A stretch of DNA of 64,000 nucleotides from Stieleria varia (lineage in GTDB: Bacteria; Planctomycetota; Planctomycetia; Pirellulales; Pirellulaceae). Below the pieces are notes generated by a model, which searched no databases, was not told where the DNA came from, and saw only the letters and a program-made list of their open reading frames with translations. Numbering within the stretch: position 1 is the first letter of the stretch; every line of letters starts with the position of its first letter. Position numbers and translations under genes: made by a program. The stretch covers positions 9,548,001 to 9,612,000 of the forward strand of contig NZ_CP151726.1 of the NCBI RefSeq assembly GCF_038443385.1, written 5' to 3'. Positions 1 to 64,000 of the stretch are shown here, in pieces.

Positions 1-2089
1 TCAATCCGTTGGGTTGGCTGATGGCGATGAGGCTGATGGAGAGATCCGCGTTGACGGCTTCGGCGAGCTGCTCGCACAGTGCCATTGGGCTCGTCGCGTC
101 GCCTTCCTCGGCCTCGTCAAGTCGATTCTTGACGTGCAGCCGATCGAGTGATTCCGGCATCACCTCGTAGGCATTGGAGTACCAGGCGACCGCGCGATCC
201 TGAGCGGCTTGGCGATATGCACCGCGGGCACGGCGACTGAGATTCCACCAGCCATCGCCGATCGCAACGCTATCGACATAACTCTTGCTTCCTTGCAAAT
301 CCAGTTTCGCAATCTCCATCACCTCTTCGTTCCCCCCCTCGGCGATCAATGGCAGACCGGTACCCCAATCGCCTTTGATGAAGCACAGAAAACGCCCAAA
401 GGCCGCGCCGGCTTCGACATTCGCAGGGTCATTTCGATAAATCGATAGGGCTTCCGCGGCTTTGTCGAACTCCTTTTGGGCCGCCAGGATCTGAGATTTG
501 ACCTTGTTGAGTAAACGTGGGATGTCTTCATCACGTTGCTGCCCCGTCAAACGATAGGCCAGACGCGCCACCGCAGCGGCTTGCAAGAAATCGTTGTCGA
601 CGACCCCGGCGTGGATGACGTGTGCGGCGCGAGTGATGATGGGGTTTCCATCAACTGAGTCAGGATCACGACCGGACAACGCATCGTTGAACGCGAGCAA
701 CCACTCGACGGTTTCGTCATACGCGTCGACTTCGAAGCGTCCGACGCGCTGGTCAATTCCTTGAATGAGCTCCGCCGCGCCGCCGGAGTCGACAGCCAGT
801 CGCAGAGCAGCGGTCTGCAGGGCGTAGGCTCCCGCGACATCGTCCTCCATCGCCATGGCTTGTGCCAGCAAAGTCTTTGCAAGCTCTCGTTTGTCATCGT
901 CGTACCTGGCTTCGCGAATCTGCTCGGCGAACACTTTGCGAAGCTTTTCTTGTGCGATGGCCAAATCGGCTGCACTGGGAACGGTCTCACGGACCACGAC
1001 GGGTTCCGGTGCGACCGGGGCTTGTTCGGGTGGTCCACTGGGCAATCTGGAGTTGTCGTCGAGCATCTCCTCCGGTTTGGTAGACGTTGCAACAGCGGCT
1101 TCAGAGACTTCGGAGATCGTTATTTCGCGGTGAATCTTTCCTGCGAGTTGACCGTCGCCTTTGTCACAGGTCAACGCATTGAAGACTTCTATGTTGGAAA
1201 GGCCAGATGAAATCAGAACCGGCCAGCCGTTTGCCCACGCCGCGTAGGTTCCGTCTTTCCTCAGTCCGCCCAACACGGTCTTGAAGTCCGTGTCGAACGA
1301 ATAAGAAAAGTCATCCGGTTTGGTCCACTCGACCGCCATGCTGTCAGGGACTTCGAGCAGTAGGATCGTGTTCTCCACTCCGTCCTCGATGCGATTGAAT
1401 CGTCGAACTTGAGTACCTTGTTCGAAAATGGCGTCTGATCCACACGGGACCAAATAGTTGGTCTTGGTGTCAAAACGCTCTGGAGACACGTATTCGTCCG
1501 GGATGTACTGCAACAGCGAAAGATTGGGTTCTTTATTCCACGGTTTTTCGGGGTCAAATTTCTTGTAGAGTTCCTCGTAACCTAGATAGGGAAGCAACTC
1601 GACTCGCCACGAAAGCGTCGCGATCCCGTTTCCTGCCACGCGGTATCGAACGGGAAAGCCAGCATACTTGACCGAGTGTTTTTGCAGTGCATCGGCAATC
1701 TTTTCAATGTTGGAAACCGCGCGTTTGCGTCGCTCGGTGTCATTGAGCGGTTCGGCGGGAACCCGCTCGCTGATCGGCAGTAATGCGGGTTTCGCCGGCT
1801 CACCGGCGTCGCCGCTGGCAGTGGACTCGTCCGTTTTCGTAGCAACGTCTGATGCGGGCATCGCCCCAGGTTGCTCGTTGACGACGGGTGCCGGCGGCGG
1901 CGTGTCAGGCTTTTCATCTTGATCTTTCATTGCTTGATTGCGTGCCTGGCGTGCCTTGGCAGCCGCCATCATGCGATCGGCTTGGCTTTGTCCACAACCG
2001 GAGAGCAACAACGAAAGAACTGCGAGCGATCCAATGAATCGCGTCGCGATGGAGGGCTTGCCGTCTGTTTGAGATCGAGTGTTGACCAT
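1..2089 (-). CDS. DUF1559-domain lipoprotein (partial, C-terminus off the window)
   Basis: A continuous reading frame runs from an ATG at 2089 to the window edge, about 696 codons with no stop, so the C-terminus is missing. Residues 18-34 are hydrophobic and end in LLLSGCGQ, a good lipobox, so the mature protein is probably an outer-envelope lipoprotein. After a Pro/Ala/Thr-rich linker comes a segment containing TLSWRVELLPYLGYEELY, an FNRIEDGVENTILLLE stretch and a late WTKPDD, which is the pattern of the planctomycete DUF1559 (SBP_bac_10) domain. The remaining 350 residues or so are alpha-helical, Ala-rich and TPR-like. No prepilin cleavage motif is present, unlike the DUF1559 proteins at 5.7 and 8.1 kb. 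It starts 35 bases after the PilM-like gene and is probably co-transcribed with it. The biochemical role of DUF1559 is unknown. Confidence 0.85.
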   Translation of the reverse strand, partial: MVNTRSQTDGKPSIATRFIGSLAVLSLLLSGCGQSQADRMMAAAKARQARNQAMKDQDEKPDTPPPAPVVNEQPGAMPASDVATKTDESTASGDAGEPAKPALLPISERVPAEPLNDTERRKRAVSNIEKIADALQKHSVKYAGFPVRYRVAGNGIATLSWRVELLPYLGYEELYKKFDPEKPWNKEPNLSLLQYIPDEYVSPERFDTKTNYLVPCGSDAIFEQGTQVRRFNRIEDGVENTILLLEVPDSMAVEWTKPDDFSYSFDTDFKTVLGGLRKDGTYAAWANGWPVLISSGLSNIEVFNALTCDKGDGQLAGKIHREITISEVSEAAVATSTKPEEMLDDNSRLPSGPPEQAPVAPEPVVVRETVPSAADLAIAQEKLRKVFAEQIREARYDDDKRELAKTLLAQAMAMEDDVAGAYALQTAALRLAVDSGGAAELIQGIDQRVGRFEVDAYDETVEWLLAFNDALSGRDPDSVDGNPIITRAAHVIHAGVVDNDFLQAAAVARLAYRLTGQQRDEDIPRLLNKVKSQILAAQKEFDKAAEALSIYRNDPANVEAGAAFGRFLCFIKGDWGTGLPLIAEGGNEEVMEIAKLDLQGSKSYVDSVAIGDGWWNLSRRARGAYRQAAQDRAVAWYSNAYEVMPESLDRLHVKNRLDEAEEGDATSPMALCEQLAEAVNADLSISLIAISQPNGL

Positions 2090-2123
2090 TTTTCTAATTG
2101 GGTTTTATCTGAATGTGGTTGGA

Positions 2124-4325
2124 TCAGTTGCTCAGCAGTACCCTGCGGAGAAATTGATGCGTCAGTGCTCCACCACCGAGGCACCAAGTTTGAACGATCT
2201 CAAATCGATCATTTTGGTTTTGTGCATCGTTAAAAACGAGCTCCAGTCGACTGCGAGTTTCCGCCAACCGGTTCTCAACCGCAGCGTACTGCGACGCAGG
2301 TGACTGGATGGCAGCCGGGTTCCGTTTCAACTTTTCGGCGTCATCGTGCGTCACCTTATTGGACTTCGCAAGCAGGCTGGTCAAATCCTCGCTGCCATTC
2401 TCGATCGACCAAGACCACTGAGTCTCGGCGGACACCAAGACCACACTGGTCTTCTCCGCTCCACAATCAATGAATGCGATCGTGGGCGTTTTGGTAGATG
2501 CTGTCGTCGTTTCCATCTCGGCGATCGACTCGCTTTCGGGCTCGCTTTCGTCGGATTTGGACTTCTTTTTTGGTTTCTCTTTCTCGTCCTTGGTGGGATT
2601 GAGTAACTCGGGAAACTCGCAGACGGCGAAATTGACCAATGCCATGGCATCGCCTTGCATCCCAGAGACATCCAGTCCCAGCCCTTTGAGCAACTCGATG
2701 CGTTGCTCGACGGCGTGTTTGCGAGCGGCGACGATGGTGGCGGGGCGACCATGCTGCGACTCTTTCTCAAGTTCAGCCACCCACTTCACCGCGATCAACT
2801 CGTCCAGCGGAATGGGAATTCTTGCCTCGATTTCATTGTCTAAATGGGGACCGACCATCTTATCCGCCAGTGGCGGCAGTCGAACGAACCGACTGACCAG
2901 TTGACGTGACGGCAAGTTGACCCATATCGCTGCATCGGCGAGATCTTTCGATTCCAGCATCTTGGTGATGCACTGGCCGATCACTTCGCTGTGCTGGGCT
3001 TCGGAGCCTCGGCGACACAGCGGTGCATCGAACTCATCGATGAAGCAATCCGTGAAAGTGATCCCGGTTTCTCCGACAGCCAAGCATACCGCCCGGACAC
3101 CGGATGCACCGATATCGATTCCCCAGCACTTCTTAGGCTTCTTTCTCAGGCTGCTGAGAAAACCTTTCTTGGGGGCGAACTGTTCCTTGATGCGACCTTG
3201 ACCCAAACCCTGCAGCGCCAGTCCGAGTGCAACATTCATTCTGCCCGCGGCGGCTTTCATTTCTGGTGCGTCGAGTCCGCTGACGCAGGTGGGAACCCCC
3301 AGATAACCCAGGGGACCACCGCACCAGCTATCGACCACTGGCAACAAAGTCGGAAACGGATTTTTGGGTTCACGCTTCTTTTGCTTGAGGTCGGTCGCCA
3401 GACGCTGCACCCATCGTTTTGCGGAGGGATCATCAGGCGCATCCTTCGTCCAGCGAACCGCGAGTCGCCCCAGCACGGGAGTTGCGTAGGGCTCCACCTC
3501 AAACTGATGAGCCATCCACCTCAGGTTGTCCACGGACAATCGCATTTTCTCAAAGGCGTCGTCCTGGCCGATGGACGGGACACTGTCCAAGACGCTGACG
3601 GCATCGTCGTATCGGTGTGCATCCAAGTATTTCTTGCACCGCGAAAGCAGTTTTTTGGTGACGGCACGAGCCAAACGCTGGTAGTCCTGTTGGTCCGGCT
3701 CCAATTGCAACAGTTGGTCCAATAGCGGGCCAGCGAGTGCCCAGTCCTTCTTTGCGATGGCTGCCTGAGCGTCTCGCTCATAGCTGCCCAGTTGGTCACG
3801 CAGGGTGGTCGCCTTTTCGAGGATCGACTTGGACTCCAAATCGAGCAGATTGGTCGGAACCTTGCTGAGCAACTCGATGACGGTGACGTGGTCTTTTCTG
3901 GCGTTGGCTTCTTTCGCCCGCTGAATCACTTCGCTCGCCTGGCTGACTTCGCGACTGGCAAGCTGCTGGACCTTCTCTGCGGCAATCTTGGCCTTTTTCG
4001 CTAGATCCGCATATCGATAGTCTGTGACGGTCGAGACACGTTTCAACAAGGACTGAGCGCGATCGAAATCGTGTTGTTTGGCGACCGCGATCGCTTCTCC
4101 CATCCAAGTCTCGTATTTCTCGCGATTCGTCTCGACTGTTTTCTTCAGGTCATGGCCGCATGTCCCGCAGAACGCCTGACCTAGAAGAGTCGGTTTGCTG
4201 CATCCAGGACATTGTTCGTGCAGTGCGTGTCCGCAGCCTTGACAGAATTGCGCATCGGACAGGTTGGGGGCCTCACAGGCGCCGCAATTGATGGTCTGAC
4301 CGGAGAGTGAGTGAGCGGATGCCAT
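2124..4325 (-). CDS. Zinc-ribbon, helical-repeat and PilM-like ATPase fusion
   Basis: This 733-residue protein opens with two zinc-ribbon-like CxxC pairs (CGACEAPNLSDAQFCQGC, then CPGC and CGTC, within residues 14-58). About 250 residues of charged, TPR-like helices follow. The C-terminal half, from about residue 400, reads CWGIDIGASGVRAVCL, then LPSRQLVSRFVRLPPL and NEIEARIPIPLDEL, and later IAFIDCGAEKTSVVLV. These are the phosphate-binding and interaction motifs of PilM, the actin-like ATPase that anchors the inner-membrane platform of type IV pili. A Lys/Glu/Ser-rich insert lies between the two halves of the ATPase fold. The neighbours encode pseudopilin-like DUF1559 proteins, which fits a pilus or type II secretion role. 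The zinc ribbon and helical N-terminal fusion is not typical of PilM. The ATG at 4325 starts exactly at the zinc ribbon. Confidence 0.8.
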   Translation of the reverse strand: MASAHSLSGQTINCGACEAPNLSDAQFCQGCGHALHEQCPGCSKPTLLGQAFCGTCGHDLKKTVETNREKYETWMGEAIAVAKQHDFDRAQSLLKRVSTVTDYRYADLAKKAKIAAEKVQQLASREVSQASEVIQRAKEANARKDHVTVIELLSKVPTNLLDLESKSILEKATTLRDQLGSYERDAQAAIAKKDWALAGPLLDQLLQLEPDQQDYQRLARAVTKKLLSRCKKYLDAHRYDDAVSVLDSVPSIGQDDAFEKMRLSVDNLRWMAHQFEVEPYATPVLGRLAVRWTKDAPDDPSAKRWVQRLATDLKQKKREPKNPFPTLLPVVDSWCGGPLGYLGVPTCVSGLDAPEMKAAAGRMNVALGLALQGLGQGRIKEQFAPKKGFLSSLRKKPKKCWGIDIGASGVRAVCLAVGETGITFTDCFIDEFDAPLCRRGSEAQHSEVIGQCITKMLESKDLADAAIWVNLPSRQLVSRFVRLPPLADKMVGPHLDNEIEARIPIPLDELIAVKWVAELEKESQHGRPATIVAARKHAVEQRIELLKGLGLDVSGMQGDAMALVNFAVCEFPELLNPTKDEKEKPKKKSKSDESEPESESIAEMETTTASTKTPTIAFIDCGAEKTSVVLVSAETQWSWSIENGSEDLTSLLAKSNKVTHDDAEKLKRNPAAIQSPASQYAAVENRLAETRSRLELVFNDAQNQNDRFEIVQTWCLGGGALTHQFLRRVLLSN

Positions 4326-4395
4326 GAAAATGTTGCTCAGCGTGTTCCTTGAACAAATGACGGATGGTGGGGCAGGCAGTGAGACGGCCTGAACC

Positions 4396-5592
4396 TCAAC
4401 GTTGATCCAGATCGACGACCGCTCCCATCAACGGAAACCAATTGGAAAAGTCGTGGTTCTGTGGATCGCCGACTTGAACATATCCGTGTTTTTCGTCTGC
4501 ATTAAAGGTCACCATCGGGCAATCTTTGGGAACAATGATGCTCAATCGATAACTGCCTTCGGTCGTGGTCGGTGTGAGTTCCGCACGCAATTGCTTGGGC
4601 TCGATGTCCAAGACCTCCACATGACGAGAGATGTCTCCGCGAACTCGACAGATCAAGTGAAATCGGTGCTCCTTGCTCGAGTCCAGCGTTCCGATCTCCA
4701 GCCCTTGCTCCATGTGAATGTCGGGGCTGTAAAAGTTGATCGGTGCGCGGACGGTGCCCTTGTACTGAATCTCGTGTTCGATCGTCTCACTGCCATCAGC
4801 GGGGCGGACGACCAAAGTCAGCTTTCCGGTGTAGTCTTCGTGCGAATTGGTGGAGGTGAACAGGTTCAGTTTCCAAGCCGAGCGTGGATACTTGTCGGCC
4901 AATTCTGGTGCGGAGTTGTCGATCGGTTCGGCGTGCCATTCAAACGGCTCGCGATCTGCGCGAACGTCTTCGATGACAAAGTCTTCCCAAAGTTGGCTAA
5001 ACACCACAAACCTGGAATCGGTTTCCACTCCCGGATCCGTCTTGTTGAAACCGATCGAGTCCGGAGCAATGAACTTCGCCCGGACTTCGCCGACAACCGC
5101 CAGTTCGATCGTCTCGTGCTCCGGATCATTGGTGACCAACACCGCAGTCTGGCGGTACTTTTCGGCTTGGTATCCCGTATTCCAAGTCAGCGTCACGGTG
5201 GTCTCTTCACCTGGCATGACGAGTCCGTCCTTCAAGTCTCCGACGGTGCATTTGCAACTGGTTTCACGCAGGGTCAGAGTCAGTGGATCGGTGCCGGTAT
5301 TGCCGATCGTGAAGGTGTGTGACTCTGTGGTGTGGGGATCGATCATTCCGAAATCGTGCGAGCGTTTCTTCAAGCTCACTTTCGGACGCGCCGCTTCGCC
5401 AAGCTCCTTGACCTGCTGAAGCTTCTCTTTTCGCTGCTTCAACGCCGTGAGTTTAGCCTCGTATTCGGCGCGACGGCTGTCGGGAACCCCGAACGGCTTG
5501 TAGGTCACCGTCAACGCGAACGCTGCCGTCACACAGGCGAAGACCAAGAGGAATGCAAGAAACCAACTGAAACGTTTGGCGAAGGTATTCAT
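4396..5592 (-). CDS. DUF1573-domain exported protein
   Basis: The start chosen is the ATG at 5592, which puts a membrane segment or signal peptide (FSWFLAFLLVFACVTAAFAL) directly at the N-terminus; the frame stays open to 5667 but would add a poor leader. A coiled-coil stretch rich in Lys, Gln and Glu follows. The next region contains HDFGMIDPHTTESHTFTIGNTG and RETSCKCTVGDL, the conserved core of DUF1573, an Ig-like beta domain common in exported proteins of planctomycetes and Bacteroidota. The rest of the protein (398 residues in all) looks like further beta-rich domains. It is probably the first gene of the run leading to the PilM-like and DUF1559 lipoprotein genes, with a 70-base gap to the next. 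The exact role of DUF1573 is unknown. Confidence 0.82.
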   Translation of the reverse strand: MNTFAKRFSWFLAFLLVFACVTAAFALTVTYKPFGVPDSRRAEYEAKLTALKQRKEKLQQVKELGEAARPKVSLKKRSHDFGMIDPHTTESHTFTIGNTGTDPLTLTLRETSCKCTVGDLKDGLVMPGEETTVTLTWNTGYQAEKYRQTAVLVTNDPEHETIELAVVGEVRAKFIAPDSIGFNKTDPGVETDSRFVVFSQLWEDFVIEDVRADREPFEWHAEPIDNSAPELADKYPRSAWKLNLFTSTNSHEDYTGKLTLVVRPADGSETIEHEIQYKGTVRAPINFYSPDIHMEQGLEIGTLDSSKEHRFHLICRVRGDISRHVEVLDIEPKQLRAELTPTTTEGSYRLSIIVPKDCPMVTFNADEKHGYVQVGDPQNHDFSNWFPLMGAVVDLDQR

Positions 5593-5620
5593 GTTTTGTT
5601 TTGAGTTGTAGCGTAGAACG

Positions 5621-5654
5621 AAAAAGCCCTCGCGGCTGCATGGCAACCGCGAGG
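5621..5654 (-). terminator. Rho-independent terminator
   Basis: Read on the minus strand, CCTCGCGGTTGC pairs with GCAGCCGCGAGG across a three-base loop (12 pairs, one G-U), followed by GC and five Ts. It lies 45 bases past the stop of the pseudopilin-like gene at 5699-7012 and before the DUF1573 start, so it should separate the two transcription units. Confidence 0.85.
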
Positions 5655-5698
5655 ACCGAGTTTTCAAGGTGATTATGCTGCGTTAAGCAACGTTAGGA

Positions 5699-7012
5699 TC
5701 ACTCGAAGACACCTTTGAAGTACATGTCGTTGAGGAACAGTCCACCGAAGAACTGGTCGCGGCTCATTTCGACGGTGTCGTCAGCATATCCCACTCCGTC
5801 CACTTCGGTTTCTGACAGACCGGTGACGCCGAAGCCTGGGTTCAGGAAGCCGTCGGCGTTGTCGTCATAGAAGGTCTTGACCGAGCCGTCACCCATCAGG
5901 ATGTTGGCCGAACCTTGGTGAAGAGCGAACCAGTCACGAGTGTCTTGCAGGTAGACGCCGTATCCGGTCGATGCAGCACCAACGCCAATGCCGGTTCCTT
6001 GAGGAGAAGCACAAGCAGCGGTCGTGGGCTGGCTACGCTCGCAGCTCAGTTGGTTTGCCAAGGTCACGCCACCACCGATCAGGTTGATCGACTTGCTGCC
6101 GGTGTCCCAGTAAGCAGGACCGTCGTTGAACGCTTCGGTGAGCAACTCACCAGCTTTGATCAACTCTTTGCTGGTCGCGTCGTTCAACGCAGTACCATAG
6201 TGGTCGTCTGGGCTGATGATGAGGTCAGCACCCAGGATGGCTTCGTCGATGTCACCAGGAGCGGCACAGCCGATCAGGCCAACGTTGCTGGAGCTGACGC
6301 GGCTCTTGTCCAAAACGGAAGCAGCCAGAGGACCGGTCGTTCCACCGAGTCCCTTGAACTTGCCACCGGTCAACGAGAACAACTCGTTCTTGGTGGTGTC
6401 GACCAAACCAGTTGCGGTTTCGGTCTTGATCATTCCACGGACCAAGTGCCAGCTAGCTGCGTAGTTGGTGTTGAAGCCGTTTTCCAAGAAGTAACGAGCA
6501 ACCAGAGAGGCACGCTCTGCACTGCTTGCATCGGTTCCGGCGAAGCCAGTTGAACCAGCGCTGGGGCCGTTGACGCCAGCCCAGCTCGTCATGTTTCCAC
6601 AGAGACCTTTGCTCAAACGAGCAAGAGGAGCATTGTCCTTGCTGTCGTTGGTGTCGCCGCCGATCAAGTCGTTGAGCTTCTCCGAACCCTTCAGAGGATT
6701 CGATGGGTCCAACGATTCGTTCATGTTTGCGTCACCGATGTTGACCAAGTCAGCGACCCAGCCGTAGGTGTCCATGCAGCCATCGCGCTTGAAGTCGCTA
6801 GCACCCGAGCACAAGGCGCCACCGGGGTTACGGACACTGTACTTGAACAGACCAATACCAACGTTCTTGAGGTTGGCACGGCACTGAGCAGCACGAGCTG
6901 CTTCACGTGCCTTGGTGATTGCTGGCAACAACAAAGCTGCCAACAGAGCGATGATGGCGATAACCACCAACAACTCGATCAGGGTAAAACCTGCATTTCG
7001 CTTACGCGACAT
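5699..7012 (-). CDS. DUF1559 pseudopilin-like protein
   Basis: The ATG at 7012 follows a GAAAGGA ribosome-binding site by 8 bases and gives a 437-residue protein; the frame is open to 7063 but the extra residues lack support. The N-terminus [20 protein letters not shown] is a textbook type III (prepilin) signal: a short basic leader, Gly-Phe cleavage site, glutamate at +5, then a long hydrophobic helix. The sequence after it ([20 protein letters not shown]) and the C-terminal [15 protein letters not shown] motif are diagnostic of planctomycete DUF1559 proteins. It should be processed by a prepilin peptidase and assembled or anchored at the membrane. The PilM-like gene nearby supports a pseudopilin role. 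A strong terminator follows, so it is probably monocistronic. The family is highly expanded in planctomycetes and its function is unresolved. Confidence 0.9.
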
Positions 7013-7610
7013 CTCAAAATTCCTTTCGGATTTCTCTGGACGAGCGGTACATTGCTCGGCCAAAATGGGGGAACTACCAGCAGGGGGAAGCGGCGAGACT
7101 CCGATGGCATGGTCGTTGACTCCGACCGCCTCGCCATCCTCGTCGCTTCTCCTGCACCACTACAAATACGGACTGAATTCGCACGCGTTGCTTCAGGCAA
7201 CGCCGTCTCTCCTCCGCGGTTCCTGAACATCAGATCAGGTTGGCGAAATTAGAAACCATTCAAGCGAAAGCAGTATTCAGTCAGTGTTAGAAACGCGTGA
7301 ATCTGTCTGAGGACTTTCTTTCGCTCGTCAGCGTCGATGGTGATTCCCAATCGGTCATCCCAACTCCACGTGACGCGGGTCATTTCAACAAGGAAAAGTC
7401 GATCCACAACTTCAAATTGTCGATCTCATCGAGTCTTCATCATTCCTTTGCAAAGACGGATTCGGGCGAGAGACCGCAAACGCAGTAAACACCAATGAAT
7501 TCCGGGGAAATCACCCAGAAGGGCCAGGAACGCTTCACACTTTCTTAACAAAATGGGCGAGCGGGGAATCGTGCTTTGCGGGGGCACGTCAGCCTAGCCC
7601 GGATCATATT

Positions 7611-7686
7611 CATCAGCCGGCACGCGATAGCGTCCGGTTCCCGAGTACAGGTGCAAGAACCGGACGCTATCGCGTGGCGGCTGATG
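7611..7686. repeat. Long inverted repeat (30-bp arms)
   Basis: The left arm begins CATCAGCCGGCACGCG at 7611 and the right arm ends at 7686. The 30-base arms match at 29 positions and enclose a 16-base spacer. No ORF depends on it. It resembles the dispersed palindromic repeats of Rhodopirellula-type genomes. Confidence 0.85.
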
Positions 7687-7798
7687 TGCGCAGACTGTTT
7701 TCGTGCCAATCCGCGCAAGCCGTTTCACGCAAACGTGTTGTGAGTCGCATGAATCATTCGGGCTAGTGCCGTGTCCAATCCAAGAATTAGGGTTACCC

Positions 7799-7864
7799 GT
7801 AGCGAAAGTCGTCAAGACTTTCGGCAATCTGCACGTTGCCGAAACTCTTGACGAGCTTCGCTAC
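7799..7864. repeat. Inverted repeat (29-bp arms)
   Basis: GTAGCGAAAGTCGTCAAG at 7799 pairs with CTTGACGAGCTTCGCTAC ending at 7864, with three or four mismatches over 29 bases and an 8-base loop. A second palindromic family, distinct from the one at 7611. Confidence 0.8.
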
Positions 7865-7919
7865 CCGAAAACCAAGCTGACGAGAAGCACTCGTGCCAAG
7901 ATCATGAGTTGAGCTTTGA

Positions 7920-7986
7920 TACCAGCACGAAGCGCAAGTGAGTGATTCACGGCGCTTCGTTCACTCGATTGCGTTTCGTGCTGGTA
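7920..7986. repeat. Inverted repeat (26-bp arms)
   Basis: TACCAGCACGAAGCGCAAG at 7920 pairs with the arm ending GTGCTGGTA at 7986, with three mismatches over 26 bases. Related wording (GAGCGCAAGCGAGTGA) recurs near 63438 and, as GCGCAAGCGAGTGATTCA, near 48012, so this is a dispersed family. Confidence 0.75.
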
Positions 7987-8061
7987 TTTGCCTTGCTTCC
8001 AAGCAACGTCAATTCAAATTCGCAGCACTAGAAAGACTGACGTACGGGTTTCGAATTAGCG

Positions 8062-8089
8062 GTATGTCAGTCTAGAAAGACTGACGTAC
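8062..8089 (-). terminator. Hairpin after the 8.1-kb DUF1559 gene
   Basis: GTATGTCAGTCT and AGACTGACGTAC form 12 pairs (one G-U) around a four-base loop, starting 6 bases past the stop codon at 8096 on the minus strand. There is no T-tract, so it may be a terminator, an mRNA-end stabiliser or simply another repeat. A second partial copy of the AGAAAGACTGACGTAC half lies just upstream near 8030. Confidence 0.45.
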
Positions 8090-8095
8090 TTATTG

Positions 8096-9361
8096 TCACT
8101 GGTTCAGTTGTTCCTGGATCACTTCGCCAGAGGCTCGGGTTCCAAGTGCTCCCCATAATCCGTACGGGCTCATCGAGCCGACGGTGCTGTGGCCGGTGCC
8201 ATTGGTCCATACGTTGGAATCGTGAACATCACCGGCTTCGATGGAGTCGCTCAAAAAGACCACCGCACCATCGCCCATCAGCACATGGACACCGCCCTGG
8301 TGACGACTGCTCGGTGGTGCCATTCCCATCGAACTGGCATCGCCCGTCGCACCGCCGCCCAGGCACACCATTCGGTTGGGAGGCAAAATGGTGTTCATTG
8401 CGGTAAAGGAGGTTCCGCCGGACGCCCAACGAGCGCCACGTCCTTCGGCCGATCCCGCGAGCGTGGGCGCGTTACCTCCGTCGGTACCCGTCGACCAAAA
8501 ACGCGGTCGATTCGGACTGACAAACATTTCGTCATGCTCGCAGACATCGGGCTCGTCGCGAATTTCATCCGATTCGACTTGGATCGCCGCGATCGTTCTC
8601 ACGTCACGATCGCCCAGATCGGTTGCGATTTCTCCACCAAAGATCGTATTGGATAGCCCGTCCAGCACATCACGAAAACGCATCTTTCGGCGTGCCACGA
8701 ATGCGCCACGACACGAAGCATTGGCATCGATCGCGACGCTCGACGGTGCGGGGTTCTGTACGATAAAGTTGTTGGCGATCCACGGACCTTGGTCCATCAT
8801 CGGAGTGGAGTCACCCAGGCAAGCGGCGTAGTTGGTCCGCCCGAAGGCTGGGAGCCCTTGCCCGGGATCGCTCGGGCATCGCAATGTTGGGATTTCGATC
8901 TGCCAAGGAACATAGCCTGCTTGCGACGTCCGTGGTCCCATCGCAGGCCATGGCGGAGTGCGAACGGCTGTGCTGCTAAAGATCTGTTGATTTGGGTTGG
9001 AGATCTGCTCCCAAATGCCTTGTTGCTCAAAGAATGGGGTCAAGCCGACCCAGATCGACAAGTCCATTCGGTTGTCCTGATCGGTCGTGCCATCCAGGCC
9101 GTTTACCCAAGTCCCACCTTTGTAAGTAGGCAGTTGTTTGTAAGTGCCGTGATAGTTTTGGATGGCAAGACCGAGTTGTTTGAAGTTGTTGCTGCAGCTC
9201 ATTCGTCGCGCCGCTTCTCGCGCGGCTTGGACTGCGGGCAACAGCAGTCCGACCAAAATGCCAATGATGGCGATGACAACAAGCAGTTCAACAAGCGTGA
9301 AACCGTGTGAGCGTCGCAGTGAGGGTGAACAGGGACGCGAGGATGAAAGGGATGAATCCAT
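8096..9361 (-). CDS. DUF1559 pseudopilin-like protein
   Basis: This 421-residue protein has a basic 18-residue leader ending [17 protein letters not shown], which is a prepilin cleavage and helix motif with the +5 glutamate. PAVQAAREAARRMSCSNNFK follows and is the strongest signature of the DUF1559 family. The C-terminus carries the matching GVHVLMGDGAVVFLSDSIEAG motif. Full length for the family. It is probably exported, cut by a prepilin peptidase and retained at the cell envelope. It stands alone between repeat-rich intervals, and no operon partner is evident. The ATG at 9361 is preferred because the leader length then suits a prepilin signal. Confidence 0.9.
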   Translation of the reverse strand: MDSSLSSSRPCSPSLRRSHGFTLVELLVVIAIIGILVGLLLPAVQAAREAARRMSCSNNFKQLGLAIQNYHGTYKQLPTYKGGTWVNGLDGTTDQDNRMDLSIWVGLTPFFEQQGIWEQISNPNQQIFSSTAVRTPPWPAMGPRTSQAGYVPWQIEIPTLRCPSDPGQGLPAFGRTNYAACLGDSTPMMDQGPWIANNFIVQNPAPSSVAIDANASCRGAFVARRKMRFRDVLDGLSNTIFGGEIATDLGDRDVRTIAAIQVESDEIRDEPDVCEHDEMFVSPNRPRFWSTGTDGGNAPTLAGSAEGRGARWASGGTSFTAMNTILPPNRMVCLGGGATGDASSMGMAPPSSRHQGGVHVLMGDGAVVFLSDSIEAGDVHDSNVWTNGTGHSTVGSMSPYGLWGALGTRASGEVIQEQLNQ

Positions 9362-9507
9362 GACCAGGGAGCTCTATTTGAAAGTATGAATGCAGGGATA
9401 ACTCATCGATGGAAGCCATACCGGCGAACATCGATCGTGCAGCGCAAGCGATACTCGCGGAGGAGTTTCGCTACGTGCAAACTTGGAGTTGAATCAGCGC
9501 TGACGTG

Positions 9508-10062
9508 TCAAACACGCAGTGCATTCATCGGTGGTCCGCGTGTCAGATTGGCGGACGAGAGGAGCAACGGCAGCAGTGGAGCATCGCTTACCGCAGCGAT
9601 GTCGGTGACGATGACAATGCCAGTGATCGTGGCATCTACGGTCACACGATCGGTGGTCAGTGTTCGCGCCGTACACAGCAAACACAAATCGGAGCATTCG
9701 TGATGACTGCCGCGGTCATATTGCGGCACCGTAGAGCCATCCGAGCAGTCGGCACCAACCTCAGCCGCCTCGCTAGGCTGGCACGCGGAGGCAACCGAGG
9801 GCGTGAAGGAGCTGCAACAACCACCGCAACAGTCGGGCGATGGCTCAGCATCGCAAACCGCGACATTCAGTGATTCACACCGTTCGGCTCGGTCGCCGTC
9901 TTGCTGGTGATCGTGGTCGGTGGCGTCGACATGGCAGCAAGAAACGCTGCCACCGGTTGCCACGTGATGGCCATGATGGTGCATCGCCGGCAGGAGTAAA
10001 CCTCCCACCAGATAGCCCAGCAAAGCGATTCGAGCAACGAGTTGTGACACAGACGGGTCCAA
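9508..10062 (-). CDS. Small His/Cys-rich membrane-associated protein, unknown function
   Basis: I do not recognise a family with confidence. The 184-residue frame starts with a hydrophobic helix (VARIALLGYLVGGLLLPAMHHHGHH), then has His and Cys clusters (CCHVDATDHDH, CCGGCC, CSDLCLLCTA) and a second hydrophobic stretch near the C-terminus. The clusters suggest metal binding at the membrane. Small periplasmic proteins of the DUF2946 type have a comparable layout, but that is only an analogy. Overlapping plus-strand frames here are Arg-rich and look like shadows. Base use resembles the neighbouring genes. Confidence 0.5.
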   Translation of the reverse strand: MDPSVSQLVARIALLGYLVGGLLLPAMHHHGHHVATGGSVSCCHVDATDHDHQQDGDRAERCESLNVAVCDAEPSPDCCGGCCSSFTPSVASACQPSEAAEVGADCSDGSTVPQYDRGSHHECSDLCLLCTARTLTTDRVTVDATITGIVIVTDIAAVSDAPLLPLLLSSANLTRGPPMNALRV

Positions 10063-11021
10063 GAGCCAATTTCAAACAGAAATCACTGATTCACCCTAAA
10101 CAAACGGCCGTCCCAGCAAAAGGGCGATCCGTGTAAATCTTTGGTGAAATCCAGAACATAGGGCCGACGCCACCTGTCAATTTGCGGCAAAGATCCCTCG
10201 GTCTGAATGCTACGAACACGGACAGCATCGGGTTCGGCGAAGGGCATTTGGCAACCACTGTCACCTCCCTCTGGAGACCTGGGTGAGGTCGCGATCAGCC
10301 GCTGAGGCGAATGCGAGGGAGGGGGGCGGTCTGAGCAATTGAGCGTTTGGGATTGGGAAAACGCTTGCCGGGGCACGCTATCGATTTGGAAAATCGAGCG
10401 ACATTGTCGTTCGACTTTCCAAGTCGAAAACGAACGCTACCAACCGCCTTAATCCGCGACGCACACTGTCACCTTCCCAAAGGAACTTGGGTGAGGTCGC
10501 GATCAGCCGCTGAGGCGAATGCGAGGGAGGGGGGCGGTCTGAGCAATTGAGCGTTTGGGATTGGGAAAACGCTTGCCGGGGCACGCTATCGATTTGGAAA
10601 ATCGAGCGACATTGTCGTTCGACTTTCCAAGTCGAAAACGAACGCTACCAACCGCCTTAATCCGCGACGCACACTGTCACCTTCCCAAAGGAACTTGGGT
10701 GAGGTCGCGTTTAGCCGTTGAGGCGACTGCGAGGGAGGGGGGCGGCCTGAGCAATTGAGCGTTTGGGATTGGGAAAACGCTTGCCGGGGCACGCTATCGA
10801 TTTGGAAAATCGAGCGACATTGTCGTTCGACTCTCCAAGTCGAAAACGAACAGCCCAGGCTTGCCCGGGATTTATTTTTCCGGACCTCCATCGGGTGCCC
10901 TGCCCGGGAGTGGACTGGCTATACTCACAGCTCGTTCCCGGCGTCGTGGAGGGTGTATCGAGCTACTCATCACGGTCAGCGGGATTAGAGTCCGTCTTGT
11001 TTGGTATTGGAGTAACTCAAG
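10063..11021. other. Gene-free interval dominated by tandem repeats
   Basis: About 960 bases with no supportable gene. 10256-10850 is the 208-bp tandem repeat listed separately. The last 170 bases before 11022 should hold the promoter of the Cys-rich secreted protein; TTTGGTATTGGAGTAACTC just before its ATG supplies a GGAG ribosome-binding site. Confidence 0.6.
10256..10850. repeat. 208-bp tandem repeat, about three copies
   Basis: The motif CACTGTCACC starts units at 10256, 10464 and 10672, a period of exactly 208. Copies one and two are nearly identical from about 10290 on; copy three has scattered changes and ends at 10850. Each unit holds an internal imperfect palindrome around TCGATTTGGAAAATCGAG and CGACTTTCCAAGTCGA. 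The period is not a multiple of three, yet similar 67-residue frames appear in each copy, which is a by-product of the duplication rather than evidence of a gene. Confidence 0.9.
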
Positions 11022-11987
11022 ATGCGCAATCATGTTTTGAATCGAGTGCTGTCGACGCTGGCACTCATGCTTGTAATCAGTCCGACCGCCGACGCGGGTG
11101 GGTTCCTGAAGCGATTGCTGGGGCGCTGTGATCGACCATCAAGCAGCGTATGTGTCACGCCGCCGGTTTCCACGCCACCCGTCCAATGCAATCCCTGCTG
11201 CCAACCCACTGTTGTGGTGAATCCGTGCGGTGGTCAGGTCGGCACAGAAGTCATGCCGATGCAGAGCGTCGTCTATTCCACGCCGGTAACGATCGCGGCC
11301 CCCTTAGGCTGCGCACCCTGCGGCGAATTCTCTACATCCGTTGGATTCTCTGCTTCTATCGCCGACACGAAGCCGTGCTGTTGGAATTACGAGCGTCTTG
11401 ATGGAGAAGGAACGGATCTGTCCATCGCGGACATTGAAAAGATCAACAAGGGAGGCTATTGGACACTCATTCAGAGACGGACGGACCCGGATGAGACGAT
11501 TCCCTACGTGGCTCTCGAGTGGGAGCAAGATCCGAATAAAGTACCGAACCCAAAAGTGGCCCCCAAATCAGACCCCATCTATCAAATTACGCAACATTCT
11601 TGGTGCAAAGTGATGGAGTACCTGAAAACTACCGTGCGATTGAAGGATAACTTCACGGCACCAACAGATGTGTCGCGTGAAGAAAAAGAAGCATTTGATC
11701 TTATTGAAACCGCTCGGCGAACGGTACGCGACGGAAGGGAAACACAACCGTCAGATACTGACGGATTTGACCAAACCGTAAAAACTCTCTTTAACTGCAC
11801 CGTCTGCAATGCACCAAACTTTGGTTGCTCCTATGGAGGCGGATACGAGGCCTACATGAAATGTATGTCAGAGCGAATGGCGGGTTGTCTGCAGTGTTTT
11901 ACTTGCAGCAGTTCTGGGTGTGTTGAGGGCAACTGCTCTGAAGGATACTGCAAACAGAATTGCTGCGGCGTTGTCGAACAATGGTGA
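11022..11987 (+). CDS. Secreted cysteine-rich protein, unknown function
   Basis: The 321-residue product begins with a signal peptide (NHVLNRVLSTLALMLVISPTADAGG). A short basic segment (FLKRLLGRCDR) and a Pro/Cys-rich stretch (CNPCCQPTVVVNPCGG) follow. The last 60 residues are very cysteine-rich (FNCTVCNAPNFGC, CLQCFTCSSSGC, CSEGYCKQNCCG). More than twenty cysteines suggest a disulfide-stabilised extracellular or cell-wall protein; planctomycete envelope proteins are often cysteine-rich. A GGAG sits about 10 bases before the ATG. I see no known catalytic domain. It stands alone between the tandem repeat and the convergent giant kinase gene. Confidence 0.8.
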   Translation: MRNHVLNRVLSTLALMLVISPTADAGGFLKRLLGRCDRPSSSVCVTPPVSTPPVQCNPCCQPTVVVNPCGGQVGTEVMPMQSVVYSTPVTIAAPLGCAPCGEFSTSVGFSASIADTKPCCWNYERLDGEGTDLSIADIEKINKGGYWTLIQRRTDPDETIPYVALEWEQDPNKVPNPKVAPKSDPIYQITQHSWCKVMEYLKTTVRLKDNFTAPTDVSREEKEAFDLIETARRTVRDGRETQPSDTDGFDQTVKTLFNCTVCNAPNFGCSYGGGYEAYMKCMSERMAGCLQCFTCSSSGCVEGNCSEGYCKQNCCGVVEQW

Positions 11988-12106
11988 TTGTTGCTCAACC
12001 ACAGCATCAAACCATAATCGCTTGTGGATTTCGTCGTAGGTTGGCGGCAGTGCGATAAGTCCTGGCCGCTGACGCGTCGCGGCTCACGATGGGATGAAAT
12101 TTCGGG

Positions 12107-15100
12107 CTACTGTGAATCATTCTGCACCAAGTAGATCGACTCCAGCGGCGCGCGATGGAGCGCCGACTCTGGATTGTAGCGATGATACGGCAATGCATTG
12201 AGATGCAGATTGGTGCGAATGAACATCCCCTTAACGTTTCCCGTCAGCCAAGAACCGCAGATGGGGTCGTTGATGAATAAGCCCCAGCGATTCGGGATCA
12301 ACGTGTCGAACCGCCTTGGATACGCGTTTCCTAAATATTCCTCGTAGTCTCCACCTGCCCTGCCAATTTCCAGCACGTGGAGCCATGGAATGCCATCGTT
12401 GTACGTGCTGCGCACCGCTACATTGAATTCATCGTACGTCGGCAGTCGATAGCCGTTGATCTTTAAGTTCGGCGTCCATGGATTATGATAAAAACCGTCC
12501 TCCTGTTTCTTGTCTCGTTCGGCATTGTAGGAGTAGACGGGCTGAAGCCCGTTCCGCTTGCTCAGCCAATTGCAAAACGAAACCGCGTGGCGAAGGTCGA
12601 TGTTGCTGATCGGGTAACTGAGGTCGCCTTGGAGTTCCACAGGCATACGCCCCTCAGGAAGGTACTCAACACGATCGGTCTTGCCGTCGGCCAGGGGAGC
12701 GGGATCGTCGAGAAACTCTTTATACAGTCGTCGTGTCACAGGCTGCATCGCGAACCAAACATTGACGACGACTTTCCCAATATGAGGTTCATCTTGTGTT
12801 CGAGGAATCTCGTAGAAAGGGTATTCCCCGGCATCAATTTTGCGCATCGGAATGCTTTCAGGTCCGATTTTCCAATTGGCGTTGGCCGGCGGTTGCACCG
12901 CAATCGTTGAAACGTCGTCGCCCATGTGAGTGGCCAAGAATCGTCCCATCGAATGCATGCTTGCCTTGGGGTGATTGATGAGCGGTTCGTAATCCAGACC
13001 GATTTCTTCTGCTCGAAGTTGCTCCTTGCGAAACGATCCCAACACCACACCTGTGTGATAACGGATGTCATCATCATCGGTTTGCGTGAACAGAGTTGCC
13101 CAGGGTTTCGCACTGCCGTGAAATCGACTGACTTCGGTCAAGAAAGCACAGTCGATCTTTGCATCGTCCGTGCCTTGCAAATAGCTCTCGGCGACCGACG
13201 TATCTCCCAGTTCGACCAACAGTGCGGCGGCGCGAGCACTGGCAATAGACGACTTTGAGTCGCTCAACAGTTTCAACACAGCCGGTGCATCCGTCATGCG
13301 TTTTGCCGTTGCCGCGATGGGTTCAAAGTATTCCGTCGGCGCGGTTTCGATGCCGCTGGCGAGCTGGCTGAATGAAGTCAATTGCGATTGCAAATAGAGG
13401 TTTGCTCTCAGGGACGCTTCGGGATTGAGCGAGTTGCTCCAGGGCCGCAATGCATCGACCGCGTCAGAGCCAAATTTGTCCAAATCCGCCATGTGTTCTT
13501 TGATGTCTCCGGCGGGGCCATGGATCAACGCATCGATCTTGGATGCCAACTCAGATCGCCGAGACTCCGCGGACTCTTGCCTCGCATGGATCGCCTCACT
13601 TCGTTGATGCCATGCGACGATGGACATGCCCACAAAGGCCAGTAAAGCCAACGCGGTCATCGAGATGCGACCACTGTGGTGACGTGTCGCCGCTCGCAGA
13701 AAGCTTCTTTGGGTCGCGTTCTTCTTGGTCCCAAATGGCGACATCGCCACCAACGTCAGGTATTCAACGTAGCCCGGCATCGTTCCGCTGCCCGGTCGTG
13801 TTGCCCAAGACCGACTCAGCTCGTTCAAACGAACACCGACGCGACCCCGCAGTGTTTGTTTTTTGGTTCGATCAATCCACTGGCGAATGGGTTGGACGAG
13901 AAAATCGTGCGAGAGCCGATACTGTGTGTGGTTTGCCGTCTCGCCAACCCCGTCGACTTGTACACCTGAGCCATAGTCGTTTTGAACAACGCCAATGACG
14001 CAGACGTCTTCCCCGAGAATCCGCAAACAGTCTTCCAGCAGGTGTCCGTGACCCGATCCTGCCAGCAAGGCGGCCAATTCAGCTTTGGTTTTCGTGTTGG
14101 TCATTACCGAGTCGCCCTCGAGCGGCAGCAGTGCTTCCAGGATCGGCAGAACGGCCGGCGCAACGCGGCGATACTCGGGAGATCTGGAACCGGTGCCCGA
14201 TGTCGGTGTGAACAATTCTTGGAAGAACAAGCTGCACGCGCCCGAGACGCCACCCGCCGCCTTCAGTCCACGCGGCGACCAGTCCTGCAGCCGCAACATT
14301 TGCGAGAACATCACCAAATGAACGCAGATCACCGAACCGCCCACACTGAGTTCGTCGATGGCTTGGGTGATGAATTGCGATTGCTTGGACGAGAGAGGTT
14401 CCGGGGACTTGGGCAGTGTTCCCGATTCACGACCGATCGCTTCCAAGATCCGGCTTGCATGATCACGATCCAACAGGTCCACCGAAGCGATATTGCGTCC
14501 TTCCTGGAGTGGGATCTCCAACCATTTCAAAAACTCGGTCGCCGCCATCCAGTAGTCGTCACGAATCACGACCAACGCACGAATGTGTTGTCCGTCGCAC
14601 TGCCGCAGAGCTTCGGCAAAATCACGGCGTTCCTCCAACGTCGCCTCACGCGACCAAGCCTCAAACTGATCAAACACGATCAGTAACTTGCGGAACGGAT
14701 GACTCGATTCGTCGCTTCGCAACCGCGTCAAAACGTCTCGCAGCGACGAACCTGTGTTCTTTTCGCTGGGAATCTGCGAGGCGATGATGCGAATGATGCG
14801 ATCGGCCAAATCGCCCGGTCGGCATTCGACATAGGCGGTACAGACACCGGGACCCAGGTTGGGGATCAATCCGGCGCGGACGTACGAAGATTTTCCGGAG
14901 CCACTGGGGCCGTACAGCACGCCGACGGGATGTTCCTTGTCGGGCTGGTCACTGTGAACCCAGTGCCGCCAAAAGAGGATTGATTCGGGCAGCCCAGAAT
15001 GATCGCGTGGGCCAGGGATCAGCTCCAAATAGGCGTCCGTATCGTCTTCCGTGTAAGGCTGCAAACCACGCGACCGCACGCTGATCTTGGAACTGCGGAC

Positions 15101-16261
15101 GGAGCTCTCATTGCGACTGGAGAGATCCGACCCCGGATGCGACACACTTACCAAGGCTTGACCCATGTATGACTGTTGCCAACGGGTCAGATCATCAATC
15201 AGTGCTTGCGCCGAGTCGTACCGATCCGACATGCGTTTTTCCAAACAACGCAAAACAATTCGCTGCATCTCGGGATCGATGGCAGTGTTGAACTGTCGCG
15301 GCGGTGGCACTTCTTTTTTCAACGTCGCCAACAAGACGGCCTTGCCATCTGGACCCACAAATGGTCGCGTGTTGGTCAGCATCAAATACATCACGACGCC
15401 GAGCGCAAAGATATCGGCGCGGCCATCAATACGGTGTGATTCCCCGCGGATTTGTTCGGGTGACATGTACCCCGGAGTGCCGCCCAGTCGCCCGGCCATG
15501 TCATCGGGAAAATAGGCCACGGCCAACCCAAAATCCAACAGTTTAATGTTGCCATCATCGGTGACGAACAAATTGCTTGGCTTGATGTCGCTGTGGACAA
15601 GTTTCCGGTTGTGGGCGTGCTTGAGCGCCTCAGCGACCTGTAGCACGATTTGAGCGACCTCGCCGAGCGTCAAGTTCTTCTTTTTCAAATGGTCTGTCAG
15701 CGTGCAACCCGACAGACACTCCATCACAATCAACAGCTCACGCTTGGAGATTGTGATCAAGTCATAGATCGAAACGATCCCTGGGTGGCTCAGTGATGCG
15801 ACCGCTTTGGCTTCATCACGCACACGACCAGCGACAAAGCTGATCAGACCCGACGACTGCTTGATCGCAACGGGTCGATTGAGCTCGATGTCGCGGGCGC
15901 GAAACACCCTGCCAAAACCACCCGCACCGATCTGTTCCTGTATCTCATATCGACCCTCGATACGCGTCCCGACTTCATAGGGCTCTCGACGAACCGAGAC
16001 AGTATCATCGAGGTCGTCGAGACCAGACGATTCGGCGGCATACTCCTTGGTCGGTAATTGATCACCGTGCTTCTGAGTGAGTTCACCTGCTGTTAACGGC
16101 GAATCGCTGACGGGATCCACAATGGGTTCGTCACTGCTAATGCCGGCGCTATCGGTTACCTCACTGATCGCATCGACATCCTCGATCGGTGAGCCTGATG
16201 ACTCAGACTCATGATTCACGACACTCGAACTCTCGTCCATCGGATCGTTCCCCTCGGGCAA
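12107..16261 (-). CDS. Ser/Thr kinase, STAND-type ATPase and FGE-like C-terminal domain
   Basis: This is a 1384-residue multidomain protein. An acidic, Ser-rich N-terminus of 100 residues precedes a Hanks-type kinase (about 104-365): GAGGFG at 112-117, VAIK with Lys134, HSDIKPSN at 223-230, DFG at 243-245 and SPE at 267-269. The catalytic loop is HSD rather than HRD. A P-loop NTPase follows (GPSGSGKSS from 451, Walker B LLIVFDQFE at 526-534, and an RLSHDFLVQPI motif near 782), matching STAND ATPases found in signalling and conflict proteins. A transmembrane helix lies at about 866-884, then a HEAT-like region. From about 1130 the end resembles formylglycine-generating enzyme or sulfatase-modifying factor domains (MQPVTRRLYKEFL, YRLPTYDEF, NRWGLFINDPICGSW), but several usual residues differ. 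It probably senses an extracytoplasmic signal. The ECF sigma factor operon is transcribed divergently. Confidence 0.85.
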   Translation of the reverse strand: MPEGNDPMDESSSVVNHESESSGSPIEDVDAISEVTDSAGISSDEPIVDPVSDSPLTAGELTQKHGDQLPTKEYAAESSGLDDLDDTVSVRREPYEVGTRIEGRYEIQEQIGAGGFGRVFRARDIELNRPVAIKQSSGLISFVAGRVRDEAKAVASLSHPGIVSIYDLITISKRELLIVMECLSGCTLTDHLKKKNLTLGEVAQIVLQVAEALKHAHNRKLVHSDIKPSNLFVTDDGNIKLLDFGLAVAYFPDDMAGRLGGTPGYMSPEQIRGESHRIDGRADIFALGVVMYLMLTNTRPFVGPDGKAVLLATLKKEVPPPRQFNTAIDPEMQRIVLRCLEKRMSDRYDSAQALIDDLTRWQQSYMGQALVSVSHPGSDLSSRNESSVRSSKISVRSRGLQPYTEDDTDAYLELIPGPRDHSGLPESILFWRHWVHSDQPDKEHPVGVLYGPSGSGKSSYVRAGLIPNLGPGVCTAYVECRPGDLADRIIRIIASQIPSEKNTGSSLRDVLTRLRSDESSHPFRKLLIVFDQFEAWSREATLEERRDFAEALRQCDGQHIRALVVIRDDYWMAATEFLKWLEIPLQEGRNIASVDLLDRDHASRILEAIGRESGTLPKSPEPLSSKQSQFITQAIDELSVGGSVICVHLVMFSQMLRLQDWSPRGLKAAGGVSGACSLFFQELFTPTSGTGSRSPEYRRVAPAVLPILEALLPLEGDSVMTNTKTKAELAALLAGSGHGHLLEDCLRILGEDVCVIGVVQNDYGSGVQVDGVGETANHTQYRLSHDFLVQPIRQWIDRTKKQTLRGRVGVRLNELSRSWATRPGSGTMPGYVEYLTLVAMSPFGTKKNATQRSFLRAATRHHSGRISMTALALLAFVGMSIVAWHQRSEAIHARQESAESRRSELASKIDALIHGPAGDIKEHMADLDKFGSDAVDALRPWSNSLNPEASLRANLYLQSQLTSFSQLASGIETAPTEYFEPIAATAKRMTDAPAVLKLLSDSKSSIASARAAALLVELGDTSVAESYLQGTDDAKIDCAFLTEVSRFHGSAKPWATLFTQTDDDDIRYHTGVVLGSFRKEQLRAEEIGLDYEPLINHPKASMHSMGRFLATHMGDDVSTIAVQPPANANWKIGPESIPMRKIDAGEYPFYEIPRTQDEPHIGKVVVNVWFAMQPVTRRLYKEFLDDPAPLADGKTDRVEYLPEGRMPVELQGDLSYPISNIDLRHAVSFCNWLSKRNGLQPVYSYNAERDKKQEDGFYHNPWTPNLKINGYRLPTYDEFNVAVRSTYNDGIPWLHVLEIGRAGGDYEEYLGNAYPRRFDTLIPNRWGLFINDPICGSWLTGNVKGMFIRTNLHLNALPYHRYNPESALHRAPLESIYLVQNDSQ

Positions 16262-16574
16262 TCGGCTTTGTAGTCCTAGAGAGGTAAAGGTTAGCCGTTG
16301 TGTCGGTCGAAATCAATCATTCACGCGGCGAATCCGGCTTCCGCTGAGCTTTGCAATGAATTCTCCTTTTTCTACCTCAGGACGGTCTGCTTGCCGCGTA
16401 TAAGGACTTGAATGGATCGCTTTTCAACGCAGAGCCTTTGATTCTTGTCGTCTATCAGCCTGTTGATTTAGTGAGCCGCGACGCGTGAGCGGCCGGGCCA
16501 TACGCATTGCCCGAGGCCTTACGGCCAACGGCTCACCAGTACTTCAGCAACACCAAATAAATCAACAGGCTGCT
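16262..16574. other. Divergent promoter region between kinase and sigma-factor operon
   Basis: 313 bases lie between the start of the giant kinase (minus strand) and the start of the ECF sigma factor (plus strand). The right third is occupied by a small element with terminal inverted repeats. Any promoter for the sigma operon must lie upstream of, or within, that element. No clear -35/-10 pair could be assigned by eye. Confidence 0.5.
16456..16572. repeat. 117-bp MITE-like element with 15-bp terminal inverted repeats
   Basis: CAGCCTGTTGATTTA at 16456 is repeated as its exact reverse complement TAAATCAACAGGCTG ending at 16572. Inside, GTGAGCCGCGACGCGTGAGC and GGCTCAC give a second nested palindrome. 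It has no coding capacity of its own. Its right end lies two bases before the sigma-factor ATG at 16575, so it forms the 5' leader of that gene. Confidence 0.8.
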
Positions 16575-17159
16575 ATGCCTCCACCAGATGAACATTTATC
16601 CGATGAACATCTGGTCGACCGGTGGCGACAGCACAACGACCAATCCGCCATCGCTGAATTGGCTGAACGCTATTTGGAAAGGTTTTACGCGACCGCGCGG
16701 GCGATGACGCTTCGCTGCACGCAGGCCGAAGACGTTGCGCAGGAAACGATGCTCAAGATCGTTCGTTCGATCGGCTCGTTCGACTCCCGCAAGTCCTTCC
16801 GCACTTGGTCGTACACGATCTTGCTGAACACGGTTCGTTCCCACCAGCGACGCAGCAGTATTCGATCACAACGCACCGATGCTTCCGTCGATGTCGGACA
16901 GATCGCCATCCACCAGCACACCTTGGAAACACAACTCGTCGAGAATGAAACTCGTCAGAAAATCCAACAGGAGCTTGCAAACCTGTCTGATAAGCAACGC
17001 ACCGCGATCGTGCTGACCTTGATGGACGGGCTCGCGGCGGCCGCGGTCGCTGAAATGGAGAACTGCAGCGTTGATGCCATCTATCAACGTGTCGCCGAAG
17101 CTCGAAAGACACTTCGCAATGCACCTTCGCTGAAACAATTTTGGCAAGACGACCGATGA
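16575..17159 (+). CDS. ECF-type RNA polymerase sigma factor
   Basis: The 194-residue protein contains sigma region 2 (ERYLERFYATARAMT, then AEDVAQETMLKIVRSIGSFD and FRTWSYTILLNTVRSHQRR, about residues 30-95) and region 4 (LSDKQRTAIVLTLMDGLAAAAVAEM and VDAIYQRVAEARKTLR, about 140-185). It directs RNA polymerase to a small regulon. The frame is open back to 16485, but that extension lies inside the palindromic element and is unlikely to be translated, so I chose the ATG at 16575. The ribosome-binding site is weak (CAGG within the repeat end). The next gene, 46 bases on, encodes a single-span membrane protein placed where an anti-sigma factor is expected. Confidence 0.88.
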   Translation: MPPPDEHLSDEHLVDRWRQHNDQSAIAELAERYLERFYATARAMTLRCTQAEDVAQETMLKIVRSIGSFDSRKSFRTWSYTILLNTVRSHQRRSSIRSQRTDASVDVGQIAIHQHTLETQLVENETRQKIQQELANLSDKQRTAIVLTLMDGLAAAAVAEMENCSVDAIYQRVAEARKTLRNAPSLKQFWQDDR

Positions 17160-17205
17160 TCACCACAACAAACGATCGTAGATCGACCCCATCGGAGGAA
17201 TCTCG

Positions 17206-18084
17206 ATGACAACGCCTTCGGATGACCAGCAACTCGATCGCATGTTGCAAGACTTGCACGACGGTTTGCAATGCAACACACAACAACGAGACCGAATGCG
17301 ACAGCGATTTCTTGAGTCACTGTCAGAGGATGTTTTGCCTGAGAATGTTCTACCTGACGACTCACTGCCCACAGAATCGTCGTCCACTGACATGATCCCA
17401 CAAGTTGATCGCGGTGGACGCTGGTTACCGCTCATGGTGGTTCTGTCATTGGCTGCCGCCATTCTCGCCGCCGTATTCTTGATACCGTGGCAGAATGATT
17501 CCGACACCTCAACGGCGATGCATTCGACGGACCCCAGCACCAGTTCAACGATTGATACGCCATCGGTTGATTCATTAGCGTTCACCTCCGGAGATCTCCA
17601 GCGAAGTGCAATCTTGACGTGTGAAGTTCAACGCCTCTTTGAGACGCAGGTTCAGTTGATTCATCGACATGACGAACGCATCGATTTTGATTTTGCAGAC
17701 GACAGTACGATGCGGTCAACATCGGCAGCACCAACAACGGCATCGACTCGGCTGATCATCCGATTCGTCTTACAACACCGAAACGATGATTTGGCTTGGC
17801 AAACGGTTCAGACTCACGAGGTGATCGGCAGTAACGATCAACAATTCTCGTTCTCTCATGCCGATGGACTTTCGCTGCGATATTGGTCTCACCTGTTGCC
17901 GGACGACACGTTGTGGACAGAAGTCGCGGTTTCACCAACGAGCCAGTCCACTGCGGAGACCGCCAGCTTGCACTGCCGCCCCAACCAACCCAAGCTCGCT
18001 TGGACAAGAACGATCAATGGCCAAGCGTGGCGGTTGCTCATCGTCCATGAACTTCTTGGCACTTGTGACGGAGAGGTGATCTGA
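17206..18084 (+). CDS. Single-span membrane protein, candidate anti-sigma factor
   Basis: A strong GGAGG precedes the ATG at 17206. The 292-residue protein has a 72-residue acidic, Gln-rich cytoplasmic part, one membrane helix at about 73-95 (WLPLMVVLSLAAAILAAVFLIPW), and a periplasmic part of about 190 residues with no motif I recognise. Position directly after an ECF sigma gene and the topology fit an anti-sigma factor, but I see no HxxxCxxC zinc motif, so this is inference from context. Its stop codon overlaps the start of the next gene by one base (TGATG), indicating translational coupling. Confidence 0.75.
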   Translation: MTTPSDDQQLDRMLQDLHDGLQCNTQQRDRMRQRFLESLSEDVLPENVLPDDSLPTESSSTDMIPQVDRGGRWLPLMVVLSLAAAILAAVFLIPWQNDSDTSTAMHSTDPSTSSTIDTPSVDSLAFTSGDLQRSAILTCEVQRLFETQVQLIHRHDERIDFDFADDSTMRSTSAAPTTASTRLIIRFVLQHRNDDLAWQTVQTHEVIGSNDQQFSFSHADGLSLRYWSHLLPDDTLWTEVAVSPTSQSTAETASLHCRPNQPKLAWTRTINGQAWRLLIVHELLGTCDGEVI

Positions 18085-21000
18085 TGCTCATTCGATGTCT
18101 GGTCATCCTGGTGCTTGCATGTTCCTGCGTCTGGGCGCGAGGCGAGACCACCTCCCTTGCCCTGACAACGACCCTTTCCGATTCAGAAACGAGCTCGCGT
18201 CAGACTTTGGCGACCTCGTTCGTTGACTTGCTGGAAATGCAGGTCGGTCAAATCGATTCGTTTCAGGTCATCCAGCGTCAACAATTGACGTTAGTCCTGC
18301 AGGAGCAGCTCTTGGCCACGGCATTTGCCGACACGCAGAAGGACATGATTAAACTGGAAAAACTGCTCTCGGCCGACTGGATTGTCGACGCGCAGTTGCT
18401 CGCTGGTCAGGGGACGCCTGAAAAGACACAGATGTTGATTCGAGTGGTCGAATCCAAGACCGGAGTGGTTCGTGGGGTCACGATGGCACTGATCGATGCC
18501 GCCTCTCTGGAAGAGTCTGCCGAGCAAGTCACCCGCTACCTGGGGACGCTGCATGAGTCACCGCAAGACGCCAACGTGACCGTTGCCGTGGGGGCCTTTG
18601 AAAGCGAGGCACGATTCGTTCGCTTGCGACCACTGGAACTAGGTGTGCGTGACATGCTGACGAATGAACTGCTGCATCACAGTCGCTTTCACGTCTTGCA
18701 ACGATCGGACATGGGTGACTTGGTTCGCGAGATGGAGTTGATCCATGCTGGCTACGTTGACGCAAGCTCGCTGCCCAAAACCATGCCGCGACGTTCCGCC
18801 GCCTACTTTGTGGGCGGAACCATCGACGAGCGGAACTCAGGCGGTTTGTTAGAAATCCATGTTTCTGGCCAAGTCACCCAAGCGGGCCAGTCCGAACCAC
18901 TGTATGAGTTTCAGTTTCAATCCGAGCCGATTGAATTGGCAGGCGAGTTGTCCAAGGTCGCACTGGTGGTCGCAGGTGTTCTCGCCAAGGAAGCACAACT
19001 CCCCCAGCAAGAACACGTGGAGCGAGCACCAGCCGACTCGGCGACTCCAAAGACAGACGGCGAAACGCAATCGTTGCTGCAGCTCGTCCTGCGTGATCTG
19101 TATCGTTTCCGCATTCAGTCACCGATCACGGGTGGTGAACATAGTTTTCGAATTCCCGGCATCGATCTACGGGAAAAGAACGCGGACGAGACAACGCCCA
19201 AGTTCGAATCGCGTGGCTATTGGGCTTCAGCCGTCAAACCGAATTCGATCCTCGGTTCACACTTGCTGAGAAAATCGATCGATCGCTTGGAAACCATCCT
19301 GTACATCGATCCCGACAACATCGTTGCGGCCTACTGTCTCGCATTCTGCTTTCGGCATCAAATCGACGGTGTTTTCAATCCTCAACGAGCCACCGAACTA
19401 TTGCGTGAAATCGCCCATCGGCATCCAGACAGCGAGTGGACCCCGTTGTCGCTTCATTTGCTCTGTGGAGTCGGACGAGACCATCGATTTGGAACCAATC
19501 GCCTCCTCTCTCCCGAACTCAGTCGCCTGTCGACCGAAAACGTCATTTTCGCATTCGAAAAGATGCCGCCCAAGAACCGCGATTTGCAATGGGTTCACAT
19601 CTTGCAACTGCTTCGCTTCCCCTATCTGCAACCTGCCGACGCGCAGTCATTGATGCCCGTGATGCAAATGGCGGCTCGCCGGATCGACGAGACAGACAAC
19701 GACATGGTCCAGAAAGGGCTTGCAACACAATGCAGTCGAATCGCTCAGATGCTGGGAACAACCGAGGCGGAGGAACTGATCCGATCTTGGATCGGTGGCG
19801 AACACAAATGGAAACATCACGCCGCTTGCAGGTCCCTGGCGACCAAAGCGAATAAGGAACACGATCACGATGCGGCGGCACTTTGGTATCAACGAGCAGC
19901 GGATCCCTTGCGTGAAAGCGAGGAATACGCCGAACGCTATGCGTACGAGAATCTGCTGATTCATTCAGCAACCCATTGGCGTCTGGCCGGTCAAGTCGAG
20001 CGTGCGATACGTACCTTGGATTCCTTTTCTCCAAGCGTTCCCAAATCGCTGAATCATGGCTACTACGAAATCGAGCGTGGCCACTGCCTTCTGGATAGCG
20101 GGCAAAAACGCCAAGCCGTCGAAACATGGGTCTCGGCCGCCGAATCGATTCCGTACCTGATCAATCGTGCTTCGTTGTCGCAGGCGATCACCCAGGCTGG
20201 CGGTGTGCCGTTGCGTGAAGACCGCGAGGTCGATGTCCGTTACTTGACCGCTGCCGACGGATACCCACGTACATGCACCGCCCTTACAACCGATGGATCA
20301 ACGATCTACTGCGCCGGGTACGAGAAAACGAACCATCGCGTTTTCGCTTTTCATATTCCGACACAGACCTGGAGGATCCTCAAGCTAGAAACCGACCGCG
20401 TCACCTGCATGCAGTATCAAGACGGCAGCCTTTGGGTCGGCACTGATCAAGACGGCCTGTGGCGATGCGATATCGCCGCCAACCAATGGCACCACTGGGG
20501 CGTCGGCGAAGGCTTACCGGATTCGCACGTCGAATCCCTCGCCGTCAGTGCAGGAGACTGCTACGTCGGAGTCGGCACGCTCAGAGGAGGCGGCCTGATC
20601 AAAATCGATACGAGTGGCAGCATGCAGATCTTTGAAGGCCTGCACGCTCCCAGCCAAGCGCCCACGCACATCATCATCAATGACGATCGCATTTTGGCGC
20701 GGACGCCGAAGTCGATCAGCAGGTATGACCGCCACAAGAAAGCTTGGAGTCCACTTCAAATCTCTACGCCGAAATCCCCATTGATCTTTGTGGGAACCTC
20801 TGGACTGTGGGCCTCCACCAGTCAGCGAGAATTGTATCCGCTCAATCAAGACGACATCGCAGAGGATCACTTCAAGGATGCTTGGTATCCCTCGGGCGGT
20901 CTGAAGGTTGGTTACGTCGTGAAATTCGTGATCGAACGACAGGATGAGATCTGGTTCGGCGGCACGCCCTATGAGTCATTTCTCTGCAGCGGCGTCTATC

Positions 21001-21188
21001 GCGTCGACAAACGTACGGGCAACTTCACGATGTTCGGTCCGCGTGACGGATTCAGAATGGATCGCTACTACTCCACCGACGGAGGCGTTTGGGCTGCCGA
21101 CCGACTATGGCTGGCGACCCATGCCGGACTTGTCGAACTGAAACCGAAACCCCCACGCGAAACGGAGCAGCCAAGTGATGAACAATAG
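18084..21188 (+). CDS. Secreted protein with two CsgG-like domains, TPR-like region and beta-propeller
   Basis: The 1034-residue product starts with a signal peptide (IRCLVILVLACSCVWARG). Residues 25-160 and about 165-290 both look like the CsgG/FlgO/LpoB alpha-beta fold: each has a FVDLLEMQVGQIDSFQVIQRQQ- or MLTNELLHHSRFHVLQRSD-type helix and strand, followed by VDAQLL or YFVGGTI. A helical, TPR-like middle (about 400-720) is followed by a C-terminal propeller with blade motifs such as GSLWVGTDQDGLWRCD and DEIWFGGTPYES. CsgG-like domains form or regulate outer-membrane assemblies. Start and stop codons overlap with both neighbours, so it is inside the sigma-factor operon. It may be an envelope scaffold that responds to the same stress as the sigma factor. 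Confidence 0.75.
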   Translation: MLIRCLVILVLACSCVWARGETTSLALTTTLSDSETSSRQTLATSFVDLLEMQVGQIDSFQVIQRQQLTLVLQEQLLATAFADTQKDMIKLEKLLSADWIVDAQLLAGQGTPEKTQMLIRVVESKTGVVRGVTMALIDAASLEESAEQVTRYLGTLHESPQDANVTVAVGAFESEARFVRLRPLELGVRDMLTNELLHHSRFHVLQRSDMGDLVREMELIHAGYVDASSLPKTMPRRSAAYFVGGTIDERNSGGLLEIHVSGQVTQAGQSEPLYEFQFQSEPIELAGELSKVALVVAGVLAKEAQLPQQEHVERAPADSATPKTDGETQSLLQLVLRDLYRFRIQSPITGGEHSFRIPGIDLREKNADETTPKFESRGYWASAVKPNSILGSHLLRKSIDRLETILYIDPDNIVAAYCLAFCFRHQIDGVFNPQRATELLREIAHRHPDSEWTPLSLHLLCGVGRDHRFGTNRLLSPELSRLSTENVIFAFEKMPPKNRDLQWVHILQLLRFPYLQPADAQSLMPVMQMAARRIDETDNDMVQKGLATQCSRIAQMLGTTEAEELIRSWIGGEHKWKHHAACRSLATKANKEHDHDAAALWYQRAADPLRESEEYAERYAYENLLIHSATHWRLAGQVERAIRTLDSFSPSVPKSLNHGYYEIERGHCLLDSGQKRQAVETWVSAAESIPYLINRASLSQAITQAGGVPLREDREVDVRYLTAADGYPRTCTALTTDGSTIYCAGYEKTNHRVFAFHIPTQTWRILKLETDRVTCMQYQDGSLWVGTDQDGLWRCDIAANQWHHWGVGEGLPDSHVESLAVSAGDCYVGVGTLRGGGLIKIDTSGSMQIFEGLHAPSQAPTHIIINDDRILARTPKSISRYDRHKKAWSPLQISTPKSPLIFVGTSGLWASTSQRELYPLNQDDIAEDHFKDAWYPSGGLKVGYVVKFVIERQDEIWFGGTPYESFLCSGVYRVDKRTGNFTMFGPRDGFRMDRYYSTDGGVWAADRLWLATHAGLVELKPKPPRETEQPSDEQ

Positions 21189-22191
21189 TCTGTGTCAGAT
21201 CAACGTGCCGTGTTTCGTCACGAAAGCCGTCTTGGCTTTCGCTATTTTGCTCTGTGGCATGAACGATCACGAAGCGATCGCTCAAGTCATCCCCGGTCAG
21301 ACCGATCAATTCGCGGGCTCACTGTGCAAACTTGCCATCGTTCCCCCAAAGTCAATCGATCAGCCACGAGTCACGTGGCGATTGACGACCGCCAACCGTA
21401 CGCTCGGCCAAGGGGTCAGCGAACTTGGGCCCGTTGCTATCGACGACGATACACGCGACGAGAAACCAAACACCAAATGGGTCTTCGCCTTCAAGACACC
21501 TGACCTTGATGACGGCGTCGTCCTCAGCGTGGACCTCTATTTTCACTTCGGTGACCCATCTGCCGAAATCCACCACCCCATCCGTTTGCACGCGACGGAT
21601 TGCTTTACCGCTGTTCATCAAACCATCCAGGATCACGGGATCGCAATTTACGATCCAACCGGCGATACACTCGCCGCACTCCAGCCGCTCTCGCTGAACC
21701 CGCGCGTTGTGTCATCACTGAAACACGTCGATGACGAGGCGATCGTGGTACTGGGCGAAGCGATCGCGTGGGACAAACGAACCATGCAGTACGTCAAGCA
21801 GCTTGTCGCTGATGGAAAGTGGGTGATCGTCCTGCGTCCTACCGACGAATCCCAATGGCCGTTGCCATTGTCGGCCACAAGTATCCGAAATCTCGAATTC
21901 AAACCACTTGTGGAAAGTCGATGGATCCCCAAAAAGCTCGACGCAAAATTCTTTGACCAAGTCACCGGATGGGAACTCCGCGTTTCACGTGGTGAATTGC
22001 TACTGGCTCCCGCGATTGGACCTCAGATTTTTCAACTTGCGGAGTATCAATCACAGGCAGACCACGGCGGTTGCCTGTTTGTCGGCGTCTCGCTGGTCGA
22101 ACGCTGGAAAACCTCGCCTGTGCCGCGTGAATTGCTGAAACACATGCTTGTTCACATCCTGCCAAAACAACAACCCATCCAAAACCCCTGA
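21178..22191 (+). CDS. Exported protein, unknown function
   Basis: The start chosen is the ATG at 21178, about 9 bases after a GGAG, rather than the GTG three bases earlier; it overlaps the end of the previous gene by 11 bases. The N-terminus carries a hydrophobic signal-like segment (KAVLAFAILLCGMNDHEAIAQ). The remaining 300 residues mix beta-rich segments and an alpha-beta part (AIVVLGEAIAWDKRTMQYVKQLVADGKWVIVLRP has the look of a Rossmann or GATase-like fold). I do not recognise a family. Its place between two CsgG-like genes suggests it belongs to the same envelope system. Confidence 0.75.
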   Translation: MNNSLCQINVPCFVTKAVLAFAILLCGMNDHEAIAQVIPGQTDQFAGSLCKLAIVPPKSIDQPRVTWRLTTANRTLGQGVSELGPVAIDDDTRDEKPNTKWVFAFKTPDLDDGVVLSVDLYFHFGDPSAEIHHPIRLHATDCFTAVHQTIQDHGIAIYDPTGDTLAALQPLSLNPRVVSSLKHVDDEAIVVLGEAIAWDKRTMQYVKQLVADGKWVIVLRPTDESQWPLPLSATSIRNLEFKPLVESRWIPKKLDAKFFDQVTGWELRVSRGELLLAPAIGPQIFQLAEYQSQADHGGCLFVGVSLVERWKTSPVPRELLKHMLVHILPKQQPIQNP

Positions 22192-22202
22192 GAGGACGAA
22201 CC

Positions 22203-23147
22203 ATGTTCAACACGAGATCCATTCTCTGCGCAGCCATCACATTGGTGCTGGCGTTTTGCGGTCACCTTTCAGCAGCCGAACCAAAGCTGCCGGTTTCCGC
22301 TGCGATCTTGCCCTTTGAAAGCCGCGGCGATGTTGCTGAGCAAGCCGCGCAGGTGACGCAGCTGCTCCTGGCAAACTTGATCACGTCGGAAAGCGTGATG
22401 CTGGTGGAACGCCAAGCAATCGACGAGGTGTTTGAAGAATTGAAACTCAGCAAGTCCGGCGCCGTCAAAGCCTCCGACGCTGTCCGAGTCGGCGAATTGT
22501 CGGGCGCAAAGCTGTTGATCACCGGTAGCGTTTTGCAAGTCAACGGTGACCTGTACTTGATCGCAAAAGTCATTGGGACAGAAACAAGCCGCTTGGCCGG
22601 AGCATCAGTCAAAGGAGCCGAAAACGCCGATTTGGGAACTTTGGTCGAACAGCTTGCCGCCGAGATCAATCAGGTGGTCGCCCAGAAAGCCGAATCGATT
22701 CTGCCCAAGACAATCTCGGTCGATGATTGGATTCAACAGGCAAAGAAAACACTCAAGGGCAAGAAACTACCGTCCGTCACGGTCGCCGTCACTGAACAAC
22801 ACCTCGGACAGCAAACCTTTGATCCAGCAGCGCAAACGGAAATGGAGCGACTGCTGACCGAACTGGGTTTCAACGTGATCGCATCCGACAGCGCCGCTGC
22901 GATCCGAGCCGATATCTTGATCAAAGGCGAAGCATTGTCGCAGTTTGCCACCAGCCGATCCGATCTCGTCTCCGTCAAATGTCGCGTCGAGACGCAAGTC
23001 ACACATCAAGCGGATGGCAATGTATTGACTTCCGACTCGGAAACGACGATGTCGATCGGACTTGCCGAACAGCTTGCCGCCAAACAGGGACTTCAGGACG
23101 CCGCCCAACAACTGGTCAAGCGTTTGATTGCGAAGCTCGTGAAGTAG
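22203..23147 (+). CDS. CsgG/FlgO-like exported protein
   Basis: The gene follows the previous one by 11 bases with a GAGAGGA ribosome-binding site. The 314-residue product has a signal peptide (ILCAAITLVLAFCGHLSAAE) and then AAILPFESRGDVAEQAAQVTQ, LITSESVMLVERQAIDEV and GAKLLITGSVLQVNGDLYLIAKVI. These are the conserved elements of the CsgG domain, which in curli secretion forms the outer-membrane channel and in FlgO or LpoB acts as a periplasmic or lipoprotein factor. No lipobox is visible. A second, less similar copy of the fold may occupy residues 190-310. Its last 32 bases overlap the convergent LExLE gene. Confidence 0.8.
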   Translation: MFNTRSILCAAITLVLAFCGHLSAAEPKLPVSAAILPFESRGDVAEQAAQVTQLLLANLITSESVMLVERQAIDEVFEELKLSKSGAVKASDAVRVGELSGAKLLITGSVLQVNGDLYLIAKVIGTETSRLAGASVKGAENADLGTLVEQLAAEINQVVAQKAESILPKTISVDDWIQQAKKTLKGKKLPSVTVAVTEQHLGQQTFDPAAQTEMERLLTELGFNVIASDSAAAIRADILIKGEALSQFATSRSDLVSVKCRVETQVTHQADGNVLTSDSETTMSIGLAEQLAAKQGLQDAAQQLVKRLIAKLVK

Positions 23148-24438
23148 TGTCCTGACGACTGCTTTCCAGCTTCGGTTGTAGACGTCGCCGTTGAGCGGCA
23201 ATCGATATCCCGGTCGCGACGATCGCCGCACCGGGATAGACCAACGATGAAAGCTGACTGTTCGTTGCCTCGGAAACGGGGACCACGATCGGTGACGATT
23301 GCTCTCCCGCCATCGCCGCCAACACCGCATCCCGCGTCTCGTTGATCCCCAAGTCAGACCTTCCAGAGTCCATCCTGGACCCTGCGATCAGTTCAACGCT
23401 GCGATGCAAACCGACCGTCGCGTTGAGAACGACATCGACAATCGAGTCCTCCAGGGTCAACCCGGCCGGAATGCTCTCGGTGCTCCTCAACTCGATCAAA
23501 CCGGTCTGCTCGCCAAACCAAGACGCGATCGCGGCGTCCGTGATCCGCGGATGCGTGTGTCGCCTTGGCAGAGACGACTCAATCGCATCCGACTCAGGAT
23601 AAATCAACGAAGGTGACGCGTTGCGTGCGATCTCACGCAAACGTTTCAACGATTGCGAGTCGATCTGCCAATCGCCGTCTGCGGAATCGTCTGCGGAATC
23701 ACTCTCGTTGGACCGCAACTCACGACGCAGCAACGGAACCGTCTCGATCATGCCCACGCTGGAACGATCTCCAGACGAAACGTTGGCACCAAACGATTCT
23801 GAATAAAGACTCGGTGATGACTGGTCAGTTGCTCCGCTTGATTGGCCTTCATTCAGCCGACGTTCCTCAGACACCCTCGTGACGTCCGACACATTGGCGG
23901 TCGATACATTGGCGGTCGATACCGTTGCCGCTGAGGCAACCACGCCAGGATTCTTGTTTGACTGCCGCGCCGGGTCCTCAGGCGGGTTTGACGAATCGGC
24001 CGATGACGCAGCGGGCTGGGTCGACTTCTCGCCGACTTGCCCCGACCTGCTTGCGATCTCCGATCCGATGGGCAATGAAGCCGATGTCAGCGTGGTCGGC
24101 GCTGACCGCAGGCTTGGCGAGGACATGACGCGCGACGGCACTCGCTCAACCGGCATCTCGATCAAGATAGTCAGTCGGGTGATCTCGGGGACAAGCACAG
24201 GCGGTGCTTGCGTCCGACGCGCTAAAACGTCGACGACGAAAGGCTCAATTCGGATCACCGTGGTCGGCCTGATTTCATTCGCAAGACTTTGCACCGGCGA
24301 TTCCGAACGCACCATCATCCCATCGCAATGGCGATCCTGATGACGTTCCAGTGAGTGCGAAAACACGCCGCCAGCTAGCAGGCAACGAGATTCCAGTTGC
24401 TCCAGCAACAATGCGCGGGTGAGCTCAGAGTCTTTCAT
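23116..24438 (-). CDS. Planctomycete LExLE-signal protein, low complexity, unknown function
   Basis: The 440-residue product begins MKDSELTRALLLEQLESRCLLAGG, the planctomycete N-terminal motif usually found on exported proteins. The body is Ser/Thr/Arg-rich and appears largely disordered, with a short repeated phrase (VSTANVSTANVSDV near residues 175-188, encoded by a 15-base DNA repeat around 23886-23930). A hydrophobic helix near the C-terminus (YPGAAIVATGISIA) followed by QRRRLQPK would anchor it with a basic cytoplasmic tail. The ATG overlaps the stop of the kinase gene by four bases, and it is the last gene of the sigma-kinase operon. It may be an exported substrate or partner of the kinase; that is inference. 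Confidence 0.72.
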   Translation of the reverse strand: MKDSELTRALLLEQLESRCLLAGGVFSHSLERHQDRHCDGMMVRSESPVQSLANEIRPTTVIRIEPFVVDVLARRTQAPPVLVPEITRLTILIEMPVERVPSRVMSSPSLRSAPTTLTSASLPIGSEIASRSGQVGEKSTQPAASSADSSNPPEDPARQSNKNPGVVASAATVSTANVSTANVSDVTRVSEERRLNEGQSSGATDQSSPSLYSESFGANVSSGDRSSVGMIETVPLLRRELRSNESDSADDSADGDWQIDSQSLKRLREIARNASPSLIYPESDAIESSLPRRHTHPRITDAAIASWFGEQTGLIELRSTESIPAGLTLEDSIVDVVLNATVGLHRSVELIAGSRMDSGRSDLGINETRDAVLAAMAGEQSSPIVVPVSEATNSQLSSLVYPGAAIVATGISIAAQRRRLQPKLESSRQDTTSRASQSNA

Positions 24439-27014
24439 GAATCGCCCCTTCCATTGGTCACGGCCCGGTAGTTTTCCCGATGTTTACGCAGAAACTGACG
24501 GTACCGTTTGACTTCCGGTGCCAATCGAACCGCAAGCGACTGCGCCTTGATCGCGTCCTGATAGGTTACCGAAGCGGCCTCGTTTTGGCCAAGCTGTTGT
24601 TGTAGGAATCCCAAGTTGTTCAGCACGCCGCCGAGCATGGATTGTATCTCCGCGTCCGAACCGAACTCCAAGGCAAGCGGACGACCTTGATCAAGTGCCT
24701 CTTGAAACGTCTGGGCGGCTCGCTGAAGTTCTCCCATTTGAGAATAGGCAAGCCCCAAGTGATTGAGCCCGATGACAAGGTCACGTTGATAGGTGGGCTG
24801 ATCCGGCCAGCGGACGAGCAATTGTCTTGCGATCTCGATGCCACGCCCAAACGTGTCGATCGCCTCGTCGAGCTGTCCAGCAGACGATTGCGATGCCCCC
24901 AGCGTGTTCAAGGTCACCACGACCTGTGTCGCCAACTTTGCATTGCCCGGATCCGATTCCAATGCATCGGTCTGTTGAGAGAGCGCCCGTCCCGCATAGT
25001 CGATCGCACGCTCGGGAGCCTGCTTGGCCAGCAACCCGCTGAGGTTCGAAAACACGGTGGCGAGTTGCTGTTGAGTTTCAGCATCTGCGGCCCGGCGTGG
25101 GTCGGTCTCCAGCAACGAAACCGCTTCGAGGTAAGTCTTCTCTGCTTCATCGATCGCCATCGAATCGGCGAGCAGCAATCCCAGATTGTTCAGCGTCGTC
25201 GCCAACGCCAGCCTTGCCTGGTGTCGCTCGGTGTCGGCCAAATTCTCCGCAGCAAGCCATTCTCGTTGTGAACCAATCGCGCGTGCAAAGAATCGAGCGG
25301 CTTCTGCCAGTTGGCCGGATTTCGCCAAGGCTTGCGCGAGATTGTTTTGACTGGTCGCCCAGTCAGGGCGAATCGAGTCGTCGCTCTCGGCGAGCTCGGC
25401 GTACAATGTTTCGCTGCGACGTAACGAATCAATGGCGTCAGCGGTCTCTCCGAGTTCACTTTGTAAGCCGCCGATTTTTCCAAACGTGATGGCGATGTCT
25501 TGCTTGGAGCTCGGATCGTTGTCTGCGATGGCGGCAAAGGTTTGGTAGTAGCCGAGTGTTTCCTTGAGCAACGTGCTGCGCACCGGTCCCGCAGCCGGGA
25601 TGCCCTCCAGCAATTCAGCCATCTGAGACCCCAAGCGATCGACCGCGTCACGCCAGAGTTGCTCGTTGCGAAACGCTCGATTCGCGTTCGCTTCGGACAC
25701 TCGCATTTGATTGGCGATCATGGCAGTGCTGGTCGCCAATCCGACCAATCCCAGCAAACCGACAGCAGCAACACTGAGAACCGTCGTGCGGTACCGCGAT
25801 GCCAGTCGGCCGATCCGATCCAAGACCGTGGGCGGACGCGCCATCGTGGGTTCACCAGAAAGCACGCGTCGCAAATCGTCGGCGAAATCGGCTCCTGTTT
25901 CGTACCGGCCGTCCCGGTTTTTGGAAAGCGCTTTGGCGATCACCGTTTCCAAATCTCTGGGCAGATCGCTGCGCAACTGCCTCAACGGCGTGATCTCGTG
26001 CTGGTCGATCATTTTCAGAATGGTCGGCGCGTCATTTCCCTGGTGAGCCGGTCGCAATGTCAGCATCTCGTAGGCAGTGGCCGCCAGCGAATAAACATCC
26101 GTACGACTGTCCACCAAAGCCGTTTGGCCCCGAGCCTGCTCTGGGCTCATGTATCGCATCGTACCGATTACATCACCCGACCGCGTCAGTGATACCTCTG
26201 TTTGGCACCGCGCCAGGCCAAAGTCTGTGATCCAAATCTTTTCATTCTGGTCCAACATCAAGTTGGATGGTTTGACGTCGCGGTGCACGACCCCCGTCTC
26301 GTGCGCCGCGTGCAAAGCGTCCGCGATATCAATGGTCCATTTCAGAATGGTCCGCCAATCGGTGCGTTCCATCCCGCCTCGCACGCCGGCATCGTATCCG
26401 CTGCTCGATTCATGTTTGGCCAACCACGCGTCCACCGACTCGCCGTCGATCAACTGCATCGCGTAGTAGTGGATTCCCTTTTCACTGCCGACGCTGTGAA
26501 CAGGGACGATGTTGGGATGCTGCAGCAATCCGGCCGCGTGAGCTTCGTTCTTGAATCGCACGATCTGCTTGGAATCGAGCAAAGAAGCGATCGGCAACAG
26601 CTTGATCGCCACGCGACGATTCAACGATTCCTGCATCGCTTCGTAAACGATGCCCATCCCGCCTCGGCCGATCTCTCGCGTGATCGTGAAATCACCCAGT
26701 TGCATCGTGCCCGTCGCGATCGCCGCAAGAGATTCATCGATCCCCGATGCGTTGAAATTCTGCGCGTTGAAACCCACAGCCACGCCATACAATGCATTGA
26801 GTTTCTCAAGGTACGCATGGAAGACCGGTGCAATGTCCGGGTTCGCCCGCGAAAGCTCATCCACGTCCAACGGCTGGCCGTTTTCCAAACCGACAAGGTA
26901 TCGATCCAATTGCTCCGTCAGCCGTGTTTGCTGATCCTCCGTCAGCCCGTCCAAAAGAGACGGCTCGGCGTCGATGCTGGCATCAATGAAAGACTGATTG
27001 AGGGCGACCATCAA
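24435..27014 (-). CDS. Transmembrane Ser/Thr kinase with TPR repeats
   Basis: This 859-residue protein has a Hanks-type kinase domain at about 108-385: GRGGMG at 116-121, VAIK with Lys138, HRDVKPSN at 244-251, DFG at 264-266 and SPEQARG near 290. All key catalytic residues are present, so it should be active. A membrane helix follows at about 411-434 (VLSVAAVGLLGLVGLATSTAMIA), then about eight TPR repeats to residue 850 for protein contacts outside the membrane. This kinase-TM-TPR layout is typical of planctomycetes. Four-base overlaps with the sigma gene upstream and the LExLE gene downstream indicate one translationally coupled unit. The kinase may control the sigma factor by phosphorylation. 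Confidence 0.9.
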   Translation of the reverse strand: MMVALNQSFIDASIDAEPSLLDGLTEDQQTRLTEQLDRYLVGLENGQPLDVDELSRANPDIAPVFHAYLEKLNALYGVAVGFNAQNFNASGIDESLAAIATGTMQLGDFTITREIGRGGMGIVYEAMQESLNRRVAIKLLPIASLLDSKQIVRFKNEAHAAGLLQHPNIVPVHSVGSEKGIHYYAMQLIDGESVDAWLAKHESSSGYDAGVRGGMERTDWRTILKWTIDIADALHAAHETGVVHRDVKPSNLMLDQNEKIWITDFGLARCQTEVSLTRSGDVIGTMRYMSPEQARGQTALVDSRTDVYSLAATAYEMLTLRPAHQGNDAPTILKMIDQHEITPLRQLRSDLPRDLETVIAKALSKNRDGRYETGADFADDLRRVLSGEPTMARPPTVLDRIGRLASRYRTTVLSVAAVGLLGLVGLATSTAMIANQMRVSEANANRAFRNEQLWRDAVDRLGSQMAELLEGIPAAGPVRSTLLKETLGYYQTFAAIADNDPSSKQDIAITFGKIGGLQSELGETADAIDSLRRSETLYAELAESDDSIRPDWATSQNNLAQALAKSGQLAEAARFFARAIGSQREWLAAENLADTERHQARLALATTLNNLGLLLADSMAIDEAEKTYLEAVSLLETDPRRAADAETQQQLATVFSNLSGLLAKQAPERAIDYAGRALSQQTDALESDPGNAKLATQVVVTLNTLGASQSSAGQLDEAIDTFGRGIEIARQLLVRWPDQPTYQRDLVIGLNHLGLAYSQMGELQRAAQTFQEALDQGRPLALEFGSDAEIQSMLGGVLNNLGFLQQQLGQNEAASVTYQDAIKAQSLAVRLAPEVKRYRQFLRKHRENYRAVTNGRGDS

Positions 27015-27700
27015 ACCTGCTCCCCAGCAGACTCGTCACCGGATTTCAGATCACCAATCGTGCGGAAAGCCTCCAACGCGCGAAGCCACAGCATCCTCAC
27101 CGCACCACAATTGCGATCCATCCGCGTTGCAATCTCCTCGAACGAAAGACCTTGCAGGACTCGCAACGTGATGACTTCGCGGTAAGACGGCTTGAGCTGA
27201 CTGAGCTGATTGGCCAGTTCCACGCAGCGTTCACGCGCCTGCATCGGCGCGCTAGGGGATGGACCGACAGCGGGCAGAATCGCCGCGAAATTCGACGCCG
27301 ACTCCTCCAATCGGTTGGTGACATGATCCAACGAGATCTCACGACGCACGTCGCGTTTTTCCACCTTGATGTGCTTGGCAAAGCTACGGTGCAGCGTGTG
27401 GATCAAAATGCTGCGGAGCCAACACAGCAACTCACCCTGACTCTGACCGCGAAAATCACCAAAATCCCGGTGTGCCGCCATCATGGCTTCCTGAACGATA
27501 TCGGAGGGGTTCAGCCGACGACGCAGTCGACGGTCCAACTGCGTGCTGGCCAGCACCGTCAAATAGTTTCCGTACCACTGCAACAGCCGCCCCAACGCGT
27601 CGCGATCGCCTGCCCGAGCAAGCGACAGCAATTGCGAAAACTCACCATCACCCGTGCGGTGATCCGAGTTTCGGGAATGCGACGAATCGGTACTCAACAC
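27011..27700 (-). CDS. ECF sigma factor linked to a Ser/Thr kinase
   Basis: The 229-residue protein has a region 2 (YGNYLTVLASTQLDRRLRRRLNPSDIVQEAMMAAHRDFGDFRG) and region 4 (LKPSYREVITLRVLQGLSFEEIATRMDRN, then AVRMLWLRALEAFR) typical of the planctomycete ECF group encoded next to kinases. The two regions are joined by an unusually long linker (about residues 125-165), including a Pro/Ser-rich stretch. No anti-sigma gene is present; the next gene, overlapping by four bases, is a transmembrane kinase. In this group phosphorylation by the kinase is thought to replace anti-sigma control. The chosen ATG at 27700 is the first of the frame. Confidence 0.88.
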   Translation of the reverse strand: MLSTDSSHSRNSDHRTGDGEFSQLLSLARAGDRDALGRLLQWYGNYLTVLASTQLDRRLRRRLNPSDIVQEAMMAAHRDFGDFRGQSQGELLCWLRSILIHTLHRSFAKHIKVEKRDVRREISLDHVTNRLEESASNFAAILPAVGPSPSAPMQARERCVELANQLSQLKPSYREVITLRVLQGLSFEEIATRMDRNCGAVRMLWLRALEAFRTIGDLKSGDESAGEQV

Positions 27701-27792
27701 GTCATGGGACTCGGCAGAAGAGGAAAAGCAACCTAAAAGGCAAACACTGCACTAGTGCATCGTCCAGTCTTAGAACGTGGGTTCGGTAGATG

Positions 27793-27852
27793 AGCCGTTT
27801 TGGCGTTAGCCACGGTTTTCGTGACACAACCGTGGCTAACGCCAAAACGGCT
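27793..27852. repeat. Perfect 25-bp inverted repeat
   Basis: AGCCGTTTTGGCGTTAGCC at 27793 and its exact complement ending GCCAAAACGGCT at 27852 form 25-base arms around a 10-base loop. Outer flanks are also partly symmetric (CACTAGTGCA near 27750, TGCACTAG near 27886), so the whole element may span 27749-27893. It lies between the sigma-kinase operon promoter and the end of the matrixin gene. Confidence 0.85.
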
Positions 27853-27956
27853 AACCCCAAAATCAAGACCGGACACTGCACTAGGGACTTCATTCTCTCG
27901 GGCAGTGTTCCGCCTAGGTTCATCAACGGATGGTTTCACGTCACGTCCACACGATT

Positions 27957-29741
27957 TTAGTGTCTACCACGCAGAAATCGACCGACAAGTCCCCTGCCGA
28001 TGGCGTTGAAAACAGCGTCCGCCAGCTCTGCATGGCGGTGCGGGTGCCCACCGATTTCAGGCGATTGCACCGGTTGCGTTGCCGCCAGTGCACTGAGCTC
28101 CTCCAGGGAAACCCCTCCGTCGGCATCGGTGTCGGCAGCGGAAATTTTATTCCACCGCCGCGTCGACACTTCGGTTTCCACCAGCAACCCGTCGTCATCG
28201 GCATCCAATGAGTTAAACGCCTCCTGCTGGGCAGCGGTGATCGCCGACTGCAACTCGTCCAAACTGACCAGGGCGTCACCGTCCGCGTCGGCCTCCCGTG
28301 TGGTCAGTTTTTCCCACAACCGCATCGAAACTTCATCCTCTGAAATCGCCCCATCGGCGTCGGCATCAAATCGAGTGATGATCGCTTCGGCGTCAGCTCC
28401 GAACAAACCTAAAAGCGGAGCACGATGAGGGCCACGTCGACCAAGAAACTGGCCAAAGAGCCCGACAAATTGTTCGCCGGAGTGTTCACCGCTATGATCG
28501 CCGCTGTAATCGCCGCTGTGATCGCCATCATGACAATCTTCGTCGCCCTCGGTGTCATCTGTCACACCGCCGTCGTCGATCATCTCGTCGGCATCGTCCG
28601 TTTCATTGGTGTCGTCAGTTTCGTCGGTTTCGTCATTTGTGTCGGTAGTATCGGTCGTGGTTGTCTCGTCAGCCGCTGCTGATGCCGTGTTGGAATTGCC
28701 CATCGCGTTGATGACCGTCAGTGCGTCCAACGCAGTGATCTTGCCGTCGCCCGTGCTGTCGCACAACCCGATCACTTCCACATCGCCCAGTGAATCAGAG
28801 TTCAGTGAATCAGAGTTCAGTGAATCAGAGTTCAGTGAATCGGACAATGACTTTGCGATCTGGTTGATGATCATCAACGCATCCATCGCAGTCGTGACGT
28901 TGTCGCCGTTGACATCCGTGGGGTTGACGTAGTTCTGAAAAACGATTTCCACGTCCAGCCGACCGCCGAAACGATGCCAACGACCGCCCCGACGCCAACG
29001 GTTGCGTGGGAACGGATTGTCATCTGTGTCACCCGGATCCATATCCGACGTACCGGTTTGGTCCGTCGGTGTATCATCCGTCGGCGTTTCGTCCACGACG
29101 GTGTCGTCGCCAACCGGGTCGTCCACCGTACTGTCCGTGACGGTGGAACTTTCGGCGGCCGCGTACAGCGTTTGGATCGCTGCTGCATCGCTCGCATCTA
29201 GTGTGTCAAAGGATTGACTGGGCGACACGAACGGCGCCAACACGCTATCGCTGAACGAGTTGTGATCCAAACCGAGCGAGTGCCCGATTTCATGAACGGC
29301 GACATAGACGAGATCGAATGCGCGGTTGCCCAATGCATTGCCGACTTCCCAAGCCTCCGAAATGTCAAACTGAATGTCACCAGCGATCCTGGCCGGGTTC
29401 ACATCGTCAGGGAAATAGGCCTGCGCGAGCGTCCGACCGACACCGTCGATGTTCGTGAATGAGATGTCGATCGAATCCCGCAGCCCCGGCTGGTTTGTCG
29501 GAGTAAACGTGATGTCGGCCGCACTGGACCACGCATCCAACGCCGTCTGGATCGCTGCGTTGGTCTCCGCTTGTGAGAGTGAACTGGGCGAGTTGGCGAC
29601 ATAATACGTCAGCTCGACGCTGCCCAGGCCGGGGCCATCCCACCCCAAACTGGCGGCCAGCACACGACGGGTTTCCAAGGGTTGGGCTGCCAGCCGACGA
29701 CGTTTGATTCTTCTATCACGCTGTTTCACGGATCGAAACAT
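27957..29741 (-). CDS. Secreted matrixin metalloprotease with dockerin-like and EF-hand repeats
   Basis: The 594-residue product opens with a basic leader and AAQPLETRRVLAASLG, a variant of the planctomycete export motif. The catalytic domain (about 35-200) contains HEIGHSLGLDH at 150-160, the zinc-binding signature of M10A matrixins, with the third histidine present. A Thr/Asp-rich linker follows. Two dockerin-like calcium loops (DVNGDNVTTAMDALMIINQI and DSTGDGKITALDALTVINAM) are separated by a repeated Ser-Asp-Leu-Asn stretch. After another Asp/Thr-rich linker come four EF-hand loops (DADADGAISEDE, DADGDALVSLDE, DADDDGLLVETE, DTDADGGVSLEE). It is probably a calcium-dependent extracellular protease attached to a surface structure. 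It lies beside a dockerin-bearing peroxidase on the same strand. Confidence 0.88.
   Translation of the reverse strand: MFRSVKQRDRRIKRRRLAAQPLETRRVLAASLGWDGPGLGSVELTYYVANSPSSLSQAETNAAIQTALDAWSSAADITFTPTNQPGLRDSIDISFTNIDGVGRTLAQAYFPDDVNPARIAGDIQFDISEAWEVGNALGNRAFDLVYVAVHEIGHSLGLDHNSFSDSVLAPFVSPSQSFDTLDASDAAAIQTLYAAAESSTVTDSTVDDPVGDDTVVDETPTDDTPTDQTGTSDMDPGDTDDNPFPRNRWRRGGRWHRFGGRLDVEIVFQNYVNPTDVNGDNVTTAMDALMIINQIAKSLSDSLNSDSLNSDSLNSDSLGDVEVIGLCDSTGDGKITALDALTVINAMGNSNTASAAADETTTTDTTDTNDETDETDDTNETDDADEMIDDGGVTDDTEGDEDCHDGDHSGDYSGDHSGEHSGEQFVGLFGQFLGRRGPHRAPLLGLFGADAEAIITRFDADADGAISEDEVSMRLWEKLTTREADADGDALVSLDELQSAITAAQQEAFNSLDADDDGLLVETEVSTRRWNKISAADTDADGGVSLEELSALAATQPVQSPEIGGHPHRHAELADAVFNAIGRGLVGRFLRGRH
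28788..28845. repeat. In-frame 15-bp tandem repeat
   Basis: CAGTGAATCAGAGTT recurs at 28788, 28803 and 28818, with a partial fourth copy at 28833. It encodes the SDSLN repeat in the linker between the two dockerin-like loops of the matrixin. Such repeats often vary in number between strains. Confidence 0.9.
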
Positions 29742-29839
29742 TCTGTTTTCCCTCTGACCTCAATGAAATGTGGAAGCAGCGATCGCTCTTCCCACAGATA
29801 GGTAGGGGAGTTTTTTGTCCCGACGTGTCACGTTCTCAC

Positions 29840-32062
29840 TCAGAAATTCGTCATCACCTCAAAATCCACCCCTCGAATCCGGTCTCCGCCACCGGAAATC
29901 ACGACATCTTGCGTGTCGCCCGTCTCCGACAAACGGACTTGATAGCTACCCGTTTCGGGGAACGATCGAAAGCGATAATTGCCCCGTTGGTCCGTCACGG
30001 CAGTGTCAATCACCGCTCCGCCAACACTGAGCAACTCCAACGTAAAACCGGCCACTCCTGTGATGCGATCGTCCACCGTAGAACTCATCGCATCCAGTGC
30101 AGCTTTTCCCGTCAGGCCGGATGCCATGGCCACTGTGACCCGCCCGCGGACTTCGGATTGCATGAAGAACACATTTGCCTGCAATCCATCCAACTGCGTG
30201 TTCCGCTCGATCACATCAGCAAGTGTCGTCTCGGAAATGAATCTCAGTTCATCGCCTGAAAAAATGTTTTCAAAGTAAAACCGGTCGCCGTCACGCGATC
30301 GACCGAATTGGTCTGCAATGATCGCCGCGGTCAACTCGCCCACCGACGAGTCACTCAGGTGATCTTCCGCCATCAAACCGACCCACAAATCGATGTCGTT
30401 GACGTCCCCGTAGAGACGGCTCAGTTCGTCTTGGAGCATCACATCACTGGTGATGGCATCAAACGATTCGACTGGGTCCAATCCAAAGGCAACACGAGTC
30501 GTGTTGTAGTCGCTCAAACCGTGGTCACGACCACGTTGGATGTTCATCGCGACCAAATCCATTCCACCAGCTCCGGGCGGACCAAACAGAAAATTACGCA
30601 GACCGTCGACAACCCCAACGTCCACTTCCAGTGATCGTGTCGAGGCAGCGTATTTCAGAATCGAATCGATCCCGGTTTCTTCCAACATCACAGAATGAAA
30701 GAACGCATCCTTCAGCGGAACCGCATCACGTACCGGTCGTCCCTCGTTGTCAAGAAACTTGATGTCTTCGTTCAACGTGCTGTGACCAAAGCGATATGCC
30801 GCCGTCGAAAACTCCGTCACGATCCCAGGATTGACTTGGGCGTCATAGCCGGCATACCGGGCAACGGAGTGCACGCCCAGCAATGCGGGCAAGTATTCAT
30901 GGTAGGTGATCGATTGGATTTGCCCGATCACGATCGCTCTGGCGCGTTGATAGATCTGCTCGTCCGTGGCCGCAGGATCTTCGTCAGCAATCCGATCGGC
31001 GAGCCGGTTGTGCTCGCGGACAAACAGCGTGTGAATCGCGGTCAACGAAAGATTTTCGCTCGCACGCACGTCGCCCGCGATCACCATCCCGGCGTCATCC
31101 ATCGGCAGCAGTCCCTCTGCGGTGATCGTCAATCGACCGCCAACGAAGGAACGCAGCGCATGGGCCGTCTCGATATCGCTGCCATAGACCTGTGACCCGT
31201 CAATGTACGCAGTGATTTCATTGACGTGCTGAGCCGGGTTGCCCGCCGACGTGCCCGTTCCCTCTTGGATCATTGACCGTTTGAATGGCATGACGACTTC
31301 GCCTGTGCCGCCAGGATCAAACATGGGATCGCCCATCGGGATCGCAATGTCAAACGCATCGCCATCCTCTACAGACTCGGTCAGCCCCAAGTCATGATCA
31401 ACGAATTGTCCCCAAACCGACAGAAACGCCGACAATCCACGTTCACTGCGAGCCGCCGTCTGCGCTGCCCCGGCAATCGCATTGCTGATCTCTCGGGGAC
31501 TAGGTCGATCGGCCCCGCCCGGCGATGCGATTCCATCGCCGTACTGCGCCGCCGCGGCACGCAGCAATGTTTGTCCCGAACTGCCCCAATCGGGATGTTC
31601 AATATGATTGCCCGAACCATCGATCGATCGAACTTCGCTGGGCAGCATCGGTAACAACGTGATCGGCTCGTCCGCCGGATCGGGATCGTCCAAACCCATG
31701 CGATCTCGTCGAACGCGGTTGATGACCATCAGGGCATCCAAGGCACTCCGCCGCCCATCACCATTGACATCACTGAACATTTCTTTGTCGATGCTCTCAT
31801 CACCGTGCATCGCATTGATCACCAACAAAGCGTCGATGGCAGAGACCACGCCATCATCATTGACGTCTTCGGCATCGAAAACGTTGTGCCGATAGCTGTC
31901 GACATCCCCGGCCATCATCTGACGCGACTCCAACGCCTCAGCAAACAATCTCCGATTGGCTCTCCGACGAGGTGACGATCGATGCGGCTTGTGAACGCGC
32001 GGCTCAGAACGAACCGTTTTTCGTTGCAATGTTTGGATTGAGAGGATGGAAAGCAATCGCAT
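29840..32062 (-). CDS. Animal-type haem peroxidase with dockerin-like module
   Basis: This 740-residue protein carries the planctomycete signal LFAEALESRQMMAGD at 39-53, then a pair of dockerin-like calcium loops (DVNDDGVVSAIDALLVINAM and DVNGDGRRSALDALMVINRV, 66-116). The peroxidase domain of the An_peroxidase family fills about 150-630: WGQFVDHDLGLT with distal His223, ITAYIDGSQVYGS, a RFGHSTL segment with the likely proximal histidine, and NIQRGRDHGLSDYN. The final 90 residues form a Cna-B-like beta domain (FTLELLSVGG, YRFRSFPETGSYQVRL). It should oxidise substrates outside the cell using peroxide. Most bacterial peroxidases of this type lack a dockerin-like module, so the arrangement is notable. 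It starts divergently from the squalene-cyclase-like gene. Confidence 0.9.
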   Translation of the reverse strand: MRLLSILSIQTLQRKTVRSEPRVHKPHRSSPRRRANRRLFAEALESRQMMAGDVDSYRHNVFDAEDVNDDGVVSAIDALLVINAMHGDESIDKEMFSDVNGDGRRSALDALMVINRVRRDRMGLDDPDPADEPITLLPMLPSEVRSIDGSGNHIEHPDWGSSGQTLLRAAAAQYGDGIASPGGADRPSPREISNAIAGAAQTAARSERGLSAFLSVWGQFVDHDLGLTESVEDGDAFDIAIPMGDPMFDPGGTGEVVMPFKRSMIQEGTGTSAGNPAQHVNEITAYIDGSQVYGSDIETAHALRSFVGGRLTITAEGLLPMDDAGMVIAGDVRASENLSLTAIHTLFVREHNRLADRIADEDPAATDEQIYQRARAIVIGQIQSITYHEYLPALLGVHSVARYAGYDAQVNPGIVTEFSTAAYRFGHSTLNEDIKFLDNEGRPVRDAVPLKDAFFHSVMLEETGIDSILKYAASTRSLEVDVGVVDGLRNFLFGPPGAGGMDLVAMNIQRGRDHGLSDYNTTRVAFGLDPVESFDAITSDVMLQDELSRLYGDVNDIDLWVGLMAEDHLSDSSVGELTAAIIADQFGRSRDGDRFYFENIFSGDELRFISETTLADVIERNTQLDGLQANVFFMQSEVRGRVTVAMASGLTGKAALDAMSSTVDDRITGVAGFTLELLSVGGAVIDTAVTDQRGNYRFRSFPETGSYQVRLSETGDTQDVVISGGGDRIRGVDFEVMTNF

Positions 32063-32382
32063 GAATGTCGGTCGGGGCGTTGGGCTCAGGATTGAGTCGC
32101 CAGTTTAGTCCGTCAAACGCCTGTTTGTCATATTCACAGCCGTACACCCACAGCCCAAGACGCGGCTCATATGTGCTGATTTCGCACTAATCCGGGCTAG
32201 GAGTTTGTTGGCACAGCGTGTGCACCTGTGCCGTCTGTGTCGCCCCTTTGTGTCGCCACGTCTTTGCCCCCCGCAATTTCGCCGCCCCCCGTAGCGACTC
32301 TCCCCCCACGATTTTGCGTGGCAAAAACCGAATGAATTTCCACCCATCCAACTCCAACGCAAACCTTTCGGAGCTATCCCGC
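32063..32382. other. Divergent intergenic region
   Basis: 320 bases between the peroxidase (minus) and the terpene-cyclase-like protein (plus). It has a C/T-rich run near 32240-32330 and no palindrome as strong as those elsewhere. Open frames run through the plus strand because the downstream gene is open to 32218, but the extra residues look non-coding. No promoter could be assigned with confidence. Confidence 0.5.
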
Positions 32383-33540
32383 ATGTCTCGACGATGGATT
32401 TTCCGCCCCACTCGACGCTTTTTTGTCCTCGGATGCCTGCTAGTCCTGTCACCAGGGCTCAGCGTGGCAGAGAAAAATGGCGATCCAACCGGGGCGTCTC
32501 CTGAACTCACCGAAACTCAGATTCAATGCCGCCAATTGGTGGACAAAGGACTTGAGTACCTCGCCAAAGAGGGACAATCCGATGCCGGCACGTTTTCGGA
32601 CAAGGTCGGACCGGGCGTGACGGCGCTGGCACTGACCGCCGCCATGAAGAACGGTCGTGATGTGAACGATCCGATGGTCGCCAAGGGACTGGATGCCCTG
32701 GAGGGATTCATCAAACCCGATGGCGGAATCTATGGCAGCGGCCGTCTGAAAAACTACGAAACTTGCGTCGCCATGGTCTGCTTTGCCCAAGCCAATCAGT
32801 CGGGCAAGTACACCGAGACCTTGCAACGAGCCAAAGAATTTGTCACCGGAGTCCAACTCGATGGTGCGAATCGCGATCCGTCGGACCCTTGGTATGGCGG
32901 CGTCGGCTATGGCGGACCGGGACGTCCCGACCTGTCCAATACAGGCTATTTCATCGAAGCTCTTCGCGCCGCAAAGTCCGAACCCAGTGACCCGGCGATC
33001 AAGAAAGCACTGGCGTTTGTTTCCCGATGCCAAAACCTTGACTCAGAGCATAACGACACCGAGTTTGCCTCCAAAGTCAACGACGGTGGATTCTATTACG
33101 AAATCCCCACGACCAAAATCGACCCGAGCACTTCAGAGGAACGCTTCACCGCCGACGGTGGACTTCGCAGCTACGGCTCGATGTCCTACACGGGACTCAA
33201 AAGCATGATCTTTGCCGGCCTGACCTCCGACGATCCCCGAGTGAAAGCCGCAGTGCAGTGGGTCACCGATCACTACGACGTCAAGAATAACCCAGGAATG
33301 GGTTCCGCCGGACTGTACTACTACTATCACACCTTCGCAGCAGGGCTCAGCGCCGCAGACATCGAGTCACTCAAGACGACTGATGGAACCACGCATGACT
33401 GGAAAGCAGACTTGGTCGACGAACTTGCAAGCCGTCAGAACGAAGACGGGTCCTGGAGCAATGACAACTCACGCTGGTTTGAGAGCGACAAGAACCTCGC
33501 CACGGCGTTCTCTCTGATGGCCTTGTCATACTGTCGCTAA
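32383..33540 (+). CDS. Exported prenyltransferase/squalene-cyclase-like repeat protein
   Basis: From the ATG at 32383, with a GGAG 12 bases upstream, the 385-residue product has a signal sequence (FVLGCLLVLSPGLSVAE). Repeats of the alpha/alpha toroid type follow, marked by GVTALALTAAM, NYETCVAMVCFAQAN, NTGYFIEALRAAK, YTGLKSMIFAGL and a final RQNEDGSWSNDNSRWFESDKNLATAFSLMAL. That last QxxDGSW motif is the QW signature of squalene cyclases and prenyltransferases. The canonical DxDD protonation motif is not obvious, so a binding or structural role is as likely as cyclase activity. An earlier in-frame ATG at 32332 is possible. The hypothetical protein at 33569 follows after 28 bases. Confidence 0.82.
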   Translation: MSRRWIFRPTRRFFVLGCLLVLSPGLSVAEKNGDPTGASPELTETQIQCRQLVDKGLEYLAKEGQSDAGTFSDKVGPGVTALALTAAMKNGRDVNDPMVAKGLDALEGFIKPDGGIYGSGRLKNYETCVAMVCFAQANQSGKYTETLQRAKEFVTGVQLDGANRDPSDPWYGGVGYGGPGRPDLSNTGYFIEALRAAKSEPSDPAIKKALAFVSRCQNLDSEHNDTEFASKVNDGGFYYEIPTTKIDPSTSEERFTADGGLRSYGSMSYTGLKSMIFAGLTSDDPRVKAAVQWVTDHYDVKNNPGMGSAGLYYYYHTFAAGLSAADIESLKTTDGTTHDWKADLVDELASRQNEDGSWSNDNSRWFESDKNLATAFSLMALSYCR

Positions 33541-33568
33541 AGCTGCTCATCACGAACACATCCACGCC

Positions 33569-34060
33569 ATGCATTCGCCTGCCCTATTACTCCTCCGCTA
33601 TGCCTTGCCCCTCGTGATCGCCACCCTTTCGGTGCAACACACGTCGCTTTCATGGCAAGGCAAACGGGTGCGACTGGCTGTTCAAATCAAGACCTTGAAC
33701 GCCATCGCGGAACCGCTGCGAGAATCCTGGCCGCGGCAGGACGGAGAGGTCGCGCCGATCGGTCCGTTCATGGCTTATCCATTTGGCCACCCCAGAACAT
33801 TGCTGCTGTTGCAACCGCCCCAGGTTGCAACGGGCGGAATCAGTGTCACGGAAATTCAACGCGATCCCAATGGTGCGATCAAGTTGAAACTCAATGGGGT
33901 TGAGCATGATGACTGGGTGGAATGGCACCCACAGAATAGTCGTCCGCATTCGTTCGTCGGTGGACTTGGCGATCGACACCGATTGCTGATGTCAGCAGAA
34001 ATCGGCAGCGGGTGGCACCTGGTGCGTTACGATTTTCACGTGGCTTCGTCCATTCCGTAA
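33569..34060 (+). CDS. Small exported protein, unknown function
   Basis: The 163-residue frame starts with a hydrophobic segment (PALLLLRYALPLVIATLSVQ), followed by a mixed alpha/beta region without a motif I know. It follows the cyclase-like gene by 28 bases on the same strand, which suggests co-transcription. Its last 25 bases overlap the convergent response-regulator gene. No homologue comes to mind. Confidence 0.62.
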   Translation: MHSPALLLLRYALPLVIATLSVQHTSLSWQGKRVRLAVQIKTLNAIAEPLRESWPRQDGEVAPIGPFMAYPFGHPRTLLLLQPPQVATGGISVTEIQRDPNGAIKLKLNGVEHDDWVEWHPQNSRPHSFVGGLGDRHRLLMSAEIGSGWHLVRYDFHVASSIP

Positions 34061-35475
34061 GCCCGCAAGCGTTCACGCAACGTACCACGATGGATGCCAA
34101 GCAACTCGGCCGCTTTTGCGCGGTTGCCGGCCGTATGCTTGAGCAACTCATCGAACAACGGCGGTTCCGTTGCCGCCAGAAAATCAGCGTGCAACGTTTG
34201 CGTATCAGGTTGCAAATCCTGCAGCATGGTCTTTGCCCATTGACGCACCATCTGGTCGAGTGTCGCCTGACCAAAGGAATTTCGCGATGATGGATCACGT
34301 CCCGGTTTCGCCGGCGGAAAATCGTTGATGATCAAGCGACGACCGCGAGCGACCACGGCCGCATGTTCGATCGCGTTGCGTAGCTCACGTATGTTTCCGT
34401 ACCACGGTCGCTCAGCAAGCTCAGCGAGAAGCGTTTCATCGATGGCCTCGTCAGCAGCGGTATACTTCATCGACTCCAAAAAATACAAACACAACGCAGC
34501 GATGTCTTCGGGCCGCTCACGCAGCGGTGGCAAATGAATTTGCATGCCAGTCAAACGATGAAAGAGATCTTCACGAAAGTCCCCCCTGGCAACGGCGTCA
34601 TGCAAATCACAGTTCGTGGCGGCAAGGATTCGCACGTCCGCCGACATCGGTCGGACATCGCCCACTCGACTGAACTGGCCTTGCTCCAGCACCCTCAACA
34701 GCTTGACTTGAATTCCCAGCGGCAAGTCTCCGATCTCGTCCAGCAAAACCGTTCCCGTCTCGGCTCGCTCAAACAACCCGGCGCGATCATCCGCCGCTCC
34801 CGTGAACGCACCTTTGACGTGACCGAACAACTCACTTTCAATCAAATCAGGATTCAAGGCCACCGGCGCGATGGGAACGTAGGGACCGTCGGATCGCCGA
34901 CTGTGTCGATGAATCGCGGCGGCAACCAGTTCCTTGCCGGTGCCGGTCTCACCGGTGATCAAAACCGACAAATCGCTTTCGGCAACCAACGCGATCTGAC
35001 GAAACACTTGCTGCATCGCGGGTGATCGACCGACCAACACCGAGGGGTCGACGTTCATCGGACCGGTCGCTCGAGGAGTTGCCCGGGAAGTCTCGCGACT
35101 GGCCGATTTCAACAACGCCTGTCGGCACGCCCGCGAAGCATCCTGCAGTGCGAACGGCTTGGTCAAATAGTCCGTCGCACCGTTCTTCACAGCCGATACC
35201 GCTGTCTCCAAATCGCCAAAAGCAGTGATCACAATCACGGGGGCATTTCTAGACGCCTGCAAGAACTTCGGAAGCGCTGTGATGCCGTCTTCATTTGGCA
35301 AACGGACATCCAAGATGATCAGATCCGGGGCGTGCTCGGCTGCCTTCTCCAGTCCCTCCTCGGCCGAAGATGCCGTGTAGACGCGGTGCCCATCTTGGCT
35401 GAGCATCTTTTCGAATGCCCAGCAGATCGAGGGTTCGTCATCGACCACCAAAACCGACTGTTGTGTCGTACTCAT
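34036..35475 (-). CDS. NtrC-family sigma-54 response regulator
   Basis: All three domains are complete in 479 residues. The receiver (about 8-120) has the acidic pair DDE at 12-14, phosphoacceptor Asp56 in ILDVRLP, and Lys106 in LTKPF. The AAA+ domain (about 145-380) has Walker A GETGTGKE at 175-182, the sigma-54 contact motif GAFTGA at 222-227 and LLDEIGDLPL for Walker B. The C-terminus carries a Fis-type helix-turn-helix (GNRAKAAELLGIHRGTLRERLRAYGM). It should activate sigma-54 promoters when phosphorylated. Its start overlaps the histidine kinase by four bases, and the same operon encodes polysaccharide export proteins. Confidence 0.95.
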   Translation of the reverse strand: MSTTQQSVLVVDDEPSICWAFEKMLSQDGHRVYTASSAEEGLEKAAEHAPDLIILDVRLPNEDGITALPKFLQASRNAPVIVITAFGDLETAVSAVKNGATDYLTKPFALQDASRACRQALLKSASRETSRATPRATGPMNVDPSVLVGRSPAMQQVFRQIALVAESDLSVLITGETGTGKELVAAAIHRHSRRSDGPYVPIAPVALNPDLIESELFGHVKGAFTGAADDRAGLFERAETGTVLLDEIGDLPLGIQVKLLRVLEQGQFSRVGDVRPMSADVRILAATNCDLHDAVARGDFREDLFHRLTGMQIHLPPLRERPEDIAALCLYFLESMKYTAADEAIDETLLAELAERPWYGNIRELRNAIEHAAVVARGRRLIINDFPPAKPGRDPSSRNSFGQATLDQMVRQWAKTMLQDLQPDTQTLHADFLAATEPPLFDELLKHTAGNRAKAAELLGIHRGTLRERLRAYGMDEAT

Positions 35476-36827
35476 TCGCTTCCCGCCGTCCTTTCGACAG
35501 CCACATCCATTTCAAAGATTGTCCACTGCTCATCGCGTCGCCAGCGGACGGAGCCACCCAGATAGTCCGCTGCCCGACGAACCACCGGCAACCCCAGCCC
35601 CATGCCTTCCGGCTTGCTGGTCACAAAGGGCTCGAACAACTCATCAGCGACCTCGTCGGGCACGCCCGCTCCGTTGTCCGAGATGCGAAATCGCACTTGA
35701 CTTTCATCCGCGTTCTCGTCGGCTCGTCCCAATTCGATTTTGACTTGATCTGCGGCCTGCATCGCGTTGTGAATCAAATTGGTCATCGCCGCCACCAACG
35801 TCGGACCGTCGCGAACCACCGCAGATTCGATCGAGCGATCCATCTGCCACTGCAGCTTCACACGCAAATGCTTTGCCAGCGGTGTCAGGCTGGTCTGCAA
35901 ATCGTTCCAGCATTCTCTCAGCATCACCGGACGATCCTGATCCTGGCGTCCCGACGCGACCAGCAACAGACGCCGAACATAGTCTTCTGACGACTCAATC
36001 TGTTTGATGGCAACGTCAAGACTATCGTCCATCTTCTGATCGCAAGACATCGCGTGCAACTCCACCGCCATGCGAGCCCCGGTCAGGCTGTTGCGCAACT
36101 GATGTGCCATGCCGCCTGCGATTTGATGCAACAGTTTTTCACTCTGCTGGCGATTGACCTGCTTCCAAAGCTGTCCCAGTTGCCCCGCCATCGCATCGAC
36201 GGCCTGCCCCAACCGGCCCACTTCGTCGGGTCCGTGATCGGTTACTTGATCGGACACTGCGGTTTGAAAGTCACCACCAGCGACCGCTTCCACTCGCCGT
36301 TGCAGCTTCGTCAATCGGCCGACCAACCGAGTGCTCAACAGCAACGTCAGCGAGCTGATTGCCAAAATCGTCGAGAGCCCCGTGATCAGCGGCAACAAAG
36401 CCGCACGCCGCCGCGTCGCATCAACTTGCCTGCGATCAAACAACACGGCCACGCTGAGAACGCCGTCCGAGCGAGCGTACCCCTGCGTGGTCTCAAAACG
36501 GTGCACGATATAGTTCTCAGCATCCAAGATCTCGTCGCCCGAACCCGACGTGGTGCTGTTGAGCTGCCGATCCGAGGGCCCCAAAGTCACCAGTTGCGTC
36601 TGAGTCAACTTGGCCAGCGAGTCCAAGACAATTTGGTTCAGTGGAAAAGGGGCGTTCTGTAGAGCAGCTTGGATACCCGCGAAACGCGAGTCCACATCAT
36701 CCTGAGCCCAGCGGGCGCCCAGCCGAGAGGACACCACCGCCACGACCACCGCAGCCCCCAAAGCAACAGCAACGATCGGCCCCAGTAGCCGAAAGCGAAG
36801 AGATCGAAAGGCGGATGGCGTGGTCAA
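35472..36827 (-). CDS. NtrB-like membrane histidine kinase
   Basis: The 451-residue protein has an N-terminal helix (LLGPIVAVALGAAVVVAVVSS), a small periplasmic domain, and a second helix (ALLPLITGLSTILAISSLTLLLS) followed by a HAMP-like segment (about 190-250). The transmitter contains the H-box MAHQLRNSLTGARMAVELH, where the histidine of HQLRN is the phosphoacceptor, the N-box NLIHNAMQAAD, and G-boxes DNGAGVPDEV and GMGLGLPVVR. It should phosphorylate the NtrC-type regulator downstream, whose start it overlaps. The Wza-like gene ends three bases before it, so polysaccharide export and this pair share a transcript. Confidence 0.93.
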   Translation of the reverse strand: MTTPSAFRSLRFRLLGPIVAVALGAAVVVAVVSSRLGARWAQDDVDSRFAGIQAALQNAPFPLNQIVLDSLAKLTQTQLVTLGPSDRQLNSTTSGSGDEILDAENYIVHRFETTQGYARSDGVLSVAVLFDRRQVDATRRRAALLPLITGLSTILAISSLTLLLSTRLVGRLTKLQRRVEAVAGGDFQTAVSDQVTDHGPDEVGRLGQAVDAMAGQLGQLWKQVNRQQSEKLLHQIAGGMAHQLRNSLTGARMAVELHAMSCDQKMDDSLDVAIKQIESSEDYVRRLLLVASGRQDQDRPVMLRECWNDLQTSLTPLAKHLRVKLQWQMDRSIESAVVRDGPTLVAAMTNLIHNAMQAADQVKIELGRADENADESQVRFRISDNGAGVPDEVADELFEPFVTSKPEGMGLGLPVVRRAADYLGGSVRWRRDEQWTIFEMDVAVERTAGSE

Positions 36828-36830
36828 CGA

Positions 36831-38060
36831 TCAGTTGTTGTTATTGTTCAGCAAGCCGACGGGGACGACGCCGTAGATTCCTCGAGTGAAGACTTGATCG
36901 ATCCAGTTGTCGAGCACTTCGATCGGTCGTGCGGGCACGATGACGACGTCGTTGTCGCGGAGCCAAATCTCGTCCGCGGGCGTGGGTCGCTTTCCATAGA
37001 TCGCGCCTTGTAAGTCCAGCATGGTGGAGATCAATCGCCAATCTTCGGCGCGGCGGAACACCACGACTTGACGCAGATTAGCACCGGGCAAATGACCACC
37101 GGCTGCTGCGATCGCACCCAACACCGTCGTGGGACCTTGCAGTTCGACCCGCGCCGGCTGGCCGACTTGTCCCAGCACGTGAACGAAATGGGGAGCTTGT
37201 TGACTCAGAATCGGTTCGGTTTCCAAGCCCACTACCAGTTCACCGTAGCGAAGATTGATTTCTCGTTTCAGCTCACCGAGTGAGAAACCTTGAACGCAAA
37301 TCCCGCCGATGCCGGGCAGACGAATCTTGCCGTCGGGCATCACGGTGATGTTCAATGCTTGCTGCTGCAAGCCGCTGGCTCCACCGACCGCGTTTCGAAT
37401 GTCTTCGGCCAGCGTGTTGACTTTCACAGGTGTGACATCGATCGATGGTTCGTCGTAGAGATCCTTGTACTTTTCCTCCAACACTTTGCGAAGTTGGGGA
37501 ACCGTCAAGCCCTTGGCTTGCACCTGTCCCACCAATCGTACCGTGATCGTGCCGTCGGGTTGAACGACGAGGCCTCGTTCCAAGCTGCCTCGATCCAAGT
37601 CTGTGTCGGCCACTGACTCAATGAGGACTTCGTCGCCCGGTGCTAAACGATACTCGCCGGTTTCTTGTCGACGCGTGATCAAGTAGATGATTTGCAGTTG
37701 GTCGCCCGGTCGCAGACGGTACTCACCCAAGTGCGCATAGCGACTGGGTCCCGCGTAACCGCCGGGACCGTAGTTGTCCAGCGCGATGGGTCGCATGTCG
37801 CGCCATCGCGATTCCGCACCACAATTATCAGCACAATCGACTCCCATCATGCATTTCTGGCAACCGCCTTTGCACGGATAACCGCCTTCGCTACGACGGC
37901 ATCCACAATTCTGTTCCACTGACAACGAGGGAACCAATGCGGACGCGACATGGTTGCTCGCGGCGGGCGTCTGAGCCGGCGTCGCGGGTGCACCCGCAAT
38001 GAACCACATCGCGACAACGTACGATGCGAGACACAGTCGATGGTGGTGTGTGTTGAACAT
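36831..38060 (-). CDS. Wza-type polysaccharide export protein
   Basis: The ATG at 38060 gives a normal signal peptide (LCLASYVVAMWFIAGAPATPAQ); a GTG at 38144 is also open and would overlap the upstream gene by seven bases. After a Cys-rich N-terminal patch (CGCRRSEGGYPCKGGCQKC) comes YRLRPGDQLQIIYLI, then YRLAPGDEVLIESV and VQPDGTITVRLVGQVQAKGLTVPQLRKVLEEKY, which mark the Poly_export domain. SLBB-like segments follow (HFVHVLGQVGQPARVELQGPTTVLGAIAAAGG). The C-terminus ends in a run of Asn. The family forms the outer-membrane channel for capsule or exopolysaccharide. The duplicated PGD motif and the Cys-rich patch are unusual. No polymerase or glycosyltransferase gene is adjacent. Confidence 0.9.
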   Translation of the reverse strand: MFNTHHHRLCLASYVVAMWFIAGAPATPAQTPAASNHVASALVPSLSVEQNCGCRRSEGGYPCKGGCQKCMMGVDCADNCGAESRWRDMRPIALDNYGPGGYAGPSRYAHLGEYRLRPGDQLQIIYLITRRQETGEYRLAPGDEVLIESVADTDLDRGSLERGLVVQPDGTITVRLVGQVQAKGLTVPQLRKVLEEKYKDLYDEPSIDVTPVKVNTLAEDIRNAVGGASGLQQQALNITVMPDGKIRLPGIGGICVQGFSLGELKREINLRYGELVVGLETEPILSQQAPHFVHVLGQVGQPARVELQGPTTVLGAIAAAGGHLPGANLRQVVVFRRAEDWRLISTMLDLQGAIYGKRPTPADEIWLRDNDVVIVPARPIEVLDNWIDQVFTRGIYGVVPVGLLNNNNN

Positions 38061-38137
38061 AGTGCGAATGAACAGTCGACGTGGTAGGGACGCGAATAAA
38101 GTGCCAGTGCGAATCAAAGGATTGATTCTCCGTTGAA

Positions 38138-40018
38138 TCACCACATCTCGGTGACTTTGTCGAGGAAACGTTGCACGTTGGATACCGGAGCGGGTTGAAA
38201 CCCGCCGGACTGAATGAATCGCGGATCGGGGACGTGCGGCTGAGCCGACGGCGAGTTCACGTACGGGCTGGCCGACGGAACGCCATCGACGACCGATCCT
38301 GTGCCAAACGTCGTTGATCCGGTAGCTGAAACGGGAAATGGCGAAACGGGAGCCTGAGCGATTGTACCTGCCCCCGCTTGGGATGCATTCATCCGATAAG
38401 AGACCGGCACAACGGGCAGCCCCTGCGGTTGCATTGCCGATGCGTTGGAAAGCGGCGTTGCAATGCTGGTTTGATGGATACTGGGCGAAACCGATGCGAA
38501 TTGCTCGGGTGTCAGCTGGATGATGTCCGGCACACGAGGGCTCTCCGATGGCGGCGACAAATCGTTCCGCAATTGCGCGGTCAATTGCATAGCCGCTTCA
38601 CGATCACCGCTGCGGCTCATCACGGTTGCCAAGGCCTGCGCGGTGTCGGCTGCCGGCTGGATGTTCATCGCGTGCTCCAGCGTCCACATGGCCTCTTTGT
38701 CCAATCCCATGTCAGCGAGTTGCTGCCCGAGTCGTTTGGCAAGTGATCCGTTGCCGGGTTGACCTTGAAATGCAGCGCGACGCAGACACAGGGCTGTGAC
38801 GGCGGGCATCCGATCGGCTTCATCACGCCCCAATTCGATGGCGGCCAATAGATCGAGAGTTGCGGCCGTTGAAACGTGGTAGCTCGCCATGCGGCCGAGC
38901 AATTGCCGGGCGTGATCCAGATAGCGGTCAGCGGCCTCGGACGGCGTCATGCCATCCAGTGGCACTTCGTGCAGGATGGACGTGGCGTGAGATCGAATCA
39001 GTCGAGAGATTCCGTCTTCGTCAAGTGTTTCACTGTGAAGACCAAAATCCCGTGCTTCGCGAATCGCCGTCTTGGCTTCAGAGAGTTGTTCGCTTGCGCT
39101 CTTGGAATCAACCGGCGCGGCGAGCTGCCGCTGGGCAACATCAATGGCTTGGGCGGCGTAGCTGAGTGACTGCCACGCAGACGTTTCTGCCGACATCCAC
39201 GCTTTGACGCTGTACTCGCGACTGGCGTCATCCAAACGCTCCAACGCTAGCTTGCGACAGGTCGATGGGGTGACCGACTGCAGCCATTGCGATTTGGGCT
39301 CTGGTTGTTTTGTTCGAGCGGTCACGTCAGCCGGCTGCATCGGTGTTGCCGCGGGCAACGCTGGGATCAAATCCTGACGCACCGACACGCTTTGGCTGAC
39401 GTCGGGCTGCGTTTTGACGGACGCCGGCGGTCGCTGACTCGGCTGAGAAATGGGAGCCGTTGCGGGTTGTGCTACCACAGCCCCAAGCTGCTCAGCGTGC
39501 AGGCCAAGCGGTGGCGGTGGAGGCAAGTACGTTGGTCGCGAAAGGTTCGGCGGAACGGCCGGCATCGCATTGGACGCAGCAACGATGGGAGCGAAAACAG
39601 GACGGTCGTCTTGAGACGGAGTCGGCAGACGTTGAGGAATCGGCCGAGCAGCGGCGGCTGGACGCAATGACGCTGCGATTGCCGGCAAATCACTCGATGC
39701 GACTTGCTGGTGAACGTACGCGGGTCGCTGCGTCATCGGCGGCGTGACGTTCGAAGTCGCCGGTGGGGCTGGCAATCGTATCGCCGCAATGGGAGCCGAT
39801 TTCACCGCCGGAGCTGATTCCATCTCGGTCGTCGATGAGCTTGTACCATCCTTCGAGCGGTCGTTCCGCTGATCAGCTTCCGCAGACTCGCTAAAGAATG
39901 GATTCAGGTAGGTATCCGCCACGAGGTTGGCGGCGGGGCAAGCGAGCAGCAGCGCCAGGAACACTCGGCGAAGTCTACGACGCGACCATTCCGCACGGCG
40001 TCCGCTGTTCTGTGTCAT
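38138..40018 (-). CDS. Exported Pro-rich/TPR-like protein
   Basis: The ATG at 40018 is preferred because GCAGGG lies nine bases upstream; an ATG at 40027 and a TTG at 40039 are in frame. A signal peptide (RVFLALLLACPAANLVAD) precedes a Pro/Ala/Gln-rich, probably disordered region of about 200 residues. A helical part (about 230-480) has TPR-like helices such as CRKLALERLDDASREYSVKAW and MWTLEHAMNIQPAADTAQALATVMSRSGD. The C-terminus is again low complexity. It is the first gene of the operon with the Wza-like exporter and the two-component pair. Outer-membrane or periplasmic helper proteins with TPRs are common in polysaccharide loci, so that role is likely. Confidence 0.75.
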   Translation of the reverse strand: MTQNSGRRAEWSRRRLRRVFLALLLACPAANLVADTYLNPFFSESAEADQRNDRSKDGTSSSTTEMESAPAVKSAPIAAIRLPAPPATSNVTPPMTQRPAYVHQQVASSDLPAIAASLRPAAAARPIPQRLPTPSQDDRPVFAPIVAASNAMPAVPPNLSRPTYLPPPPPLGLHAEQLGAVVAQPATAPISQPSQRPPASVKTQPDVSQSVSVRQDLIPALPAATPMQPADVTARTKQPEPKSQWLQSVTPSTCRKLALERLDDASREYSVKAWMSAETSAWQSLSYAAQAIDVAQRQLAAPVDSKSASEQLSEAKTAIREARDFGLHSETLDEDGISRLIRSHATSILHEVPLDGMTPSEAADRYLDHARQLLGRMASYHVSTAATLDLLAAIELGRDEADRMPAVTALCLRRAAFQGQPGNGSLAKRLGQQLADMGLDKEAMWTLEHAMNIQPAADTAQALATVMSRSGDREAAMQLTAQLRNDLSPPSESPRVPDIIQLTPEQFASVSPSIHQTSIATPLSNASAMQPQGLPVVPVSYRMNASQAGAGTIAQAPVSPFPVSATGSTTFGTGSVVDGVPSASPYVNSPSAQPHVPDPRFIQSGGFQPAPVSNVQRFLDKVTEMW

Positions 40019-40231
40019 AGTTAGCATCCCTGCAACCAAGCTTTCGCTAGCCCTGTTGAGCTAGCATTCCGATCCAATGATTTCAACCGTCGCAACCCTG
40101 AGGACACGACGTTGTGGGAGTAATCGGACCAAACGCACCAGAGATCATTGACAAACCCTGCCGGTACGATCGTCGCGACCAATCCCGGCCAGAGGAACTG
40201 GCATAACCGACAAAGCTTAACAGCCGGGGAG
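40019..40231 (-). promoter_or_regulatory. Presumed promoter region of the polysaccharide operon
   Basis: This 213-base gap precedes the first gene of the minus-strand operon and follows the FHA-EAL gene on the same strand. Because the operon encodes an NtrC-type activator, a -24/-12 promoter was looked for on the minus strand; I could not find a convincing TGGCAC-TTGC pair by eye. CTAGC occurs twice (around 40048 and 40062) as part of a small palindrome. Confidence 0.35.
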
Positions 40232-41347
40232 TCAGGCTGGAGAAGGCCGTCCGTAGTGATAGCCTTGGCCGAGATCGAAGCCGAGATCTTTGCAGGCTTC
40301 GGCTTCCTCGAGTGTCTCGACACCCTCCGCCAGTGCTCGTATTTCTAAGTCTCTGACCATTTGCACCAACGTTTGCAGCATTCGTCGCCGATGCGTGTCT
40401 GCGGTATCGATCGCACGGATGAGCGAGATGTCAAACTTGACAAAATTTGGACGCGATTCGATCAGTTCGGCCAATCGCGCCTGACCGGCACCAAAATCGT
40501 CAAATGCGAGCCGGATATCCAGGTCCTTCATGGCACTGGAAAGCTCTGACATCAGTCGACGATTGGTCACCGCGGCTTCATGGATTTCGAGGACCAGGTC
40601 GGTGTTGCCCGACATCTCGCGGACTTTGACCAGGGAATGAATCAATCCCTGGCTGTCGGTCATTTCCTTGGGGTGTGTGTTGACAAACAGGGTCGGATGG
40701 CCGGGCAATTCTCGCCCTACTCGAATGCCTTCCCAGCGGAGCAACCGACTCAGTTCGACTTCCATGTTCAACTGCTCAGCGGCTTGAAACATAGCACCGA
40801 CGGACTCGAGGCCAAAAACGCTACCGCGTCCCAGCACTTCGTATCCCACTGTCGCGTTGTCATCGATGTCGATGATCACTTGAAAGTGGGGACGGACGAG
40901 ACGTTGGTTCATCATCCGATCGAACTGAACGAGCGCCAGGGCTTCGTCACAGACATTTCGAGCGAGGGTTCCGGAGGCATGTCCGGTGGGCGACTGACGG
41001 AGCACCCGAAAGGGCGCTTCGGCAAAATGGATCAGGTCCTCTTCACCCACCGGGACTTCTTCCGTGACACGCTTGCCGTTGACGTAAGTCCCGTTGGTGC
41101 TACCCAAGTCTTGCAGATAGAGTCGGCCTTCACGCACGCTCAGTCGGGCATGGTTGCCGCTGACGGTTCGATATTGCAACCTCAATGCGTTTCCGGATTT
41201 GCGACCCACGACAAAATCCGGCTCGTCGATCGCGAAATGGCGTAGCGAATCTTCGGGTTGTAGGGATCCCGAGAGAAACCACACATCGCCGTGCACGACC
41301 GTGCTCGTACGAAGTCGATCAAAGGCGACGCTATCGATCGAAGGCAT
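40232..41347 (-). CDS. FHA-EAL protein, probable c-di-GMP phosphodiesterase
   Basis: The ATG at 41347 puts the FHA domain near the N-terminus (371 residues); the frame is open to 41434. The FHA domain has VGRKSGNALRL, then VSGNHARLSV and LQDLGSTNGTYVNGKRV, the phosphothreonine-binding signature. The EAL domain (about 130-365) retains the catalytic set in variant form: YEVLGR for EALLR, LFVNTHP, VLEIHE, FDDFGAG, FVKFD, ALAEGVET and LGQGYHYG. It should hydrolyse c-di-GMP in a way tuned by binding a phosphorylated partner, a plausible bridge between the many Ser/Thr kinases here and surface behaviour. The neighbouring polysaccharide operon may be its target. Confidence 0.9.
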   Translation of the reverse strand: MPSIDSVAFDRLRTSTVVHGDVWFLSGSLQPEDSLRHFAIDEPDFVVGRKSGNALRLQYRTVSGNHARLSVREGRLYLQDLGSTNGTYVNGKRVTEEVPVGEEDLIHFAEAPFRVLRQSPTGHASGTLARNVCDEALALVQFDRMMNQRLVRPHFQVIIDIDDNATVGYEVLGRGSVFGLESVGAMFQAAEQLNMEVELSRLLRWEGIRVGRELPGHPTLFVNTHPKEMTDSQGLIHSLVKVREMSGNTDLVLEIHEAAVTNRRLMSELSSAMKDLDIRLAFDDFGAGQARLAELIESRPNFVKFDISLIRAIDTADTHRRRMLQTLVQMVRDLEIRALAEGVETLEEAEACKDLGFDLGQGYHYGRPSPA

Positions 41348-41591
41348 GTGAATTCGTCCAGAACCAGCGTGAAGGATGAAGGCAGTAATCAGTGAAAACA
41401 TAGGTTGCATACAACGCGTGGCGACTGGCGTCACATTTTTCTTGCTCTCACCGCGGTTGAAATGCTTCGCCCTGCGAATTCTCGCTGCATCACGGACTGA
41501 GTTTCATCAGACACTAAGTGCGAGCTAGTTTTCAACCGATCGGTCTGCCAGTGCCGAACCAATCACCGTCCTTGAAAACCTCATATTCGTC

Positions 41592-42917
41592 ATGAACTCT
41601 CTGATCCACGAAACACAATCGATCGATGGAAGCCTGCTGGGTAGCCTGCTGACCGACGACACGTTCTGGCCGACAGAACCACAGAGTCTCGAGGAAACAG
41701 GATTGAGCGAGTCATTCATCGAGGGATTGGTGCTCAAGATCGTTCGTCAGGGAGGAACATTGAGCGGGCGTTCGACGTCGGAGAAAGTAGGACTGCCGTT
41801 TCGCGTTGTGGAACCACTGTTGGATGTTCTGCGAACGCGCAAGCTGATCGCACACGTCCGTCCGGCTCCTTTCAACGACTACTACTATTCACTGACCGAA
41901 CTGGGCCAAACTCGTGCTCAGCAATGCATCAAGCAATGCAGTTACGTCGGCCCCGCGCCTGTCCCTCTGTCCGACTACGTGCTCAGCGTGGAGGCCCAAG
42001 CGGCCGGGCTGGACCCGATCTCGCAAGACGAATTGCGTCGTGCGTTGGCCGGGATCTCCTACCAGATGGATCTGTTGGAAGAGATCGGACCTGCAATCAA
42101 CAGCAATACAGGCATGTTTCTGTTCGGTGATCCGGGCAATGGCAAGACAACGCTGGCGAAATGCCTGACGACTTGCTTGGGCCAAGAAATCTGGATCCCG
42201 CATGCGATTTTGGATGACGGCAATCTGATCAAGCTGCAAGATGACGCGTTTCATCACACAGCACCGGTGCCGGAATCCAACAGCAATTTCCTCAAAGCGC
42301 AAGAGTGGGATCGCCGTTGGGTTCGCATCCAGCGTCCCACAGTGATGGTCGGTGGCGAACTGGTAATGGACAATCTGGAAGTGCGTCATGATCCACGCAG
42401 CAACATCAGCGAGGCACCGTTGCAAATGAAGAGCAATTGCGGCTGCCTGCTCATCGATGACTTTGGACGCCAACGCATCGCGCCGGAGGAGTTGCTCAAT
42501 CGATGGATCGTTCCGTTGGAGAATCGCTGCGACTTCTTGACCTTGCCGACCGGAAAGAAGATTCAGATTCCGTTTGCGCAGATGCTGATCTTTTCGACCA
42601 ATCTGGATCCAAACTCGTTGGTCGACGAAGCGTTCTTGCGTCGCGTGCCGTACAAGATCTTTGTCGGCGATCCCGGACCGGATGAGTTTCGCAGGCTGAT
42701 GGAAAGCGTCGCGGAGAAGATCGGTTTTCCCAAAACACCCGAAGCCGCCGAACATTTGTTGGCTTACTACCAAAAGAGCAAACGCAAGATGCGTCGATGC
42801 CATCCACGTGACTTGCTGACTCAAGTCGCCAACTACTGTCGGTATCGTCAGATTCCTTTGACGATTCGCCCCGAGTATCTCGACCGTGCATGTCGAACCT
42901 ATTTCAGCCATCTGTAA
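41592..42917 (+). CDS. AAA+ ATPase with N-terminal winged-helix-like region
   Basis: The 441-residue protein has an N-terminal region of about 110 residues (SESFIEGLVLKIVRQGGTLSGRSTSEKVGLPFRVVEPLLDVLRTRKL) that looks like a winged helix. The ATPase core (about 145-400) has Walker A GDPGNGKT at 179-186, Walker B CLLIDDFGR, sensor I IFSTNLD and an arginine-finger-like DEAFLRRVP. It resembles MoxR/RuvB-scale AAA+ remodelling enzymes, but I cannot name the subfamily. It precedes the kinase-tubulin gene by 68 bases on the same strand, so the two probably work together. A long antisense frame covers this gene but is not credible. Confidence 0.88.
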   Translation: MNSLIHETQSIDGSLLGSLLTDDTFWPTEPQSLEETGLSESFIEGLVLKIVRQGGTLSGRSTSEKVGLPFRVVEPLLDVLRTRKLIAHVRPAPFNDYYYSLTELGQTRAQQCIKQCSYVGPAPVPLSDYVLSVEAQAAGLDPISQDELRRALAGISYQMDLLEEIGPAINSNTGMFLFGDPGNGKTTLAKCLTTCLGQEIWIPHAILDDGNLIKLQDDAFHHTAPVPESNSNFLKAQEWDRRWVRIQRPTVMVGGELVMDNLEVRHDPRSNISEAPLQMKSNCGCLLIDDFGRQRIAPEELLNRWIVPLENRCDFLTLPTGKKIQIPFAQMLIFSTNLDPNSLVDEAFLRRVPYKIFVGDPGPDEFRRLMESVAEKIGFPKTPEAAEHLLAYYQKSKRKMRRCHPRDLLTQVANYCRYRQIPLTIRPEYLDRACRTYFSHL

Positions 42918-42985
42918 ACGAACCGCAAGTGGTCCTCGTGCCGGATGGCACTGTTCCCTGATCTGTCACATCTCCTGAATTCCCG

Positions 42986-45900
42986 ATGAAGACCGAAACC
43001 GAAAAGAAGATTCAACCCGGATACGAGCCGATCAGCGGCTACGTATTGGAACAGTTGATCGGTCGTGGTGGTTATGGCGAAGTCTGGCGGGCAGTGGCTC
43101 CGGGTGGATTGAAAAAGGCGGTGAAGTTTGTCTTCGGCCAACACGATGAACACCGCGCTCAGCAGGAACTGAAATCGCTCGAACGTATCAAGTGTGTTCA
43201 GCACCCCTTCATTCTGACCTTGGAACGATTTGAGTTGATCGACAATCAGCTCGTGATCGTGACCGAACTGGCAGACGGATCGCTCGAAGACATCTTTCAA
43301 CAACACCGTGACCGCGGGTCATGCGGCATTCCGCGTGCTGCGTTGTTGTCGTATTTGAAAGACACCGCCGATGCATTGGACTACTTGCATCAGCTCTATC
43401 AACTGCAGCACTTGGACATCAAGCCGGCCAATCTGCTGATCGTCGGTGGCCACGTCAAGGTCGCCGACTTTGGACTGTTGAAGGACTTGGGTGAATCGGA
43501 CTGCAGTTTGGTCGGTGGATTGACGCCCATTTATGCGCCCCCGGAACTCTTTGACGGGCGGCCGAGCATGCACAGCGACCAGTACAGTCTGGCGGTCATG
43601 TATCAGGAATTGGTCAGTGGTGTCCGACCATTCACCGGACGTACCATTGCTCAATTGGCGACTCAGCACGTCCACAATGCGCCGAATCTTGAGTCGCTGC
43701 CAGCGGCAGACCGACCGATCGTTGCGCGGGCCTTGGAAAAATCTCCCGAACGACGCTTCGGCAGTTGCACGGAATTCGTCTCCAAGCTGACAACACCGCG
43801 ATCAACTCCCTCTGTTTCCTCCAGCCACGAGAGTGAGCCTCCGCAGGAGCCCACAGAGCATCGTGTCGAAGATCTGCCTCAATTGCAGGCGGCTTCTGGG
43901 CTCAAGCATGGAATCATGTCTCGCGATGCGTTGGTCATTGCCTTGGGGGGAACCGGGGCTGACATCCTGCACGCGCTGCGTCGACGAGTCGCCGAAATGC
44001 ACTCGGCCCCGCCGGTTCGTCTGCACAGTGTGCTGATCGATACCGATCCGATCGCTTTGCAAGCCGCCAAGGTCATCGAACCGACGGATTGGATGCCCGG
44101 CTGCCGAGTGATCGACACGCCGCTGCGAAGAGCAACCGAGTATCGTGAACGTGGCACCGAACACTTGAGAACGCTCTCCCGACGCTGGATCTATAACATT
44201 CCTCGCAGCGGGACAACCGAAGGCATGCGGCCGCTGGGCCGCCTGGCTCTGGTCGATCATGCCGCTGCTGTGACCCGCGGCATCAAGAATGCGATCGCCG
44301 AACTGAAGTCCGATGGGGATGAAGATGACCTCTCGATCTACGTCGTGGGCTCCCTTTCGGGAGGAACCGGCAGCGGCATGTACATCGATGTCGTGCACCT
44401 GCTGCGATACTTGTTGGACGACGCCGGCTTGGAGAGGCTGGAGATCATTTCCCTGCTGACGACCAATCGAATGAAGGGAGACCCCAATCGCGTTCTGGGG
44501 CTTCATGGCACGCATGCCGCGTTGCATGAGATGATGCACTTCATGAAAATCGAAAACGGCTATCCCGGGGATCCCGGGGCCGGCTGGCCAAGCATTCCTG
44601 CAGCTCGTACTCCACTAAAAAGCGCCTACTTATTTCCTCAATCCGATGCGCAGGGTGCTCGATCACCGCGCGAGATCGCGACGGAGTACCTGTGGGCAGA
44701 CGCCACGGCCTGCGGTCACTTGCTCGAAACCGGACGGCGTCTGGTCGAGTCCGACGACTTGGTGATGGACCAACCACAAATCCGTTCCGCTTCGATGGTT
44801 TGGATCGGTGACGCCAGACGAGTCCAGGCCGGTGTCTTAGCTCAGCCGACGACTCGATTGTTGTTGATGCAATGGCTCGGTGATCCCAAATCTGCGGCTG
44901 AACTTGCACGTCCCGTCGTCGATCGCACCATCCGCCGATCCTTTTTGAATCACGAATCATGGATCAAGCAGTCCTTGCAGTACTTTGGCAAAGATCGAGC
45001 AGATCGCCGCACCGCGTTGATGGAACACCTGCGCACCATCACGCCGGACAGACTTAGCATCGCCGATGTCGCTCATGCGGAAACGGTGAAGTGGTTGCAG
45101 AGCATCATCGATGGCGAACGTGAACTGATCGCCGTTCAAGAAATCACGCGAAACATCCAACATGAGATTTCCATCCGACTACAAGATCGCCGCATGAACC
45201 TCGCATCGGCGATCGAGGCTCTGTCGACTCTCGAAAACCACATCGCATCGATGATACCAAGCCTGATCGAACAGGCTGAGTCTGCCCTGCCAGCCGCTCC
45301 CCATTCCGGTTCGAACCAAACTCTACCGTCCTCGCTGGGTAACTTGCGGGTACTGCGGACCGCGTGCGATCGTGGAGAAACTGTGATGCAAGCTGTCGCA
45401 GCGAGACTCGCAGCCGATACAGCGCATGCCCTGAAAGCAGAACTTTCCAAGTTAAAGGAAGACATCTGTGACGGTGCCGCCAAAGTAGCGCTCGCAATCA
45501 GTCGACTGTCCGAGGACACAAACCAGCGCGGCAATCCATGGGATACCATGGATGGGCAAAGTCGATCTCAATTCCAGCCGCTATTGGAGAGTCTGCACGC
45601 TCGGGCATCCAGCCAATGGCTGATCAAGCTGGCTGGACCAAACATTCAATCGGTCAGCGTCGATGCGATGAACACCGCGATCAGCGGGCTTGCCATGAGC
45701 CTCATCGGTGAGTTGTTGGAACATCTGGGCAGCGAAAGGATCGCTCAATCGATGGAAAGCGATTCAAGACTGGGGCTCAATGACTCCGGTTCAGGCAAGG
45801 AGACAGCTGCCATGTCGAGCGTGGGTTCCGATTCGATCGGAATGACAGGCACACATTCCCTGAGCGAGAACAGAGAAACGACGAGCGCACCCGTTCCGCT

Positions 45901-46204
45901 CAACATGTCTGATGCGTTGGTTGCCGTGCGACCACCGCTGCTGCAATGCGGCGGAAAACAACGTTTATTCCTGGTTTGCAGCTCTGACAACGAGTGCGAG
46001 AAATTCGAGTCCGAGATCCGCCAATCGCACGAGGGCACACTGACAACCTTTGTGGCTCGCTCCGCTGCGTCGATGTTGATTCACGAAGCCCAGCAAATAC
46101 CGCTGGACCGAGTCATTCGTTTGCTGGGTTCCGTAACGGGTGATGACGGCAGGATCAGCGGTCGACTGCACGCTCGAACCGACGTCCAGTTCGACAAACC
46201 TTAA
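42986..46204 (+). CDS. Ser/Thr kinase fused to a tubulin/FtsZ-like domain
   Basis: This 1072-residue protein joins two enzyme types. The kinase (about 18-270) has GRGGYG at 26-31, KKAVKF with Lys47, HLDIKPAN at 142-149 (HLD in place of HRD), DFG at 161-163 and APPE near 184. After a Pro/Ser-rich linker comes a Rossmann-like GTPase: ALVIALGGTGADILHALRRRV at 315-335, matching the first nucleotide loop of tubulins, and YVVGSLSGGTGSGMYIDVVHLL at 452-473, whose GGTGSG equals the tubulin signature loop (FtsZ has GGTGTG). SVLIDTDP supplies a further strand. This is the pattern of Pfam Tubulin_2. The last 450 residues are helical with no named domain. It lies 68 bases after the AAA+ gene. Whether it polymerises is unknown. 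Confidence 0.88.
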   Translation: MKTETEKKIQPGYEPISGYVLEQLIGRGGYGEVWRAVAPGGLKKAVKFVFGQHDEHRAQQELKSLERIKCVQHPFILTLERFELIDNQLVIVTELADGSLEDIFQQHRDRGSCGIPRAALLSYLKDTADALDYLHQLYQLQHLDIKPANLLIVGGHVKVADFGLLKDLGESDCSLVGGLTPIYAPPELFDGRPSMHSDQYSLAVMYQELVSGVRPFTGRTIAQLATQHVHNAPNLESLPAADRPIVARALEKSPERRFGSCTEFVSKLTTPRSTPSVSSSHESEPPQEPTEHRVEDLPQLQAASGLKHGIMSRDALVIALGGTGADILHALRRRVAEMHSAPPVRLHSVLIDTDPIALQAAKVIEPTDWMPGCRVIDTPLRRATEYRERGTEHLRTLSRRWIYNIPRSGTTEGMRPLGRLALVDHAAAVTRGIKNAIAELKSDGDEDDLSIYVVGSLSGGTGSGMYIDVVHLLRYLLDDAGLERLEIISLLTTNRMKGDPNRVLGLHGTHAALHEMMHFMKIENGYPGDPGAGWPSIPAARTPLKSAYLFPQSDAQGARSPREIATEYLWADATACGHLLETGRRLVESDDLVMDQPQIRSASMVWIGDARRVQAGVLAQPTTRLLLMQWLGDPKSAAELARPVVDRTIRRSFLNHESWIKQSLQYFGKDRADRRTALMEHLRTITPDRLSIADVAHAETVKWLQSIIDGERELIAVQEITRNIQHEISIRLQDRRMNLASAIEALSTLENHIASMIPSLIEQAESALPAAPHSGSNQTLPSSLGNLRVLRTACDRGETVMQAVAARLAADTAHALKAELSKLKEDICDGAAKVALAISRLSEDTNQRGNPWDTMDGQSRSQFQPLLESLHARASSQWLIKLAGPNIQSVSVDAMNTAISGLAMSLIGELLEHLGSERIAQSMESDSRLGLNDSGSGKETAAMSSVGSDSIGMTGTHSLSENRETTSAPVPLNMSDALVAVRPPLLQCGGKQRLFLVCSSDNECEKFESEIRQSHEGTLTTFVARSAASMLIHEAQQIPLDRVIRLLGSVTGDDGRISGRLHARTDVQFDKP

Positions 46205-46755
46205 CCGTGACAGGCTGCCGCCACACTGCATCCGCTGCAACCGCCACTGCCACAGCCGCTCGATTCGCCACCGCAACCGGGTCCGCAGCCCTCTTGCAAC
46301 AGCTTTGCAAAATGATCCGAGCGGACCGTCTCTTCGTAACAGGCCGCAATCTGCGCCGAGATCCGTTCGGCTATCGCATCGACGTCACCCAGAAAGTGCA
46401 TCACCAGCGCGCCGCCATTGATCATCTGATCCACATCCAACAAGACCGCTTGGCTGCCCGCCTCGGCCAACGCCCGTCGACAGCTCTCCACGGCATCACG
46501 CTTGTGTTGCTCCAGTCGTTCAATCAGCAATTCATCCGATGCGTCGGTCGGCCTCAGAATCTTGTACCCCGGTGCCGCATCGGCCAACTGCCGACTTTGC
46601 GCCGCCGGCGACGTGGAACTGCGTCCACAGACGACCCCCAGCTCCAGGCCACGTGGTGATCGCAGCACAACTCGACAGCCGTGCTCCAAAGTCAGGAGGG
46701 AGCCGGCCACACGGACCTGCGCCAGTGCCCCCACGCGGACGAAATACTGTTCCAT
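46201..46755 (-). CDS. PSP1-domain protein with Cys-rich tail
   Basis: The start is the ATG at 46755, since homologues begin near the first beta strand; an ATG 12 bases further up is also possible. The 184-residue product has the PSP1 pattern (YFVRVGALAQVRV, then GCRVVLRSPRGLELGVVCG and later VLLDVDQMINGGALVMHFLGDVDAIAERISAQI). PSP1 proteins include RicT (YaaT), a factor in RNA processing and phosphorelay in Firmicutes. The C-terminus is a Gly/Cys tail with nine cysteines in about 30 residues (CGPGCGG, CGSGGCSGC), which could bind metal or an iron-sulfur cluster; RicT-family complexes are known to carry such clusters. The gene converges on the kinase-tubulin gene with a four-base overlap. Confidence 0.8.
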   Translation of the reverse strand: MEQYFVRVGALAQVRVAGSLLTLEHGCRVVLRSPRGLELGVVCGRSSTSPAAQSRQLADAAPGYKILRPTDASDELLIERLEQHKRDAVESCRRALAEAGSQAVLLDVDQMINGGALVMHFLGDVDAIAERISAQIAACYEETVRSDHFAKLLQEGCGPGCGGESSGCGSGGCSGCSVAAACHG

Positions 46756-46866
46756 TGGGTTTTTCAATCACAAAATAGTCAGGTGACTTGTCGGATCGCT
46801 CCGCTCTGCCCACCATGGTGGTCGATTTGCCCACGCATCGCAAACCAGCCTTCCCAAAACGGCAAA

Positions 46867-47907
46867 ATGAGCACAGAAATCGACTCCGCCCCCTCCTCTC
46901 TCGAATCGTCCGTGGATAGCCGCGAGCGGGATTTTGACCAATTGGCCTCCGACGTCCTGGAGGGCAAATCGATCAGTCGCGAAGACGCCCTGGCCATCCT
47001 GAATTGCCCCGATGACGAGATTTTGTCTCTGCTGGCCGCCGGCTTTCGGATTCGAAAACGCTTTTTCGGCAAGACAGTGCAGCTGTACTTTCTGATGAAC
47101 GCCAAAAGCGGTTTGTGCCCCGAGGATTGCCACTATTGCAGTCAATCCAAGATTTCCGACGCACCGGTGCCGAAGTACAACATTCTCAAACGTGACAAGT
47201 TGATGGATGCGGCGAAAATTGCCGCCGAGCAAGGTGCCAAGACCTACTGCTTGGTCATCTCAGCTCGTGGCCCCAACGAACGCGAAATGACCGCGGTGGA
47301 AACCATCGTCCCGGAAATCAAACAGAAATATGGCTTGGACATCTGTGCCTGCCTGGGACTGCTGACGCGGGAGCAAGCCGACCGACTCAAGGCATGCGGC
47401 GTGGACCGCGTCAATCACAACCTCAACACCAGCGAAGACCACTACGCAGATATCTGCACGACACACACCTACGCCGATCGCGTCCAAACCCTTCGTCACG
47501 TCCGTGACGCAGGCATGGAAATGTGCAGCGGCGGCATCATCGGCATGGGCGAAACGCATGACGACATCGTCTCGATGGCGATGGATCTGCGAGACTTGGG
47601 CGTGCAATCCATCCCGCTGAATTTCCTCAACTCCATCGACGGCACACCGCTGCAGGGCAAGAAAGACTTGAGCCCTCAAGATTGCCTCCGCGCGCTGGCC
47701 ATGTTCCGATTCGTCAATCCGGATCGCGAACTGCGAATCTCCGGCGGTCGTGAAATCCACCTTCGCTCACTCCAGTCGCTCGGACTCTATGTCGCCAACA
47801 GCGTGTTCGTCGGCGACTACCTGACGACCAAAGGACAAGCACCCGAGGAAGACTACCAGATGGTCCGCGATCTCGGTTTCGAAGTCACCACGTCAGTAGG
47901 CGACTGA
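46867..47907 (+). CDS. bioB: Biotin synthase
   Basis: The start is the ATG at 46867 (346 residues, normal for BioB); the open frame to 46681 lies over the divergent gene. LCPEDCHYCSQS carries the radical-SAM CxxxCxxC cluster. The sequence YFLMNAKSGLCPEDCHYC, the GAKTYCLVISARGP region, and MCSGGIIGMGETHDD and PLNFLNSIDGTPL are all diagnostic of biotin synthase, as is the late LRISGGREIHLRSLQ with the conserved Arg for the 2Fe-2S cluster. It inserts sulfur into dethiobiotin in the cytoplasm. No other biotin genes are adjacent. It is divergent from the PSP1-domain gene across a 111-base gap. Confidence 0.95.
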   Translation: MSTEIDSAPSSLESSVDSRERDFDQLASDVLEGKSISREDALAILNCPDDEILSLLAAGFRIRKRFFGKTVQLYFLMNAKSGLCPEDCHYCSQSKISDAPVPKYNILKRDKLMDAAKIAAEQGAKTYCLVISARGPNEREMTAVETIVPEIKQKYGLDICACLGLLTREQADRLKACGVDRVNHNLNTSEDHYADICTTHTYADRVQTLRHVRDAGMEMCSGGIIGMGETHDDIVSMAMDLRDLGVQSIPLNFLNSIDGTPLQGKKDLSPQDCLRALAMFRFVNPDRELRISGGREIHLRSLQSLGLYVANSVFVGDYLTTKGQAPEEDYQMVRDLGFEVTTSVGD

Positions 47908-48161
47908 AGGAGTCGGTGTCCGGTTACACATTTGCCGCCCGTCGGGTAGGTAGTGTTCCGTTGAGCGTCGCCTACGGCTTTTGAGGTTGCGCCTTTTTGG
48001 GTAACCCGCTGCGCAAGCGAGTGATTCATGGCGATGCTGCGTCGCTGACAAAGTGTTCTGTTCCCGTCACTCTCTGGGGCAAATCGCCCGTGCAGTGTTA
48101 CAATGCCGCAGGTGTTTTTCCAAACTACGAAACACGTCTGCACATCGAAAGAAGCGACGAA
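47908..48161. other. Intergenic region with repeat fragment
   Basis: Includes GCGCAAGCGAGTGATTCA at about 48012, matching one arm of the dispersed palindrome at 7920, and part of the open frame leading into the CDF transporter. The protein frame from 47997 to 48161 is not similar to the family and probably is not translated. Confidence 0.5.
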
Positions 48162-49070
48162 TTGGCTGACCGCACTTCCATCTCACAAACCTACTCTGAA
48201 GTCACACGGGCTGCTGCTCTCGGGCTTGTAGTGAACCTGACTTTAGGAGTCGTGAAACTCATCGGTGGAATCGTCGGCAACTCCTTTGCCCTCATCGCTG
48301 ATGCGGTCAATTCCATCGGCGATGTCGTGACGACAGTGATTGTTCTCTTCGCTCTCCGAGTGGCTCAGCGTCCCGCTGACGCTGAACATCCTTACGGCCA
48401 CACACGAGCAGAAGGGATTGCGGCATCGAACGTGGCTTTGCTTGTCATCATCTCGGCCCTCATGGTCGGCTGGGAGGCGATTCGTCGGATCACGAATCAG
48501 CACGACATTCCTCCCATCTGGACCCTTTGGATCGCCGGCGCCAATATCCTCATCAAAGAGAGCCTCTATCAGTACAACGTGCGTGTTGGAAAACGCACCG
48601 GATCATCCGCCATCATTGCAAATGCATGGGACCACCGCAGCGACGCCTTGTGTGCGCTCGCCGTACTGATCGGCTTGGGCACAATTCGATTCGGTGGATC
48701 ACAATTCGTCTGGGCCGACGAAGTGGCCTCGTTGATTGTGGTCGCTTTCATTGTCTGGTCTGGGGTTCAACTGTTCCGCTCCAGTGCGAGCGAACTGATG
48801 GACGTGCAGGCCGATTCCGAGTTCGTGGATCGAATTCGTGCAGTGGCGATGGCGGTCGCTGGTATTGAGGAAGTAGAAACTCTCTGGGTGCGTAAATCTG
48901 GTCTGGAGTTCTTTGCTGACATTCACATTGAAGTCGATCAACAACTCACAGTCGCAGAAGGACACCGCATTGGCCATCAAGTGAAGGATCGATTGCTCGC
49001 AGAGTTTCCGAACCTGAAAGATGTCCTTGTACATCTGGAACCATTTCCGCACACGCCCGATGCCATATGA
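48162..49070 (+). CDS. Cation diffusion facilitator (CDF) metal transporter
   Basis: The frame is open from an ATG at 47997, but the first 55 residues cross a repeat and lack family features; a TTG at 48162 begins LADRTSISQTYSEVTRAAAL, where homologues normally start. I favour it with moderate certainty. The core has six predicted helices. SFALIADAVNSIGDVVTTVIVLFAL (helix 2), HPYGHTRAEG and IIANAWDHRSDALCALAVLIG (helix 5) hold the metal-site Asp and HxxxD residues of the family. The cytoplasmic C-terminal domain (VDRIRAVAMAVAGIEEVETLWVRKSG, then FFADIHIEVDQQLTVAEGH) is complete. It exports divalent metals such as Zn, Fe or Mn by proton exchange. Confidence 0.9.
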   Translation: MADRTSISQTYSEVTRAAALGLVVNLTLGVVKLIGGIVGNSFALIADAVNSIGDVVTTVIVLFALRVAQRPADAEHPYGHTRAEGIAASNVALLVIISALMVGWEAIRRITNQHDIPPIWTLWIAGANILIKESLYQYNVRVGKRTGSSAIIANAWDHRSDALCALAVLIGLGTIRFGGSQFVWADEVASLIVVAFIVWSGVQLFRSSASELMDVQADSEFVDRIRAVAMAVAGIEEVETLWVRKSGLEFFADIHIEVDQQLTVAEGHRIGHQVKDRLLAEFPNLKDVLVHLEPFPHTPDAI

Positions 49071-49251
49071 ACAAGAAGCCCCCACTGGAAACACAGCAGC
49101 ACGGCGAGTAAGTGCAAAAAAATACTCGTGCTGCAACCCTCCACACATCTTTTTGCCCATTCTGTCTGCTCTCTGCCACAACGCAGCTCTTTGCCTCGTC
49201 GCTGACGTAGTGCTCTGTCCCTGTTTGCTCTGCTGTTTGCTCAAAAAACTG

Positions 49252-49333
49252 GCTCCCCTCTCCCCCAAGAATTTCGCGAAACAAGCCAGCCATCGCCAAC
49301 GACGACGTCGCGAAAATATTGGGGGAGAGGGGC
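49252..49333. repeat. Inverted repeat with C-rich and G-rich arms
   Basis: GCTCCCCTCTCCCCCAAGAA at 49252 pairs with ATATTGGGGGAGAGGGGC ending at 49333, with an internal CGCG-flanked part also symmetric. The G-rich arm continues into CAGGGGGTGAGGGGG. This is a typical dispersed palindrome of this kind of genome. Confidence 0.75.
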
Positions 49334-49480
49334 AGGGGGTGAGGGGGCATGCGTCGCCACCCGACGTGCGAGTGAACAACCAGGAAAACGCGAACGAGAT
49401 TGCCGTCGGTTGGAGGAAGGACTCACGCGAAGGCGCTAAAGCGCGAAGCTGAGGTCGAAATCATTTTCTTCGCGATTTCG

Positions 49481-49717
49481 CGTGAGCTAAGTCGAATCTG
49501 AAAGCCGCGGAGGCGGCGGAAGCGTAAAGCCTGGGACGTCAGTCCCAGGTCACCTACGCAACGATTCCAGGCAAGCCGCGGAGGCGGCGACAGAGTGCGG
49601 GCGATCCTCCGGTGTATCTGTCGCCGCGTCGCGGCTTTCCTGTCGCGATGTTGTGCCCCCATGGGGCTCACGCCCCATGCTTTACGCTGCCGTCGCATCC
49701 GCGACTGAGAACCGGCG
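49481..49717. repeat. 237-bp direct repeat, copy A
   Basis: The segment from CGTGAGCTAAGTCGAATCTG to GCGACTGAGAACCGGCG is found again, about 90% identical, at 51657-51892. It contains nested palindromes: CCTGGGACGTCAGTCCCAGG, GCCGCGGAGGCGGC with its partner GTCGCCGCGTCGCGGC, and ATGGGGCTCACGCCCCAT. It encodes no protein. Confidence 0.88.
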
Positions 49718-49873
49718 AGATGCTGTCATCTCGGTGAAAGTGCCTTTTCCCGAGAAGGCCGTGTGATCCTCGTAATTCGAATCCATCTTCTTGCGTACAA
49801 TGCAGTTGAGCGAGTGATTTAGAAAGCATAAAACTCGCTCAGCCAGCCACCATTGTGCCAATTGAAGTGCCTC

Positions 49874-50677
49874 ATGTTGTTCAAGAGCAACTCTCGTCTC
49901 GGGAACTTGATCCTTGTCGCGATTGCAGTTTTCGCGGCCGTGAGCTTGTCTCGCATGGGGTTAGCGTACGCGCAGATCCAGCGGCTTCACACACGAATTG
50001 TCGAACTGGAACGACAAGACTCGATTAGGAAAGGCATCAACGCCGCGATTCGGGATCAGTACCAGTCCATTGGACGAATTCGCGAAAAAGCAGAGGAGAA
50101 GTTTACGGACTTGCAACTCAAATACGGAGGTTTGGTTGATCGAGGCGGCTCTGTCTTTTCGTTTCGGAGTGTTCCAAGCATTCAAATCGAAGAAGAATCA
50201 CCACCGATCATCTTTCGTGTCATCGTGCCAGAGGGTCGTACCGTGTGGCTTCGTTATGGTGTTTTCCCCAGCAACAATGACATTGTGAAAAACCCACACA
50301 TGTTCCGATCAGCTGATGGGTTAGCCAAGGGAACAGCATTTCAGCATGAAGGGGTTTTTCAGCACCTACTTCCGACCGGTCCACACCTCATCTCGATTCG
50401 ATGCGAGATCGGAGTGAAAGTCCCGATCGAAGTTTTGCTGGACGATCGACGTATTTTGTCAACGGTCTACGAGAGCGGATTCTTTACGTACTACGGCCGT
50501 GACCAGGCATATCAGCACGAACAAGGAGACAGAGAAGTCGGACAAAGATTGCCGTGGCTCTTTTCGAGCGAGATGTACCCACAGACGAATTCAGAGGCGT
50601 CTTTCGAACCTGCACCGCATGCTTGCTCCATCTGGCTCAGTGAAGACAAACTCGACGTCGCTCCGTTTCCGCATTAA
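49874..50677 (+). CDS. Single-span membrane protein, unknown function
   Basis: The ATG at 49874 gives 267 residues; an earlier ATG at 49853 would add seven. After a short basic start there is one membrane helix (LGNLILVAIAVFAAVSLSRMGLAYA), then a coiled coil (IQRLHTRIVELERQD and IRKGINAAIRDQYQSIGRIREKAEEKF), then a beta-rich domain of about 170 residues (PPIIFRVIVPEGRTVWLRYGVFPS, and HLISIRCEIGVKVPIEVLLDDRRI). I recognise no family. The next gene starts two bases after its stop and has the same layout, so the two may form a heteromeric pair. Base composition is lower in G+C than in the neighbouring genes, consistent with acquired DNA. Confidence 0.72.
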   Translation: MLFKSNSRLGNLILVAIAVFAAVSLSRMGLAYAQIQRLHTRIVELERQDSIRKGINAAIRDQYQSIGRIREKAEEKFTDLQLKYGGLVDRGGSVFSFRSVPSIQIEEESPPIIFRVIVPEGRTVWLRYGVFPSNNDIVKNPHMFRSADGLAKGTAFQHEGVFQHLLPTGPHLISIRCEIGVKVPIEVLLDDRRILSTVYESGFFTYYGRDQAYQHEQGDREVGQRLPWLFSSEMYPQTNSEASFEPAPHACSIWLSEDKLDVAPFPH

Positions 50678-50679
50678 CC

Positions 50680-51564
50680 TTGGATACCGAACAAATACAA
50701 TCCGTGTCGTCAACACCGCTTGCGCGACAACGTGTGCCTGTTGGAAACGTCATTTTGTTTTCCATTCTTGCAACGGTGACGGCGTGGGCACTCATTCGCC
50801 ATTCCTCGCTACGTGTTGAAATTGAAGAATTGACCGAACGCATCAATGAACTTGATCCCAGTGATACTCAGCGTTCTCAAGCATACATGAACTCGCAGTA
50901 CGACAAGCGATATGTCTTCTCTGTCATGCGGTCTTGTCGTGCTGCAAACGACATTCCTCGATTCGCGTGTTCCCGCATCATTGTCCAGAAAAAGGGGAGA
51001 GATGGTTCGCTGTTTTATGTGCCGAAGGGAAATCACAAGCTTTTGGTGAGGGCCAGTTGGCGGAAAAGTGAGAAGGATGCGAGAGCAATTGACGATTTGT
51101 TCAACGAATATCCAAATACAAACGGACAATCGTGGACGATCAAGTTACAGGGCGATAGCGGCTACTACTGCCATTGGTTGAGCGAAGACGATCCAGGCAC
51201 AATTGGTTGGCGTCTGACATCAAACAACGAAGAATTTGAAACGGTCTCAGCCGATCTTCCACTTTTTAACTTTTCAGAATCTGACGTTAGCTGGACCAAC
51301 GGAGGTACGGAGATGCGATTCCCCAACGCGTTGATGGGTCATGACCATTCCGATCGCCCCACTGCCTCAGTGAGTCTTGGCCACTGGGATCGAGTTGGCA
51401 AGAATGACAACGAAACTTGGTGTGTGCGGTTCGCGGCTGAAATCATTTCTGACACCCCTGCGGTGATTTGCGTAGAAAGCACGCAATGGTTTGAAGGAAC
51501 CAATGAAAGGAAGATCATTGGAGAATACGTCGGAGACGGGAGATTCCTATTCCTTTCGCGTTGA
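50680..51564 (+). CDS. Single-span membrane protein, unknown function
   Basis: Begins with a TTG at 50680, two bases after the previous stop; a GTG at 50704 is an alternative. A membrane helix (VGNVILFSILATVTAWALI) is followed by a short coiled coil (LRVEIEELTERINELD), then a beta-rich domain of about 210 residues that includes HKLLVRASW and two WxxxD-type segments. The overall plan repeats that of the upstream gene, though the sequences are not obviously similar. I recognise no family. The pair is bracketed by the 237-bp direct repeats, which raises the possibility that it entered as a unit. Confidence 0.7.
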   Translation: MDTEQIQSVSSTPLARQRVPVGNVILFSILATVTAWALIRHSSLRVEIEELTERINELDPSDTQRSQAYMNSQYDKRYVFSVMRSCRAANDIPRFACSRIIVQKKGRDGSLFYVPKGNHKLLVRASWRKSEKDARAIDDLFNEYPNTNGQSWTIKLQGDSGYYCHWLSEDDPGTIGWRLTSNNEEFETVSADLPLFNFSESDVSWTNGGTEMRFPNALMGHDHSDRPTASVSLGHWDRVGKNDNETWCVRFAAEIISDTPAVICVESTQWFEGTNERKIIGEYVGDGRFLFLSR

Positions 51565-52032
51565 CGCACGGAGCTAAGTTCCCCTTAACCGCGTTAAAAA
51601 CCCCCTTTCTGGTCTTACGAAGACGCGAAGGGGGGGTACCTGCTTTCACGCCTTCGCGTGAGCAAAGTCGAATCTGAAAGCCGCGGAGACGGCGGAAGCG
51701 TATAGCCTGGGACGTCAGTCCCAGGTCACCTATGCAACGGTGCTAGGCAAGCCGCGGAGGCGGCGGCAGATTGCGGGCGATCCTCCGATGTATCTATCGC
51801 CGCGTTGCGGCTTTTCTGTTGCGGTGATGCCACCCATGGGGCTCACGCCCCATGCTTTAAGCTGCAGTCGCATCCGCGACTGGGAACTGGCGACAACAAC
51901 GGGGACAGACCGCTTTCTTGATGACGCCAATTCGCATTCCCCGGTTGTCAGGGGGCGGCGATGCCGTCACGATGGGGCTCTTCTTTATTGAGCTTTTCGC
52001 TTTGTCTGGGGGCAAATTGGGGTGCGGAGCAC
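51565..52032. other. Gene-free interval upstream of the YifB-like gene
   Basis: About 470 bases. CCCCCTTTCTGG and GCGAAGGGGGGG near 51601-51638 form a small palindrome, followed by direct repeat copy B. The last part has GGGGTGCGGAGCACATG, which holds the ribosome-binding site of the next gene. No gene is visible. Confidence 0.55.
51657..51892. repeat. 237-bp direct repeat, copy B
   Basis: The second copy of the repeat at 49481-49717, in the same orientation. It begins CGTGAGCAAAGTCGAATCTG and ends GCGACTGGGAACTGGCG. The two differ at about one base in ten, and the nested palindromes are conserved, which suggests that structure matters. Confidence 0.88.
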
Positions 52033-53580
52033 ATGCTAGCACGACTGAAAACGTTTACGTTGCTGGGCATCGAAGCGATGCCGGTCGACGTGGAAGTCGA
52101 TATCTCGCCAGCGGCAATGCCCAAGACCATTCTGGTCGGATTGCCCGACACGGCCGTCAAAGAATCCACACACCGCGTCGAACGGGCGATCGTCAACAGC
52201 GGCTTCACCCGCCCCCACGACCGTGTCGTGATCAACTTGGCACCCGGTGACCTGCCCAAACAAGCCGCTTCGTTTGACTTGCCCGTCGCTCTGGGCGTCC
52301 TGGCGGGCAGCGGACAACTGATCCCCGATCGACTGGAACACTACGCGATCGTCGGCGAACTGGCTTTGGAAGGTTTCACTCGCCCGGTGAAAGGTGCCCT
52401 GTCGATCGCGATCGAGACCGCTAAGAACGAAGGACTACGCGGCATCGTGCTGCCGGCCGAGAACGCAGGCGAAGCCGCCGTGGTGGAAGGCATCGAAGTG
52501 ATCCCGGTGGAAAGCCTCGCGCAAGCCGTCGCGTTCATGGCCGGTGAAATCGACATCGCGCCGGCGCCCAGTCGCCTGACCGAGCTGTTCGAACAATTCA
52601 GCATCTACGACGTGGACTTCGGCGACGTGCGAGGCCAAGAGTCTGCCAAGCGAGCCATGACCCTGGCCGCCGCCGGACGCCACAACCTGATCATGATCGG
52701 TCCACCGGGATCGGGTAAAACGATGCTCGCCAAACGCATGCCCACGGTCTTGCCGCAACTGGGCGCGCCCGAGTCGATCGAGACCACGCGGATCTATAGC
52801 GCATTGGGGCAACTGCCGTCCGGACAACCGTTGCTCGCGCGGCGTCCCTTTCGTAGTCCCCACCACACGATCAGCGACGCCGGTTTGGTCGGAGGCGGCA
52901 GCCCTCCCTCGCCAGGCGAGATCAGCAAAGCACACAATGGGATCCTGTTTCTGGACGAGTTGCCCGAGTTCAACCGCAAGACGCTTGAGGTCATGCGGCA
53001 ACCACTGGAAGACGGCGTGGTCACCATCTCACGAGCGTTGCGTTCGACGACCTTTCCCGCGGACTTCATGCTCATCGCGGCGGCTAATCCTTGTCCATGC
53101 GGTTATCGCTCCGATCCCCGACGCGCGTGCAACTGCACGCCGCCGCAGGTGGAGAAGTACATGAGCAAGATCTCGGGACCGTTGATGGACCGCATCGACA
53201 TTCATATCGAAGTCCCCGCGGTGCCGTTCGACGAGCTGGCGGGCAAGTCCGCAGCCGGCACCAATAGCCAAGCCATGCGTGACGATGTCGCGCGAGCGCG
53301 GGAGGCTCAGTCCGATCGTTTCTCCGACGGTCCCGCGGACGTCCGTTACAACGCCCAGATGACGAGCCGACAAGTGCGTGAGTTCTGCAAGCTCACCACG
53401 ACCTGCCAACAAATGCTTCGACACAGCGTCGAGGAAATGGGTTTGTCCGCCCGAGCGCACGACAAGATCTTACGCGTCGCCCGCACGATCGCGGACGTCG
53501 CCTCTGCACCGGACATCAACGAAGAGCACCTCGCCGAAGCCATCGGCTACCGAAGCCTCGACCGAGACTTGTGGACATAG
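52033..53580 (+). CDS. YifB/ComM-type Mg-chelatase-like AAA+ ATPase
   Basis: The ATG at 52033, with GGAG five bases upstream, gives 515 residues, normal for the family; the frame is open to 51961 but that part is not conserved. The N-terminal ChlI-like domain starts MLARLKTFTLLGIEAMPVDVEVDISP and includes GLPDTAVKES. The AAA+ part has Walker A GPPGSGKT, RPFRSPHHTISDAGLVGGG, GILFLDELPEF and AAANPCPCGY. A C-terminal Mg_chelatase_C domain ends IGYRSLDRDLW. In competent bacteria ComM acts as a branch-migration helicase in DNA uptake; YifB-like proteins elsewhere are conserved but less well understood. It lies alone on its strand, without a competence gene nearby. Confidence 0.95.
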   Translation: MLARLKTFTLLGIEAMPVDVEVDISPAAMPKTILVGLPDTAVKESTHRVERAIVNSGFTRPHDRVVINLAPGDLPKQAASFDLPVALGVLAGSGQLIPDRLEHYAIVGELALEGFTRPVKGALSIAIETAKNEGLRGIVLPAENAGEAAVVEGIEVIPVESLAQAVAFMAGEIDIAPAPSRLTELFEQFSIYDVDFGDVRGQESAKRAMTLAAAGRHNLIMIGPPGSGKTMLAKRMPTVLPQLGAPESIETTRIYSALGQLPSGQPLLARRPFRSPHHTISDAGLVGGGSPPSPGEISKAHNGILFLDELPEFNRKTLEVMRQPLEDGVVTISRALRSTTFPADFMLIAAANPCPCGYRSDPRRACNCTPPQVEKYMSKISGPLMDRIDIHIEVPAVPFDELAGKSAAGTNSQAMRDDVARAREAQSDRFSDGPADVRYNAQMTSRQVREFCKLTTTCQQMLRHSVEEMGLSARAHDKILRVARTIADVASAPDINEEHLAEAIGYRSLDRDLWT

Positions 53581-54224
53581 CCACGGTTCTCAAGCATGCC
53601 AAAGGGGTCAGACCTACTTGTTTTAGTTTGGGGCCCAGCTGGGCTGCGGTTTTCCTTTCTCAGCCGGAAAGATCGATGCTTTTTTCTTTCTATCGCAGTG
53701 AATGAAAGACTTGCTCGCGTCAAACCGTCAGCTCGAATCTTTTTGCCCACCCATTTTTCTGACTACTGGACACCTGACTCGATACAAGAACCTTTCCAGT
53801 TCCGCGTCACTGCCACGATGAGTTCGGTAAAGTTTTCTTGCGAAGTCGTTATTCTTTCGCGGGGAGTTCGCCTGCTGCGTATCGGGACGGAGCAAGGGCA
53901 GAAAAATGTGTGGGCAAGACAATGAAGTGCTCAGAAGTGCTCGGGATAGAAGACGCCTTGTGCACACACGGAAGCGGGTAGGTCTCTTTGTGTTTTAGGT
54001 TGGAGGCGAGTTAGGCTGCGGTTTTCCATTCGCAGTCGCGAACATCGATGCTCAGAGCACGTCGCTGTGCCCAACGCGGCGCACCCTGGGACGATGAACG
54101 CTGGACCGAATCGATCGCGCGACGACTGAACCTCGAGTCCACCCTGCGATCAAAGGTGAATCCCTTGAGTCCAAAAAGAAGGCGAAACGCAAAATAAAGA
54201 GTCCTGACACCTTTTGGCTTCGTT
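53581..54224. other. Gene-free interval with decayed mobile sequence
   Basis: About 640 bases. Two stretches, near 53604-53680 and 53972-54052, share GGCTGCGGTTTTCC followed by CATCGATGCT or GATCGATGCTTTT and look like diverged copies of one repeat. The second runs into the decayed transposase fragment listed separately. CCTGACACCTTTTGGC at about 54207 resembles a REP-associated flank. Confidence 0.45.
54048..54197 (+). pseudogene. C-terminal fragment of a REP-associated tyrosine transposase
   Basis: A 49-residue frame ends in TAA and contains CAQRGAPWDDERWTESIARR followed by LNLESTLRSK. This matches the end of RayT / Y1_Tnp REP-associated transposases, where RG.P.G...W....A..L.LE.TLR. is standard. 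The catalytic HUH and tyrosine parts are absent, so the gene is broken. The palindromes scattered through the window may be the kind of element such transposases act on, but no intact copy is present here. Confidence 0.65.
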
Positions 54225-57173
54225 TCATTTGCTGGCGGAGGAGGGATAGGGCTGGCGATTTTGGAATCGTTGACGAAGGTATTCGTAACGCTGCCTTTGA
54301 TCCGCCGGCGCGTCGCTGATTGCGGCCTCCAATTCCTTGGACGCAGCGTTAAAGTCACCGTCTTGTGCCAACGCGACCGCGAGCGCCAAGCGATAACCCC
54401 AGCTCTTTTTGCTGTCCAACTCCAAGGCTCGGCGGGCATGAACGACAGCTTGCTTGCCGTCTCTGATCGGCCCGGTGCCGTAGGACCATCCAAGTTTGTA
54501 GTGAGCCAATGTGTAATCGGGATTGGCCAGGACGGCTTTCTTGTAATGGGCTATCCCCGTGGAATACTCTCGCGTGCCATATGCTTTCTCGGCTTGGGCG
54601 AATTCGTAGCGAGCCAAATAATCGAGCGAGATATTCAGTAGCTCCTGCAATTGCCCATCGTTGCGGACATCCGGAATGCCGGGCAACGTAGCGACTTCGA
54701 TTTCATCGGGTCGATCCGATCGTTGCTCCGCGATAAACGCCTCGCGATTCAATGGAATCGTTTTTCGAGCCTTTCTGGTCTCATAGGCCGCAATCTCTTC
54801 AGTCAATTTCTGAAAGTACGGTGACGCCGTCTGCCGAGCATTCGACTTCTCCTGGATTGACTCCAGTAGCTTTTCGTTGATTCCAAAATCCAATGGGGAA
54901 AAGGAGGCAGGCAGTATCTTGTCGAATTCCACCGCGTAAGGAATTGACGATTCACGCTGTTCCGTCGACCAAGTCATCGAGGGCGCCGTGACATCGGCGG
55001 CAACTCCTCGCATCTGGGTGCTGTCACCAGAAGGTCGATAAAAGCGTTGCGATGCCAATTTCGTGACACCCATCTCCCCGTTCTGCGAATCTCTCTGGGT
55101 TTCCTTTGCCAGATCCCAAAGGCTGTACACTACACCCGATCCATGAGTGCCTGGATCGCCGACGATGATTGCCCGTCGGTAGTCCTGCAATGCTCCCGCC
55201 AGAATCTCGGCTCCGCTAGAAGTCCTAGCCGAGGTCAGGATCACGACAGGCTTATCTGGAACGAGAGCGGAACCCCTACCAGCATACTGTTGGACTTGTC
55301 CGTCACGCCCCTTGACCTGCACGACGTTACCCTGCCCGACGAACAGGCCTGTCGTGTCGATGCACTCCACGAGGCTGCCGCCCGAATTGGTTCGCAGATC
55401 CAGCACAATCATGTCGACTTGCCGGGACTGAAAATCGGAGAGGATCTTGTGTATGTCACGAGTCGCTGAGGTCCTGAGTTGTTGTTTTTCGTCCTTGATC
55501 CCCACATCTCGATAAAAGTAGCCGAGATAGATGTACCCGACCTTTCCGTCGCGACCGTCAGGCAATAGTTCGCCGCTCAAGACCGTTGACTGAGCGGTTT
55601 GCAAATCGAAAAGTTCCCGTGTGATTGAATAGGTCTTTGTTTCGAAGCCACCTCGGGGGATGACTTTGAGTCGAACGACCGTATTGGGCGTGCCACGAAT
55701 CAGCTGCACAACATCGGCCAATTTTTTCTCGCGGATGTCCAGCAGTTCCCCGGAGTCTCCTTCGGCGACCGCAATGATACGATCGCCGACCTTTAACTTT
55801 CCGTGTTTATACGACGGACTACCGTAAACGATGGCTGCGACCTGAACATCACTGTCAACAATCTTCAACGACGCACCGATTCCCGTCAATTGCTGTTCGT
55901 TCTGAATGACAAAATCCCGCCAGCTCGAGGGCGAAATGTATTTGCTCTGGGGGTCATACGAACTGAGCAAAATCGACAATGCATCTTCCAAAAGATCCTC
56001 GTCGGACCTCTGCACAAGCTGATTGAGACGGGATGTCAAACGCACTTGAATCTTATGTCGGGCTTCATCGATATCGCTGCCACCGGCGATCTCTTGAAGC
56101 AACCAATACTTCAAGTATTTTCTCCATCGTTCTTGCAGGTCTGCCTCACTCGAGGCGAAAGGGCTGGACAAAAAGTCCGTGTCGATCGATTCATCGACAT
56201 CAAAGTCATGAGTTTGATTCAGTAATGCTGGTAAACGCTCCGCTCTCTCGGCTACACGCTGGGTAAGACGCCGAAAGAATGTATAGAAGAACTCAATATC
56301 ACCATCACGATACAGCGAATCCAATTCATATTCATAGCGTTTGAACTCATCAATGTCGGAGCGAAAGAGATACAGCCGTCTTGGATCAAATCCATCAACC
56401 ATATGACTGAATGCGCGGCGGCTGATTTCATCGTCCAGGGGTCGGCCCGACAGGTGATGTTGAGCCAACATCGAGATTGCCGCCTTGACCACCATGACAG
56501 TCTTGGCGTCCGGCCCCGACAGATTGCGGAACTCTACGACGGGTTTCGAAGGAGTCGCTTTCGTCGTGGCTTCAGACTCTGCGGTTGCCGTCGACACGAC
56601 GCTGCCCGGCAATTTGGCAGAATCTCGGTTCTGCATTGCGGCATCGCTGTAAATCGTGATCACCATCTCACCGCCCTTTGCCATGGTTCCGCCGGCCACC
56701 GGATTCTGTTCATAGACCGTGTGTGGCTGCACGCCCACCGGTGCAGGCAATCCAACCTTGAACTTCGCTGTCAAACCGGCGGCCGCGACAGCTTTCTTGG
56801 CGTCGGTAGCAGATCGTCCAATCAATACCGGAACATTTTTCCCCGACCGATTCACGGGGTTCGTTGAGTCGATGCTGACGTCTTGTCCAACCAGAACTTT
56901 TCCGGATGCTTGGTTGATCGTCGCAATCACCATCGAGTCATCCGACTGGCTGATGGTCGCGGTACCCACCGACGCTTCCCCCACACCGGGAACATCAACA
57001 TAGATATTGCATTTGTCTCCTACCGCGGGGAGCAAATCACCCTGAATCTCTAAGCCAAGCTTGGTACCCTCGACGGATGTAATCACGCCTGCGAGATCAT
57101 CCGCGACAACAACCGATGTCAGGACTGATGAGAAAACCATGCACGGGAAAACAAGTTGCTTGATCAGGTTCAT
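54225..57173 (-). CDS. PASTA-Prc (C-terminal processing) protease-TPR fusion
   Basis: The ATG at 57173 starts a 982-residue exported protein (signal MNLIKQLVFPCMVFSSVLTSVVVADD). Residues 113-176 form a PASTA-like unit (VPVLIGRSATDAKKAVAAAGL, VYEQNPVAGG). A Prc N-terminal segment (HMVDGFDPRRLYLFRSDIDEF), a PDZ domain (about 430-500, LTGIGASLKI and YKHGKLKVGDRI), and an S41 core follow. The S41 core has LDLRTNSGGSLVE, then TSARTSSGAEILAGALQDYRR with probable nucleophile Ser653. The lysine that normally completes the dyad (FGKG) is replaced by THGSG, so activity is doubtful. The C-terminus has TPR units (YSTGIAHYKKAVLANPDYTLAHYKLGWSY). PASTA binding of peptidoglycan suggests a cell-wall site. 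It is monocistronic. Confidence 0.85.
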   Translation of the reverse strand: MNLIKQLVFPCMVFSSVLTSVVVADDLAGVITSVEGTKLGLEIQGDLLPAVGDKCNIYVDVPGVGEASVGTATISQSDDSMVIATINQASGKVLVGQDVSIDSTNPVNRSGKNVPVLIGRSATDAKKAVAAAGLTAKFKVGLPAPVGVQPHTVYEQNPVAGGTMAKGGEMVITIYSDAAMQNRDSAKLPGSVVSTATAESEATTKATPSKPVVEFRNLSGPDAKTVMVVKAAISMLAQHHLSGRPLDDEISRRAFSHMVDGFDPRRLYLFRSDIDEFKRYEYELDSLYRDGDIEFFYTFFRRLTQRVAERAERLPALLNQTHDFDVDESIDTDFLSSPFASSEADLQERWRKYLKYWLLQEIAGGSDIDEARHKIQVRLTSRLNQLVQRSDEDLLEDALSILLSSYDPQSKYISPSSWRDFVIQNEQQLTGIGASLKIVDSDVQVAAIVYGSPSYKHGKLKVGDRIIAVAEGDSGELLDIREKKLADVVQLIRGTPNTVVRLKVIPRGGFETKTYSITRELFDLQTAQSTVLSGELLPDGRDGKVGYIYLGYFYRDVGIKDEKQQLRTSATRDIHKILSDFQSRQVDMIVLDLRTNSGGSLVECIDTTGLFVGQGNVVQVKGRDGQVQQYAGRGSALVPDKPVVILTSARTSSGAEILAGALQDYRRAIIVGDPGTHGSGVVYSLWDLAKETQRDSQNGEMGVTKLASQRFYRPSGDSTQMRGVAADVTAPSMTWSTEQRESSIPYAVEFDKILPASFSPLDFGINEKLLESIQEKSNARQTASPYFQKLTEEIAAYETRKARKTIPLNREAFIAEQRSDRPDEIEVATLPGIPDVRNDGQLQELLNISLDYLARYEFAQAEKAYGTREYSTGIAHYKKAVLANPDYTLAHYKLGWSYGTGPIRDGKQAVVHARRALELDSKKSWGYRLALAVALAQDGDFNAASKELEAAISDAPADQRQRYEYLRQRFQNRQPYPSSASK

Positions 57174-57741
57174 TTCGACGTCTTGATGAGTTGACCGGTT
57201 CACGCGACAGAACGCTCATTCCGGATGTTTAATTTGCTGGACCCCTGAGACCAGTTTACCTCCCCAAACGAGCCGGGATTTAAGATCGATCCTTATTGTT
57301 GATCCAATCTCGCAAAATGGAGTGTAGACAATTGTTCAGCAGCGATGGCATCCAACGAAGGTAGCCGTCAGTTGTTCCCTCCGCCGAGACAAGCTCGACG
57401 AAAGGAGCTGGACTGCTCAAAGTTTGGTGTTGTTTCTTTTTGGGTTTGCGCAAGTTTATGTCGCTATTGCCGGCGCAGCTGGTGGCCCCCAGTGAGCCTC
57501 TGTCGCTAGCCGTGGGCCTGAGGCGGATTGTGGTGCCGGCCCACGGCTAGCGTCTGAGGCTCACTTTGATTGCGATGCATGGAACAAAAACATGGATTGA
57601 AAAAACAATGTCAACACCAAACGTTGAGCAGTCCAGCATAAAGGTCGGCAACTGTGGTCGCTCGGCATGGGCGGGCGATATCGCGTAGAATGGGCCGCGG
57701 TGCCGGGGCGTTCTCGAATGCGGAGTCCAGGAGCGAACAAA
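57174..57741. other. Gene-free interval with palindrome
   Basis: 568 bases between the divergent Prc-like and ankyrin genes. It holds the inverted repeat at 57492-57564 and, next to the ankyrin gene, an AGGAG ribosome-binding site nine bases before its ATG. Nothing else is recognisable. Confidence 0.55.
57492..57564. repeat. Inverted repeat (27-bp arms)
   Basis: GTGAGCCTCTGTCGCTAGCC at 57492 pairs with GGCTAGCGTCTGAGGCTCAC ending at 57564, with two mismatches in 27 bases and a 19-base loop. Another dispersed palindrome family of this genome type. Confidence 0.85.
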
Positions 57742-58935
57742 ATGATTGAGCGAGTGGAGATCGGGGGATTGCAGTTTGTTGCCGATTCACAAGGCCGCTG
57801 CTGGGACGCAAAAATACCGTTGGACGGCTGGAACGAAGACGGTTCGCCGCTGCAGATGCCGATTCGCATCGAAGCCGGTAGCGATGACTACGCGTCGAAA
57901 ATCGACCAGCCGAGCGACGCTCAGGTTGCCGCCGTCGAGTTTATCCTCGGCAATGGGAAACGTGTCTCTCAAGAAATCTTGGCCGAGGCGTTTGCTTATG
58001 CCAGTGACTATTGCCAAGACGATGAGTGGATGGAAGAGTCGATTCAATCGATCGACGACCTTCGTGATAGCCTGGAATCGCCGGAGTTGCTGGTCCAGAT
58101 CCAGGAAGTCGATGGCATGGCCTGGTACGCCTTGGGCGCATCGGTGGACTGGGACATGGAACACGATTTTGGCATCGCGATGTGGAAAGACATCGTGTTG
58201 GAAGTCGGCCATGCGGATGTCACCTTCTCGACACCTAGCGGACTGATCTATCGCTGCATCGACCCGCAGCGGGAACCGACCAGAGAACGCGTGCTGGGCC
58301 AATTGCAACGCGAATGCGAGGAGATGGACGAACAAGCGATGGCGGTTTTCTGGGAAAACCTGCCGGCGGGGATTCAACTGGCCACGGCGATTTGTATCGA
58401 AGACCACGAGTTGGTGAAAACGTTGACCGAGCAAGGTGCCGACATCAATGCACCCACCGGGGATTATCCCGCAGCCATCTTTCGCGCGATGGAAACCCAA
58501 GAACCCGACACGGTGAAGCGGATGATTGCCGCGGGCGCTTCGCTGAAGGTCAAGAACGAACTGGACATGACGCCGCTGCAATGGGCTCAACACATGGTCG
58601 GCATGCACGAGCGGGGCGAACGCATGCGAAGTGGTGACTCAGGTGCGATCAACGAGATGCTCCGGGAATTGATGGGCGGTGATGACGACCATCCGTTGCA
58701 ATCGATCATGGACGATTTGCAAGCTCTGCAGGGCGAAGGCGGCATGATCGGTGATGCCGCCAAGAACATGGCAGGCACTTGGGAGAAACTCGCCGGCGGC
58801 ATGGATGCTCGCATGGCGGATGCGCCCGAAGCAGAACGTCAGCACTTGCAAGGCGTCCAGGACGAAGGGAAGCAGTTCGCAGAAAACTGGCGTCAGATTG
58901 CTCAACTGATTCAGAACGCTTCGTCGCAAGGCTGA
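57742..58935 (+). CDS. Ankyrin-repeat protein with DUF6985-like N-terminus
   Basis: The ATG at 57742, nine bases after AGGAG, gives 397 residues. The N-terminal 200 residues (IERVEIGGLQFVADSQGRCWDAKIPLDGW, later WDMEHDFGIAMWKDIVLEVGHADVTFSTP) resemble DUF6985-type domains, seen in proteins related to toxin immunity; I am not certain of this. The middle has two ankyrin repeats (LVKTLTEQGADINAPTGDYPAAIFRAM and TVKRMIAAGASLKVKNELDMTPLQWAQHM). The C-terminal 100 residues are helical and charged. No signal peptide, so it is cytoplasmic. No toxin gene is adjacent. Confidence 0.75.
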   Translation: MIERVEIGGLQFVADSQGRCWDAKIPLDGWNEDGSPLQMPIRIEAGSDDYASKIDQPSDAQVAAVEFILGNGKRVSQEILAEAFAYASDYCQDDEWMEESIQSIDDLRDSLESPELLVQIQEVDGMAWYALGASVDWDMEHDFGIAMWKDIVLEVGHADVTFSTPSGLIYRCIDPQREPTRERVLGQLQRECEEMDEQAMAVFWENLPAGIQLATAICIEDHELVKTLTEQGADINAPTGDYPAAIFRAMETQEPDTVKRMIAAGASLKVKNELDMTPLQWAQHMVGMHERGERMRSGDSGAINEMLRELMGGDDDHPLQSIMDDLQALQGEGGMIGDAAKNMAGTWEKLAGGMDARMADAPEAERQHLQGVQDEGKQFAENWRQIAQLIQNASSQG

Positions 58936-58994
58936 ACGCTGGGTGGCAGGGTTTGTGCTTGAACGGCTGAAGCCTGGACTCCAACAGGGACTGA

Positions 58995-60293
58995 TCATTG
59001 GAATTGGATGTCGCTGCTGACCGTTGCGCCGCGGTGATCGATGACTTCGATGAACCACGTGTTGGCTTGGGTCGGTGGTTTTGCCGCAGTCACTTCGCTC
59101 TCACCAATTGTTGCGGCGATCGTTTCCCACTTTCGTTTGGATCGTGGTCCGTCATCTGTGGTGTAGTTGAGTGCAGCGCTCGTCAGCGGAGACTTGCTGT
59201 GCACTGGCATACGAACGATCTCTTCCGTCACCGCGACGTCACCGGTCTTCGGTAGAGGTTCGCCATCGAGGCAATGGGAATCGATGAACAATCCGATCTC
59301 CTTTGGTGCCCAACCTGCCGGATGGCTGTGTCGCATGTTGACTTCCATCCGCATCTGCTTTTCGCCGGGAACGACGGCAAAGGATTTCTGATAACTGTCC
59401 ATCGGATAATGAATGTCGTTGGTGCCATTGACGAACAAGATCGGTACTTTGCAATCGACCAGCGAGCTGGATGGATCGTACGCCGCGATCCACGACTCAC
59501 GTCGGTCGCCCAACGCGTCGATGGAGGGTTTCTGAACCGATTCGCCTTCGTACAAGAAGCCGCAACCGTAGACGGGCACGGCGGCGCGAAAACGGTGATC
59601 CACCGAAGCAACCAAGCACGTCGTGTAGCCTCCCCAACTGATCCCCGTCACGGCAGTTCGATCCTTGATGACATCAGGCAGCGACCTCAGCAGTGTGTGC
59701 GCGCGGATCACGCTGGCGACGGCGTGGTAGGGCCAATCATCTGAAATGTCTCCGCCGATACAGTCAAACTTCTGTGGATGTCCCTGCTCGGGGCCTCCGT
59801 TGCTCAGTCGTGTGCGGGTGTCTCGTTTGGCGGCTTGGTTTGCGACGGGGACGCCTTGTTCGTCGTAAATCGGGTCGATCGGTCGGCAGCCGGACAAGTC
59901 CATCGCGATCGCGGCGTATCCACGTTTGGCCCACAACCAAGCCCACTCGGCGAACGCGGTGCCACCACCGCCGTGGATCAACACGACCCCGGGAAACTTT
60001 GCGTTGGGCTCGGCCAGTCCGAGAGTTGCCGGCGACGCGAAAAACGCAAAGACTTCTGAGGGTTGGCCTTGAAAGGGCTCGCTTGTGTAGAGCAACGAGT
60101 GGACGGGACCGGATTGTGAAACCCAACGCATCGGAACGTCTTGGCTCAGCCGTTCCAAATCCCACCGAGCGATGCCGATCGGTTCTTGCGCCGTCGCGGC
60201 GGTTTGTTCTTGGGCGTTGCTGTGGCCGCAGAGGGCGATCATCACGGCGAGTGCGAGGAGTGCCGTGCGATGAGAGATAGCGGGATGGATCAT
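58995..60293 (-). CDS. Secreted alpha/beta hydrolase (acetyl-xylan-esterase-like)
   Basis: The ATG at 60293 gives 432 residues with a signal peptide (TALLALAVMIALCGHSNAQ); an open frame to 60359 is not needed. The hydrolase fold shows VVLIHGGGGTAFAEWAWLWAKRGYAAIAMDLSGC, the nucleophile elbow GISWGGYTT, ILFVNGTNDIHYP for the acid and MRHSHPAGW for the catalytic histidine. These suggest a complete Ser-Asp-His triad. It resembles the acetyl-xylan esterase / DLH group acting on polysaccharide esters. The C-terminal 90 residues may form a beta domain. A sulfatase gene is divergent from it, a pairing common in planctomycete polysaccharide degradation. Substrate is unknown. Confidence 0.85.
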   Translation of the reverse strand: MIHPAISHRTALLALAVMIALCGHSNAQEQTAATAQEPIGIARWDLERLSQDVPMRWVSQSGPVHSLLYTSEPFQGQPSEVFAFFASPATLGLAEPNAKFPGVVLIHGGGGTAFAEWAWLWAKRGYAAIAMDLSGCRPIDPIYDEQGVPVANQAAKRDTRTRLSNGGPEQGHPQKFDCIGGDISDDWPYHAVASVIRAHTLLRSLPDVIKDRTAVTGISWGGYTTCLVASVDHRFRAAVPVYGCGFLYEGESVQKPSIDALGDRRESWIAAYDPSSSLVDCKVPILFVNGTNDIHYPMDSYQKSFAVVPGEKQMRMEVNMRHSHPAGWAPKEIGLFIDSHCLDGEPLPKTGDVAVTEEIVRMPVHSKSPLTSAALNYTTDDGPRSKRKWETIAATIGESEVTAAKPPTQANTWFIEVIDHRGATVSSDIQFQ

Positions 60294-60488
60294 GGGATTT
60301 TGAAACTCGGCTGTTAAGACAACGGGGAGCGAATAGTTTAACTCGTCGGCGGGCGGCACACGTAGACGCGTCTCTCCGAGACGCGAAATGTTTCGTGCCG
60401 CGGAGAGGCACGGCTACGTGAGATTGGAATAGACTGTGTGAACGCATCTTTTGCTTCGTCGTTTTCACCAATGCATCAGGGCACCTAC

Positions 60489-61994
60489 ATGTTTCTTCGT
60501 CCGTTCGTGGTTGTTGTCGTTGCCGTCACTGCGACCCTTTTGACAAATTCACTCCTGGCGGTGGAATCTCGCAAGGCGAATGCCAAGCCAAACGTGTTGT
60601 TCATTGCGATCGACGACATGAACGACTGGACGGGATTCCTGGGCGGGCATCCTCAAGCGATGACACCGAACCTGGATCGTTTGGCCAAACGCGGCGTGAA
60701 CTTCACCAATGCGCACTGCATCGCGCCTGCGTGTTCACCGTGCCGACTGGGATTGCTATACGGCGTGCAACCGTTTCACTCGGGGCTGTATCCGTTTTAC
60801 GATCATGGCAAGATTCCCAAAGCGGTGCTGGGAAAATACACCAGTTTGCCGAAACATTTTCGCAACAACGGTTATCACGCTTACGGTGCCGGCAAGATCT
60901 TTCACGGATCCAAAGCGATGCCGGACGACTGGGATGACTATTTGAAACAGTCCGGAGTGAAACTGAACTACGCGTCGGAGTTGGGGTATCAGCAAGGCAA
61001 GTCGGCGAAGATGGCATTCTGCCCAACGACCAATGAACTGGCAGATCATCCCGATCATCAAGTCGCATCGTATGGCATAGATGTCTTGTCACGCGAGCAT
61101 GATCAGCCATTCTTTCTTGCCGTCGGGATCGTCAAACCGCACCTCGCATTTGTATGTCCACAACAGTTCTTTGATGCGTTGCCGGAAAAGATCACGCCGC
61201 CGTTGATTCGTCGCAACGATTTGGTCGATGTGCCCTTTGCGGCTCGCGCGATGGCGAACTTGAACGACGACTATCGATTCCGGACGGACGAGGCATGGGA
61301 GAACGTTCATCGATCCTATCTCGCTTGCATCGCTTGGGCGGATTTCAACATCGGTCGTGTACTCGACGCGTTGGATGCGTCACCGTATGCCGACAACACC
61401 GTCGTCGTGCTTTGGTCCGACCACGGATATCACCAAGGAGAGAAGCGTAGTTTTCGCAAGTTCTCGCTTTGGGAAGAATCCACGCGTGTACCGTTTGTGA
61501 TCTTCGATCCTCGGATCCATAGCGGGGCAGCCAACCGCGAATGCAAAGAAGCCGTTTCGTTGATTCATGTCTATCCAACGCTATGTGAGCTGGCCGGGCT
61601 CCAGTCGCCCGACTATGTCGACGGCACAAGCCTGGTCGCGCAGTTGCGTGATCCCGGTGCACCGCTTGTCGAGCCCGCGATCACGACTTGGGGACGCGGC
61701 AACTACAGCGTCCGCGACGAACGGTTTCGTTTCACGCGATATTTTGATGAGTCCACTGAGCTGTACGATCATGAGGTGGACCCCAATGAATGGAACAATC
61801 TGACGGATGATGCGAGTTTGGCGAAAGTGAAGTCCGAATTGGCGGGACATATACCTGGCGAGGAAGCACCGCTGGTTCGAGAAGGCATCGCGTTGTGGAA
61901 TGTGATCGACGCGGATCGTCCCGAGCGGCTGAAGTCCTTTGAGCAGAAAGACTGGCCGGCTTGGCTGGAAAAGATACGACCGCGTTTGGAGTGA
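60489..61994 (+). CDS. Exported sulfatase (Cys-type, iduronate-2-sulfatase-like)
   Basis: The ATG at 60489 follows a CAGGG by about nine bases and gives a signal peptide (FLRPFVVVVVAVTATLLTNSLLAVE). The 501-residue enzyme starts VLFIAIDDMNDWTGFLGGHPQAMTPNLDRLA, the metal-binding opening of sulfatases. CSPCR fits the CxPxR motif whose cysteine is converted to formylglycine. IVKPHLAFVCP, VVLWSDHGYHQGE and WEESTRVPFVIFDP are also conserved. It removes sulfate from sugars or other esters outside the cytoplasm. A formylglycine-generating enzyme must exist elsewhere; the FGE-like domain at 12.1 kb is probably not it. The gene is divergent from a secreted esterase. Confidence 0.93.
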   Translation: MFLRPFVVVVVAVTATLLTNSLLAVESRKANAKPNVLFIAIDDMNDWTGFLGGHPQAMTPNLDRLAKRGVNFTNAHCIAPACSPCRLGLLYGVQPFHSGLYPFYDHGKIPKAVLGKYTSLPKHFRNNGYHAYGAGKIFHGSKAMPDDWDDYLKQSGVKLNYASELGYQQGKSAKMAFCPTTNELADHPDHQVASYGIDVLSREHDQPFFLAVGIVKPHLAFVCPQQFFDALPEKITPPLIRRNDLVDVPFAARAMANLNDDYRFRTDEAWENVHRSYLACIAWADFNIGRVLDALDASPYADNTVVVLWSDHGYHQGEKRSFRKFSLWEESTRVPFVIFDPRIHSGAANRECKEAVSLIHVYPTLCELAGLQSPDYVDGTSLVAQLRDPGAPLVEPAITTWGRGNYSVRDERFRFTRYFDESTELYDHEVDPNEWNNLTDDASLAKVKSELAGHIPGEEAPLVREGIALWNVIDADRPERLKSFEQKDWPAWLEKIRPRLE

Positions 61995-62054
61995 CCAGCG
62001 GTAGATAGAAAAACATCTTTCGCTCGACGGTGGTGTTTTGATACGTCCGTTGGC

Positions 62055-62813
62055 ATGACCGTCACCAAGATCATTGTCCGAGATACCATGAAATGGATCC
62101 GCCGGCTGTTGCCCGGCGCGGTCGTCTTATTAATCGTGATGTTGCTGCTGCATGGATGGTCAGGAACGGCACAGGCGATTCGTGTGCAAACTCATGCGAT
62201 GTTGACGGGCTTTTTCGGACCGGGAGACGACGTGGCTGGTGTGATCGCTCACACGTTGCCATTGGCGCTGGCGTCGGCATTGGCAACGTTTGCGGTGGTC
62301 AGCAAATGGCTGACCTTTGAATCGTTCTCCTCCGTCGTGATCTTGTCCTGTATCATTTTGGCCGGGACAAGCGTGGGCGGATTCTTGCGATGCGTGTTGC
62401 CGCAACCAGCGAGCGTCGTGACACAAGTCGACGACGCGAGCCCGTTACCGTCCTTGGCAGTGATCGATGTGAAACCGTCCGCCGCGCCAGTGGATCAACT
62501 ACGACAACTCGATTGGTGGGCAAAGCCGGATTTGTCTCGCGCGGCGCAACGCGAGATCGCGCCGGTGGCATTGTTCCCCAAAGCTTCCGGCTTGATCGGT
62601 TTGGTCTTTACCATGTTCAATCAAGTACTTGGATTCATGGTCGCCTATCAGCCTCGATTGTTCGCCGCCGCCGTGATTGCGGGTGGGTCGTTGGGGTGGG
62701 GCTGGCACAGCAAGCTGCAATCGCTGCAGCAGAGAGTGCTGGAGTTTGCTGACGGGGAGACGCTGGATGGCGATGTCGTCCAAGAGCGTTTGCCTCGTCG
62801 CCGCGCGGCGTGA
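62055..62813 (+). CDS. Membrane protein, unknown function
   Basis: The 252-residue product has at least four hydrophobic helices: LLPGAVVLLIVMLLLHGWSG, THAMLTGFFGPGDDVAGVIAHTLPLALASALATFAVV, FSSVVILSCIILAGTSVGGFLRCVL and FAAAVIAGGSLGWGWHSK. A soluble loop of about 60 residues (residues 122-180) lies between the last two. An ATG at 62088 (MKWIRRLLPG) is an equally good start. I recognise no family. It lies 60 bases after the sulfatase on the same strand and may be co-transcribed. The terminator at 62826 ends the unit. Confidence 0.72.
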   Translation: MTVTKIIVRDTMKWIRRLLPGAVVLLIVMLLLHGWSGTAQAIRVQTHAMLTGFFGPGDDVAGVIAHTLPLALASALATFAVVSKWLTFESFSSVVILSCIILAGTSVGGFLRCVLPQPASVVTQVDDASPLPSLAVIDVKPSAAPVDQLRQLDWWAKPDLSRAAQREIAPVALFPKASGLIGLVFTMFNQVLGFMVAYQPRLFAAAVIAGGSLGWGWHSKLQSLQQRVLEFADGETLDGDVVQERLPRRRAA

Positions 62814-62825
62814 GGTGACAAACAA

Positions 62826-62865
62826 AAATGACCCGCAGACGACAGGTGTCGCGTGCGGGTCATTT
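62826..62865. terminator. Bidirectional terminator hairpin
   Basis: AAATGACCCGCA and TGCGGGTCATTT form a perfect 12-base stem around a 16-base loop. It starts 13 bases after the membrane-protein stop and lies 60 bases past the ferredoxin stop on the opposite strand. A/T runs on both sides allow it to work in either direction. Confidence 0.85.
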
Positions 62866-62924
62866 GTGATTTGGAGTGAACGATCGGGTTGCCTGCGTTT
62901 GGAACGCGATCGATCAGCTGGCGA

Positions 62925-63203
62925 TCAATCGTCGGCCAGAGGCTCTTTCTTTTCGGTGATCACTTCGCACTCTTCCGACTTGGTCGCGTTGAGTTCGATG
63001 TAGCTCTTCCATTCTTCGGGCAGGTTATCTTCGTGGAAGATCGCTTCGACGGGGCATTCGGGCACGCACGCTTCGCAGTCGATGCATTCTTCTGGGTGGA
63101 TGTAGACCATCTGATCACCTTCGTAGAAACATTCTACGGGGCAAACGACGACGCAATCCGTGTATTTACATCCCGAGCATGGCTCGGCAACAACGTGAGT
63201 CAT
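62925..63203 (-). CDS. fdxA: 7Fe-type ferredoxin
   Basis: The 92-residue protein starts MTHVVAEPCSGCKYTDCVVVCPVECFYEG and continues ECIDCEACVPECPVEAIFHEDNLP. The cysteine spacing (CxxCxxxxxCxxxCP and CxxCxxCxxxCP) holds one 3Fe-4S and one 4Fe-4S cluster, as in FdxA of many bacteria. It carries electrons at low potential in the cytoplasm. It is an isolated gene, converging on the membrane-protein gene through a shared terminator. The gene symbol is assigned from motif and length alone. Confidence 0.9.
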   Translation of the reverse strand: MTHVVAEPCSGCKYTDCVVVCPVECFYEGDQMVYIHPEECIDCEACVPECPVEAIFHEDNLPEEWKSYIELNATKSEECEVITEKKEPLADD

Positions 63204-63761
63204 GGTGGAGACCTTTTTCTTTTCTGCTCTGCAAGTCTGGTGCGAATGAAAAACGAACGAGAGCCCCGAGGCCGCCCGTCACCTTTCCGCCCCCAATATA
63301 TCGGCGAGACAAGCAATTGACTGTACCCCAAGGCACCAAATTGCCCGACTGGCATTTTTTCACAGCGGATTAAAGGCTCGGGAGGCCGGTTGGGGCAACG
63401 CTGAGACGCACTATTGACAGTCGAAAAACCAGCTCGGAGCGCAAGCGAGTGAATTTGGCGTCTCATTGACTCGCTCGCGCGTCGTGCTGATATGTCTCAC
63501 GTTTCAGCGAATAAAATTCTTCACAGCGTTGCCGCTCAGGGCGGTCCTGGATCGACATTTTCGGCCTCTGGCTGGCTCTTCAAACGCCTTCGGCGGGATC
63601 ATCAAACGCCTTCGGCGGGATCATCAAACGCCTTCGGCGGGCTCATTTAACGCTTTCGGCGGGCTCATTTAACGCTTTTTGCCACTGGCGGTCCTGCCCC
63701 ACAAGCGTGACAATCGCCGATCCACTTCTGATTCCGACCCCTAGCGAAACCTCATATTCCC
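63204..63761. other. Gene-free interval with tandem and inverted repeats
   Basis: About 560 bases. Near 63430-63500 GGAGCGCAAGCGAGTGAA and ACTCGCTCGCGCGTCGTGCT form a loose palindrome related to the 7920 element. The 22-bp tandem repeats follow at 63580. Short frames cross it but none is supported. Confidence 0.55.
63580..63681. repeat. 22-bp tandem repeat, about 4.5 copies
   Basis: TCAAACGCCTTCGGCGGGAT plus CA starts at 63580 and is repeated at 63602 and 63624 (one change). Diverged copies at 63646 and 63668 read TTTAACGCTTTCGGCGG and TTTAACGCTTTTTGCC. Copies abut directly without spacers, so this is not a CRISPR array. Confidence 0.9.
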
Positions 63762-64000
63762 GTGTCAGACACCGATCCGGCGGCCACCGATTTCCTGCCC
63801 CCAGCCGCCACCCCCTCAACCACCTTGCGTCTGCGACCCGGGCGTCATTTCCCCTTCCTGGCGCGACATCCATGGGTTCACGCCCATGCGATGGCGGAGG
63901 ATGGACGGGATTTGGCGTGTGGACAAGTCGTCGACTTGATCGATCACGACGGCAATTGGGTCGCCCGCGGGATCATCAATCCCAACAGCCGTTTGAGGGT
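63762..64000 (+). CDS. RlmI-like class I rRNA methyltransferase (partial, N-terminal)
   Basis: A GTG at 63762 opens a frame that runs off the window end (79 codons). The sequence LRLRPGRHFPFLARHPWVHAHA and GQVVDLIDHDGNWVARGIINPNS has the PUA-like fold signature of RlmI/YccW-type 23S rRNA m5C methyltransferases, where R.G....HPWV..... and G....V.D..G...A.G..NP.S are conserved. The catalytic domain lies beyond the window. The start is uncertain because no strong ribosome-binding site is visible. Confidence 0.72.
   Translation, partial: MSDTDPAATDFLPPAATPSTTLRLRPGRHFPFLARHPWVHAHAMAEDGRDLACGQVVDLIDHDGNWVARGIINPNSRLR

Follow-up and report, generated by a model that had tools for sequence, protein, structure and literature searches.

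Organization of the Locus

The window, that is, the whole 64,000-nucleotide stretch of Stieleria varia DNA that was analyzed, contains a kinase-tubulin gene with two partner genes beside it. The features are listed below with coordinates, strand, and the evidence for each.

40232 to 41434, minus strand: FHA-EAL, predicted c-di-GMP phosphodiesterase with a phosphothreonine-binding domain (Pfam and residues)
41435 to 41591, no strand: 157-bp intergenic region between the divergent FHA-EAL and AAA+ genes (coordinates)
41592 to 42917, plus strand: AAA1, wHTH and AAA+ ATPase, 441 aa (ORF, motifs in 38 rows, AF2, Foldseek)
42986 to 46204, plus strand: KT, Ser/Thr kinase-FtsZl1/Tubulin_2 fusion, 1072 aa (ORF, Pfam, fold)
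43040 to 43762, plus strand: protein kinase domain of KT, residues 19-259 (PF00069, all catalytic residues present)
43931 to 44473, plus strand: Tubulin_2/FtsZl1 nucleotide-binding part of KT, residues 316-496 (PF13809, loop conservation, fold)
45062 to 45769, plus strand: probable coiled coil of KT, a long helical segment at about residues 693-928 (structure model helices)
45866 to 46201, plus strand: conserved C-terminal segment of KT, residues 961-1072 (alignment of 18 rows, profile TUBC)

The AAA+ gene ends 68 nt before the gene of the 1072-residue fusion by ORF coordinates, as an earlier sequence-only reading had it. The divergent FHA-EAL gene was absent from that reading, and the link to c-di-GMP was missed because this partner was overlooked. 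The 157-bp region between the FHA-EAL and AAA+ genes is a possible shared regulatory region. By hydropathy, no transmembrane-like stretch is present in AAA1, KT, or FHA-EAL. The flanks of the window include genes for a biotin synthase-type radical SAM protein, cation efflux, polysaccharide export, and a two-component system.

Kinase Domain of the Fusion

The kinase domain of KT matches PF00069 (E 2.6e-32, residues 19-259). Its motifs, K47, HLD at 142-144, and DFG at 161-163, lie exactly where they had first been read, as do the two nucleotide loops described below. Of 104 fusion proteins, 103 carry K47, N149, D161, F162, and G163 (the remaining row has a gap), and 102 carry E61 and D144. With the K, E, D, N, and DFG residues in place, KT is predicted to be an active Hanks-type Ser/Thr kinase. 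Outside the genus, identity is mostly 53-61% in the kinase part vs. about 30-37% in the tubulin part.

A conserved threonine in the linker between the kinase and tubulin parts was considered as an FHA ligand and rejected, as no linker column is conserved as Thr in the 104-row alignment. Thr is best conserved in KT at activation-loop position T180 (96%) and at column 211 (95%), where the window protein has Ser.

Tubulin-Like Part of the Fusion

The nucleotide loops of KT are IALGGTGAD at 318-326 (T1) and SGGTGSG at 458-464 (T4). The match to PF13809 (Tubulin_2) has an E value of 1.4e-23 and 84.2 bits vs. a curated cut-off of 27, so that both profiles suggested for the protein, this one and PF00069, were matched. 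The PF13809 match spans KT residues 316-496 only, corresponding to profile positions 1-208 of 356. PF00091 reached only E 0.018.

A search of PDB sequences with a profile of the tubulin part returned helical-bundle noise, with no tubulin among the 60 rows listed; a fold search was therefore needed. The structure model covers residues 296-1072 (model residue 1 is protein residue 296) with a pLDDT of 88. The best 50 of 896 PDB matches (E ≤ 10) are all tubulin-type, the best at E 3e-5. They are FtsZ, tubulin, CetZ, TubZ, or tubulin-sized chains of larger entries (microtubule, gamma-tubulin-ring, and tubulin-cofactor), with TM-scores by target of only 0.29-0.48. The comparison with FtsZ proposed at the outset thus returned a tubulin fold, and on this model the nucleotide-binding domain of KT has the tubulin/FtsZ fold.

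Within the loops, G321 is kept in 104 of 104 rows and G459 in 101 of 104; nucleotide binding is probably retained because these positions are near-invariant. The second glycine of T1, G322, is kept in 81 of 104 fusion proteins and G462 of T4 in 87. A T7 catalytic loop of the NxDxxD type was not seen, model residues 220-335 containing no near-invariant column. Owing to the losses at G322 and G462 and the lack of a visible T7 motif, GTP hydrolysis and polymerization are uncertain. The earlier proposal of a kinase and a GTP-binding domain in one protein holds at the motif level.

No recognizable FtsZ was found in this genome (13 bits vs. a cut-off of 295 for TIGR00065), while 13 of 14 control genomes exceed the cut-off; this search took in the genome and its controls. 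KT itself differs from a canonical FtsZ, with no TIGR00065 match over the cut-off and no T7-type column. A vWA neighbor, typical but not universal for FtsZl1, is absent among the searched window neighbors and the ten next recurrent families. Another Tubulin_2 gene of the same genome (L005) follows a PKD/VWA-like gene.

Helices occupy model residues 398-633, and alpha and beta elements are mixed in the last 80 residues. In the C-terminal segment, R1060 and R1064 are invariant and D1066 is nearly so (18 rows). The idea that the partners dock on this segment, its presence following theirs, was rejected despite a clean-looking first count: in the exceptions L139 and L167 the segment is encoded in another frame, and several partnerless fusion proteins retain weak remnants of it, so the pattern reflects divergence only.

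AAA+ ATPase

Pfam gives AAA1 no more than P-loop matches below threshold (AAA_22, E 0.0046). Across 38 aligned rows there is little or no variation in its Walker A (GxPGNGKtT), Walker B (LLIDDFGRQ), FSTN, and RR motifs. The AF2 model has a pLDDT of 87, and its Foldseek matches are AAA+ ATPases. The wHTH call rests on the secondary structure predicted for the N-terminus (helices and strands) and not on a family match.

FHA-EAL and GGDEF Proteins

The window FHA-EAL matches PF00498 (E 3.4e-18) and PF00563 (E 1.8e-35). It has 8 of 8 EAL active-site residues, the metal/c-di-GMP positions, and all five FHA ligand residues (G, R, S, H, and N). From these residues it is predicted to degrade c-di-GMP as a phosphodiesterase and to be able to bind phosphothreonine. 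DgcB of Bdellovibrio reportedly has an FHA-GGDEF make-up, and we know of no tubulin or kinase fusion of it. Like FHA-EAL, it couples an FHA domain to a c-di-GMP enzyme, but it makes c-di-GMP, which FHA-EAL is predicted to degrade (PMC6733907).

Across 76 non-duplicate FHA-EAL proteins, 56 keep all eight EAL residues and 20 keep 0-5. The full set of five FHA ligand residues is found in 74 of the 76; a contig end truncates the other two. A GGDEF gene is present in the locus of 23 FHA-EAL proteins, 7 with an intact EAL and 16 with a degenerate one. The seven intact-EAL loci have only intact GGDEF genes (7/7), and every degenerate-EAL locus has a degenerate GGDEF (16/16). The EAL and GGDEF active sites are thus kept or lost together, while hardly any variation is seen in the kinase and FHA ligand residues. 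Because the EAL site is degenerate in 20 of 76, c-di-GMP hydrolysis is not a universal output. GGDEF genes are found in a minority of loci; two of the 7 intact ones, in L119 and L127, are located downstream and possibly have no connection with the module.

Mapped on a tree of 104 rows, EAL decay requires 5 Fitch changes vs. a shuffled mean of 17.9. The tree is a quick FastTree with a support of 0.40 at the node that contains every decayed row, and with support this weak the number of independent EAL losses is uncertain.

Conserved Linkage and Co-Occurrence

Linkage was counted in the 56 of 80 loci where a clear fusion ORF is flanked by at least 3.5 kb upstream and at least 1.5 kb downstream. 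Within 5 kb of the fusion, AAA+ is present in 40 loci, FHA-EAL in 42, both in 35, and neither in 9. Over all 80 loci, the neighbor families are AAA+ (55), FHA-EAL (53), and GGDEF (14), with the next family at 6. Ten families recurring in 5-6 loci are mutually unrelated (DUF1501, sulfatase, RecJ, UDG, and others). FHA-EAL lies directly upstream of the fusion even where AAA1 does not adjoin it (L069, L081, L093, L095, L097, L099, L101, L103, and L104). Gemmatales-type loci have fusions with neither AAA+ nor FHA-EAL nearby.

Among 60 related genomes, 35 have both the fusion and AAA1, one (G017) has the fusion only, none has AAA1 only, and 24 have neither. Contig-edge fragments of AAA1 in G021 and G033 were counted as present; if they are taken as absent, the table becomes 33, 3, 0, and 24. 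The Fisher p value is 7e-16 with kinship ignored, and such values overstate significance because related genomes are treated as independent. The pairing of the AAA+ and kinase-tubulin genes, first seen at this locus alone, is therefore conserved in both neighborhood and genome content. Over 44 loci, the distances of AAA1, KT, and FHA-EAL are correlated (Mantel r 0.63-0.78), the pattern of genes inherited together.

Relation to Published Systems

The kinase-tubulin fusion is already published (Makarova & Koonin 2010) and was mentioned again in 2023 and 2024. The FtsZl1 family (Tubulin_2, PF13809) includes planctomycete N-terminal kinase fusions, four such proteins being described in PMC2875224. 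The family described there shares with KT a nucleotide-binding tubulin-like domain, a coiled coil, and a helical C-terminus, and its T6-H7 elements are likewise not identifiable. Its operons hold vWA, PK, GTPase, and OmpA genes, whereas the partners of KT are AAA+ and FHA-EAL and are widespread. No description of an AAA+ partner was found in the main text of PMC2875224. An EAL neighbor appears there as a reviewer's point only, for Pirellula staleyi (Psta_0487), to which the authors answered that such genes are confined to a single organism or to several related ones. PMC11032199 (2024) describes planctomycete STKs that are cytoplasmic and carry a tubulin-like domain, as in KT; this domain is the commonest among the associated domains exclusive to cytoplasmic STKs. 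The passages covered describe the domain only, and the term AAA is absent from the main text of that paper. Apart from the reviewer's remark, the partnership of AAA+ and FHA-EAL with the fusion is undescribed in the literature covered, a scope that leaves out supplements, subscription papers, and preprints.

Proposed Function

The locus is a chromosomal module of at least three parts, KT, the wHTH-AAA+ protein, and FHA-EAL, with a GGDEF (diguanylate cyclase-type) protein as a fourth part in some relatives. As the KT genes travel with those for AAA+ and FHA-EAL, the scaffold and second-messenger signaling appear to be wired together. We give about an even chance to the reading that the module is a planctomycete signaling complex gated by phosphothreonine, linked to c-di-GMP, and built on a tubulin-like scaffold, with remodeling by the AAA+ protein and a surface process as output. 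The proteins would interact physically. KT, a cytoplasmic kinase with an intact active site, would phosphorylate threonines on itself, its partners, or both. The FHA domain would read this mark and bring the EAL protein to the scaffold, and docking would place c-di-GMP breakdown under the control of phosphorylation at a site set by the scaffold. In lineages whose EAL and GGDEF domains are dead, signaling would proceed without catalysis. The AAA+ protein may remodel or disassemble the complex, and the output would probably be a surface process under c-di-GMP control, for example attachment or an appendage.

A bolder form of this proposal is tentative. KT would be a GTP-assembled polymer of the tubulin superfamily with its own kinase, phosphothreonine-FHA docking would both recruit and switch the phosphodiesterase and so control the second messenger locally, and the AAA+ protein would be a dedicated disassembly factor. 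In some lineages the two c-di-GMP enzymes would have decayed jointly and the scaffold would signal without catalysis.

No function is assigned to the FtsZl1/Tubulin_2 branch of the tubulin superfamily in the literature covered. The conserved set of tubulin-like GTPase domain, kinase, phosphothreonine reader, c-di-GMP enzymes, and AAA+ protein offers a specific and testable one. If true, a cytoskeletal-type fold is tied directly to c-di-GMP signaling in bacteria without FtsZ.

The fold, in a genome without recognizable FtsZ, would also suit a membrane-remodeling or cytoskeletal system in which filaments shape an internal membrane and the kinase and FHA-EAL have only a regulatory role. Membrane remodeling has been proposed for FtsZl1 proteins in general (PMC2875224). 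This reading is possible but doubtful: the recurrent neighbors of the fusion are signaling proteins, the three window proteins lack a transmembrane-like stretch, and no T7-type loop was visible. Among the ten next families, found in 5-6 loci each, are one ABC-transporter ATPase and one BamB-like PQQ repeat protein; none is a vWA, OmpA, or GTPase protein.

A rather unlikely reading makes the tubulin-like domain a degenerate scaffold or sensor that binds nucleotide, with GTP level or oligomer state tuning the kinase and no filament. The far better conservation of the kinase part (catalytic residues in 102-103 of 104 rows vs. 81 for G322 and 87 for G462) and the lack of a T7-type motif are consistent with it. 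The near-invariance of G321 and G459 argues for retained nucleotide binding, and all FtsZ/tubulin proteins characterized by 2010 form filaments according to the authors of PMC2875224.

A substitute for the absent FtsZ in cell division is very improbable. The sequence-only reading suggested a cytoskeletal module in a phylum with many FtsZ-less members, and this genome does lack a recognizable FtsZ (TIGR00065), but a stand-in is made unlikely by the 24 of 60 relatives without the fusion, including G011, a genome of the same genus that is 96% complete. The distribution is also patchy, the tubulin part being matched in at least 14 of 244 phylum genomes (E ≤ 1e-10), at least 10 strongly, a lower bound with few candidates scored per genome.

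The anti-phage or conflict module, which the sequence-only reading had also raised, has hardly any likelihood: tubulin-containing conflict systems are described (PMC7159879), the kinase domain resembles the MAD6 and PD-T4-6 models, and the AAA+ protein has partial IetA matches, but the PADLOC/NCBIfam matches are limited to a generic kinase domain or P-loop fragment, no window protein matches a MADS, PD-T4-6, or Iet protein over its full length, and the c-di-GMP partners, the flanking genes, and co-inheritance with correlated distances argue against it.

Relatives of the AAA+ ATPase in tad/Flp Loci

The AAA+ protein RHE_RS25680 of Rhizobium etli p42e is 37% identical to AAA1 over 94% of the AAA1 length. 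It sits in a pilus assembly locus, whereas planctomycete AAA1 mostly adjoins the kinase-tubulin gene. The similarity is full-length: in 74 of 75 plasmid records, a single place spans 80% or more of the query. The proteobacterial relatives lie in tad/Flp-pilus loci in 5 of 5 cases examined (L188 and L194 identified by tblastn, the others by annotation). A tad-pilus neighborhood was rejected for planctomycete AAA1. No tad protein lies beside AAA1 in the window, and all planctomycete AAA1 neighborhoods together gave just two CpaF-like matches (L068 and L102), of which the L102 match was not reproduced by tblastn, which took in one AAA2 locus and seven loci where AAA1 lies apart from the fusion. 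With tad genes so seldom beside it in planctomycetes, the link of AAA1 to pili rests on homology. Elsewhere in this genome, tad genes do exist.

Domain Composition of the Kinase-Tubulin Fusion and Its Neighbors

The two genes claimed by the sequence-only reading, one for an AAA+ ATPase and one for a Ser/Thr kinase fused to a tubulin/FtsZ-like domain, were confirmed as ORFs and had been placed correctly. Both domains proposed for the 1072-residue fusion were recovered by Pfam search, with the Tubulin_2 match covering only profile positions 1-208 of 356. The fusion is accompanied by a third gene (FHA-EAL), encoding a predicted c-di-GMP phosphodiesterase with a phosphothreonine-binding FHA domain. 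The Stieleria varia genome is 9.72 Mb in one contig (window at G000:C1:9548001-9612000).

Features of the module in the window
40232-41434, minus strand: FHA-EAL gene
41592-42917, plus strand: AAA+ gene
42986-46204, plus strand: kinase-tubulin fusion gene
Fusion residues 19-259: protein kinase domain (PF00069, E 2.6e-32)
Fusion residues 316-496: Tubulin_2 domain (PF13809, E 1.4e-23)

A simple 19-residue hydropathy scan found a transmembrane-like stretch in none of the three proteins. The AAA+ protein falls under all Pfam and NCBIfam cut-offs in profile searches; its Walker A/B, FSTN, and RR motifs are invariant or nearly so in 38 aligned rows. The catalytic kinase residues are retained in 102-103 of 104 fusions. 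Among named genomes, the nearest fusion relatives found, at 52% in their best segment, belong to Stieleria sedimenti and Rhodopirellula sp. SM50. The gene 3’ of the fusion (46201-46767, minus strand) overlaps its last bases and has a weak, sub-cut-off PSP1-like match (E 0.0046).

Conservation of the Gene Neighborhood

The first neighborhood set comprised the window and 40 stretches (L066-L105) with clustered ORFs; L066 and L004/L005 are from the window’s own genome and the rest from relatives. FHA-EAL adjoins the fusion in 29 of 31 fusion loci, the window counted (exceptions L073 and L083). This count sets aside two kinase-only loci (L084 and L105), seven same-genus fusion genomes lie outside the set, and two of the 29 (L071 and L087) were scored from the profile search rather than ORF clustering.

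A scan of named genomes confirmed 469 stretches as relatives, the best 80 of which were used as loci. Of these, 24 were removed because their flanks were short or a clear fusion ORF was lacking, leaving 56. The AAA+/kinase-tubulin pairing noted in the sequence-only reading is conserved here: AAA+ lies within 5 kb of the fusion in 40 of 56 loci, and in 37 it directly precedes the fusion in the same orientation. FHA-EAL lies within 5 kb in 42 of 56; both partners are near in 35 and neither in nine. The C-terminal profile is unmatched in six of these nine, four of which are titled Gemmatales or Gemmataceae. A broken kinase-tubulin frame, with the C-terminal part in a different frame, is seen in L139 and L167 and possibly reflects assembly error.

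In the full set of 80 loci, the counts are 55 for AAA+, 53 for FHA-EAL, and 14 for GGDEF (diguanylate cyclase-type) genes; no other family exceeds six. Ten families occur in 5-6 loci: DUF1501, sulfatase, RecJ, DUF1553, ABC ATPase, DUF2617, uracil-DNA glycosylase, deoxyhypusine synthase, a PQQ repeat protein, and one with no Pfam match. They therefore offer no additional coherent partner. The one-strand order GGDEF, FHA-EAL, AAA+, fusion is found in L159, L164, L169, L171, and L178. Two Gemmatales loci, L175:8980-13305 and L168:9520-13304, both lacking AAA+ and FHA-EAL partners, share a gene family after the kinase-tubulin gene, which in L175 is scpA (chromosome segregation, PF02616).

Co-Occurrence Across Genomes

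The fusion is present in 36 of 60 relatives; 35 of them also have the pair-type AAA+, which no other relative has (Fisher p 7e-16, kinship ignored). The AAA+ families were split by score, with the pair type at ≥487 bits in 33 genomes and a near-universal paralogue at ≤457. Contig-edge AAA+ fragments in G021 and G033 were scored as pair-type present and those in G014 as paralogue; G040 was scored fusion-positive on its tubulin-part match alone. G017 has the fusion without the pair-type AAA+, and G020 has the kinase only.

In an even sample of 244 phylum genomes, at least 14 match the tubulin-part profile at E ≤ 1e-10, at least 10 strongly; 14 is a lower bound because at most four candidates per genome were scored among the matches listed. 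A pair-type AAA+ (≥529 bits) accompanies all eight strong matches outside the 60 relatives, at a distance of up to about 5 kb on one contig. The AAA+ score is ≤438 bits for the four weak matches (G263, G086, G119, and G155) and ≤448 bits in 13 profile-negative genomes tested alongside.

The AAA+ paralogue of the window’s genome is about 46% identical (L066:8304-10382; G000:C1:7219116-7220372), and no recurrent partner was seen beside it at this one locus. The paralogue is found widely across the order; an AAA+ match of some kind, the pair type counted, is present in 56 of 60 relatives.

Coupled Decay of EAL and GGDEF Sites

All eight EAL active-site residues are present in 56 of 76 non-duplicate FHA-EAL proteins; the other 20 keep 0-5, and none is intermediate. 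A GGDEF gene is found in the locus of 23. GGDEF motifs, called by regular expression, are exclusively intact in all seven such loci with an intact EAL, although in two of these (L119 and L127) the GGDEF gene is downstream and possibly unrelated. All 16 loci with a degenerate EAL have a degenerate GGDEF, L115 having two intact ones in addition. GGDEF genes at loci with no scored FHA-EAL (L071, L114, and L140) were excluded.

The FHA ligand residues are retained in 74 of 76 proteins, and the remaining two are cut by contig ends. With kinase and FHA ligand residues kept while the EAL site varies, kinase and phosphothreonine reader make up the constant core, to which the predicted c-di-GMP catalysis is an optional addition. 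Genomes G032, G039, G044, and G050 have a degenerate FHA-EAL at the fusion and a better-scoring one (profile score) elsewhere. The window’s genome also has a second FHA-EAL gene (G000:C1:1471829-1472929, 406 bits to the FHA-EAL profile).

Predicted Structures

Fusion residues 296-1072 were modeled by AlphaFold with 70 aligned sequences (pLDDT 88.3, pTM 0.76). The proposed tubulin/FtsZ-like fold is borne out by Foldseek against the PDB. All 50 matches listed (best E 3e-5) are FtsZ, tubulin, CetZ, TubZ, or chains of tubulin size in microtubule, gamma-tubulin-ring, or tubulin-cofactor entries. The predicted tubulin-superfamily resemblance is partial, since TM-scores by target are only 0.29-0.48. 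The T1 loop glycine G322 is retained in only 81 of 104 fusions and no T7-type motif is visible in the alignment; at the sequence level, both count against GTP-driven polymerization.

The AAA+ model (38 sequences; pLDDT 87.1, pTM 0.81) best matches an uncharacterized Pyrococcus protein (8p49), RuvB, a magnesium chelatase subunit, NorQ, spastin, and Msp1. These matches to a predicted structure do not settle its function.

AAA+ Relatives and a Proposed Mechanism

Homologues of the AAA+ protein are found on proteobacterial plasmids (Rhizobium, 36-38% identity over 94%; Burkholderia stagnalis, 32%), and all five examined lie in tad/Flp-pilus loci. In Rhizobium they follow two type II secretion F-family genes, which we read as TadB/TadC, and in Paraburkholderia the homologue lies between a prepilin peptidase and CpaB. 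A tblastn search with Tad proteins of Rhizobium identified the loci in unannotated Ensifer and Burkholderia records. Only two CpaF-like matches occur across all planctomycete neighborhoods.

Our hypothesis for the function of the module is a phosphothreonine switch, which we infer as its mode of action. The kinase would mark a threonine, and the FHA domain would read the mark. The EAL (and GGDEF) proteins would alter local c-di-GMP or, as dead enzymes, serve as receptors. An oligomeric scaffold would be provided by the tubulin-like domain and its long helices, and the AAA+ protein would dismantle it. The output is probably a surface process, given the pilus-locus relatives of the AAA+ protein and the c-di-GMP enzymes.

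Previous Descriptions and Other Tubulin_2 Proteins

The kinase-tubulin fusion is already known. FtsZl1 and four planctomycete kinase fusions were described by Makarova & Koonin 2010 (PMC2875224), and the fusion is mentioned in PMC9871819 and PMC11032199. In the review exchange of PMC2875224, one reviewer raised the case of a diguanylate phosphodiesterase neighbor in Pirellula staleyi, and the authors replied that such genes were confined to one or several related organisms. Literature searches brought up no account of the AAA+/FHA-EAL/fusion module. Its conserved signaling context of three to four parts and the coupled decay appear to be new within the literature searched.

Two further Tubulin_2 proteins are encoded in the window’s genome (L005:6688-12753 and L004:9946-13089). 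The L005 protein has no kinase match, and the gene preceding it has PKD and, just below cut-off, VWA matches. This arrangement resembles the vWA/FtsZl1 operons of PMC2875224.
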